Assembly (NCBI GenBank): GCA_015680905.1
Contig: CM027378.1
Coordinates: 108,273,501-108,337,500, forward strand
Direction: 5' to 3'
Origin: Coptis chinensis
Taxonomy: Eukaryota; Streptophyta; Magnoliopsida; Ranunculales; Ranunculaceae
DNA length: 64,000 nucleotides
Every line of letters begins with the position of its first letter. Position 1 is the stretch's first letter. Below the pieces are notes generated by a model. That model did no database searches, had not been told where the DNA came from, and was given only the letters and a program-made list of their open reading frames with translations. Positions 1 to 64,000 of the stretch are shown in pieces. The position numbers were made by a program, and so were the translations under genes.

Positions 1-60
1 AAATGCTAGTCCATCTATAAATGCGACATTCAATGACATTTTTTCTCATCCTACCTATAT

Positions 61-895
61 TAATATCCGTTTCTCCCAAGATGCTCATAGTGAGCCACGT
101 CAGCAAAGTTTTTAAAATAGTCCCTATTTGAAAAATAATTACTTGCCTTCTTACCAAACTAACCCCCGAATTTGGCACGCTCTCTAATTTAATATAAATT
201 AAAATTGTCCTTTCATGTGTTATGCTAAAACAAAAAACAAATCTACGCATTATTTCATTATTTCAAATGTACGCATGGGATAAAAAAAAACAAATTCTAA
301 AAAACAATGGATTAGTTAATTGATATGTATTAGTTATTGGATATGGATATGGATATGTATTAGTTAATAGATATGGATATGTATTAGTTAATAGATATGG
401 ATATGGATATTAATATCCGTTTCTCCCAAGATGCTCATAGTGAGCCACGTCAGCAAAGTTTTTAAAATAGTCCCTATTTGAAAAATAATTACTTGCCTTC
501 TTACCAAACTAATCCTGAATTTGGCCTGCTCTCTAATTTAATATAAATTAAAATTGTCATTTCATGTGTTATGCTAAAACAAAAACAAATCTACGCATTA
601 TTTCATTATTTCAAATGTACGCATGGGATAAAAAAAAACAAATTCTTAAAAACAATGGATTAGTTAATTGATATGTATTAGTTATTGGATATGGATATGT
701 ATTAGTTAATAGATATGGATATGGATTACTCATTATTTCATTATTTCAAATGTACGCATGGGATAAAAAAAAACAAATTCTAAAAAATAATGGATTAGTT
801 AATTGATATGTATTAGTTATTGGATATGGATATGGATATGGATATGTATTAGTTAATAGATATGGATATGGATTACTTATTGGATATAGATATGT
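61..895. repeat. Duplicated ~350-bp block with ATATGG microsatellite
   Basis: A block beginning TAATATCCGTTTCTCCCAAG at 61 recurs at 411 with few differences. A third, truncated copy of its second half starts near 729 (shared TTTCATTATTTCAAATGTACG at 253, 601 and 736). Each copy ends in a run of GGATAT / TTAGTTAATAGATATGG units, so growth was probably by slippage or unequal exchange at the microsatellite. No coding potential is seen; the minus-strand reading that spells Tyr-Pro repeats is just the microsatellite. Confidence 0.85.
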
Positions 896-1192
896 TAAAC
901 TTCCAAGTGCTTCCCTTAAATATAGGCCCAGACATGATGGGTTTAAGAATAATAGGCCCGGCCACAGGTCGGGCTGCATGGCTAGTGTTGGATTGAATAT
1001 GTGACAGATATCAAACAAAAACAAAAGATACTCGCAGAAGAACAAAGGCAAAAAGACACGTGAGAAAAAAGAAGGCACAATCAAACAGCAATGCAGCACA
1101 TGCTCGGAATGGATCTTAGTTTTATTTAATGCACAATGCAGCACACCCAACTAAATAGTTTTCATTAATGGAGCGATGGAGGTATAAGGTTA

Positions 1193-1440
1193 GGGCACAC
1201 GAATAATAGTCCAATCACTTCTGCCATCCTTTAGATCAAAGACTCCTATGTGTCTTTCTTGAGTTAAACAATAGAATGCCCCATTGTAGAATACTGGGTT
1301 GGTATAAGAAAGGGTGATTTCGATGTCATTGTCCCATTCTATCAGTCCATTCCTCGTCTCCTAAATGCAAATAGCATACCCGAACGATGTCCATGGATAC
1401 GGGTAGGACACCAAATATGCAAATACAATACACCCTGAAG
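1193..1440 (-). pseudogene. F-box/DUF295-like C-terminal relic
   Basis: Read on the minus strand, two frames give pieces typical of the C-terminal beta-propeller part of plant F-box DUF295 (SKIP23-like) proteins. One frame carries VCYLHLGDEEWTDRMGQ then a stop; the next frame continues with NPVFYNGAFYCLTQ and IGVFDLKDGRSDW. The join needs a frameshift near 1330-1345 and there is no N-terminal F-box nearby. It is therefore read as a gene fragment. The family call rests on the NPVFYNG..YCL..GVFDL pattern alone. Confidence 0.5.
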
Positions 1441-2538
1441 AAGTTGGCAAAGATGAAAAGCATAAGCCATAAAAAGCACCCAAAATAATTGAGAGTATAG
1501 TAGCCTAGTAGGTCTATGCGTTCCATTCCACTAGCTGATAGAATGACGCAAATGCATGGAAGAGTGTTTTTTTGCTAGGACCCAACATAAACCCATCCCA
1601 AATTACAATGGGTTAGTTTCTTATCATCAACACGTACGATGCTCATGGTCTAAGAGATTCAGGTTGGGTTCGGATTGGCCAGCCTAGTTTACAATCGATG
1701 TTGCACCTATCGAGATAATGGCATTATCGGGGAAAAAAACACTATCGATAATGGGACCAGAGTTTTTATATTTGGTCCTTGCACCAGCTTTCGTGAAGGC
1801 TTTCTTTTCACCAAGACCGGAAGTTAGAAAGTGTGTTTACCTCTTTTTCTGATCCTCCTTCCTTCCAGTCTTCCAAGAGAAATTAAAACCATCTAAAAAA
1901 GCTGATATTCATCAAAGAAATCACAAAGTAACAGATATTGGACACATCATGGGGCTATATACTTTTCATTTGGGCAATGGGGCCAACGAACTTATGGGAT
2001 AGTTGAAGTGTTATGTTATTATGAAAACTCTAAAATAGTACGAAATTTCACTGTTCTGAGTCTCCTTCCATAATTGTTTAGTTGAAAACTTGAAATAGCA
2101 ATGCATTACTGTACCAGCTCATAAAGCTGATCCTCATCAAATAAATCCAAGACTTAGCCTTAGCAGTGGATATCAATTTCTCTCTCAAATTTCAGTTTCA
2201 TTCCAAAAACAAAATAACCACGATGTAAGTATTTTTCACAAATTACCCAAACAGTTCAAATCCTCACCAGCCTTCTAACAGAGGGTAGTCAACTTTTTTT
2301 ATTCCAGTTGTCCTTTTCTGTTATACGGAAAGTCACGATCTCTGTGACCACTATCACTATTTCCGTATTTCGGAAAACTACTTTTAATGCCTGTCTTACT
2401 CACTCTTATCAACTACACACGGGAATAAATTAATCAAAACTACCACTTCCACAATGTTGATCTGGAAATTTCATTCTGGACGACTACCCAATATCTCTAA
2501 AATCTCGAATATTGCCGATATATGTATCTAGATTAGAG
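1441..2538. other. Intergenic, nothing recognised
   Basis: AT-rich sequence without a supported gene or repeat. The only open frames are short and low-complexity. Confidence 0.5.
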
Positions 2539-2897
2539 CAAGGCTCAAAATATCGCTGATATATCTGAAATATTATTGATATATTTTATTTTTTTGGTGT
2601 ACCGATCTGGAAATATTTGATATATCTCAACCGAATATTAAATCTTTTTTTTCCGATATATATCATAATTTCTGATATAACGATATATAGCGACCGCTAT
2701 ATCAAATATAAATTGTTGACTTTGATCGATATTGTTGACTTTGACTCTGATATATTGATGATATTTTCAATATAATCGATAATATTTCTAATATATCGAT
2801 ATACAAAACAAAATTTTGACTAGTTAACAAAAAAAAAAAAAAAAAATCCGATATAGGCATATCAAAATATTCACCGAATTTGATATTTTGGGCCTTA
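2539..2897. mobile_element. hAT-type MITE with CGATAT-iterated body
   Basis: The element is flanked by a perfect 8-bp direct repeat GATTAGAG (2531-2538 and 2898-2905). Its ends are imperfect inverted repeats: CAAGGCTCAAAATATC on the left and, reverse-complemented, TAAGGCCCAAAATATC on the right (14 of 16 match). Target size and end sequence fit a non-autonomous hAT element. The whole 359-bp body is built of degenerate GATAT/CGATAT motifs with one poly-A run. It lies about 300 bp upstream of the flotillin TATA box. Confidence 0.85.
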
Positions 2898-3197
2898 GAT
2901 TAGAGACACTCCAGGAGAAGAAAAACACTATTTATCGTGTTTGTGATATCTCCGTCATTTTGACCAGCACACTAATAGTTTCTATTCCTATCCCTATCAA
3001 ATTCGATTTTCTCTGTCTAACTTCTACCCCACTGCTACCTTCTCTCATCGTGACCACTCAAAGTTTCTGTAACATCATAAAAAACCTAAAAATAAACGGT
3101 TGTGATTCAGTCAAACTAGTCTACCCTAAGTCTTGCAAACCAAGAAAGAAAACACTTCCTGCTATAACTCTAGGAGACTACAACCATATGTTTTTCC

Positions 3198-3205
3198 TAT
3201 AAATA
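3198..3205 (+). promoter_or_regulatory. TATA box of the flotillin gene
   Basis: TATAAATA lies 48 bp upstream of the flotillin ATG. Transcription starting about 30 bp downstream would leave a leader of only about 20-25 nt. Confidence 0.6.
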
Positions 3206-3252
3206 GACCAATCCACAATCCCCAGAGATCCAAAAAAGCAAAGAAAGTAACA

Positions 3253-5572
3253 ATGGTGTGGTACAGAGTAGCAAAGGCAACAGAATACTTGGTAATAACA
3301 GGGTATGGAATCACTGACATTAAACTAGCAAAGAAAGCATGGATCTTACCGGGTCAATCTTGCACCGTTTTCGACGTCTCACCCGTCAACTACACTTTCG
3401 AAGTTCATGCAATGAGTGCAGAAAAGCTTGCTTTTCTTCTCCCTGCTGTTTTCACTATTGGTCCACGTGTCGACGACCCAGAGAGCTTAATGAAGTATGC
3501 AAAACTCCTCTCCCCACATGACCGTCTTTCTAACGATGTTAAGGAACTTGTTCAAGGTATTATCGAAGGGGAGACTAGAGTTTTGGCAGCTTCAATGACT
3601 ATGGAAGAAGTTTTTAAGGGGACTAAAGAGTTTAAACAAGAAGTTTTTGGGAAAGTTCAGTTGGAGTTGAATCAGTTTGGGTTGTTGATATACAATGCTA
3701 ATATTAAACAACTTGTTGATGTACGAGGCCATGAGTATTTTTCATACTTGGGCCAGAAGATTCAGAATGAGGCTGCTAACCAAGCGAAGATCGATGTTGC
3801 GGAAGCTAAGATGAAGGGAGAGATTGGTTCTAAGTTGAGAGAAGGACAGACTACTCAAAACGCTGCCAAGATTGATGCGGAGACTAAGATTATTGCGACG
3901 CAGAGGACTGGAGAAGGGAAGAAGGAGGAGATTAAGGTGAAGACTGCTTTGAAGATTTTTGAGAATGAGAAGGAAGCTGAAATAGCTGAAGCTAATGCTG
4001 AGTTGGCAACTAAGAAGGCTACATGGGGTCAACAGTCGAAGTTGGCGGAAGTGCAGTCGCAGAAGGCAGTTGAGATTCGAGAGGCTGAGTTGCAGAAGGA
4101 GGTTGAGTTGAAAAACGCTTTGACTCGGACTGAACGTCTCAAGGCTGAGTTCCTTAGCAAAGCCAGCGTCGAATATGACATCAAGGTATATTTTCTTATT
4201 TTTGTTGATTAATTAGCCATAAATCATTATTTAACAGGTTAAAAAAAGGGATTAATGGTTTTAGTCAGTTACAAATTTAATGTGATTAGTATGTTTGGAT
4301 TCCTTGATTTAATTATCTCTATTGAATCGGAGATCGATTTGGTGTTGAGTTTGATGTATTGTATTTCACAATACAAAATGTCTAATGATTTTTCGCCATG
4401 TTATTGTATGATTGACAGAAACGGGCTATGGTTGCGTTTGTGTTCTTGAATTGTTAGTGCTAAAGTTTCATAAGACTTTAAGAGTAATTAGTACATATAC
4501 ATTTTCTGAATTCTGTTTAGTACTTCGAAGTCGCAGTTCTGTTGCTGTATGTGATTTATCTTTCTGAATGATATAGTGTGCATAGACAAAAAATAGATTA
4601 TTCAGTTGTGAAATATTCTTTTCTGTTGTCTGGGATCAATGATTTCCCCATATGATATCACACGGAATAGTGGAATTTGCTAGGTTGATTTTGCATTCGA
4701 TCTGGTTGAGTTCCAAGTTTTTTACTTAATTTCAAAGTGGTTGAACATGTATATTTTTAGGCAATGGTTGGAAACATTTATTGTTCATCTCATATTAATC
4801 CTCTTTGGTGAGTGGAATTATGATGCTTGAATAGTATGCTTGTATATGATATCCAATTCTGTTGATCAGAATCCATGATCATTCCTACGTTATTTTGCTG
4901 AGTATATGAGTTAGCGCTTAAAACACATACCCTGGCTATTTGGGTTTCGACTTCTTATTCCGTTTAGGTGTTGAGTTAAGTGATTGACCATTTAAATTTC
5001 GTATCTTGCTAAAAATCTAAAATCAAAACTTTCAGGTGCAAGAGGCAAACTCAGAGTTTTATAGAAAGCAAAAGGCAGCAGAGGCAGTGCTCTTTGAGAA
5101 GGAAAAGGCGGCTGAGGCTCAAAAGAAGAATGCAGAGGCAGCCCTGTTTGCTCGTCAACAAGCAGCAGAAGGAGAACTATATGCAAAAATGAAAGAGGCT
5201 GAAGGGCTGGTGGCACTAGCAAGTGCACAAGGTGTTTATGTGAAAACAATGTTAGAATCCTTCGGAGGAAACTATCTCGCAATGAGAGACTATCTGATGA
5301 TTAACAATGGAATGTTTCAAGAGATTGCAAAGGTCAATGCTGGGGCTGTTGCTGGGATGAAACCAAATATCAGTGTCTGGACCAATGGTGAGCAGCTAAC
5401 AGATGGATCGGGACAGGGCGGTAATTCAGCCATGAAGGAGATTGCTGGTGTTTATCGGATGTTACCTCCTTTGTTGAAGACAGTTCAGGAGCAAACAGGG
5501 ATGGCTCCACCAACATGGCTTGCCACTCTTCCTGATTCCAGGTCTACCAACCCTGGCCTCACATTGACATGA
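3253..5572 (+). CDS. FLOT: Flotillin-like protein (SPFH/PHB family), 2 exons
   Basis: Exons are 3253-4185 and 5036-5572, joined in phase 0 across a GT..AG intron of 850 bp, giving 489 residues. This is close to the usual size of plant flotillins. The N-terminal ~170 residues form the SPFH/PHB domain ([19 protein letters not shown] at the start, [30 protein letters not shown]). Residues ~190-375 are a long Ala/Glu/Lys-rich coiled coil ([29 protein letters not shown]). The C-terminal part has [20 protein letters not shown], typical of plant FLOT proteins. There is no signal peptide. Known role of the family: scaffold of sterol-rich plasma-membrane microdomains, involved in clathrin-independent endocytosis and symbiosis or defence. 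The start is the first ATG after the TATA box; upstream in-frame codons lie before the likely transcript start. The gene looks intact. Confidence 0.93.
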
Positions 5573-6617
5573 GTTCTCTCGTGTTCTGTACGTGGAAGTA
5601 GATTTTCAGAATAGATTTTGGTTTTCTGGACCATGCTCAAACTTTTTAAGCCGCAGGCGCCAGCAGCTAAACTTTTTGATTTACATGGAATGTTGCATAA
5701 ATACTAGGCAACTTACATTGGTTTTGTTTTCTAATGGAGTGTGTTTTGATCATGTTTAAACTTTTAAAACTACAGATGCTTTCCATTGTAGAATTTTTAT
5801 CTAAGTAGATGTGGTATTCGTGCTTGTTTAAATCTCACTTTTTATGGATGATAGCATTATGCACACTATACTGTTTTTTAGTCCTGGAATTTTCAGTTCA
5901 GAAAGCATGTTTGATCTGCATTTTATTGTAGTTGGTACTTGCTAAAAGTCACATCATTTCCATTGCTCTCAATTCCCCTAACAATTTGCATGCTTCAAAA
6001 AACATCTTTATCAAGTTTTCAGTTGCCAAGGATTTCAGTCTGGTGCTGCTGCAGACTTGCAGTTTTCAACTGATCGTGTTTCTGACTTTCAGCCAACAGA
6101 AGTTCTACAAGTTCTAGCCATCTAGGACTACGAGGCATAAAGCATCTACTGGCTGTTAGCTTTCACACTCACAACTGGCTTGGAAATACTTGGTTATTAG
6201 TGTTTTTGTGTTAAAATATTAACTAGCCACAAAATATAAAGAACTACCAACTAGTACTTTATATTCCTTTGCAGGAGGATCAAACCCAAAGGCAAATTCG
6301 AAATTGGTATTAACATGCTCAGGTTTTTTTATGTTTTGAGGGCTCAACCCATTGCCTGATAGAAGATCCACTGGTACCACTACCAAATCACATTAGAATG
6401 GAAGTCATATATACTCATGGAGGTTGAAGAAATGATGTTCCTTACGGCCTCTATTAGGCCCAAGTATTTAACGTAGCCAAGCCCAATATCTACACTTTCC
6501 CAACGTGTGGATCTCAAAGCCTTATCTGTAATTAACGTTCAATCTTTTATGTACTTTCGTTTTTTAATTTTTTGAAAAAAAGAATTGGTGCTTCACTCTC
6601 TAGCTCTCACTTCCACA
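5573..6617. other. Flotillin 3' region and AlaRS upstream region
   Basis: Holds the presumed 3' UTR of the flotillin gene and the promoter of the next gene. No TATA box stands out before the AlaRS start, as is common for housekeeping genes. No other gene is seen. Confidence 0.5.
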
Positions 6618-13308
<6,691 letters not shown>

Positions 13309-16300
13309 GTACAACTGAATTGTGGCCTCACTGTTCATACATTAAACTTATACATTGCATGATAGAATATTTTACTTGTTAAAGGCAGCTTCAGTTGCGA
13401 TATAAAGGCTCTTTTGCTTCTAATTCGTAATGGTACTGAACTTAGTTATGTGAGATATACTCTTGGTGTATTTCAGTTCCTCCAGACAGGAGAAACTCTT
13501 GAATTTAGAATCGGTATATACATATTTTATTGGAGATAATACAGATCGGACACATGTTGCAGTAGCCAGTAAGGTTAGGTACTGATTGAAAATTCTGTTT
13601 ACAGTCTTCGTATGCAGTTTTGTCAGTACAGCAGTACTTTAATCTAAATTGTGAAAGCATGCAAAAAATGGCTAAATTTCAGATATATATATAATAGAAC
13701 CAACTGAATCAGATATATAAAAGTACCAACTGAATCAAATCCTTTTATGTATCATAAACAACTGATACCAGTCACATGCTTACTAGATACCCTATTGAGG
13801 TTTATACAACTTCTTAATTTTTTGTTTTCCTCATTAGCGTATACTTTTTTGAGATCTACAGGTTGTGCTAACCCAATATTCTTCACATGATTCATCATCT
13901 CATCATACATGAATATGGGAAATGACAGTCTTTGTTACTTGGACACTTCAAAATGGATGCCGTAACCGTGACCCCGTGTTTATTAGTTTTCTTGACACAT
14001 CGAAAATGTGTAACGTACACAGTGGCATTTATCTTTATTTTCTTCATGAAATATTTTCTGCTAAACAATGCACCAAAAATTTATTAGGCAACCTTCAGAA
14101 ATTAGGCAAAAGTTGATAAACACAGCACTCAAATGCATAGAAATAGATTTTTTTTTAAAGGATGTCAATGGCTATCCCATTTCAAATCTGTTCTTATCAT
14201 ATGGACTCACGTAGTGAATACTGAATACTGCCGTAACTAACTTCTTGCTGACATGGAGCGACAAAGTTGGATTCGGTGTGCACATACTTAACTTGCACAT
14301 ACTTAACTTTCCACACACTAAATGTTGAAAGTTGAAATAGGAAAAAATTCCGAGCTAGAACTAAACGGTAGGGCCATAAGGAAAATCAAATTAATAATGT
14401 GAAGGAATGGATTACCTACTAGAAAGGAATATAAGTTTCAAAGATTTGAAAGAAGGTTAGTCATAAATGCTTGAGATAATTGTTAGTTTAAACGTTTTTT
14501 AGTTAGTTTAGGTCAGTCAGTTATCTATCTATGTTACTGATGGTTATCTAGTTGAAAGAGATTTTAGGCCTTTTATTCTTCAAAATGCGATATATAATGA
14601 ATGATTCACCAGAATCGTGATTTGGTTTGCTCTTTGTTTTTGAGTGGAAAACTGGGAGTAAGAACAGAGATGGCGCTTTCCTCTCTTATTTTTGTACTGG
14701 TTTTAGCTGTAGAGCAAAACTTTGTTTTAGAAAGTTTTACAGCTATTTGCCATTTTCCTGGTACTTGGCGTATCATTTGAGGTGGGTCCCTTTTGGAAAA
14801 ATTTGTTTAATTGCACCGAAAAATGGACAGATTTTTGTCATTCTAAACTAGCCGCAAAACTTTCCACACATTGAAACCTTCCGTCTCGCTCAGTTCTCTC
14901 TCTTCAAACCCGTCAATCTCTCTTCCGCGCCCCTCATTTTAACCTTCAACCGAGCACATAAAAATCTATCCAAAATTATGTTTTGCTAAGATTTACATAA
15001 CAAAGTTTTACACGGGAATAATGACCCGCTCTATCCAACCACGCCGATATTGTTCTCCTAGCTACTGCAGAGCTTTGACAATGTGGGGTTTCGGACAACC
15101 ATAATCCATTCTTGGACTACTCCTGTATGAGAGTTTCTACAGAATCCACAGCCAACGAAGATCTTTAGACAACTACTTAAGCGATGTGGGATCACACCAT
15201 AGCGTAACCGTCACCCATATCCGGACATATCCGGACTAGATGTTTTTCAATCATACCCGCGAAGATCTTTAGACAACTGCTTAAACGATGTGGGATCACA
15301 CCATAGCGCAACTGCTTAAACGATGTGGGATCACACCATAGCGCAACTGTCACCCATATTTGAACTAGACGTTTTTCCATCATACCCCTCCTTAGTATCA
15401 CAAACAATTTCTAGATTTGCCCCGATTTGCATTTAAACAAGCAGGTGCCACAAATTTTGATCCTATCTTTCCACTCGTTTACAAGCCATCATCAGCTCTT
15501 AGCAAAATCTTCACTTCAATCCTCCTTTTTCTTTGTGCTTTGGAAGCAAGATATGCAATTGCCTTCCCCTAACAATAACAAAAGCAGAGACAGCAACAAG
15601 AAAAGTATCCTCTATCTACCACTATTAAAATGGTCTTATTATTTTCATCAAAAACGTGCTTGCAAGTCAAGTAGCATCATGACTCATGACATGATTTTCT
15701 GTTTATCACAAATCTACCTTTAACTAATTTAAGTATAATTTATCTCAACCACTCACATATCATCATATTAGTAGCCGCTCAGTCTAAATTAATTAGGCTA
15801 GGATTATCATATATCGATATCATTGACACCTACCTATAGTATATATGATCAATGACCCAATCTTTTTTTATCCAAATCAATAATGAAAATGAAACACATT
15901 TACATTTTTATATAATCAATCCATGGTAAGTGAAAAAAAAAACAATGAGTAAACAGCTGTAGACAAGTATAAAACAGAACAAGATAAGAAGCTTCGTCAC
16001 CAAGTTGTCCCCCAGTCGGCCAGTCCCCACAACGCAGAGTTATCCCACCTATATTACCCAAAGTCTAGTTTTCTCACTTGTAGTTGTACACACTACACAC
16101 TACACAATTCCAAACACAGCTGTGCCTATCCGCGTGTGCAATATAAATGAGTCGGTGGTAACTGATAAACAGAGGAGCCATTCAGCCATTCCTTGTTTCT
16201 TTGCTTTGCTTACTTTGCCTCGCCGCGTAACTTTCAAATACTTTGTCTCTTTCTTAACTAATAAACTGTACAACAAGTCTTCCACCTTTGACTTCACTAC

Positions 16301-16329
16301 CTTGCTGCCTTGCTGTCATTCACCTTCAC
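13309..16329. other. 3-kb intergenic region between AlaRS and EXLA
   Basis: No gene is supported here. The first few hundred bases are the likely AlaRS 3' UTR. The only structured part is the short tandem repeat at 15160-15420, listed separately. The open frames are AT-rich and have no recognisable protein. Confidence 0.5.
15160..15420. repeat. Short tandem repeat with GATGTGGGATCACACC core
   Basis: The core GCGATGTGGGATCACACCATAGCG appears near 15180 and the related CTTAAACGATGTGGGATCAC appears at ~15280 and ~15315. The last two are a 35-bp head-to-tail duplication starting ACTGCTTAAACG (15276 and 15311). The outer parts (CACCCATAT, GACTAGATGTTTTTCAATCATACCC and its variant ~15365) are also repeated. 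GATGTGGGA-type motifs are common in plant transposon debris, but no element ends were found. Confidence 0.7.
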
Positions 16330-16339
16330 TATAAATATA
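16330..16339 (+). promoter_or_regulatory. TATA box of the expansin-like gene
   Basis: TATAAATATA lies 47 bp upstream of the expansin-like ATG, leaving room for a leader of about 20-30 nt. Confidence 0.65.
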
Positions 16340-16385
16340 TAAGGAATCAGTTTTCTCTTCACTCCAACTCAAAGAAACAATAAAC

Positions 16386-18119
16386 ATGGCTATCTTGTTA
16401 TGCTTCTTTTTCCTTCTTATCTCTTCCATTTCTGCTTGTGATCGTTGTGTTCATCAAACCAAAGCTGCTTACTTCTCTTCTTCTGCTGCTCTCTCTTGTA
16501 AGTTTGTCTTTCTTCATATGTTATTTTATTTGTTGATGACCATACTGGAAATTTGATTGAATTATGCTATAGGGGCATTGATCCATGTTTCATCTTTCTG
16601 TGAAATAATCAAATGAGAATGTATTACTTTGCAGCTGGGGCATGTGGGTATGGTTCCTTGGCTTTAGGCTTAAGTGGTGGACACCTTGCTGCTGGTGTTC
16701 CTTCTCTTTTTAGAGAAGGTGTTGGTTGTGGTGCTTGCTTTCAGGTATAGATGATATATGATGAGAGCTTCACATAGTTGTTATTTTTCATTTTAATTTG
16801 TTTTTTTATTTTTGATATGTTTTGTACTAATTTTGATATTTTTGGTTATTTGATAGATAAGGTGCAAAAACAAGAACATTTGCAGCAGTGGAGGAACTAA
16901 AGTCATGGTTACTGATCTCAATAAAAGCAATGGAACAGATTTTGTCCTAACTAACAAAGCTTTTATGTCCATGGCTCAAAAGGGTATGGGCCAAAACATG
17001 TTGAAGCTTGGAGTTGTTGACGTGGAGTATAAGAGGTATGTGAAAAATCATTTTTTTTTATTATCGAAATAAATGGTGTGATTGGAGGTCTTAATCAAAA
17101 CAATATATATAACGGGGACCAGCTGCATTTGAAAATCTTTTTCTTGGAGTGGTTTAGTTACAACCACCACTAAAAGGAGTATTATTGCTAATTGTCTTCC
17201 AAAGAATTTGATTACACATAATTATTGGTTGTGTTATTGATTTGAAATAGACAATTCCAAGGTGGGTTTTGACGATTAGTATAGATTTGCGATTTGACGG
17301 CATAGCTTCTGTCTAATTAGTTATGTCACATAGCTTCTGTCACTTCACCAGCCAGGCCGCATGGACCATAATAGTGCCCCTCATCCTCCGCTCGTCAAGT
17401 ATGCCCTGAGATGCATGCCAACCTCTGTGCAGACATTGGTGCCCTGAGATGCCCACCGATCCATACTGTATCTCACGGCAATACTTGACGAGTGGCTGAG
17501 GCCTGGTCTCTTCAAAATAAACGTCCTATCTGTTTTTTTTTTGTTTATGCTATGTATGTTTCAATGTTGGTCTACTCATCAATTAATGTGTACATTCTTA
17601 ATTATATGGAACAGAATACCTTGTGATTATAAAAATAAGAACTTGTCTGTTCGAGTTGAAGAGTCGAGCCAGACGCCACATTATTTGGCAATTAAGTTCC
17701 TCTACCAAGGAGGTCAAACAGATATTGTTGGTGTGGACGTAGCTCAGGTAAATACTCAATTAATCATACTGCGTCCCAGTTTCTGTAAATTGCATCTGAT
17801 AGAGAAGTTCATACAGAGCAATTGGTTTTAGCTCGTAAGTACTTACTAACAAAATCATGATCTTATTTGGCAGGTTGGTTCATCAAGTTGGAGTTACTTA
17901 AGCAGGAATCATGGTGCAGTTTGGGACACAAGTCGTGTACCACAAGGGCCATTGCAGTTTAGGCTAGTGGTAACTGGAGGTTTTGATGGGAAGTGGGTGT
18001 GGGCACCCAAAGTTCTTCCTGCTAACTGGAAAGCTGGTGTAATATATGATACTGGGGTTCAGATAACAGACATTGCTCAAGAGGGTTGCTCGCCTTGCGA
18101 TGATGGACACTGGAAGTGA
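16386..18119 (+). CDS. EXLA: Expansin-like A protein, 5 exons
   Basis: Exons are 16386-16497, 16635-16744, 16857-17035, 17615-17747 and 17874-18119, with consistent phases (1, 0, 2, 0) and GT..AG borders, giving 259 residues. Residues 1-18 are a hydrophobic signal peptide ([14 protein letters not shown]). The first domain is the six-Cys double-psi beta-barrel part: [46 protein letters not shown]. The canonical expansin HFD catalytic-like motif is absent, as in the EXLA subfamily. The second, carbohydrate-binding (CBM63-like) domain has [17 protein letters not shown] and [16 protein letters not shown]. The C-terminal extension [11 protein letters not shown] beyond the domain is an EXLA trait. 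The protein is secreted to the wall; EXLA function in wall loosening is not established. The gene looks complete. Confidence 0.93.
17391..17492. repeat. GC-rich inverted repeat inside EXLA intron 3
   Basis: CTCGTCAAGTAT at 17391-17402 is perfectly inverted at 17481-17492 (ATACTTGACGAG). Between them GCCCTGAGATGC occurs twice as a direct repeat. This ~250-bp patch (17270-17520) is much richer in GC than the rest of the intron and looks inserted. Confidence 0.6.
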
Positions 18120-19030
18120 TTATAGAAGAGACTCACATACAAGAATACAGATTGGTTTAATTGTTTTGTTAATCATTCGTTATATCAAACAATGTAAATA
18201 AGATAGGAACCAAATAAGAGAGCATTTGCTACGGTCAATAGAATATAAGATAATTTGATGTCCAACATGTTCCTGCTTCTAACTAAATCAACTCCTACTT
18301 GGTTCTAACTTCGAAGTAATTATGTTTTTGTCTCTGGCTCTCTTGGCCCTCTCTTAAAATCGTGTTCACTTATTGTCAAATATTGAAATATACTACTTGG
18401 ACTTCATCAAAAAACTGAAAACAATAAATGATAAGAAATCTAAAAAAAAAAGAGAGAAAGAACCCAATCCAGCGCTTTGCATACAGTCTTTCCAGTAGCA
18501 AGAAGCTCATGGCACAGTGCCTCAATGGGTGGGCTGGAATTCCTGTCCTATGTAGACAAGTATCACGATTTGAACAAGTATTAATGTGGCAACGTTAGTA
18601 CGTTACACTTAAGCTTATGGGTAATTCCCAGAACGAACGAGAGACCATGTACCGTGTGTTGCCTCATCTTGAAAGCATTTTCTCTCCCGCCATGAGATTG
18701 TTAATAAGTTGCATGGTATCAAAAATGGTGAAAATAAACAGTCTATAATTAGCTAAATTTTGTAAATTGTTAATTACATTTGGCAAGTTTAGAATTTTTT
18801 GATTATTTATGACAATGTTTAGAATAGTTAGGAGGTCATATCTACAAAATATTAGCCTAATCCGAAACTTATAAATGACCTAATGATTTTGATTTTGTTT
18901 ACGTGTCAAGATAAAATATGTCCCTAGAATCTCTCCCTAAAAAAAACTCCCTGTGATATTTATGGAATGTGATGGCGCACCGCACCTAATAACTGAATTA
19001 GATGATTTATTTGGTTCCATGTGCTACAAA
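18120..19030. other. EXLA 3' region, nothing else recognised
   Basis: Presumed EXLA 3' UTR followed by AT-rich intergenic DNA with no supported gene. It ends with the left target duplication of the next element. Confidence 0.5.
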
Positions 19031-19464
19031 TAGTGCTGTCAATGGATCGGTTTGGGTCGGGTTTTGGAAAATTCGAATCCGAACTGATAAGAAAATTGAG
19101 AACTCGAAACCAAACCGAACCGATAATATTATGTTTAATCCGAAATCGAATTGAATCGATAAAATATATTGCAAACCAAACCCGAACCAACTCAAACCGA
19201 AAACTATAAAATCAATTAAATTTTAAATTAAATTAATTAATTTTAACCACACAATTGATAAACATATACAAAATTAATCATAAATATTACTAAAATACTA
19301 TCTTATCGGTTCGGTGGAGGATAAACCCAAACCAAACCAATATCTTATCGGTTCGATTCAGTTTTAGGTCGGTAGAGGACAAACTAAATTATCAAAACCC
19401 AAACCATTTTTTATCAGTTTGGTTCGAATCAGTTATCGGGTTATCGAAACCCATTAACAGCCTT
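19031..19464. mobile_element. hAT-type MITE with AACCGAACC-iterated body
   Basis: GCTACAAA flanks the element on both sides (19023-19030 and 19465-19472), a perfect 8-bp target duplication. The ends are TAGTGCTGTCAATGG and, reverse-complemented, AAGGCTGTTAATGG, an imperfect terminal inverted repeat. The 434-bp body is made of degenerate TCGGTTTGGGTTCG / AACCAAACCGAACC motifs in both orientations. There is no coding capacity. It ends about 130 bp before the NDUFB2 start codon, so it lies in that gene's promoter region. Confidence 0.85.
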
Positions 19465-19595
19465 GCTACAAACGAGTCAACATGCCCCATTGGGCTGGAT
19501 CATATGGGCCGGAAGAACGTTGGCCCATCTCCTGAAATCGATTGGTAGATGATGATGATGACAAGGGATTGAAAGAAAGAAGAGTTTGGAAAGAG

Positions 19596-21257
19596 ATGGG
19601 AGGAGGAGATGGACACAGCACGAGCTACAAAGGTTTCACGATGCATCACCCAAAACGTTGGCATGTTGTCACTGGAAAGGGCATGTGTGCCATCATGTGG
19701 TACTCCTAACTCACTCACTCTTCTTACTACAACTGCTTTCTTCTCTTTAACCCAATAATTTCTCAATTCATTACAAATATATATATATTTTTTGTATTTA
19801 CAATCTCTTTGCCATTTGATTTGGGGGTCAATTTGGTATTTTTCTGATTTGGATTCAATTTAACATTATAGGTTAGATTGACATTAAGTATAGTTGGCAA
19901 TTGAGTTATTTGGGTTTTCGAAGTTATTAGTGTGGAATTTTGGGAGACTTGGTGGTGCTTTTGATAGATAGGGAGATTGTGTTTTTTGTGGATTAAGATT
20001 TTTGCTCATAGTTTCATTCTAGTGTTTGCAATGAGTGGAATTTTGGGATATATGCACTGAAAGGCCCTAGGGTCGCGTATCCAGCGCCTGCCCGTTTATT
20101 TGTGTAGGTTTCGATATAATATTGTTTCGACTCAATGCTCAAACTTCTCTGCCTCTGTCTTTCCTTTCTATTAACTAATGAAAATGTGTTCACCAGAGAA
20201 TTTGTCGACTAGGATCTGAATATTTTGGCACTTAATTCTTTCTGTTTTATTTGTTGGCCCTAGCATGCTTGCAACTCCATTTAGGTAACTAAATCTGGTA
20301 GAAGACTTCACCCCTATGTGTGTTTGATTACTTGTTATTCGTTTTTGTTACTAGTTTTGGATTGCTTGTAGGCGTCGTAGCTTTGCTGTATTTTTCTGGC
20401 TAAGTTCCTTGTTTTATGAGAAAGGAATGGATGTTCTTAAAGAGTTTCCCCATGTTCCTAGGCAATTAGGCCTATGAAGCCTTTTCAGATGCATTCTTAA
20501 AACTTATGTATCTGACTATCTTATGCGGAAACAAATAATTCCTATCTTTTTTGTGTTCTCTGAACCACTTAGTTTGTCGACAGTTAAACACAATTTTCTT
20601 TTAACTGTAGTAATTTCTCACTAGTGTTTCTGTTCTGTAGGTTTTGGGTTCTTTACAGAGCAAAGAAAGATGGTCCTGTGGTCTTGGTAAGCTTCCTTTA
20701 TTTGTTAGTTTAGTTTGTTATTACCCTCCCATGCCTTCTTTTTGTTGTTGTTTTTTGGGTTTGAGTTGTCCTTATATGGTGCTATTGTTCATAGGGTTGG
20801 AGACATCCTTGGGACGGTCATGGTGATCACGCACATGGGCATGGGCATGGGCATGAACACAAGAACGAGGTATGACATGACCATTGGTGCTTTGTCTAAG
20901 GTCATATTATGTGAGTTCTAATGGGTTCGATTTCAGAGTAGTGCTACACGGACCTACTATTGAGACTCACTATTTGGATAACGTTGGTTTGCATTGCAAT
21001 ACACACGGACACATATCTCTATGTAAATCAATGATTACCATTAGTAGGTCGGTTAAGTAGGTCAAATTAGTAGGTCTGTGTATCATTACGCATTTCAAAG
21101 AGTATTTGTGAGTTCCATTATCAGAAGAACAAATCAAAGAAAAAACATCTTGGGGAGATTTTATAAAAGAACTTTCATCTGTAAAATTGCTAAGACCAGG
21201 TTTTGTTGTCAACCAAAAGTTATCTTTCATTTTTGTTTTTTTCAGGCTTCCCACTGA
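19596..21257 (+). CDS. NDUFB2: Complex I subunit NDUFB2-like, 4 short exons
   Basis: Exons are 19596-19699, 20641-20686, 20795-20869 and probably 21246-21257, in phases 2, 0, 0. The product is about 78 residues: MGGGDGHSTSYKGFTMHH at the start, PKRWHVVTGKGMCAIMWFWV and LYRAKKDGPVVLGWRHPW in the middle, then a His/Gly-rich tail (DGHGDHAHGHGHGHEHKNE). This matches the plant NADH dehydrogenase 1 beta subcomplex subunit 2, a single-membrane-span accessory subunit of mitochondrial complex I; the hydrophobic stretch is around CAIMWFWVLY. The last exon (GCT TCC CAC TGA) follows a strong pyrimidine tract and AG. Without that splice, translation would stop at GTA TGA, 20870-20875, and give almost the same protein. 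No exon is long enough to stand out as an open frame. Confidence 0.8.
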
Positions 21258-21369
21258 AGACCTTTTTGGATATTCTAAAAGCTGCAAGTAGTGGTTGTAT
21301 CTAAAAAGCTGCAGCAGTGTGATCTTCTTTGTATTAGTGTGATCTTGGACATGCGTTTTTTTTCATCAT

Positions 21370-21375
21370 AATAAA
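21370..21375 (+). terminator. Poly(A) signal, probably of NDUFB2
   Basis: AATAAA lies about 110 bp after the proposed NDUFB2 stop codon, preceded by a T-rich tract. Confidence 0.45.
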
Positions 21376-24300
21376 CTTGGTTACAAACCTGAAGCTTTAT
21401 TCGATTTTCATGACCGTGTTCAACTTTTTGATTTGTTATACAAATCAAAGATGTTACTTTTTCCTTTTATACGGTATCTGTCTTGCATTATGGTATAGAC
21501 ACACATTGAATGAACTGAAGCATATATTCTTTTATGTGCATGGGGGTACGCACTGTGCATCCTTTGTGCTACTAGAATATGATATGAGAGTGAGACTACA
21601 GTTTGGGGGAATCAATGATGCGAAAATGAGTTTTAGACCTCTGATCAGTGGCCATGGATTATCCTTGTTTGTACTGTGCTGTACATGTAAAGCGTTTGGA
21701 GAGTAGAGTAACAAATTTGGCATTACAAGGAGGTTAGTAAGTAATCAGTGTTATATTCTAGGGAATCCTTTAAATCTATATCGTTGTGGAGGATACGTGA
21801 TTCAGTAAGGTTGGTTCTGTAATTAGCATAGTAGTATGTCCATGGTTCCCACTGCTGTATCTTCTAAACTAACTAAATGTGCTTAGAACACTTTGATAAA
21901 CACAGGTCATGGTTAAAGAGTAAGGAAAGGCTTTTTGGGGTTTTGAAGAAATAGTGAGAAGTAACGCATGTAACCTCTTGAAAACCAGTCTTTTACAATT
22001 GCTAACGAGTGTTCTTCCAGTGCTGGGTAAGTTCGTAAGATTCTTTGATGATGGTATTACTTTTAATTGTAGTACAGAACTACAGAAAAGCGCTTCAGTA
22101 TAAATGGGGCATTAACTCCACTGCACCAGTAATGGCCTTTTCTGTTTGATGGATCTCTAATTCACCATTGGATGTTGGTTTAAAACGTGAGCAGCATGCG
22201 AGCATGGTTCTTATGTTTACGGTTTGTAACTTAGCAAACTCTAGAATGCATTGATAAAAATAGTAATGGAAAAAAGTTCATTTTGGCCCTTCTTTCATGA
22301 TTCATTGTCCAAATAGAACAGATGCCCAACCCACTTCATCCTGTACTTACCTATACGTTTTTCAAGATTCATGAAACTTCTGCTGTTTATCGATTTTCAT
22401 TTTACCATCTGAAACCATATCAAAGGAGCTTTTTGTTCACCACTATTGCCTTACGTTACACTAGTTTTAAAGTGTTATAAAACACAAGCTACTGTATCCG
22501 CCTCCGTTACTGCTCTAACACGCTTTCTGCAGGAAGGGCCAGCAGAGGTGAAGGGCGTTTTCACATGGACACCTATTTCCGTTGGCTCGAGAACGTGATA
22601 ATTAAAAAAGGCAAAGATTTCAAAGTTGTTGCAAGCAAGTCTCAATGCGCCTTACATCATAAAGGAGTGCACATACAGCATACTTAGCTATTGGCGTTGA
22701 ATGTAGTATATTATTTTGCCTACGTTCAATGAAGCTAACGCCCGTTGAAAATGATATACTCACGAGCTGGGGTTTGATGCTCTTGTTACTCCTGATTTTA
22801 GACTCTGCTAAAGACAATCTAAGTATAAAAAATGGACATGACTCGATATTAGGGCGTGCCTCAAAGTTGAGATGGCAGCTTACCCCTGCTCTTAATTCTC
22901 TACCACATCTTGTGACAGAAACTTCTGATCAGGTTTGACCTTCAGGTGTGCACATTCCATAGTGGATCAAGTTTTCTCTCAAAATAAAAATCAGAGATCT
23001 TTAATTTACCAAAAACCGCGGCATGTTGATCTTGATATCATAGAGTTGTAGCATAACAGATAAAAACAGCCCAACCTATGCCTCCTCACGCGTTTCCTAG
23101 CAATCTAAGTTGAAGACTCGTAACAAACTTTGTTATTCACCTTCTAAAATTGTTCTAAAACACAGAATCAGTTGCAATGTAGCAATAATGTAAAAGAGTT
23201 GTTCTAAAACACCGAATCAGTTGCATAGTAGCAATAATGTAAAAGAGTTAGAATTTTACGCATTACCAATCACAATTCGCATGCCCATGAATCTAAACAA
23301 ATGTTCCATCCCTAATATGCACCAACTCATATCCAATAGCACCCTGGTACTAAATTTAATTTGAACGCCTGCCACAATTAATGTGCATGGTTAAACCGTA
23401 TGCAATTACCAAATACTAAGAAGCCCAGGAGAAGCAGCCCGGCAAGATCAAAGAATCCATTGAACTGAAGTTAAACTGATATTCTGCACAGACTTCAAAA
23501 AAGACAAAGATGGCATAAAAATTTCAGTATGGAAACGTGCCATAAGCCCATAACACAGAAAAATATGTGAACCGCTTAGCTCTGATGTGCCATAACTTTT
23601 CTGTGTTAATGTTGGGCCTCCAGACAGAAGTCCACCCGAAACTCGTCACATAATTCGACTGTGAAGAACCCATTCAACGGCCCCATCAGGACACCGTCTG
23701 ATGTTTTATGCATCAGATTTTATAAATAAGTTGCAACATGGCATTTTAGTTGGCAGCTACACCAACACAGACTCCATTTTGTTCAGGTTTTATTTGCTTA
23801 GGGGATGCAAGAGTCAGTTGGTGATAAAGATCTCACACCATTGATCGACCCTTGATACAACTGAGCAATAATTTAAACACTAGTCCAAGACTCCAAGTTC
23901 TCGTTTCTTTTTTTCAAGTAGTATCTCGTTTGTGTAAATTGACATTCTATTTACTTTACTTATTTGAAGTAAGGTAATAAAATATGCAATGTTTGCCCTT
24001 AATAGACTCTATTCTGCAGGTAATGTGATAATTTCTCACGAGCCCATTATACCGGCTATGGGCTCTGAGCCTCTGACCACTCTTAGGCTATGGGCAAGAG
24101 ATAGAAAAGATATGGTCTGATGCAAAGCTTCAGAGGAAGCTTCCTATGAGGAGAAGAGGAGTAAGCTGTCTTGCAGTAACTTGCCTTAAACAGAGGTGGA
24201 TACATACATCCATTTGCGTTCAAGTTTATAGTTGACTGGTTAAGTAAAACTCACTTATATTATAAGTTGGTTTGTATAGCTAAATGAATTTCGGAAACAA

Positions 24301-24395
24301 TTAAATGTAAGAAATGGGAAGCTACCCCTTTAAAAAAGAAGCAACAAGCTACCATAATAGATGTGAAAAAGGAACATGAAGCTACTAATGCTGAT
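21376..24395. other. 3-kb gene-poor region
   Basis: No supported gene. Candidate frames near 21377-21706 and 22729-22938 have no recognisable motif. The only structure noted is a 49-bp tandem duplication at 23151-23248. Confidence 0.45.
23151..23248. repeat. 49-bp tandem duplication
   Basis: TGTTCTAAAACACAGAATCA at 23151 is repeated from 23200 with two or three differences, and both copies end in AGCAATAATGTAAAAGAG. Confidence 0.8.
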
Positions 24396-25080
24396 GTGCC
24401 CTACACAAATTTTTATGTGTACCTTCAGATCCTACTTGCCCATTGTGGATTAACTTGGAAATAAACGAACGTTTCTATGGATTTGGCTTTGGGGAGGACA
24501 TGAAAGGCATGAGCGACTAAAAGAAAGAAATTGTGAGTTTCCTTACTTCTCTTAGCAGTATAATCACTAACTGTAGATTTTGATCTTGATCTAAGACAGG
24601 TACACTTGCTTCTCTTTCATGTATTGGCATATGGGTATACATATCAAAGAGCATTAGAACACATATGACAATTGCTAGGAGAAATGTGATGAGAATATGC
24701 TGTCAGCATGGGTCTGCCTAATTGTTTGGTAATCTTGTCACATGTCTGCTAACACTCACCATTCTCGTTGTTCCTTAAATTTTAATGTTTGTGATTCTGC
24801 ATCTCTGATTTCATGTAGTTTAGGTACCATGTATGGGAGTTTCTGCATTCTTGTCTCCCCAACGCGCCACTGTCCCCGCCACCTCCCATTCTTATATATT
24901 TGGTGGGAGTTGTGTACTCTAACAAAATTTAAGTGAGCACATGGCCTTCCAAGCTAATTTCAATCATACTTCCGTGCAACATTGACCTCCAAAACAACAA
25001 ACAATATAGAATTATATCGTTCAATTGACACGAGTTAATTACCAGCGAGTCATACTCTAAGGTTCATGTGGATGCTCACT
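24396..25080 (-). pseudogene. Relic of a DUF241 gene with its flanks
   Basis: 24396-24640 matches the 3' coding part of the DUF241 relic at 37480-37680 (shared CTTGCCCATTGTGGATTAAC, then CTTTGGGGAGGA), and 24720-25080 matches that copy's upstream flank at 38350-38740 (shared TTCTGC..TTGTCTCCCCAACGCG, then TTGACCTCCAAAAC). The two homologous parts are 80 bp apart here but about 670 bp apart in the other copy, so the middle and N-terminal coding part has been deleted. Several stops interrupt what remains. Confidence 0.7.
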
Positions 25081-25393
25081 TGTTGATCCACGTTGGGCAA
25101 GTGTGAAAAAGTTCGACTTTAACTACTCTAGCGTAAAAGTTTAGTTTATAATTCAAGTTCGATTTCACTAGACGAGGTTTCAGGGCCTCTTGCAGCATAT
25201 ATTAGTTTGTGTGAAGCCTCGGGTAAATAAGCGCTAACCAAAAGCTGTTCAAATGAGTTAATTATCCAACTGAAAATCCAATTCAATGTTTTGATTGAAC
25301 AGGAATTATTCATTCAACCTCGGCGTTATGAGATAACTACACTGTAATTTCATGTCCCAATCTTCTGCTTTTGGCGAGTTGATATTGTTAGTT

Positions 25394-25610
25394 GGGTTAA
25401 CTAGTATTACCCCCTACTAGATGAGCCAATTAGGATTTCTCTCTTATTAGATGGGGAAATTAGGACCTCTTCCCTAAATACACACAAAAAAAAAAGTCAA
25501 CGTGATTGACCATGTTTTTTTTGTGTGTATTTGGAAAAGAGACCCTAATTTCCCATCTAGTGGGGAAATCCTAATTGACTCATCTAGGAAGGAGTAATAT
25601 TGGTTAACCC
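25394..25610. mobile_element. Foldback MITE, Mutator-like (9-bp target duplication)
   Basis: A 217-bp element begins GGGTTAACTAGTATTACCCC and ends with the near-complement GGAGTAATATTGGTTAACCC. The arms pair along about 100 bp, as far as a poly-A/poly-T core near 25488 and 25516. It is flanked by a perfect 9-bp repeat TTGTTAGTT (25385-25393 and 25611-25619). A 9-bp duplication with long terminal inverted repeats is the usual sign of Mutator-superfamily MITEs. A transcript would form a long hairpin. Confidence 0.82.
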
Positions 25611-26185
25611 TTGTTAGTTTCTTCTTTTCATCGTCTCCCCTTAAGCCACCTTCTTTGCCACTCTCAAGTCCCATGCATCTCATGATTTGGAAATTGAATC
25701 AAGACTGGTCGTCTGTTTGAATTAATTCTTTATGGTCCCATACCAGCAAAATGGTCTCCCATGCTTAAAGACTTGGGAAATTAAAATGTAATCTATCCCC
25801 CTACTATGCAAGGCAACATAAATAATCAAACTTGAATAAGATAACTAGAATAAATTCAGCTTTAGGAAATTACTTTGTAAGAAAAAAAATAACAAAAATA
25901 ATAAATACAAGAAAGGGAGTACACATTCATCTTATGGTACTTTGAACAGTTTGAAGTTCCGATGAAAATTTACATTCTAGACCGAAATAAGTAGCCTAAA
26001 TACTTAAATAGAAAATCTAAAAAATCCGATGATACCGATCTTGTATCGTCAGAGTGCATGCGAGCTGTATCTGTCTATCCATTGGAGGTCAAAAAAGACT
26101 TTCGTGAAGTAGAGAAGAATCCGTTAACGCAGCACTAGCACCCCCAAGAGGAAACTCTGGTTACTCTTGAAAGTCATCTTCAACT

Positions 26186-27379
26186 TCAATTCTTCGTTCT
26201 TTCTGACTTGATATCATAACTATACAAGGCAGAAGACTTTGACTCGTCATCTTTCTTGAATAGTATTACTTCACTGTTTCTGAAACTAAGAAGAGGCGTA
26301 AGCATCTTTAGAGGAGGAATATGTATCCTTATGGACGACGACATAATGCTATGTCTTTTCATCCAGCGACTTGTATTCAAATCCTCCAATATAGCAATAT
26401 CCATATATCTAGTTGAGTTTCCGACGTGTAGAACATAACTGACAAAAAGCCACCCAGTTTGAACAAAACATAGTTAACTGCAGTGTCTGCATTGCCATTG
26501 CTGGGCAGATATGTTTTCTGGGATGTTTCATCATTCACATCCATAGAAAGTATGAAACTAGACGAACAAACGTACCAATGCAAAATCTTCCCATTCAATG
26601 AAATTGAATTTTTCCGATTCATGTATAATGTCCCTATCAGTTCCTCAAAAGGCCCTGGAACCCTTCTCCAGTTACTATCAGTTCCTAGTGATAATATCTC
26701 ATACCCAAATGGGCGGTCAACAAAATAGCCATACATGTGTACTACTTTATATACTTTCTTGACAGAATCGAATGCGAGCGAGCATGAGCAAAGCATATGC
26801 GGCGTCTAGATTGCGGCCATTCTGGCATCATATGTGGACATCGTGAAGGACAACTAGGAAGTGTTATATCCTTGCCGGTAACTGGATTAGTGACATGAAG
26901 CACTCCTCTCTTATCCGAATCATTTGACAATAACAAACCATTGCAATTATCCAGTATCGCCATTCCCATGCCCTGAGTAAACTAGTTGCCATCACGGACA
27001 AGTTCACCATCTTTCATCTCCAGTATACATGACTTGGTCTTGGTTATTCTTCCTGTACTGCTTGGGATTCTTAAGATTAACTTCTCAGACAGGACAAGGT
27101 TTAAATGACCAGAAAGATGCTTTGAAATAATATTACACCACGATTTGCATATGAACCTAAACTTGCCTAGTAGTAATTCTGGAGGAGCTTGATTAGTATG
27201 TTGCGGAAAATCTCTTCAGGAAAATAAATATTGGAGTTTCTCCTAGTCAACTCCTGACCGCTCTTCTTGTTCTTGTTTGTCTTTCTGTTTTTCCTTGTGA
27301 GTGTTGGTTCTTGTCTTACTACTGTATCATCAAGGACGGAAAGTAGTTGAAGTTGTGTACTCATCGTCTCCTTCTCCAT
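26186..27379 (-). pseudogene. F-box protein with FBA domain, multiply broken
   Basis: The start MEKETMSTQ at 27379 is followed by a basic stretch and the F-box IYFPEEIFRNILIKL. A one-base deletion near 27186 is needed to continue into PPELLLGKFRFICKSW and the rest of the F-box. A TAG at 26994-26992 interrupts the frame just before MAILDNCNGLLLSN. Two further frameshifts (about 26790-26815 and 26400-26406) separate NPVTGKDITLPSCPS, then LAFDSVKKVYKVVHMYG and WRRVPGPFEE, then LEDLNTSRWMKRHSI. The order is that of F-box associated (FBA type) proteins, SCF ubiquitin-ligase substrate receptors. With three frameshifts and one nonsense codon it cannot make the protein. Its promoter now lies 9 kb away, beyond the transposon at 27383-36435. 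Confidence 0.85.
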
Positions 27380-28929
27380 CCTTATAACAACCCCAATTTT
27401 TAAACAACATAGATTACATTATTTGAATTGAAAATAATTATTATATTATGAAGTCTAGTTTGTTCTAGAATTTGTTTGGTTGTTGTTGATTTTTCAAAAT
27501 GGTTTTTACTTGAATTGTTTGTTAGAACTTGTGTGGGCATTTTAGAATCATTTTTGGGCTTGAAAACATTGTTAAAATGTACCAATTGATATAGGTATGG
27601 ATCTGGGGTGTTTTTAGACCCATTTAAAGCCTATAGGTTAACTTAAACAGACTTAAAACATTGAGAATTTCCTCTATAAAAATCTCATTATTCAAAAACA
27701 AAAACCTAGCCTCCATTAAAAAGAATATTTTTGATTGAAAGAAATAAAAAGAATAGGAAGAAAAAGAAAAGGAATTGGAGAAAAGGAAGCGTATATGGGT
27801 ATTTTTTGCAAATTCAATTTCGGGTGAGTAGTCTAAACCTTATTTTCATATAATTGATTTTTTACTATGGTTTAGATTAGTTGTGTATTTAATTCTCTAT
27901 AATGATATAAAACTTTGAGATCAAAATTATTTGTTTAATCAGAGACTTTCGGTATATTGAGTTACTGACACCAAAAGTTTAGCTTTGATATATAGGTGTT
28001 GTTGTGTTCAGGAGTACTTGTATATGGTAGTGAGTAAACCATGTGTTTATTGATTGATTGGTAGTATTATATATGCCTGCAACTGTTTTGAATGGTGTGA
28101 ACTCATTGGATTCATGTTATAGGGTTTTGATTTTTAGAATTTCAGAACTATTCTTAGTAATTTAAGTATAGAAAATTCGTTTTTGATTTTTTTGATATGA
28201 ATCCAACGCCTGTCTATAGTCTGTCTACTGTAGACACGCATATCTACAATTTTTGTGTTTCGTAAAATTTCATATCTAGTCGTTTTGCATACTGAAATGT
28301 AAGTTGAAGTCCCATTTTGGCCTGACCCAGACTGAGCGGTCTGTAGTAATAAAATCATATAAAATAAAATATTTACTCTTTTGTGCTGATTCCAAAACCA
28401 TTAGAGTCTAGACTTACATAGGTACAACCTCATACTTTGACCCGAGTTCATACTCGTGTTTAAGATTATGAAAACTGATTTCAATATATGATAACTGTTT
28501 GTGCACATATTCTGGATATGTTGCATTGTAGGAAGTGTATAGGACACTATATTTTGTAGATTTGTGGGAAACCAAAACCTAATGAAACCTTAGAGAGTCG
28601 TTTATCCGACGCAGTGAGCCTCACTTAATTTGGATGAGTGACGGAAAATATATGACCTCAACAATTCTATCGTCGAAAATTCTATTAAAATTCGAAAAAA
28701 GGTTTTCTGCATAGGGTTTGATCACAAATTGTATAAAGCTAGGGGGGAGAGTTAGAGTTTTTGTAAAACTTGAAAAGGTGAGTTTTATAAGTCTTCTTTC
28801 TAACTCAATTGGCCTCGTCATATTCCGAGGTCTGTGGTGGTAGATATAACTAGATTTTGGACCCAGGCATACGCCCGGGATATATTAAATATTTTGTGTG
28901 CTGAAAAGGTTTTTACAAAATATTTTACA

Positions 28930-29515
28930 CAAATTTTCGAATCAAAATATATTTTTATTGAAAAGAAACCGAAAGAAGTTAATGAGCAGCGATTATGGTG
29001 CATAAATACTTGAAAATTAAGGGATCAAATTGATATAGCCTCTTCAGTTTGTGGTTTATAATATTAATCCATAATTTTTAAATATAATTATATTAAACTC
29101 GATCTAGCTTGTATAATAGTTTTCTTAGATTTATGGTGATTTAGCGGCAAATTTTCGAATTAGAATATATTTTTATTGAAAATAAACCGAAATACATTAA
29201 TGAGCAAAATTATAACTAAATTTTCAAATAGAATTATCTTAAACTTCGATATTGTATAATAGTTTTATTAGATTTATGGTGATTTAGCGGCAAATTTTAA
29301 ATTACAATATATTTTTATTAAAAAATAAACCGTAATAATGTTAATGAGCAAAGATTATAGTGCATAAGTATTTGGAAACTAAGGGATCAAATTGAGATAG
29401 CATCTTCACTTTGTGGTTTAGGATATTAATTTGTAATTTTTAAATGAAATTATCTTAAACTCGATCTAGCTTGTATAATAGTTTTATTAGATTTATGGTG
29501 ATTTAGCAGTAAATC
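28930..29515. repeat. Three tandem copies of a 145-215-bp unit in the Helitron 3' part
   Basis: Copies start with AAATTTTCGAAT..ATATATTTTTATTGA and end with TTAGATTTATGGTGATTTAGC at about 28930-29145, 29146-29290 and 29291-29505. The middle copy lacks roughly 70 bp (the AAGGGATCAAATTGA..AGCCTCTTCA part). Confidence 0.8.
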
Positions 29516-29989
29516 ATCATCACCTTTTTACATACTAATGTGTACAAATCACTAAAATAGATTGATTGTTTCTATATCCTCAAAAAATACACTACTCCCA
29601 CTTGAAAAGATTTGTCACATGAACGTGTCTTACGAACGGGTGTCGTTATATTAAATTATTCTAAAAAATATTAGCAACTATACATAGCTATGAGATATGA
29701 AAATTATATTAATTACTCATTTAAATTTCTTGCACCACTATGCATAGCTCTATAAAAAGGAAGCATCAAACCTTTATAAAACTCATCGACTTCTTTTTAT
29801 TGTTAGGTTTAACAATAGAAGTTTGATTGAAGTTTTGTGAGAATGCCTAATGTGGCGAAGATAATATTGAAGTTACTTGAATAGCAAGACATTCCCAATC
29901 ACAATAAAAGAATTATGATAAACACTACTTAAAATGTAAAACTATATTTGTCGAGATATTTATTCCTCCTACATATAATACAGATATGT

Positions 29990-32900
29990 TTTAGGGTTAT
30001 TAGTTCAATGCATTTGCATCAAGTTTCTGATTTTCCATTAATTATTCTTTGAGGTTAGTTTAATGTAGTACGTTGCATCTAGTTTCCAAATTCTCATTAA
30101 TTATTCTTTGAGGTTAGTTCAATGCAGTTGCATCAAGTTTCCGATTTCCCGTTAATTATTATTTGAGGTTAGTTCAGTGCAATTTCATCCAGTTTATGAT
30201 TTCCCGTTAGTTATTCATTAAGGTTAATTTAGTACAGTTGTATCCAGTTTTCGATGTTTCGTTAATTAGTATTTGAGATTAGTTCATTGCATTTGCATCC
30301 AGGTTCCAATCTCCTATTAATTACTCTTTGAGGTTAGTTCAATACATCTGCATTCAGTTTCTGATTTCCCGTTAATTGTTTTTCTAGGTTAGTTCGATAA
30401 TTTACAATTTCTATACAGTTTGCATACATGTAAGACTCTATTTTTATAAACTCACTTTCGTTTTGGGTTCCTAATTACTCATGTGAGAAGGCTAAAAAAG
30501 CAGACATTTATGCTTTGAGGTCGAAGACGATCACGGTTACATCCGACTCGATTTCCAGCTTAACTATTTTTAGGCTATTTCAATGCATTTGTATCCAATT
30601 TCTGATTTCCCATTAATTAATATCTGATTTTAGTTTAATGCAGTTGCATCCAGTTTTAGTTTTCCGTTAATTATTCTTTGAGGTTAGTTCAATGCAGTTT
30701 ACATCCAATTTTCGATTTTATGTTAATTGTTCTTTGAGGTTAGTTCAATGCATTTGCATCAAGTTTCCGATTTTCCGTTAATTATTTTTAAAGTTAGTTC
30801 AATGTAGTTACATCAAATTTATAATTTCCCATTAATTATTCATTTAGATTAGTTCAAATAAGACGGTTTCATCCATTTTTCAATGTTTCATTAATTAGTC
30901 TTTGAGATTAGTTCATTGCATTTGAATTTAGTTTCCGATTTCCGTTAATAACTCTTTAAGGTTAGTTCAATGCATTTGCATTTAGTTTCGATTATTTATG
31001 CTTTGAGGTTAGTTCGATGCAATTATATCCGGTTTCTGATTTCCCGTTAATTATTCTTTGAGATTATTTCAATGTATTTGCATTTAGTTTCGATTTCCCA
31101 CCAATTATTCTATGAGGTTAGTTCAATGCGGTTTGCATTCGGTTTTTATTTTCTCAAGCATTATTTTTTTTGTTTAATTCAATGCATTTGAATTGCATCC
31201 AGTTTCCGGTTTCCCATTAATTATTATATGAGGTTTGTTTGATGTATTTGCATACCATTTTTGATTTCCCGTTAATTATTTTTAAGGGATTTGCATCCAA
31301 TTTCTAATTTCCCGTTATCTCTTATCTGACGTCAGTTTAATGCAATTGCACCCAGTTTCCGATTTCTAGTTAATTACTTTTTGAGTTTAGTTTATTGCAT
31401 TTGCATAAAGTTTCCGATTTCCCGTTAATCACTTTTTGAGCTCTATTATGTATTTGAATCCAGTTTCCGATTTTCTTTTAATTATTCAATGTGGTGTGTA
31501 ATACCAACTTCTACTGATTCATATGTAGTGTCTTTGCAAACATGACATAAAAAGTAAATTATGTTTGATTTACTATGTGGGATCATCGAAGATTATCCAG
31601 TTCCCGATTTCCCATTAATTATTATTTAAATTATGCATGACTCACTATGTGAAATATTCAAAGATTATTTATGAACGGGTGTTCTCACTATGTGGAATAT
31701 TCAAAAATTATCTATGAATGGGTGTTGTTATATTAATTATTCTGAAAAATATTTGCAAATATGCATAACTATTATATATTTATATTATATTAATCACTCA
31801 ATCAAATTTCTTATAACATTAAAACCTCACTCTCCATTAAAAAAAATAACTCACATTTGATAAAACCCTTCAACTTTATTTTGTTGTTTAATAATAGAAG
31901 TTTAATTGAAGTTTTGTGAGATTGCCTAATAAGGTGAAGTTCATATATATTGAAGCTACTTGAATAGCAAGGAGTTTCCAATCATACGGAAAGAGATAAG
32001 ATAAACACCATTTTAAATGCAAAACTATACTTATCGAGATAATACCACAATATAACCCAACTATGTTTTGAGGTTAGTTCAATGCATTTGCATTTAGTTT
32101 CTGATTTTTCGTTATTTATATTTTGAGGTTAGTTCAATGCAGTTGCATCCAATTTTCAATTCCCGTTATTTATTTTTTGAGATCAGTTCAATGTAGTTGC
32201 ATCCAGTTTCTGATTTCTTATTAATTATTCTTTTTTATTAGTTCAATACATTTGCATCCAATTTCCAATTTCCTGTTAATTGTTATTTGAGGTCAGTTCA
32301 ATGCATTTGCATCCAGTTTCTGATTTCTCATTAATTATTTCGTGAGATTAGTTTAATGCATTTTCATCCAGTTTCTGATTTCTCGCTTATTATTTGATAA
32401 AATTGCATTTGCATCTAGTTTCCGATTTCCCGTTAATTATTGTTTGAGGTTAGTTCAATGAATTTGCATCCAGTTTTCGATTTCCCGTTAATTATTTCTT
32501 GAGGTTAGTTCAATGCATTTGCATCCAGTTTATTTTTTTGAGATTAGTTGGTCTGCTTGCATCCGGTTTTCGATTTCCGTTAATTAATTTTTAAGATTAG
32601 TTCCACGCATTTGTATCATGTTTCTAATTTATAATTAATTTTTCTTTGAGGTTAGTTCAATGCATTTGCATCCAGTTTCCGATTTCCCGTTAATTTAATC
32701 TTTGAGGGTTAGCTCAATGCATTTACATCCAGCTTCGATTTTTTCGACAATTATTTTTTTTTATGTTAGTTTGATGTATTTGTATCAAAGTTTTGATTTT
32801 CCGTTAATTATTCTTTGAGGTTAGTTTAATGCAGTTGTATCCATATTCTAATTTTCTATATATTACTTTTTAAGATTAGTTTAATACTTGCATTTGCATC

Positions 32901-33010
32901 CAGTTTCCGATTTTCTGTTAAATATTATTTGAGGTTATAGTTTGATGCATTTGCATCCAGTTTTCGGTTCCCCATTAATTGTTTTTTTACGTTAGTTTCA
33001 TTCAGTATTA
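29990..33010. repeat. Degenerate ~55-bp minisatellite inside the Helitron
   Basis: The unit reads roughly GAGGTTAGTTCAATGCATTTG then CATCCAGTTTCCGATTTCCC then GTTAATTATTCTTT, repeated dozens of times with many substitutions and small indels. Gaps without the unit lie at about 30420-30560 and 31490-32050. A larger duplication overlies this: the stretch GAAGTTTGATTGAAGTTTTG..CTTATCGAGATA occurs at ~29815-29960 and ~31900-32040, each time leading into an array. So a block of leader plus minisatellite was itself duplicated. Confidence 0.9.
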
Positions 33011-34327
33011 TATATTTTTTAAAATATTTGTCATTATTGCTTTGCCGTTATTTTTTTTTTTAAATTTTCTATTATATATTTTGTGATGTTATTTTTTGTA
33101 TAATTGTTTTTAAGTATGTTTTGAGGCCGTGTTAAGGATATATTCAAAATAAATCGGTGCTTTATTAAAATTGTATGATTTGTAATAGGAAATTAGTTTC
33201 TACAAATCACATATTTTTAGCAATTTTTTTATATGATCAAATATATAAGAATTGGAACACTAAAAATGTTTGATTCGTAACCTTTTATAAATCACCTATT
33301 TTTTTAGCAATTTTGTTTATCTTATCAAATATATAAGAAGTGGAAATACACTCCAACTCTTCAAATATAAGAATTAGAAATACACTAAAACTCTCCAAAG
33401 AGGTTCTATGTACGTGAAATTGTAGGCTATTAGAAAAGATTATCTTTCATATTAGAGTTTCACATAAGAGAGAAAAAAAAACTAACTCTCATATTAGAGT
33501 GCCACATAGGAGAGAGAAAATCTTCTATTAGAGGTCTCTGCTTTAGTATATAGATAGTAGATGCCTGGAAGTTTGGTTGATAGAAAACAGTGCGTCAAAA
33601 ATCAATTTTTGCGCACTGTGTTCAAGTCCAGTTTTAAAATAGTTAGGTTGAGAGTTAGTATTTTTATAAAACATAAAAGAGTAAGATCTGGAAGTCTTCT
33701 TTCTATTCCAATTGGCCTCATCGTATTCGAAGTACCGTGGAATTAATTATGACGTTTGGAAGTTTGACTGGCAGAAAACAGTGCGTCAGAAATCAGTTTC
33801 TTCGCACTGTGTTCGAGCCTAGTTTTGGCACATTTAGAATGAGATTGGATATTTTTGTAAAACATAAGAAAGTAATTTATGTGTGTCATATTTTCAACAC
33901 AAAAAGCCTCGATGCATTTGGATACCTTTGGAAAGAGTTGTGCCATTCGGAAGATAGTCCGTCAGAAATCTAGTTTGCTGAATATTAGGATTTTTACCGT
34001 TTTCGACCTAAGTTTTCTTCTAGATGGGCTGAGGTTGGGACTTCGAGTTCTACATGAAAAAGCATATCTACAATACCTTAGTTTATAAATAATTAAGTTA
34101 CATGTCATTTGGATGAATGTAGGAAAAACTATAGCATTGACTATGTGGCTGATAAGGTTCAATCAGGAATAACGTATTAGTTAAATGTCTTGTGAATACA
34201 TTTTAAACAACCACAATCACGTACAACATTAAGTACTAACATTGTACACATATAGTTATCACAATAACTAATAACTAATATATAATATATAATATAGTAT
34301 AGTGTAGTGGCTGCACTTTTGCTCAAA

Positions 34328-34378
34328 GCTGCCTACGTATCCAAATCTTTCAAGATTGGAATCAAGCCTTCGTAGTTC
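34328..34378. repeat. Imperfect hairpin in the foldback loop
   Basis: GCCTACG and CGTAG frame an inner palindrome AATCTTTCAAGATT. The stretch CTGCCTACGTATCC..GGAATCAAGCC..CGTAGTTC resembles a short motif that recurs in plant intergenic DNA; that recollection is unverified. Confidence 0.4.
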
Positions 34379-36481
34379 TTATCAGCCACATAGTCAATGC
34401 TATAGTTTTTCCTACATTCATCCAAATGATATGTAACTTAATTATTTATAAACTAAGGTATGTAGATATACTTTTTCATGTAGAACTCAAAGTCCCAACC
34501 TCAGCCCATCTAGAAGAAAACTTAGGTCGAAAACGGTAAAAATTCTAATATTCAGCAAACTAGATTTCTAACGGACTATCTTCCGAATGACACAACTCTT
34601 TCCACAGGTATCCAAACGCATCGAGGCTTTTTGTGTTGAAAATTTGACACACAGAACTTACTTTCTTATGTTTTACAAAAATACCCAATCTCATTCTAAA
34701 TGTGCTAAAACTATGCTCGAACACAATGCGAAGAAACTGATTTCTGACACACTGTTTTCTACCAGTCAAACTTCCAAACGTCATAATTAATTCCACAGGA
34801 CTTCAAATGCGATGAGGCAAATTGGAATAGAAAGCAGACTTCCAGATCTTACTCTTTTATGTTTTATAAAAATACTAACTCTCAACCTAATTATTTTAAA
34901 ACTGGACTTGAACACAGTGCGCAGAAACTGATTTCTGATGCACTGTTTTCTGTCAACCAAACTTCCAGGCATTATATCTACCACCACAAACCTCGGAATA
35001 TGACGAGGCCAATTGAGTTAGAAAGAAGACTTATAAAACTCACCTTTTAATGTTTTACAAAAACTCTAACTCTCCTCCCTAGCTTTATGCAATTTGTGAT
35101 CAAACCCTATGCAGAAAACTATTTTCTGACGAATAGAATTTCTGACGCATAGAATTTTCAAGGTCATATATTTTCCGGCACTCATCCAAATTAAGTGAGG
35201 CTCACTGCGTCGGATAAACGACTCTCTAAGGTTTCATTAGGTTTTGGTTTCCCACAAATCTACAAAATATAGTGTCCTATACACTTCCTACAATGCAACA
35301 TATTCATAATATGTGCACAAACAGTTATCATATATTGAAGTCAGTTTTCATAATCTTAAACATGAGTATGAACTCAAGTCAAAGTATGAGGTTGTACCTC
35401 TGTAAGTCTAGACTCTAATGGTTTTGGAATCAACACAAAAGAGTAAATATTTTATTTTATATGATTGTATTACTGCAGACTGCTTTCGCTTTCAGTTTCC
35501 AGCATCGACTTCAACTTATATTTCAGTATGCAAAACGACTAGATATGAAATTTTACAAAACACGAAAGTTGTAGATATGCGTGTCTACAGTAGATAGGCA
35601 TTGGATTCATATCAAAAAGATCAAAAACGATTTTCTATGCTTAAATTACTAAGAATAGTTCTGAAATTCTGAAAATCAAAACCTTATAACATGAATCCAA
35701 TGACTTCACATCATTCAAAACAGTTGCAGGCATATATAATACTACCAATCAATCAATAAACACATGGTTTACTCACTACCATATACAAGTACTCTGAACA
35801 CAACAACACCTATATATCAAAGCTAAATTTTTTGTGCCAGTAACTCAATATATCGAAAGTCTCTGATTAAACAAATAATTTCGATCTCAAAGTTCTATAT
35901 TATTATAGAGAATTAAATACACAACTAATATAAACCATAGTAATAAATCAATTATATGAAAATAAGGTTTAGACTACTCACCCGAAATTGAATTTGCAAA
36001 AGAATACCCATATATGCTTCCTTTTCTCCAATTCATTTTCTTTTTATTCCCCTTCTTTTTATTTCTTTCAATCAAAAAATTCTTTTTAATGGAGGTTAGG
36101 GTTTTGTTTTTGAATAATGAGATTTTTACAGAGAAAATTCGCAGGTATTGTTTATTCAATGTTTTAAGTATGTTTAAATTAACTTATGGGCCTCAAATGG
36201 GTCTAAAAACACCTCAGGTCCATACCTATATCAATGGGTACATTTTAACAATGTTTTCAAGCCCAAAAATGATTCTAAATACCCACACAAGTTCTAACAA
36301 ACAATTAAGTAAAAACCATTTTGAAAAATCAACAACAACCAAACAAATTCTAAAACAAGTTAGACTTCATAATATAATAATTATTTTCAATTCAAATAAT
36401 GTAATCTATGTTGTTTAAAAATTGGGATTGTTATAATCCTCCTAAAATTTCGTAAGGAGCTCTCATCCTCCAGAGAAACCC

Positions 36482-36489
36482 TATTTATA
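36482..36489 (-). promoter_or_regulatory. Orphaned TATA box of the F-box pseudogene
   Basis: On the minus strand TATAAATA is followed about 40 bp later by the foldback element, whose other side abuts the F-box ATG. Removing the element would put the TATA box about 60 bp before the ATG, a normal plant spacing. No other gene starts here on this strand. Confidence 0.6.
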
Positions 36490-37266
36490 TTGGCTAAATC
36501 TATGGTGCGCAGGTCGTATGGTATGCTATCAAATCTGGGCCACTCATACCAAGGGGTGCGTGTGTATTGCATGGCAAAAATACTAATCCAAAGGCCCACA
36601 TTACCTGCGCACCATACATCTCGCGCACTGAATACATGCTCATTTATATTTAGTAGAGGTTTTGTTGGTAACCAAACTTTTGGACTTTTAGGATTTCCTT
36701 TGGAGAAAGAATTAGAATTGAATGAGTACGGTCAAATCTGGCAATTCTAAAGGACTTGAATGACCAAATTAGCAAGATGGAAAATTACTAATCTAAACAC
36801 GTCTAAACTACTTGATTGGCGAAACAGAATGTATCCCAAACTCTGAACTCAACCAGAAGATATAATCTTTCTGAAGTTCACAACTCTGAAGGACCATTGA
36901 TGATTAGAGAAAAATACCCTGAACTATCCAGAGGTCGAATTCATGAAAATTCACGAATTTGGATATCCGAAAAAAATTGGTCTGGCATTTCCATAGACAC
37001 AAACATCAAAAAATCTGTTGAGGGCTGTTATAGTGTTATTCTGTCAATTGTTAATCTCTGGGAAATAAATAAGTACGAAGAAAGAATTGAGAGGTAGTGG
37101 TTATAGTATAATTCGTAACTTCTGTACATGCTAAACCGAGGACTTTTCATTATCAACAAATATGTGTCCATTGGGAATCTTTAAAATGCAGACGCCAATC
37201 AAAACGTTGATGAGTATACAAATGTGTGACAGATTCTCATTTGAGCAACTGAATATGGAAGAATAT

Positions 37267-38154
37267 CTAATGGGTGAAGACATTGAGGATAGCGACTCGG
37301 ATGTGGATTAATTGCTTAAAGAGGCCCTCTAGTCCAGTCTCAAGATCTTTAACCCTGGTTTCCAATGCTTCCAGTCCTTTCTGTGCATTTTGAATAGAGT
37401 CTGTGTCGCCACTTTTGCTTGTAATGTGCTTGGGAGAGGGAGCGTAAGGCCGCATCCTAGGCACACTCTAGTTCACCAATATCCTTATGTGTACCCTCAC
37501 ATGCTACTTGCCCATTGTGGATTAACTTGGAAATCAAAGACCATTTTGTGGATTTTGGCTTTGGGGAGGATATCAAAGACAAGCGGGACTTGAAGAAGGA
37601 AATTGAGAGTTCCATTGCTTCTCTTAGCACTCTAATCACCAGCTCTAGATGGTGATCTTGAATATTTAACACTGGTACACTTAGGTTACTCGTTCTCTTA
37701 AGGCCTAGAAGGCTCTTATTGATCGATGTTCTTGTTTAGCTTTTTGTAAAGCATACATAAGAATTTAGTTTTTCTTCCTTGACCATCTTACCACCTCTTC
37801 TACGAAGAGAGGTTTTAAGGTCTTCTGCTTAATCTTTCATCTGCGACCAGAAATCCTTTGTGGTGCTACACACATCCAATTGTCTTACGGACTCATTGAG
37901 CACATCTTCTATCCATTTTTCACAGAAATGGCCTGAGATACTTCGCTGGGTAAGTGGCAATTGAAGAAGATCCCCTACACAATTGTACAACACTAGAAGA
38001 CCACTCAAACGCCGCATCCATTGTTTCTGCATTTATTGTTGCGGGTAACTCTGAAGTTTTTAGCTTGTTCAAAACTTCTTCAATCTCGAGTGTTGGTGTG
38101 GGATCTGGTGGGCATACTAATGGAGCGAACATGGCAATGAGTTTCAGGGAATAG
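37267..38154 (-). pseudogene. DUF241 (BPS1-like) gene, frameshifted
   Basis: Four pieces in different frames line up along the intact DUF241 protein at 39236-40156. They are MFAPLVCPPDPTP..EEVLNKLKT (38132), LVLYNCVGDLLQLPLTQ and EKWIEDVLNESVRQLDVCS (38032), LELVIRVLREAMELSISFF (37672), and GLEALETRVKDLETGLEGLF with a C-terminal LIHIRVAILNVFTH (37464). At least three frameshifts are needed to join them. The upstream flank (38350-38760) is shared with the relic at 24396-25080. Confidence 0.8.
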
Positions 38155-39235
38155 AGAAGAGAGAGCCATTTTTTTACAAAAGCTAGGAGAAAGGATTGGA
38201 GGTAAGTGTTCTAAAAACTGTTTGATCGTTGTACTTACATAGCACATAGCACTACGTGAAAAAAAAGAGAGATTAGATGAGACAGGAAGAAATTTTTCTG
38301 CATATTAAATTGACTAGAATTGCTGTCAACATGGTTCTGACTTATTGTCTTCTGATCTTGTCACACTATCTGCTAGCACACCCGTTCCATTGTTTCTTAC
38401 TTTCTTTTAAATTTCAATGATTGTGATTCTGCATCGTTATTTAATGTAGTTAAGATACCATGGATGGGGGTTTCTGCCTTATTGTCTCCCCAACACACCA
38501 CCGCCCCTGCCACCTTCCATTCTTATGTGATTTGATGGGAATTGTGTTCTCTTGCAAAATTTAAATGAGAACGTGGCCTTCCAAGTCATCTCAATCATAT
38601 TTCCGTGCAATATTGACCTCCAAAACTGCAAAAATGAGTATTTATATCGAACTATATCTTATAATACCGAGCAATTGAAACGAGTTAATCGTCATTTAAT
38701 TAATCCCCTGAGGTTCATGTGGGTGCGCTCACTTGTTGATCCACGGTACTCGATTGAGAAAAAAAAAATCTCTACCAGCATAAGCAACCATGAGCTTCAT
38801 GTGGGTGGCTATAAGTGATGCATGTATGCTATGTGTCTAGAAACATTAAACTTAGACATGTTCTCTTGTGTATCTTCACTCTCTACGACTCTACCAGCAT
38901 ATGCAATGCGAGAAACAAAAAAAAAAGACCCAAAAAAAACTACAGATAATCATATTCTAGTTGTCTTGAAATAACCTACTTATTCTGCACCAAGCCACCA
39001 AGTGCGTCAGACCACCTAAGCGACTTAGCGCCACAGTTCAAATACGGGCATATTACCATCATATGAAGATAATAACTCTGGTAATTTACGAATTCAGAAT
39101 TTTAATTCTCAACACTGTGTTATACATTCAGTTCATGTACATTTACGGATTTTGGTGAGTTATATCCAATTAGCAGATCCTATAAAATGTGGATGCCAAG
39201 GATTTGTCCAAGAGGTGGAATGGTTGATGAGATGA

Positions 39236-40156
39236 CTAGTGATTGAGGCCGTTAAGCAGTGAGACTCTTGTTTGGATTAGGCGCCGGTACAAGCACTCCA
39301 ATCCATCCTCAAGTCCTTCAATGCTTAGTTCCAAGGTCTTTAATCGTTTCTGTGCTATTTGCACCTTCTCCACCTCTGCGGCTGAGCTTGAGTTCTGTCC
39401 ACAGAGTGCATGGACTCCAATATCGACACTCTCCACCTCATTTACATTTTCCTGCTCTCTCCGAGATACTACTGGTTTTTTCTTCATCACCTTTGACACC
39501 AATGACCAACCAACCAGCTTCCTCTTTGGCTCTGTGACAGACAAAAATGAAAGGAGGTTCTGAAAGATGGAGATTGTGACAGTGCTTACTTCCCTTAGAA
39601 CTCTAACCACTATTGCTAGGTGGTGGTTTTGCTCCAAGATACTAGATCCATTATTTTCATTCAGCTTCTTCAGTACTGCAAGGCCTTTGGTGATGTCCTT
39701 CTTCATTTTTTTCCTCAAGCATATATACGCACTGCTCTGTTTTTCCATGCTCGACTCTTCACCCCTTTTTCTACGCAGAGCTGACTGAAGATCTTGTATT
39801 CCTCCCTTCATTGTCAGCAACATGTCCCTTGCTGTGCCACATACGTCTAATAGGCTGACTGACTCGTCCAAGGCTTCTTCCACCGACTTCTCATGTTGAT
39901 GATGGACAAGTACTTGCTGGGTGAGTGGCAAGTGGATAAAATCCTCGACGCACTTGTACAACTCCGCAAGGCCAACCAAGGCCATTTGAATTGTGTTGGC
40001 AATCGAAGCTGAAATAGCTGTTGTTGATGATATCTCCCAAGTCTTGGTTCTGTTCAAGTACTCTTCTATTTTTAGTGCAATGGGATGTGATCTAGTGGGC
40101 AAGCTAACTGACCGAACACAGTAACGGTTATTGGGCACTGCCAAAGAGCCAGCCAT
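39236..40156 (-). CDS. DUF241 (BPS1-like) protein, single exon
   Basis: An intact intronless frame of 306 residues, the usual form and size for this plant-specific family. It starts MAGSLAVPNNRYCVRSVSLP followed by TRSHPIALKIEEYLN, the conserved N-terminal RSxSLPxRxHP pattern. The middle has LAELYKCVEDFIHLPLTQQ and SLLDVCGTARDMLLTMKGGI, then LRREVS-like helices. It ends with a predicted coiled coil (LKTLELSIEGLEDGLECLYR) and the typical LIQTRVSLLNGLNH. No signal peptide or clear membrane span is seen. The biochemical role of DUF241 proteins is unknown; BPS1 itself suppresses a root-derived mobile signal. It is the only intact member of the four copies in this window. Confidence 0.9.
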   Translation of the reverse strand: MAGSLAVPNNRYCVRSVSLPTRSHPIALKIEEYLNRTKTWEISSTTAISASIANTIQMALVGLAELYKCVEDFIHLPLTQQVLVHHQHEKSVEEALDESVSLLDVCGTARDMLLTMKGGIQDLQSALRRKRGEESSMEKQSSAYICLRKKMKKDITKGLAVLKKLNENNGSSILEQNHHLAIVVRVLREVSTVTISIFQNLLSFLSVTEPKRKLVGWSLVSKVMKKKPVVSRREQENVNEVESVDIGVHALCGQNSSSAAEVEKVQIAQKRLKTLELSIEGLEDGLECLYRRLIQTRVSLLNGLNH

Positions 40157-41287
40157 GTTTTCTTCGTTTGCAAAGGAAGGTTCAAAATTGCAAGACAGAA
40201 GTTGAAGCTTGAAGTCTGTAAATTTCTCTCAGTTCATTGATACTTATAACAGGACCAATTCAGAAGATTAAGGTAGACAGAAAATCTTTTGTCTTATCAT
40301 GTCTCTGTGATGTTGATATGGGTCTCCTTACCATTTCTAGGATCTTGTAACATATACTGCCAACAAGTTACAATTGTAGTCATTTTTTTAATTTCAGTAG
40401 ATGGAGATGTTATGGTATCATTTCATTACCTTATCTTTCAACACTAAATAATGATGAAACAAGAGGAAGTCACTGCGTTGCCGCATTGTTATATTCCACC
40501 TTCCAACATTGCACCGCCACTACCATATCTCTCTCAACCAGAATTCTTGTTATGTTTTCTTGACACTAATGGTTGATGGTTTTATAAAGATATCAATCCT
40601 CAAACCAGTTTTTATTTCAATTCTTGTCTCAATTTAAAGAACCACCGTGAGGTATTAGCTAGTTTAAAAATTAATATAACACAGCATTTATCTAGGCTAG
40701 TGCTAGGGGTGACATACCTAGGGGCTAGGGCAGTAGGAGTGATTAGAGCTGCAGAATAACATATATATCTTCTTTATCTAGGCTAATCTATCAAAGTATT
40801 AAACAGTTTTTTTTTTTTGAAATGGTTATGGGGTTAAGGCAGACCCCCACCTGTGTTTATTGAACGTTGAACCTTACAAAGCCTCCCTAAGAGTTAGAAC
40901 ATTAGGGAAGGGTAGAGAAAAAGGGTGTTTTTCACAAAGCCTTACAAAATCAAAATGCAACACGCAACAAACTTGACAAAGATGAGATTTTTGGTATAAA
41001 AACTCACTAAAACTAGACATATCACAATGGGTCCTCGATTGTAATCTTACTTTCGGAGAATGAAGTGATAGTGGTTGGTTCTCTTTTGCATTATTAATTT
41101 ACTATCTCAATTGTTAATCTCTTACTTTTGGTCATTAATTGCTTCACTATCTTTGGATGATCCTTCCAAAATAAAATGATGATGAGATTACTCACTAGCT
41201 TTTCTCAATGAAGTGAGTGCTATCTCATTCTCTTACTTTTTGGTCATTAAACCCTAAGATGAGTCTAATAACAACACACAAGAAACC
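40157..41287. other. Upstream region of the DUF241 gene
   Basis: No gene is seen. The part around 40812-40960 starts with a T run followed by GAAATGG..CAGACCCCCACCTG and could be retroelement debris, but no ends were found. Confidence 0.4.
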
Positions 41288-41617
41288 CTAAAGCACAGTC
41301 CCTAGAGTGTCATCCCAAAACTCTTTAGTGTAGTCCTCAAGATTCCTCATCTTTTTGTTTTTAACTATTGACTTTACCTTTTTCATCATTGCAAGAGTGG
41401 GCTCTATTTCTCCCGAAGAACGCTCTTGTATTCTTTTGCTTCTTTTTGGATTCGCAACACTCCATTCGTTTTGATCCTTAGACTGGGTTGTATACCCTGA
41501 TGTACATTCACTGGTGCTGACAGCAGCAAGGGAATGTGTTGACTGGTGTGCTGGAGAAGTCAAGGAGACATGTGAAGTTGGATGCTTTATGTCTCCTCCG
41601 ATTTGTAACATAAACAA
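41288..41617 (-). CDS. Hypothetical 109-residue frame
   Basis: This frame has more varied composition than its surroundings: a Ser/Thr-rich first half (SLTSPAHQSTHSLAAVSTS) and a basic second half (NPKRSKRIQERSSGEIEP, KKVKSIVKNKKMRNLEDY). It resembles the C-terminal tail of a larger protein, possibly transposon- or host-derived. No family was recognised and no upstream exon was identified, so it may be a fragment or chance. Confidence 0.25.
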   Translation of the reverse strand: MFMLQIGGDIKHPTSHVSLTSPAHQSTHSLAAVSTSECTSGYTTQSKDQNEWSVANPKRSKRIQERSSGEIEPTLAMMKKVKSIVKNKKMRNLEDYTKEFWDDTLGTVL

Positions 41618-41829
41618 TAGACACCATTATTAATCATGCCGAATTGCCAAAATTTATGACAAGCCAATTAACCGCAAAGAAATTGCTGCAATGTAGGCAT
41701 GTGACTAACAGTTTGGCAAACAGGCCCCTGCCAGTTTAAGCCGTAAAATTTTGGTTAAGAAGTCCTTATAGGATCTAAAGACTCATTTTTCCCAAGTAGA
41801 ATTAAATTATGATCTATACGTCACAAGAG

Positions 41830-42050
41830 GACACACTATTCAGAATTTGCTTCGTGTATTGCCATCCTGAGTCATCTCCCCAGTTCCTAAGCAACTGCAT
41901 AAGATACCTATTAGAATCCCTCAAAATGAGAGTATGACTTGGCTGATATTTCTTTAGGAGGTCGGTAGCTAGCTCAGCTCCAGCAACCTCAACAGCCAGT
42001 GCATCTGTAGCCTTGAGTTTCCTGTAGGTGGGATGTTTTGAAGAATTCTG
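41830..42050 (-). pseudogene. Possible RNase H-like (RVT_3) fragment
   Basis: The minus strand reads TDALAVEVAGAELATDLLKK, then YQPSHTLILRDSNRYLMQLL and NWGDDSGW. The spacing of ALAVE..A..LA and LILRDSNRYLMQLL recalls plant reverse-transcriptase-like RNase H domains (ALAVEA..GL.LA...V..DS...V..L). It has no start and no further exons. The assignment is weak. Confidence 0.25.
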
Positions 42051-42259
42051 AACTGGTCATGGTTCGCAAAGTTGAAGTGACCACATGCCCCCAAACTATG
42101 AAACTTGCAAAAGGTGTAAATTTCTGAAGTGGGGGCCATTTCAACTCAGTGAATCATATTTTAGCATCAAAGTGAAAAATGCTTATAGAATAGATAGAAA
42201 TTGATCTTGGTTACACCCGTACCGAAGAAAACAATTGCATACCCCAATAAACACCAATA

Positions 42260-43990
42260 ACTAACATATTTATAGACATACCCAATAACCACCAAATTAT
42301 TTGGGGTATGTTTAATATAAAAGAAAAAATAAATAAAATAAAAAATAAAATTGAAATCTCCTAATTGAAGACACGGGAGCTTATCAAATCTTTGATTTAA
42401 GACAAACTTTAATGTGGTAAGTGCATTCTTTCAAGGACGATAATTATTTAAATTTGATTAAGCACAAATTTGATTAAAGTGTAATTAAAGAGAGATCACA
42501 TGCATATGAATATATGATAACCTAGTTGAAATCATAATAAACAATTTAATCCAATTTCATTTTATTTTCTATTTTTTTTAATCAATTAATTTAGATAAGT
42601 ATGTTAATGGATTTATAATTTTAAACCTATAATTTGAGCTGTAAAAAAAAATTAGAAATCGCATGTTAAGCTTGACATATTTTGAGAGTCTAAAGGTTTG
42701 CAATCTAAAAAGTGTATCTTTTTTAAAATCCAAAATCATTAGTTTGTAGTATATTCCCATTGGAGTATGGCTATACTTTCATGTAAAAGAGAACCTCGTA
42801 TATTTAAAGATCTGATTTATTGTGTGAATCGGATTAAATATAAAATCAAATAGTTGTTCTCATTCATCATACTTATGATTTTACTTTTTAAGAAATAAAT
42901 AGAATAAAAAAAAAAGAATTGTAAAAGGAAGAGAGGAGAGTTTGATAGAAAAATCCAATAAAAGATTGGTACACTAAGCATAGCGAATGGTAAAACCACC
43001 ATAAACTCACGAAAACATAAAATAAAGACAACAAGCAAGTATAAGTATGGAAATGCGATATTTGCAAGAAGAAAATCACAAGTGGTTTGAAAAACTATAA
43101 GACACATCCAAACCCACAATCCATGTGAGAATATAAATAAATAGTTTCAATAGATTGTGCCATGATTACAGTTGGGATTTAAATGGTCAATCTAGTTAGT
43201 GTTTGATGAAACATGCTGTAGATACCCAACAACCAATAATGGGAATGTCCCATTTTGTTTTTTTTTTTTTGTTTGTTTTTTGTTTTTTAGGAGGAGAGTT
43301 TTTGGTGAGATTTTTTTCTTGTTTATTTCCCTCTTACAATTCCATTATATGTTCTATTTAGTTCTTAAAAAGAAAAATCATAACTATGATGAAAGACAAC
43401 AACCAACTTGATTTATATTTAATCCTTTTTGCACAATAAATTTTACAACATGGTTCTCTTTTACAAAAAAATATAGTAAATTCTAATAACCATATACCAC
43501 AAATTAATAATCTTGAAATTTTAAAGAAAATAAACTTTTTAGATTACAAACCTTTTAGACCCTCAAAGAAGTCAGACTTAACATGCGATTTCTAATTTTT
43601 TTCAACAACTCGAATTTTAGGTTTGAAGTTTTATACTATTACCATGCTTCATCTAAATTAATTGGTTCACCAAAAAAAAAACTATATTAAATTGTTTATG
43701 ATTTCAACTAGATTATCATATGTGATCTCTCATTAATTTTACTTTAATCACATTTGTGCTTAATCAAATTTAAATAGGCTATCGTCTATGAAAAAATGCA
43801 CTCAACACTAAGATTTGTCTTACTTAATCAATTCTCGCTATTTTTTAAAAAATCAAAGATTTGATAAATTTTAGGTCTTCAATTAGAGCTTTCAATTTCG
43901 TTTGTTATTTATTTATTTATTTATTATAAGTCTATTAGACATCTCCCAAATAATTTGGTGGTTATTGGGATATGTATATAAACTAGAGGT
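42260..43990. mobile_element. Long-inverted-repeat element with ~0.6-kb arms
   Basis: The arms 42260-42860 and 43400-43990 are complementary along their length. Shared landmarks are CCCAATAACCACCAAATTATTTGGG at the outer end, GAAATCGCATGTTAAG in the middle and GTAAAAGAGAACC near the loop. The ~540-bp loop has no supported gene. Arm identity is clearly lower than in the element at 27383-36435, so this is an older insertion. No target duplication could be assigned. Confidence 0.75.
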
Positions 43991-43999
43991 CAAGGCTCC

Positions 44000-44952
44000 A
44001 CTATCCATTTTCAATCTTAATTTCTCTTATTACACCATATGTACTAGCAAAAACAGGACGAACAACCCTCAGTACGTACCAATTCTTGAATTATAATTAG
44101 ATTATGTTTACAAATAATGCCTCCAAGGAGAAAGACGTATCAAGCCTAACCATAATAAGCCCATAAGACAGGCTAAATACCGATTACAAAGGTTTCGAAT
44201 ACAAAATCTCCAACTCACTTTTTGTTGTCGTAATTAGTGTGCATCTTTTTATCAAGTAAAACAAAATATATAAGATAATCATAATGAAATAGTGGAGATT
44301 AGTTTCTTACCGCACAAAAGAACCCAGCAATCGTCCGACGTCAGAAAAAGATCGGCCTAGCCAAACCGTGTGAACCTATCAGAAAATGAGGTTTTAGTCT
44401 ATCATCAACAAGTCTAAGACACAATAACAATAAACATAATCATTAAAAAGAAAGCATCACAAGAAACAAAAACAAAATAATCTATTACAACTTTAGAAAA
44501 CATATTGATGAGTTATCATCCATTCACGCCAGTAACAAAGCCGGGCGGAGGGGGTTGAGCATACACCCTGGCTAACCCTGGAATCAAGAATTCTCACTGT
44601 TTGTTTTGATTGGTCAAACATAAGTCATAACTCAATTTATGTTCTAGAACTTTGGAACTTTTAACATAGCAACATGTGAACACCTTTCAGACTTTGACAA
44701 CTGACAACATTTATTTCGTTGTGGTAGTGTTCAGACCCAAATGCCCAATGACTGTGTGCTCATAAAAAATCAAACACCTATAATATTATTAGTTGAGAAT
44801 GCCCACATTGAAACACATCAACAGAGCTTTACCAAAAAAAAAACACATCAATAGAGGGTTTTACTCCATGTGGACACATTAGGCTTTTTTAGCAAAAAAC
44901 AATCATTCGGCAAAAAAATAAGGAAATCTACACCCTATTTTCATATTTTCAA
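44000..44952. other. Intergenic, nothing recognised
   Basis: AT-rich DNA without a supported gene or element. Confidence 0.4.
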
Positions 44953-45318
44953 CGAGTATGCGAACCGTGCTACGCATCGGTGTTTTTTCAAATCTTTAAA
45001 CCTGTCGCTCTAACATCTTTCTGATAGTATGATTTTTTGAATTCTAGTTATAATCTAAAAAATAATATAAAAACATTAGGAGGGGTTGAATATAATTTGA
45101 GTGACGTGAATGAGGTTTTCTAAATTATTTTAAATAATATGAAGCTAATTCTAATTTCAATAAAGTGAGAGAGTTTTTGGTAAATTGTTTAAAAAGGAGG
45201 GAGCTGATTAGAATAATTAAAGGAGGTGGTTCTAAAATTATAAAATAGAGAGATTACAAATACACAGTTCGGTTGAGAAATTTTTCTCCTAAAATCCGGC
45301 TATCATATAGTGTAGAGA
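44953..45318 (-). mobile_element. Small Helitron-like element D, 366 bp
   Basis: Read on the minus strand it starts TCTCTACACTATATGATAGCC and ends with ATGCG-TAGCACGGTT-CGCAT followed by ACTCG. It lies between A and T. The body is homologous to the elements at 51792-52803 in the opposite orientation. The last four bases are CTCG rather than the usual CTRR. Confidence 0.75.
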
Positions 45319-46094
45319 TAGTTGTTTATTCAGAATACCAACAACAGAAAGACGTATGACTTAGTTACGGACCAACTTATTATCTTTCTAACAATTTACT
45401 TGTACATACGGACATCAGTAGCATATGTCTGTATAGAATTATTGTTCTAATTCCTTGTCTGAATCTTTAATTAAGAACTAAACAATATATAATAACCAGG
45501 TAAGCAATGCTTATACCCACTAAGCAGCATTCAGCATGTTCAGCATAAACACCGGGGACTCAGCTCACTGGACAGATTTTGATGATGACTCAGAGATTGT
45601 TGGCGGGGGAAAAACAAGTAAACAACTACAAGGCCTCCAAATCTCCAATACTCAGTTTTAAGAGAGCCTTGCTTTGATAAGGCCCGCTCGGTCCACTGCG
45701 TTACAGGTGCAGACGCGCAGTTATGTTCATTCTCTGGCCCCGTGGGCTTGTAAGGGCGTAGAAGCATGGACCCATTGTTAGATACATTGCCCTGGAGGTG
45801 GTGCTGTTTCTTATCAGTCGAAAAAAACGAAAAACCAAAAGAAAACCTGAAGTTGATCACGCTACATGGTTTTATTGGACTCAAATTTTTTCATTATCCA
45901 CTTTCGTAAAGCAAGCATTTACGGAAGAGCAAAATTACTGAATAGCAACTTTTTGTAATATACTTGAGTAATAACAAAAGAATGGAAAGAATTTCAATTT
46001 CAACAAATTAACGGTGCGTTATACGTGCTACTATTTTCTGACGGTACGTACATGTTTCAAGGTGCATATCCTCAAACCAGTGCAAAATTTCCTA
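45319..46094. other. Intergenic, nothing recognised
   Basis: A 114-residue minus-strand frame (45540-45884) has no recognisable motif and is not called a gene. Confidence 0.4.
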
Positions 46095-46870
46095 CTAGTT
46101 ATTGAATATATTGAGAAGAGAGACTCTAGTTTGGATCAAACGCCTGAACATACACTCTACTTCAACTTCAAGGCCCTCAACGGCAACCACCAATGCCTCG
46201 ACACGCTTGTTTGCGATTTGCATACCAAATCCCTCTGATTTTGCACTTGTATTGTGCTCATTGAGAGCTGAAAGAGTTGCACCCACTCCTTCCAACTCAG
46301 TATTAGAATTCTCTTCAGAAACATTGGCAACTCGCTTACCGCCTATGCAATTCAAAATCAAGGAGTGCCTTTTCGATCTTCGTTTTGACTTTGAAATAGA
46401 CAAGAATAACAAGATAGATTCCACAGTGGAGATTGTAGTAGCCCTTGCTTGTCTTAGCACATTTACAACTACCATAAGGTTGCGATCAATATATGAAACG
46501 GATGAAGGACCACATTTGTTCTCCATTCCCATCAATGCTTCTAAACAGTTGAACATCTCTTTCATAATTTTCTTTACTGTGAAATGGTAAGCACTAGTTG
46601 TCTTAGTTGCACCTGACTCTCCCACGCTTCTTCTTCGAATAGCAGATTGAACGTCTTGTAGGTGTTCTCTCACTAGCAACAAAACGTCCCTAGTGATTCC
46701 ACACAAGTCCAGCATTCTCAGAGAGCCTTCAGAGACCTCTTCAATCCATTTCTCATGTTTATGGTGAATAAGAGCTTGTTGGGTGACTGGACATCAAGAT
46801 CATTAGCACACTCATGCAAGTTTTCCAGAACATCAAAATTGAAGCTCAACATTTCCATAGAAGACTGCTA
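46095..46870 (-). pseudogene. DUF241 gene, N-terminally truncated and frameshifted
   Basis: The C-terminal 206 residues are open: MLDLCGITRDVLLLVREHLQ, LVSE-like linker, NLMVVVNVLRQARATTIS, then GLEVEVECMFRRLIQTRVSL and a final LLNIFNN, co-linear with the intact copy at 39236. Upstream the homology continues in frame (VTQQALIHHKHEKWIEEVSEG) to about 46785. There a shift leads to FDVLENLHECANDLD in another frame. The first ~60 residues of the family (RSxSLP region) are missing. A shortened protein starting at the Met at 46715 is conceivable, but the gene is most likely dead. Confidence 0.8.
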
Positions 46871-49224
46871 TGTAGATTGTAAATGTAGCAAAAACAATAT
46901 GAAGGCACAATAACAGCAATTGTGACAATCTCGCAATCACTGTCTGATGTACTACGATGTGGTCGTGGAACAAACAGGACAAGGATTACTTAGCATCACA
47001 ATCAAGCCAGACATCTCTTCTTTTATAAGAACTATTAAGACTATAATCCACAGTTAGATCTGTGATCTAAGGAAAGTACACTGAAGCCTCCTCCTATAAT
47101 TAAGCTAAAAAACACTACATCAAGATGGACAAAAGGAGACACAAGGAATCAGAGAGGAAATAGAGCGGGGAGATTGATTATCTGTAGTCGTGATCTCGGG
47201 ATTAGTCTATAGATTTATTTACACACGAGTGGGGTTTGACACCTTTGTCTTGTCTTTTTTGCTTAACTGTTTAGTCAGTACTTAATTGTTGTTTACTAAA
47301 CATAATTTGTTATATAAACGTGAGATAACATCATGGAAGCAGCTAAATATAATGCAAGTAAAGCAGCTAAGGTGACACCAACTCAAGTGAATAAGAAACA
47401 GATCACTTACAACTTTACAAGTTGCAACTGTCTCCATTTTTGTCTTCTCCGTACAGAGAGCTTTTAAGTACATCTTGGAAAGTGGTTTCAAATAAGTCAA
47501 TGTGAAAAGTTCCTTAACTAATTCAAATCTTTTTTTTTTCCACACTTTTTTTTTTTTTTTTTTTGGAATTAGTAGTGCACTAGAACTCAAGGAACAACAT
47601 ATAGCAGGGATCTGAAAGCCAAATACAAATCCCAGCTTTTAAATGATGCAATCTAGACTTCAAGAGTGTACCATTGAGAAATTCAAATTTGCCGCCTGGA
47701 CACAAATATACAATTAATGAAGAAAAAACAGGTATATTTCTAACTCAGGAGAATAATAACACAGACTTAGTCTCAAATGTAAAAACATTTCAACAAATTT
47801 GTCAGAAAAGAATAAAAAAAACTTGCATTTTAAATATTCCTACCCGGTAGTTAAACAAGTGATTAACCAGCAATTCAAATTTGGAAGCACCGTAGGGCTC
47901 AAATGTGAATAACTCCACAAGCCTCAAGCGCAACACCTTAGAACACCAGTTATTTATGCTACTAATGGCAGAAACATGTGCGCCAGAGATCATATGCACA
48001 TTGCAGCAGTTGATCCTGAATCACATTAATATTAGGACCAGGAGTGAGGCCAATTTCACTTAAGGACAAGCACTTCTTCAACTATTGCTTGTGCTCTCCA
48101 AGAGGAGTCAGAAGTTTGAGATTCTACAAAATGTCAGACTATCATTTTGCGTCTGTCTCCAAACTCTACTTCATTGCATCCTCGCTCTATCGATGCCCCA
48201 TCTGAGTTCTGCAATGATTCCACTAATCTGTGCCTGTGGTGGTACCTGTAACAAAAAACCCTTGGTGAGAGCAGTACATAGCTAGCCGATAGAATTTACT
48301 ATGGAAGTGGAAGGAACATAGCTGACACCAATGGAATATTGTTTGATGGAGGATTAGAGGAAACACTATTGAGCTTACAATCGGAGGGCTGGTGTCATGG
48401 TGCATCCAGAATTTATAATTCTTCATGCTATCTTACTTCAAATTTCCATACATCTGTTCTAACTACTATAAACAAGCATTCAGTGAAACCCCTTCACTCT
48501 TTCAGTTTTGATTGATGCCTCCTACTGATTAGCCAACCAAGTAAAGAATTAACACATCCTACAGTTGGCATATGCCCTTTCCAAAACAAGATGTTTTGTT
48601 TGTCTTGTACTCTAATTGGCATATGCCATGTTCTGAGATGTCCAAATGGGTTACTCATTCCAACAATACTTTTATGAATTTGCAGCAAGCTCTAAGGAGA
48701 AACCGGGTTCTCAGACCTAAATATCTAGTGTTTTATAGGGGTGAGGGTATAGGTTACAAACTTACAATATTACACAATGTCCAGCATATATGTTACAATA
48801 TCCTCGAACACCATCAACAATGCTATATGTCTATGCTATTCTCTTGCTACTTTAGAAACATACTTCAGACTTTAAATTGTTGTATCTTCTAATTAGTATT
48901 TCAGGTTATCAATAATAGCAAAAAAATCAATATTTTCAAAAGTTTCTAACCAATTGAGTTGTTCAAAAACACTAACAACTACAATCTTCCCTAATCAAGT
49001 CAGATTTCAAATATGTGAAATATAGGTTGAATACCCTCGACAAAATCTCTGTGGCTACAAATATACTCCCATAGCGACAACATTACCAGAACAGGCTCAT
49101 CCAATCATCCAATTGAACTAACTCAAAGAATATATGATATATTAAGTACACGTGTACCTCAGCTCAACCAGGGTTAAATCAATTAATTTAGATTATAATT
49201 AGAAAGACAGTATAAACGTACCAG
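46871..49224. other. 2.3-kb gene-poor region
   Basis: Contains T-rich stretches (47528-47565) and short unremarkable frames. No gene or element is supported. Confidence 0.45.
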
Positions 49225-50100
49225 TTAACCAGCCTGCCTTTGTTCCTTAAATTTTTTAGCCCACTTGAGTGTACTTTCTAACGCCGAGTAAGCAGCAACA
49301 TCTGTAAGACTCTTACTCTCTAGTGCATAATCAAACACTTCATATGCCTCGGCAATTCTATCATCCCGACACAATCCTCTCACAAATGTTGCATAAGAAA
49401 ACGCCCTCAAGCTGCATCCCTGCTGACTTCATAACTCCATACAATTGCAGGACGTCTTCCAGCAAGTTCGACTTACACAATCCATGAAGCAGCGTATTGT
49501 ATGTACACGAGTTTGGGCTACAACCATTTTCCTCCATCCTACTCAGCAATGTCATAGCGCCCAAAGCATCCCCCTTTCTACACATTCCAAAGTGTCCCCC
49601 AAAAACTGCATCGCTTCATCCACACTCCCCACCTTCGACAATCCATATATCAACGCATTGTATGTAACAAGATCCGGTTCCACCCCTTCTTCCTCCATCT
49701 TCTTATAAACTCCAATTACCTCACTCCCACGATCCAACATGCAATACCCTTTCATAATTGTATTATAAAGAAAACAATCCGCAAGCACACTAAGTAACCT
49801 CGTCGCCTCACGAAAGTTGTTACCATTACAAACATTCTCAATCAATATCGTATACGTAACAAGATCAGGTTGTAAACTCAACTCCTCCTTCATAAACATA
49901 ATTTAACGACCTCGTCTTACATAAATGCCTAACCATAAAACAAAGTGTTCGAACCGCGAGATCAACTGCCACATGGTCAGGTGGAACCTGATTTTCAACC
50001 ATTAAATCTAGCGTTTTACGAATAAGGGAAACGTCGGAATGGTCCTGGGAATGATTGGGTAAGCAAAATATTGTAAGTAGAATGGTCAGGGGTAAAATTG
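49225..50100 (-). pseudogene. PPR protein gene, decayed (At2g17670-like)
   Basis: From the 5' side, minus strand, pieces read LDLMVENQVPPDHVAVDLAV and TLCFMVRHLCKTRSLNY (~50090-49910). A frame change leads to LQPDLVTYTILIENVCNG, FLYNTIMKGYC and GVEPDLVTYNALIYGLSKVG, then a repeat that breaks off near 49600. Another frame resumes with RKGDALGAMTLLSRMEENG and PNSCTYNTLLHGLCKSNLLE. The last part, SYATFVRGLCRDDRIAEAYE and VFDYALESKSLTDVAAYSAL, needs a one-base shift near 49407. These are 35-residue pentatricopeptide repeats with the C-terminal tail of a conserved plant PPR protein resembling At2g17670. Two repeats are internally shortened and the N-terminus is missing. PPR proteins bind organellar RNA; this copy should not be functional. 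Confidence 0.8.
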
Positions 50101-51791
50101 GGAGTCATGTATATTGAAGAAAAGAAAAGGAGTCATGAATGTTGGATATTTGTGAAAAGGATTTGAGGGAATTGTAGTGACGTAAGTCTAGTGGGATTTG
50201 AGATGTTGAGATTATTTGATCGAATGGTTTCTTGGCGTTGGAGAGTGAGGGGGGAGTGGAATATGGGTTTGGGTTGAGGGGAGGGGGTGAGGGGTGGGTT
50301 TTTTTGGAGTTATGTGGTCTTTTGTTGTTTTTTGACTTTGGTTGTTGTTGAGGGTGATTGGTACTTTGGGTACTTTGGTGGTGGTGGTACTGGGTTTTGT
50401 AGGGTGGTTACTACCATTGATCTCATTGATGGTATCAGTTTTCCCATTTTGACTTCTTCTCTCTTTATGCAGGTCTGGTGTTAGGTTGTTTCAGGATTTA
50501 ACACTTGAGTTTCCAAAGTTTTAGGGTGTGTTTGTTTAGTGGCAAACCTCTAGTGGGAAAATATTAGATTTGCCAGTATTTTCCCCAAGAGTTTTGCCAT
50601 GAGATTTTTTTGTTCTTAAATTTCATTTTAGATTTGTTTGAAAAATTTCTAGATCATTCAAAATATAGAATTTGCCAATTTTGCAAATGTTTTATTTACA
50701 TTGTTTTTTTCCAATGGCAAATAACTTTTCAACTTTTAGAATTTTTTTTTTTTTCAAACTCAATGAAAAACAAACAAACAAACAAACAAACTCCAAATTT
50801 GTCAACTTTCCAAATATGGCGGTTTTGATGAACAAGCACCTCCATTGGAGAAAAGAAACTCAAATCCAATATTCCAATTGCTCGAGAGCGTCATCACAAA
50901 ACTAACACGATACCATCTGTTCAATTTCATACCAAAACCAACTTAATGTGTCAAGTAAATTGGTCAATTCAGAATCTAGTCCAACATAAGAATTTTAAAA
51001 ACCAAATATCCCATTAAATTTAAGGCATGAACCTCAACTCGCATATGCCACAACAAACATGACACAAAACAATCTAATCAACTAACCAGGAATCATCGAG
51101 CTATAAAATCAAAATAAACTTTTGATACCACATTATAATCCCAACTTGTCATATTTTGTCTAGAGTATAACCAAGACCCGAGAAAAAACTAATTAATTCT
51201 AAAAACAGAGTATAACCACCTTGGTAAAGAATAAAGACATAACACCTTTGATTTTAAAAGAATAACTTTTTGATGAAAATATATGTATGTCAACACCGCA
51301 ATTCCAATTGTGAAGACATTTAGCGAAGAAGTCAAATTGGGAGCTATTAAATTGGACTGTTAAAAGGTGTCGCACAGGCTTTTTAGCTTTCGGAGCTAAA
51401 TTTGGCACCTAGTATCAAAAAATCAATTCAATCATGTTTTATGTTTTGAAATGTTAAATGATACGGACGGCATAGTTTCTATCATCCATTCATCCGTCCA
51501 TTATTTTATAACTTAAGTTGAATTTTTTTTTTTGGATGGACAATCATGTTTCATTGACCATAGTTTAAATTTAACACAATTACAAACTATATCGATTCTG
51601 ATATCTCCGAACTTATTATAGCAACTGATAGCGAAGGTCTTAATTTTGGCTGAGTTTTTTACTCCTAAATTTAAGACCCTTTTAGTAGTTACATTGGAAT
51701 AACATTTTTGTGGTTGAGATGTTATATTTGCCTTTAGTACCCCATATAGCCCCTCATTGGACTTGCTCTTACTGTTTTCAAATGTGTAGAA
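50101..51791. other. Gene-poor region before the Helitron cluster
   Basis: A G-rich stretch (50200-50420) and AT-rich DNA with an (AAAC)n run at ~50770. No gene is supported. Confidence 0.4.
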
Positions 51792-52202
51792 TCTCTACAC
51801 TATATGATAGCCGGGTTGTGAGGAACTCATTCTCCACTATCGAGTAGGCAAATTGAAATCTCCCTATTTGGTCAATTTATAAACACCTCCCTCACAAAAA
51901 TTAGAAACCCCCCATTTATTAATAATTTAGAAGAACCCCCCTAATGTAACTTAAATAATATAATTATTCTCCATTTTTCTCCTTAAATTTAGAACAAGCC
52001 CTCTTTTTTTAATAATTTAGAAAAAAAAAAAAAAACTCCCTAATGTCACTTAAATAACATAATTATCCCTTATATTAAATTAGATGTGTCTCCCCTATGT
52101 AATTACAATTAGAATCCAAAAAAATCATGCTTAATTATCGATCTCAATGATGGTTTCAAAACTTCAAGAAAAAAACTCTTTATGCGTAATTTTGCATACT
52201 TG
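51792..52202 (+). mobile_element. Small Helitron-like element A, 411 bp
   Basis: It starts TCTCTACACTATATGATAGCC after an A and ends TTTTGCATACTTG before a T. The body alternates AATTTAGAA.CACCTCC-like units. The 3' end aligns with that of element C. Confidence 0.7.
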
Positions 52203-52444
52203 TATTATATGATAGCCGAGCAAGTATTCCGGAATACCTTTCCCAATATATATACAATTTAAGATATCTTTATTTACTTAATTTAGAAACACCTATCTCA
52301 CTAAATTTAGATTAAGCCCTACTTTTATTAATATAATTTGAACAATGTCTCTTTTTTATTAATAATTTAGAAACACCTCTCTAATGTCACTTAAATTAAA
52401 TAATTACCCCCATTTTCCACATTAAAATTAAAACAAATCCTATA
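52203..52444 (+). mobile_element. Helitron-like fragment B
   Basis: It begins TATTATATGATAGCCGAG, which matches the Helitron 5' end but lacks its first ~8 bases. It has the same body type as A and no recognisable 3' end. Confidence 0.55.
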
Positions 52445-52803
52445 TTATATTATAGCCGGGTCTTTAGGAGGCACACTTCTCAACCGAACAGTATATTTAT
52501 AATCTCTCTATTTTAAGATTTTAGAACCACCTCCCTTACTTATTCTAATCAGCTCCCTTCCTTTTAAACAATTTATAAAAAACTCCCTCAGTTTATTGAA
52601 ATTATAATTAGATTCATATTATTTAAAACAATTTAGAAAAACTCCTTCACGTCACTGAAATTATATTCAACCCCTCATAATGTTTTTATATTATTTTTTA
52701 GATTAGAACTAGAATTCAAAAAATCATACTATACGAGAGATGTTAGAGCGACAGGTATAAAGACTTGAAAAAACACCGATGCGTAACACGGTTCGCATAC
52801 TTG
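52445..52803 (+). mobile_element. Small Helitron-like element C
   Basis: It begins ATTATATTATAGCCGGGTC, continues CTCAACCGAAC, and ends with ATGCG-TAACACGGTT-CGCAT then ACTTG before a T. It is the closest relative of element D (44953-45318), which lies in the opposite orientation. Confidence 0.7.
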
Positions 52804-54311
52804 TTGAGAAAACAAAGGTCCAATCGAGATTTAAACATGTATACGTATTATGTATACTAGCCTAGCTTGGTCATGTACTCATGTGGTTCCCACGTTGCTC
52901 TTCTTATACGGTGGATCTCTCTCACATGGTTCCCTCGTCTCTTTTGATTTGTATTTATTATTTGAATATTTAATTCTATCGTCTAAAACTTGTCAATCAA
53001 TAAAAATATTAAAAACTGCAAAATAATAATCAATAAAATATTATTATAATAGCGGTAAGTTAGGTATCGATCTACATCTTTAAGTAAATATATAAATGAT
53101 GAAGACGAGATTTCATAAACCAATAACTAACTTGGTAATTAATATTAAAACAATTGTTCAAATTTTCTAATTTCTTATATAAACTAAAAATAAAACTAAC
53201 TTGTAAGAAAATAATGACTAACTAAAACAATTAATTTTCAAATATCAATTTATCAAAACCCTTGGTAGAAAGTTACCAACTCACCAACAATTCTTTTATT
53301 TTATTTGTATACCTCTTAGTAATTTATTCAAAACTTCACTAAATCTTAAATGCTAGTTTTAGAATTAGTGGAAAATATAACTTTAATAACATAATAAAAC
53401 ATCTCAATATTAAATTAAACCCTCTATTCTTTTTTACTCCAAATAAATGAGAAATTTTTAGGCATTCAATGTCAGAAGTACAAAAAATTCCAAAAATTCC
53501 TTAATAACTAATAATTAAAGTTGAGTCTAAAATATTTTTAACAAAAAGAATAAACTAACAATGGAAAATACCCCATATTTTCATATTTTCCACGATGATA
53601 GAAACCATGCACATTTAACATTAGTATAAAAATCGATTAAAAAGAAATATCGATCATTCGATTTCATGAAAAACACATATTGGTTATTCTAACAAAAATG
53701 ACAAAAGCAAAATATAACAAGAGTTTCATAGAGAGATTTTACTTTTCTCCCTTTGGGGTGGAAGCTTAGCCCTCTATGTTATTAATTAACATAAAAGAAT
53801 TGAATAATTAAATACGAGATATAATGAACATTGAAACCGCCTTTATTGTTTTGACGTTGATTTTCAGAAAATTACACTCTAGAGCACTCTTCTTCACTAA
53901 TTAAATCAACTAAAACTACAAAACAAAATTTCTACTAATTGAATACTAGAATGATGATCATTTCAATGCCAATTCTCTTCTTTATTTATAGTTTATTTGA
54001 ACAAAATCTTGATTCATATAATATTTTCACACAAAATAGAAATAATATTTTAGATATGTGAAGAAAATATAAGAGAAAATAATTTAGGAAATAGAATATA
54101 AAAGAGATATTATCAAGGCATGATGAATGAATGAAATATTAATTGGTAATCAAATAAAAGATAAAATGAAATGATATGGTTTTGAATTAGGAATGGAGTG
54201 ATTGGCAAGAATATAAGGTATTAAGGAATGATTTTATATAATGAAATAAAGAGAATAAATAATCAATGGAAATGGGAATATTTAATGTGGTGAAAATGGT
54301 AAGAATATATG
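52804..54311. other. AT-rich region, nothing firm
   Basis: No gene is seen. Around 53570-53615 the sequence CCATATTTTCATATTTTCCACGA resembles the flank and 3' end of element D and may be a decayed Helitron end. Confidence 0.4.
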
Positions 54312-54319
54312 GTGGTAGG

Positions 54320-55186
54320 TAGGGGTGTAATACGGGGCGGGGCGGGTCTAGGGGATACAAATCCAGTAGTCCCCGACGGGGCGGGGCGGGGCGGGTTGAA
54401 GTGTCATGTCTTAGTACTATTACCCGACCTGTTGGGTTAGCTTACGGGGCGGGTTTTGGGCGGGTCATCTGGGTCGGATGGAAATTATCATTTTAACCCA
54501 ATTTCACCCAAAAAAAACTTTATAATTCTGCAAGTAATATATTTCTAATTCACAACATAGAGAAAAAAATGGAATCAATCAATAAAAAATAAACAAATAT
54601 AAAAAAACTTGAACTTGAACTCAAAACCATATCTGCAAATTTGAAACTTATTTCTCGTGATTTACTATTTGTAAATTGATTAAATTTTATAGTATTGATA
54701 AAATAAAGATGGGAGCGAGGTTCTATAGTACAAAACAATAAAATATAAACTAAAAGAATTCAAAATTAATACAAAGATGAATGATTCATCTTCTCCAAAA
54801 TTCGAAAGTTGAATTTGAACTTTTGATATTTGTCAAATGTTCAAACTTGAATATTTGAAATTGATGTTGAACTCATAAGTTTGTGTTCATATCTCTCAAA
54901 TTCCTACAAAAGTTAAAACAAAATATAAACAAAATACAAAAATATTAGAGTTAGAGTCTTGAAATTATACGGGTCAACGGGGTTGGGTCAACGGCTTTTG
55001 ACATGGTGCGGGTCGGGCGGCTTGACGGGTCGGATTTGAGCATAGAACCTACACCCATAGCCCGACCGCATAAAAACGGTGGCGGGGCAGGACGGGTCTG
55101 TTTTCGGGTCGGTGCGGATTTGGGTGGCGGGTAAAGATCGGGTACCCTACCGGATAATAGGTCAACGGTTTTTTTTTACACTCCTA
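54320..55186. mobile_element. hAT-type element with GGCGGGTC-iterated ends
   Basis: GTGGTAGG flanks both sides (54312-54319 and 55187-55194), a perfect 8-bp duplication. The ends are TAGGGGTGTAA and, reverse-complemented, TAGGAGTGTAA (10 of 11 match). About 170 bp at the left end and 230 bp at the right are strikingly GC-rich (GGGGCGGGGCGGG, GACGGGTCGG) in an AT-rich region; the middle is AT-rich. There is no transposase in its 867 bp. Confidence 0.88.
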
Positions 55187-55533
55187 GTGGTAGGTGTAAT
55201 TATTTTTCTTGATTTCCTTCTATAATTCTCAATTCTCTACACTACTACAAAATGACCCTTATACCACTGTTTTTAAGTGTGGTATAAATATATTTACCAC
55301 TGTTATACAACCGTGACAATAGGTGGTGTGGTATATAATAATAGCAAAACTGTGGTATATATGTTTAACGGATACCACGGTTTTTCAAAGAACCGTGGTT
55401 TGTATGCCCATTATATACCACGATTGTCAACAGAACCGTGACATATAAGCTATTGAAACCGTGGTTTATATTAGTGTATGTGTTATAATACCGTGGTATA
55501 TAGTTATACTAAACACTACGGTTTATGCCAAAC

Positions 55534-55538
55534 CGTGG

Positions 55539-55611
<73 letters not shown>
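55534..55611. repeat. (TA)n microsatellite
   Basis: Nearly pure TA dinucleotide run of about 70 bp at the inner edge of the CACTA left subterminal region. Confidence 0.95.
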
Positions 55612-55613
<2 letters not shown>

Positions 55614-57055
55614 ATAATAATAATGCTAGTAACAGTCTTCCACTTTAAAAACCGAACCTGCATAACAAAATTTACACACCGCCTATATACAACATTTCCA
55701 TCTTCCCAACAAATTCCAAAATGTACAATAAACTATCAAACATTGCAAAAAAAAGATAATAATAATAATAAAAAAAAACTCCATTAATTTTTGAGTGCAC
55801 TAAGACAACAAACTTCAAATTCCTTTTCATAAATTAAAAAGGTAAGACTCATAAATTAAACTGGAGGGGTCCGAACATAACTAAAACTCATCCTCATTCG
55901 CTTCCGAATTTTTTTTAAATAATATCGAAATCGAACACCGTCAAGTTCATCTTGGCGTGTATGTCTCCTTCAGTTCTAAATTTGTTATCCGGATGAGTCA
56001 AAGCACAACACTAACAGATTGATTGACCACATCTTTCTCGGTCTTACACCCGCAGAGGGAATGCATTAAACAATCAGCTACTACCTAATTCTAAATTGTA
56101 ATTGTAATCTAGAGGGAACTAGGAAGGAACCAAAAAGATTTAGGAATAAATATTTTGAAAAGAAGACATACTTAGAAAGCGCAAAACATATAAAACTATG
56201 GCTCAGTCAGGCACAATCACGAACATGATGTGATATTGATGGTAAATCCAGAGGTTGATACTGAACCAGAAGTTTAGCTTGACTTTGATGGTAAATCCAG
56301 AGGTTGATACCTCATATCTGTGTTTAGCTCCAGCTTGTAAATCAGTTTCCACTGTAATCAAGAAGGCTTCACTAAATCAAAAAGAAAACTGGGCTGAAGG
56401 CTCACCAATTTCCCAGTCAACTAATTAAATTATGATAGACAGGGCAACCTCTTTTTTAATAAAGGAAACATGTTTGGCCACTTTCACTTCTCGTGTAACT
56501 TGAAAACAGGCATTACCACGTCGTCGGCCTCTTTACCGACATTAAAGAGGTTTTGGGTCATTTTACATGCTTTCATACAAAGTAAAAAGTCATTTGATTT
56601 TACAAAGAGGGAAAACTGTTAAGTGCTAACTCTTTTTTTGATGGGAGTTTGGATTGCGAATTCTACTTTACTATAGAATTTCGGACTACAAACCCAAGCT
56701 TACAGTGTCAAAACTTGATCCTGGCGTGGCCAAAAGTGATTGCGCTTTAGAATCATCTAATCAGGCGACCAGAGCTAGAAAGGGTGAAATGCACGTTGTA
56801 TTTGCAAGCAGCACAATTTACAATGTGATAAGAAACCTAAAGGAAGGGGTAATGGTTTAGGTATCTATTACATGTGGCAATATGTCAGGCACTATCAAAA
56901 GCAAGCATTGGAAATCAAATCAGGTATCCAAAATATAAAACAAGGGAACCAGACGCCATCTACCAAAAGCATGACTGAAACTGAGCCAAACATAGGCCTA
57001 TATCCTATAATAAGATACTAGGTTTTCAGTGATCAAACAATAGAAAAATCATTAC

Positions 57056-58210
57056 CTGGGGCAATAGGAAGATCCTTTTTCCAGAATCAGCAATGAGCAC
57101 ATTGTAAAAAATGTTGTTTTCTTGTAGGCAAATGGACGAATCCGATACAGTAATAGATAAATCTTCAATAGAATTCCCGCTCTCAAAGGCAATACCTCTG
57201 ACAGGATAATTTAGCAGTTCAGAAATTTTCACCCCGCCACCATTTATGGTTATTTTTCGGGTAGGAGCCTTCTCAATAGGGAAGGGAACCGACAAGTAAT
57301 AAGCCTGTTGTCATTGACTAGGTTAGTCTTCCCACTACAAACTAATTACAATTTTTTTTACAAATTGACCGGAGCAAGAAATACAAACCTAGAAATGGAG
57401 GTGATTGATTGTTGCAAATGCTTCAAAGCCGTTGTAACCCAATCGGGTATGGGTTTCCTCGCTCTCTGACCATGTTCGAGCAAGTAAGAAGCTCGATATC
57501 AATCCTTTGAGGAAAGCCGAGAATTTTAGGGATCGAATACATGTCCATATTCAATGGGACTCACCTAAGAAATTAAGTAAAACATGATCAAACACTTGTC
57601 GCAATCTCACATAAAGCTTAATAAGAATCCTCCAAGATAATCACAAGACATTACCAAAATGTAATATACATATCCAAAGAGTTAATCAGAAAGGAAAAGA
57701 TGCATTGCAGGCTTTTATATATAACATTTCAAGAACCTCAGAGAAGAGGTCGCTCCTTACCGTAGTTTGTAGTTCTTCAAAAAGCGAAATTCTAGCTACC
57801 TGCTTCTACAACTTGGGTTTATTTTTACTTTTATTTCCGTCATTTTTTATTGAGTTCTTATTTAAGAACTCCACCCATACCTTGCATGAGCGAGTAACCG
57901 TTTAACTTATTAACGTTAAATATAAAGTAAACTTCACTTATTTACTGTAAGGAAGCTTACATTAATGGCAACAACATTTGGGGAATCTTCTTGATCAATT
58001 GGAGCACTTGGGAAGAACCGAAGTTTCATCGTCACTCTCTTCAAACCGGAAGAGCACCTCCTCTCTTGACCAACCTTGGTAAAATTGAACTTGTTCTCGT
58101 CAAACGGTTGGAGGACCTTATCAACCTCGAAACTTCGGTGGGCCTCTTCTTAAGGTGGTGACCTTCGCTCAACTGGGCAATGAAACCATATTCCCGAGAT
58201 CATCACCGCG
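57056..58210 (-). pseudogene. VTC2: Captured GDP-L-galactose phosphorylase (VTC2/GGP) exons
   Basis: On the minus strand the first piece (~58190-57960) reads GFIAQLSEG, HLKKRPTEV, VDKVLQPFDENKFNFTKVGQ and FPSAPIDQEDSPNVVAIN in nearby frames. The next (~57570-57385) has VSPIEYGHV, LPQRIDIE and LGYNGFEAFATINHLHF. After an intron, an exon at 57304-57056 reads AYYLSVPFPIEKAPTRK, GGVKISELLNYPVRGIAFE and NIFYNVLIADSGKRIFLLPQ, with good AG and GT borders. The order and intron position follow plant GGP, the committed enzyme of ascorbate synthesis (HIT superfamily). The catalytic histidine triad lies around the HLHF stretch, where a stop now follows. Stops and frameshifts rule out a working enzyme. 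The start and the C-terminal third are missing. Confidence 0.85.
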
Positions 58211-59989
58211 CATTTAATGCAAAGCAGTTTTAGAACAATGGCATGGTTCACATTTTTATCTCTCGACACCCTTAGGTCATTTCTCATCCCGACAAAAAAT
58301 GCCCATTACGGATCTACGATAAAACCAAAACGGGAAGGAATCTGATCAAACCTTAGTCTCACAAGCAATGACATCGTTCTCTCGCACACCGATCTTCCCA
58401 ATCGCAATCAAGTACTACATGTTAGCTGGATTATAGTTAAAAGTTTATCTTGAATATTAATAGTGCAAATTTTATCAATCCCTTTACCTCTCCGAGAAGA
58501 AGTGAATCCGTAAAGGCAACCGGAGACTCTTTCATCTCGCCAACAGATTCCTTTTTAGCTCATTATGTTCTTCATCCTCTTAAATGTATACAAAGGGAGT
58601 TTTGCCCCCTGTTCAAGAGAAAACATATATCAAAATGAGAAATACCCAAATTCCAAAAATCAAGAAAGCTAAAGTAGAGCAAAACAACAACACTTACACA
58701 TCAAAGATACTAGAATTACGTATCTATCGCTACCAAACTCAATGATATAACAGTGTAAGTGACAAATACCCAAAGATCAAATAAGCTAAGGTTTACCAAT
58801 ATAGTAAATTCAATTTACTACCAAAACATGAAAGATTCGTAAGGCATGTCAAATAGAGCAAGTTGACTAACACCCAACTATCACACATGCTAATAATAAG
58901 TTTACGTGATAAATGTTAAAAGTCACTATTACGAAAACATGAAAGGATTCTCAAGGATGTCAACTATAGCAAATTGACTAATACCCAATCATCAAAAAAA
59001 AAAAAAAAAAAAAGACTAATTATGCCAAAATCAGTGAATCGACTAATACCTAAACATCAAAGATGCTACAAGTAGATATTCTAAAGTGTTGAAACAAACA
59101 AACATATATCATGCCACAATCAATAATTGACTAGTACCTAAACATGAAATATGGCAAATTTAAGAATAATACCTTGAACACAACAATTGCGGAAACAATT
59201 ACGTCCACAGCCGGTAATAGGAGCTTCCTCTGAATCTTTATGGTAATTACAGTGGTGAATTAATCAACTTTTTGTCCTTAGTCTCTTACAATGAGGGAAA
59301 AGATTCAACACAGACACAATCTAGTCTCTACCAGAGTTGGTTTTAGACTAAACGTCTAAACTTAGAGGCGAGATACTAGCTCCTTTCCTCTACGGTAAAT
59401 ATTCTTACCGTGTAACTCTTTTGGGGTGGCAATTGAAAAAAACAAAAGGTACTTAAAACAGATTTTTTTTTCTAGACTAACGAATTGCTCCAAACGAAGG
59501 TATTTTATAACAAACTTACCAAACAAAGAAAAACGTTGCAAGATAATACAGTATTAAGAAGCCCATACGACAAGATTCCCGAAATTCCATATTTCCTCAA
59601 CCTCTCCAACAACCTGCGAAATTCCAAACAAGTATGTGGTCCATTGAAAACAAGATATTTAGGCATACAATGCAAAGGAGTACACTTAAATCAAGTGAAG
59701 ACAAAGGGTTCATAGGCCGCAAGGTTGAGAAAAGACACACAACTCTACGTGAAACATGGATTATATTTGTCATATGAGCAAAAGGAATGGTATGATAATA
59801 CTTGATAAGTAAAATGAGTTGTAAATTCTAACATTTAAAACAGTACACACAAATGGCAGTTTTTGAACTTATATAATAGTAAGATTGACCATGATTCATT
59901 CGCACAAAAATCGGTGGCTTTTTATTCGATTAAACACAAAGTGGGTCTAGAGTAAGTACTTGTTGGACGAAACGTCTTTAGATTGCCGG

Positions 59990-61190
59990 CATCCATCACT
60001 TACTTCTGAGCCTAGAAAAAGTCACATGTGAGAGAAACACCAAGGATAGAATGAAATCTACATATAGTAGGTATATTAGAGGCTTACTTACCATCATGGT
60101 CTGGAAAGTCCTGAAAGTTGGAAATATCATGAGCCTGACCTTGAAAAACGAAGCAAAAAAGGAGCAACAAATGTGATGGGAAAAGATGAAAATGTAACAT
60201 TTAAAAAGAAGAAAAAGAAATGGATACGCATACAAGTTGCTAAAAGACAAACTAAATTATATGATATGCATACCTAAAGACAAACTAAATTATATGCTAC
60301 GAATACCTAAGACTCCATGATTAGTTGTTGATGCTTCCCAATTTGGTCTCTTCTTGTCCAGCTATCAAGCAATACGAATAGCACTACTCATATATGGTAT
60401 TCGTCTATTCGGTTCTTATGTAGCTGAAAAGCTGGATTCACCCATGAACCACAACCGCATTGCATACCTTGAGCCTTAAAGGAACCTAGCCTTGCCTTGC
60501 AACCCAAGCACCCCTTCTCTTCCCACAGTTTTCTTCCACTGCAGCAGACGAAACAACAAAAAAGGTTAACAATTTACAAATTAAGTTAACAAGTATAAAA
60601 ATATAAATAGGCTGGATTAAAATATAACCTGCTTGCATCCACTTCATGGGCTCAACAAATATAGAGGAGCACTCGGTGGTTCCTTCTCCATGTCCCACCT
60701 AATCACTTCTCTTCTTCCATTTAAAACATCTCTCCCCTCTCCCCGCTTTGTGGTCAACCACATTCTCCCTCGATGCAACGATTCTCGTGCACTTCTTCTA
60801 CAACGGTATATTAATTGCGTTTGCAAGTCCGTTCCCACATCGGACTTTTTTTCTTCTTCCATTATGGTATTAGTATCAGATATATCCTTATATCCTGTCA
60901 CAAATTAATAACAAATAAAAACAGCTCACCTTAAGAGCTTCAACTTGAGATCCAATCTTCGAAATCTCCTCTTGAATCAAACAAATCCTACCCTGAAAAA
61001 ATCAACAAACTAATGAGTAACAAAAAAATAAACCCTAACATTCCGTACAAAAATTGAAAAAACAAATTTGGGGAAATAAAACCTGTTGAGCTAGAATAGA
61101 AGAATCATTTAGCAACAATTGATTATTAAAATCAATTGAACAAGAAGAAGAAGAAGAAGAAAGAGATGAAGTTACGATTTAAATTACCTC
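59990..61190 (-). pseudogene. Unidentified captured gene fragment in the CACTA element
   Basis: On the minus strand an exon-like stretch (about 61172-61083) reads TSSLSSSSSSCSIDFNNQLL and LNDSSILAQQ before a GT. A second (about 60994-60932) follows TTTTTTCAG and reads GRICLIQEEISKIGSQVEAL before GTGAGC. A possible third near 60150-60095 reads GQAHDISNFQDFPDHD before GTAAG. Upstream of the first lies UTR-like pyrimidine-rich sequence (61200-61330). The pieces look like the 5' exons of a host gene with a coiled-coil start. The family was not recognised, and an ATG at the expected place appears mutated to ATC. Confidence 0.4.
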
Positions 61191-61720
61191 GAGATTTCTC
61201 AGTAGTGAAATCACGAATTAGGTTTTTTCAAAAATAACCTAAAAATCAAAATCCGAAATCAAAGCTTTGAACTTTATTTGGTTTTTTCTGTAATGGGGGG
61301 GATTGAGAGAAGAGAAGGGAGCGGAAGACAGAGGGTTTTTTCTGTTATGTTTTATGTTATTTATGTTTCGGCGAAATAACGAGCGTATTTGAATGAGTTT
61401 CGTACTGTGTATTTTTTTTTTCGCGTATTTGACTATTTGACATAAAGTCATAAACCACGGTAGAAAATGGAAAATTTATATACCACTGTTTATGTTTAAG
61501 GTAGTGGAGATGTGGAGTACTCTCATGCTAAAAAAAAAACTAACCATGGTATATGGCCCAACTTATCCCACGGTTTTCATGTAACTGTGGCATATACTAG
61601 TAAACAATGACCAAAGAAATTTCCGCCGTGGTATATAAGTATTTCCCACGGTTTTTGGAAGAACCGTGGTATAAACGTTCTTATTGACCGTGGTATATGT
61701 GTCATTCTGTAGTAGTGCTA

Positions 61721-62627
61721 ATATTTTCTTCCATTTTTTATAGCACAACATATTCTATGAGCTCTCACTTATTGATTCTTTAAATGATCATCTTGGCTTA
61801 TGGGCTCGGGCTTTGATCAACATCTTTATTTCCTATAAAAAAATATTAAACTAATTTAATACAACATATTTTGCATCAGACTTTTCCAAAGACATGCACA
61901 TATATGCAAATAATCGTTTATGACAAAAAATGTGTATAATGTCATGGAATAAAACAAATAATGTATGGTTTTAAAAATTACGCAATTAAACATAAATGAT
62001 ATTATATAATGCTTATAAAAATATATATATAATATACAATTTTAGGCACTTATCATCTCTCTCTATGTTTTTACAGTCTCTCTCTCTCTCTTCCTTTTTT
62101 TTAGTCTACTGGGGCGAAAAAAAAAATGAACCGGCTCAAATGGCTAACTCGCCCACATGTAAAAAAATTACAGTTTGTTAGAATCGATGGACAGCTCCAT
62201 TGGCTAGCTCGCCCACATTGCTTTAAAGGAGCACATATATACAGATGATAGCTTGCTCAAAAAGTACAATTTAGTTAGATTTCTCAAACTCACTACATTT
62301 TGTGGGTTACACACTCGGACACAAAAAATAAACTTTAACAACTATATTTGTGGTTTATTATCGTTACGTGTCTGTTAATCAAGTTGATCCCTACACAAAA
62401 AACTGATCCCAACTTTTCCGTCAAAAAGAAAATAGTAATTATAATAGTATATGATTCACCAAAAATAGTAGTTATAATAGTGTATGATTTACCCAAAAAA
62501 AATATTAATAGTGTTAGTAGTATGTAGCAACCCCCCTTGAGTGGCAATCCTGGATCCACCTTGCCAAAAGTAATTCTTGCATGTTTTTTTCCCATGTTGT
62601 GAGATGTGAGGTTTGTTGATGTTGCTC
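61721..62627. other. Intergenic, nothing recognised
   Basis: AT-rich. GGCTAACTCGCCCACAT / GGCTAGCTCGCCCACAT occurs twice (62140 and 62202) as a short direct repeat. Confidence 0.4.
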
Positions 62628-62737
62628 GCATATTGGTCACCATGTGTGATTTACAAGTACAAGCAAATATGTCATGTGTTTTGCATATTGGTCACCATGT
62701 GTGATTTACAAGTACTAGCAAATATGTCATGTGTTTT
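62628..62737. repeat. 55-bp tandem duplication
   Basis: GCATATTGGTCACCATGTGT starts at 62628 and again at 62683; both copies run through AGCAAATATGTCATGTGTTTTGC with one substitution. Confidence 0.9.
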
Positions 62738-62874
62738 GCTCGTGGAAGCATATGTGTAGCATTTATTCACCCCTCTCTGGGCCCATATAATTCCAAAAAG
62801 TGAAGAATAATTAATGGGTAATTACTCATACTAAAACAACTTTTTAGTAAACTAGTTGTGTAAGTGTGGGTTAG

Positions 62875-63358
62875 TGTTCTAAAAAAACGATAGGCGGTAG
62901 TCGGGCGGTGGGAGAGCGCCTAGCGCCTAGGCCTTCTAAACAGTGTCTAGACGGAATAGGCGCTAGGCAGTTTTTTTTCCTAATATATATAGTAATACAC
63001 ACATATACTACAAGAAATGAAGAAAATCATTTACCATAACTCAAAAAATAAACACAAACAAAGATACTTATTACAAAAATATGTAATACTTTAGGAATAT
63101 TGACTTAATATAAAAAACATATTCTTTGTTATAGTGTCATATAATTTACATTAGACTTAAGTCTTTTAAACTCATTCAAATCTTAAGTCTACACGGGCCT
63201 TTATTTTTCGACATTTAATTATTCAAAAAAAAAAAAACTTGACTGGACCGCCTAGACCCGCCTAGTCGGTCCACCAATTTTTTAAATGACTAGGGTCTAG
63301 GCGAGTCGGTTGGGCACCGCTTAGCGCCTAGAGATTGCCTAGACCGATTTTTAGAACA
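62875..63358. mobile_element. MITE-like element with CCTAGGCG-rich ends
   Basis: It starts TGTTCTAAAAAAACG and ends CGATTTTTAGAACA, an imperfect terminal inverted repeat. The ~100 bp inside each end is GC-rich and iterates GCGCCTAGGC-like motifs (AGCGCCTAGCGCCTAGG, CCGCCTAGACCCGCCTAG) around an AT-rich core. No clear target duplication was found. It is non-coding. Confidence 0.7.
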
Positions 63359-64000
63359 ATGGTGTAGAGTGAGTGTGGAGTGTGGACCGATGATTGTATA
63401 CGGCTTGAAAACTAGGAAAAATCCGATCCGAGATATGTTGGCCTGCTATGCGCCCGGCCCATGTTACTGTCCCCTGGGCGGGAGGATTCTATTACTACTG
63501 GGCGACAAGCCCGCAAATGAATATTACCGTAGAATCATAATCTTTTGCCAACTAGCCCTTGTCTTTGTACATTCATTTCTCTTTGGAAATGAGTATCTTA
63601 TTTATAGAACATTTTTGTTTATTGATCCTCGTACTGCACCAGCCGCACAGCTGCAGCCCCAATTAGTTTGGATTTGATTCTATAATTATCTCTTTCATTT
63701 GTTAATTGATTCAATATTCTACTGGGGAAAAAATGGCAATTTTTGTTTCTCTGCTTGAAAAAGTGCTTTTTTAAATAGTATGTACAACCATAACTATCAA
63801 GATTCTTATTACCAAAGTTCAACTTTGTCTTATCTTTGATTAGTCCAAGGCGGTAATGTATCTACTTTGTTTCTTGACAAACCAAACCACTCTGAAAAAC
63901 AGACGTGTCAGCCAAAGGAAGATGGCACATGGCACGACCAGAATGCATTGCAATTTCGTTATCTTTCAAGTCAAATCTATGAACTTAAAACTGCCAATTG
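63359..64000. other. Window end, no gene supported
   Basis: A 102-residue plus-strand frame (63369-63677) has no recognisable motif. Nothing else is seen. Confidence 0.4.

Follow-up and report, generated by a model that had tools for sequence, protein, structure and literature searches.

The window, a 64,000-nucleotide stretch of Coptis chinensis DNA, carries on its minus strand a decayed F-box gene whose start codon (27377-27379) lies at the edge of a 9,053-bp insert (27383-36435). The insert is flanked on both sides by direct copies of the pentamer ATCCT, the left of which overlaps the ATG. It is a composite: two pieces of an LTR-like repeat are joined inner end to inner end to form a palindrome, and the left of these is interrupted by a Helitron. 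On the far side of the insert lie a putative core promoter and a small MITE (Table 1). The element of about 9.05 kb, its ATCCT flanks and their overlap with the start codon had all been recognized in a first-pass annotation of the window, and on these points our analysis agrees with it. It had, however, interpreted the inverted arms as a foldback transposon, a reading that we revise below.

Table 1. Features of the F-box locus; positions are those of the window.
Feature	Position	Strand	Remarks
F-box pseudogene	26118-27379	-	98% to copy A, 67% to C7:17254534; 3' limit approximate
Window-only frameshift (+5)	26188-26192	-	near the C terminus
Frameshift (+8)	26393-26400	-	common to copy A, absent from C7
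Window-only frameshift (+14)	26798-26817	-	placement ambiguous: 26798-26811 or 26804-26817
TAG stop	26982-26984	-	common to copy A; the C7 paralogue has AAG
Window-only frameshift (-1)	27185-27186	-	in the F-box coding part
Left target-site duplication, ATCCT	27378-27382		overlaps the ATG
Left LTR-like piece, outer part	27383-28849	+	TATAAC end outward
Non-autonomous Helitron, 4,712 bp	28850-33561	-	ends TC...CTAG at an A^T site; internal repeats of 55 bp
Left LTR-like piece, inner part	33562-34156	+	
Palindrome junction	34154-34156		3-bp microhomology AAG, from comparison with C5 family copy L065 and the right arm
Right LTR-like piece, 2,279 bp	34157-36435	-	right arm together with the loop (34157-34377); TATAAC outermost
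Right target-site duplication, ATCCT	36436-36440		
Displaced putative core promoter / 5' UTR	36441-36491	-	TATAAATA at 36482-36489
MITE target-site duplication, gene side, 9 bp	36483-36491		ATTTATATT; includes 7 of the 8 bases of the TATA motif
MITE, 150 bp	36492-36641		9-bp A/T-rich target duplications
MITE target-site duplication, far copy	36642-36650		

The identity of the gene is confirmed by two relatives, a nearby segmental duplicate that comprises the F-box gene and the left arm (copy A) and a paralogue on C7. In both, the F-box domain PF00646 scores above the Pfam cutoff of 20.5 bits (24.2 in copy A, 26.4 in the paralogue); the window's own 70-aa N-terminal ORF yields no Pfam match, and a frameshift cuts it there. 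The single stop codon proposed previously is present, whereas the count of frameshifts rises from three to four (-1, +14, +8 and +5) relative to copy A and C7. The stop and the +8 frameshift, being common to copy A, date from before the duplication, as does the palindrome. The other three frameshifts, polarised by copy A and C7, arose after the duplication and in the window copy only, and a further one is private to copy A. The suggestion that the gene decayed after separation from its promoter therefore holds in part: three frameshifts postdate the insertion, whereas the +8 frameshift and the stop are unordered relative to it. Moreover, the C7 paralogue is also broken, and no arm sequence was found in 30 kb around it, so that decay need not follow promoter loss.

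A comparison of the arms, which the first-pass annotation had recommended together with that of the F-box lesions, gives 92.6% identity by BLAST (27383-28849 plus 33562-34156 against 34378-36435) and a K2P distance of 5.9% over aligned sites. The two 5' LTR pieces to which they belong, of 2,062 and 2,279 bp, both have TATAAC as their outer end, and the 3' half of the LTR has no match in the window. The Helitron, correctly recognized as nested within this structure, has the ends TCTACT...ATCTAG on the minus strand, thus a 5' TC and a 3' CTRR, the latter immediately preceded by a short hairpin (7-bp stem, -13.4 kcal/mol). It sits between A and T without a target duplication, and no ORF of 60 aa falls entirely within 29004-33560. 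In copy A it is absent to the base, leaving an exact empty joint of 40 bases. Since a duplicate that carries the insertion lacks the Helitron so exactly, the insertion came first and the Helitron later, which is the order proposed at the outset.

The match between copy A and the window stops at 34792, inside the right piece. Their differences cluster near 28312, 28687 and 34521, where small indels combine with misalignment and thereby inflate the right-piece divergence (5.0%) and that of a 2.9% block. When the breakpoint was used as a query, several family copies reached the query end by gapped alignment, just 12 bases past the breakpoint, so that this comparison carries little information. 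The DNA beyond the breakpoint of copy A was also found at two other places, neither of which is among the 40 loci scored for this query.

To which kind of repeat the arms belong is best seen in a family copy on C3 (C3:108641267-108645214), the one copy read at both ends. It is an asymmetric, solo-LTR-like unit of 3,948 bp, with the ends TATAACAACCCC...GGAGTGTGACA (TATAAC...GTGACA) and the 5-bp target duplication GGTTA on both sides; its 3' end is CA, its 5' end TA rather than TG. The 24-base end of the family has 163 exact copies in the genome, and all 100 matches listed start with TA under a pattern that also permitted TG. It is these ends, the 5-bp duplication and a relative with the ending GGGGTGTGACA, not an adjacent polymerase, that lead us to describe the family as LTR-like. 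Searches for family duplications by a pattern with TATAAC at both ends were empty at the C4 and C3 copies, because the pattern assumed TATAAC on both sides, and the flanks of two inverted TATAAC pairs (C1:9926272/9933248 and C2:91389310/91407392) do not match.

The palindrome junction, by contrast with the repeat itself, is confined to one locus and its duplicate within the matches scored. Among 40 scored matches to the palindrome centre, from 1,446 first-look candidates, a scan that a palindrome with another junction would escape, only the F-box locus and copy A cross the junction; the other 38 begin there, without the left arm, and the C5 family copy continues into other sequence at this point. 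Likewise, where a mirrored arm end was predicted in six other copies, none of the six showed one (stretches of 121-201 bases, out of which indels could displace it), as expected were those copies non-palindromic. That the two arms are sister sequences is moderately supported by trees of seven or eight rows (94/91 and 93/92); the stem that unites them is short (0.0048 and 0.0047), and the four or five family copies included were chosen among the best right-end matches. An initial impression from inverted 1-57 matches, that all family copies are palindromic, was discarded, as these matches merely re-hit the right arm.

On the other side of the insert, the TATA box that the first-pass annotation had placed about 60 bp from the ATG upon excision is present as a motif, TATAAATA; once the flanks are joined, its T stands 52 nt from the ATG, and all but one of its bases fall inside the target duplication of the MITE. 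This duplication is exact at the F-box locus, and of 19 MITE copies retrieved, 17 have one of 9 bp (15 exact, two with one mismatch; in the remaining two the script found none). From the length of the duplication, the MITE would be of the MULE type. The sequence 36441-36491 is a plausible former promoter of the F-box gene; in a search with this region (40 of 731 candidates scored), the MITE part alone matched elsewhere. It is possible, though less likely than not, that it never was one and that the TATA-like 9-mer is a mere A/T-rich MITE target, a question independent of the origin of the palindrome. The A/T-rich duplications of the other MITE copies fit this alternative, and chance alone would place a TATAWAWR in 5-7% of stretches of 60 bp. 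Furthermore, the region upstream of the C7 paralogue differs from 36441-36491 (best local score against the joined promoter flank 21, below the 95th percentile of 23 from 300 shuffles). Against it, the TATA site must predate the MITE, the exact TATAAATA has a chance of just 0.4-0.8% per 60 bp, and its spacing is normal once the flanks are rejoined.

We consider it probable that the insert entered as a palindrome, with a 5-bp target duplication, precisely where the 5' UTR of the F-box gene meets its ATG, and that it consists of two 5' (U3-side) pieces from a single LTR-like family whose truncated inner ends are connected through a 3-bp microhomology. Before the insertion, 36441-36491 would have served as the gene's promoter. 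The segment duplicated afterwards starts beyond the left edge of the window and reaches about 34792, and because it ends inside the right piece, copy A lacks the promoter side. Later still, the window copy received the Helitron and three frameshifts, and copy A one frameshift. More tentatively, the palindrome may have formed from two U3-ended cDNA fragments; given that both outer ends are U3 ends, the joined product could have been integrated by a retrotransposon integrase as a two-ended element, with a clean 5-bp duplication. A foldback structure would thus have arisen once, by an exceptional route, from an LTR family. The palindrome later marked one end of the duplicated segment and perhaps provided its breakpoint. 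No U3-U3 LTR palindrome with a target duplication is described in the titles or abstract openings of the literature searched.

Alternatively, two LTRs of opposite orientation could have inserted independently close to where the F-box gene starts, with a deletion then joining them at AAG and the ATCCT match being coincidental. The abundance of the family, a junction microhomology typical of end joining and a sister support of just 93-94% for the arms are compatible with such a history, but we regard it as unlikely: it requires two insertions of the same family close together and a 1-in-1024 coincidence in the 5-bp flanks, which moreover rejoin at a plausible TATA-to-ATG distance. Least probable is the insertion of a true foldback transposon family of the MULE/FARE type, for although long inverted arms enclosing a short loop, a direct duplication as flanks and an arm sequence repeated many times in the genome recall such elements, 38 of the 40 scored loop matches stop at the palindrome junction, the six copies examined have no mirrored arm end, the only copy read at both ends is LTR-like, and the target duplication, at the F-box locus as in the C3 copy, has 5 rather than about 9 bp.

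Returning to the inserted palindrome of LTR-like pieces, the locus preserves an ordered stack of events at the start of a gene: LTR palindrome, segmental duplication, then Helitron and frameshifts, the later of these steps being internally controlled. An apparent textbook foldback transposon, as the locus illustrates, can be the palindromic joint of two LTR halves, which annotation could easily misfile. If the cDNA route is true, U3-U3 palindromes would be integrase substrates in plants, which is testable by genome scans.

Compared with known systems, the Helitron resembles non-autonomous plant Helitrons in its TC...CTAG ends, its 3' hairpin and its A^T insertion without duplication, and with a body of 55-bp repeats, there is nothing unusual about it. 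The arm family is most readily likened to plant solo LTRs of what we take to be the Ty3/gypsy superfamily, with which it shares a 5-bp target duplication, the 3' GTGACA, a single unit of about 3.95 kb on C3 and the relative ending in GGGGTGTGACA. It differs from them in its 5' TA instead of TG, and the F-box locus in having two outward-facing 5' halves and no 3' end. LTRs with non-canonical ends have been reported (PMC5659011). With the plant foldback MULEs FARE and MuTAnT, the latter of which prefers A/T-rich targets (PMC4486113), the locus shares long inverted arms that form a palindrome between target duplications. It departs from them in its 5-bp rather than 9-nt duplication, in a junction missing from the 38 other scored copies, and in arms that are parts of an asymmetric LTR-like unit.

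The insert between the F-box pseudogene and the putative promoter side, which lies in the window (C2:108273501-108337500 of a 936-Mb genome), measures 9,053 bp and is flanked by direct ATCCT copies, as read directly in the sequence. The genes and transposons of the window point to a plant. This agrees with the roughly 9.05-kb ATCCT-flanked element of the first-pass annotation, and the left ATCCT indeed overlaps the first ATG of the F-box gene. Another in-frame ATG follows after 15 nt and aligns closer to where the C7 paralogue (C7:17254534) begins.

Coordinates of the insert, the F-box lesions and neighbouring elements (copy A, segmental duplicate of the locus on C2)
Feature	Position	Strand	Remarks
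Insert	27383-36435		between ATCCT copies
ATCCT copies	27378-27382; 36436-36440		direct
First ATG, F-box gene	27377-27379	-	
TAG stop	26982-26984	-	common to window and copy A
+8 frameshift	near 26393-26400	-	common to window and copy A
-1 frameshift	near 27186	-	window only
+14 frameshift	near 26798-26817	-	window only
+5 frameshift	near 26190	-	window only
+1 frameshift	near 26556	-	copy A only
Helitron	28850-33561 (4,712 bp)	-	TC start, CTAG end, 7-bp hairpin before end, between A and T
MITE	36492-36641 (150 bp)		flanked by 9-bp target duplication ATTTATATT

Apart from the Helitron, the insert consists of two 5' pieces, 2,062 and 2,279 bp long, whose inner ends meet at AAG (34154-34156); the 3' half of the LTR has no match within the window. 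The outer, 24-base TATAAC end has 163 exact genomic copies, and all 100 listed begin with TA. When the palindrome centre was searched for, the window and copy A matched all 336 bases, while 38 of the 40 matches scored (out of 1,446 candidates) begin at the boundary between left arm and loop (base 54 or 55). At this junction, a family copy on C5 continues into different sequence. In six other family copies, the place where a mirrored arm would be expected to end showed no arm end; one of these sites, on C3, instead holds the true other end of a family unit (C3:108641267-108645214, 3,948 bp), which has GGTTA on both sides and ends in TATAACAACCCC and GGAGTGTGACA. A foldback transposon, as originally proposed, is at odds with the matches that stop at the junction and with this LTR-like unit. 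A further LTR-like relative without the 5' part lies in the upstream stretch between copia domains (C2:108266660-108269257) and ends in GGGGTGTGACA. Judging from ends and target duplication rather than adjacent genes, we take this family to consist of LTRs, perhaps solo ones for the most part.

The two arms differ by a K2P distance of 5.9% and group together (support 94/91 and 93/92), which favours, without proving, a single source for both. Because two TATAAC ends face outward and share a direct 5-bp flank, the insert is best explained by the integration of an already existing palindrome: two truncated, U3-ended cDNA fragments may have been joined, and the ready-made product then integrated, leaving the 5-bp duplication. 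Two separate LTR insertions followed by a deletion would require a 1-in-1024 coincidence of the flanks.

The order of later events can be read from copy A. Window 3493-34792 corresponds to C2:108113501-108143488, with one block after another (those above 300 bp) at 96-99.7% identity, and further blocks go on leftward at 84-95% to the window edge, so that the duplication begins left of the window. Homology stops at 34792, within the right piece of the palindrome, and a 160-kb stretch compared with the window contained no further block above 300 bp and 90%; copy A therefore has the F-box gene and the left piece, without the promoter side. DNA to the right of its end (C2:108143489 onward) is repeated at C2:107988686 and C2:107866337 with 96% identity, which marks this region of C2 as a cluster of repeated segmental duplications. 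Between the F-box stretches of window and copy A there are 5 indels and, over 1,466 sites, 4 substitutions (K2P 0.27%); six other blocks differ by 0.26-2.9%, the top value being inflated by misalignment. More indels than substitutions is an odd ratio for 1.5 kb (25893-27377) between recent duplicates.

The Helitron, with a body of 55-bp repeats in which the ORF listing shows nothing of 60 aa from 29004 to 33560, is absent to the base from copy A; roughly 1 kb past the point where copy A ends, there is related sequence (81-86% in the longest pieces). Of the proposed order of gene, insertion and Helitron, the last step is thus borne out, as copy A has the left piece without the Helitron. The window carries four frameshifts (-1, +14, +8, +5) and the TAG stop, not three and one stop as first counted. 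With the C7 paralogue (67%) as outside reference, parsimony suggests that the insertion, the stop and the +8 are older than the segmental duplication, and the Helitron, -1, +14 and +5 younger. By eye, the +14, with 8 new bases enclosed by a TGCGGC repeat of 6 bp, resembles a repair scar or excision footprint. Decay after promoter separation is only partly upheld: -1, +14 and +5 would postdate the insertion, but for the stop and the +8, no order relative to it can be given. Moreover, the C7 paralogue is likewise broken (one frameshift, one stop), and no arm sequence was found within 30 kb around it; decay in this F-box gene family thus needs no insertion.

When the flanks are joined, TATAAATA stands 52 nt ahead of the ATG on the minus strand, close to the spacing of about 60 bp expected on excision, and an upstream ATG in another frame follows 23 nt past the T of TATA. 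The identity of the promoter is less secure, since seven of the eight bases of the motif lie inside ATTTATATT, the MITE target duplication. The motif is thus older than the MITE, which may have hit a true TATA box in a putative promoter. Nine-base duplications flank 17 of 19 MITE copies fetched (15 exact, 2 with one mismatch) and are mostly A/T, a target choice that lessens the weight of the motif as promoter evidence. Several of the duplications in these 19 other copies are TATA-like. By chance, 60 bp would contain the exact TATAAATA in 0.4-0.8% of cases and TATAWAWR in 5-7%. A search with 36442-37300 gave, beyond the locus itself, only matches confined to the MITE part (40 of 731 candidates scored). 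Upstream, 39236-40156 and 37267-38132 hold a minus-strand BPS1-family gene (PF03087, 288.7 bits) and, beside it, shorter ORFs that by eye resemble a broken relative.

A literature search by titles and abstract starts found no precedent for an LTR palindrome with a target duplication, which is weak evidence of novelty. Overall, the locus consists of ordinary nested transposons but is unusual in two respects: its LTR palindrome has a clean target duplication and is absent from the other copies scored, and its duplicate gives the order of later events.
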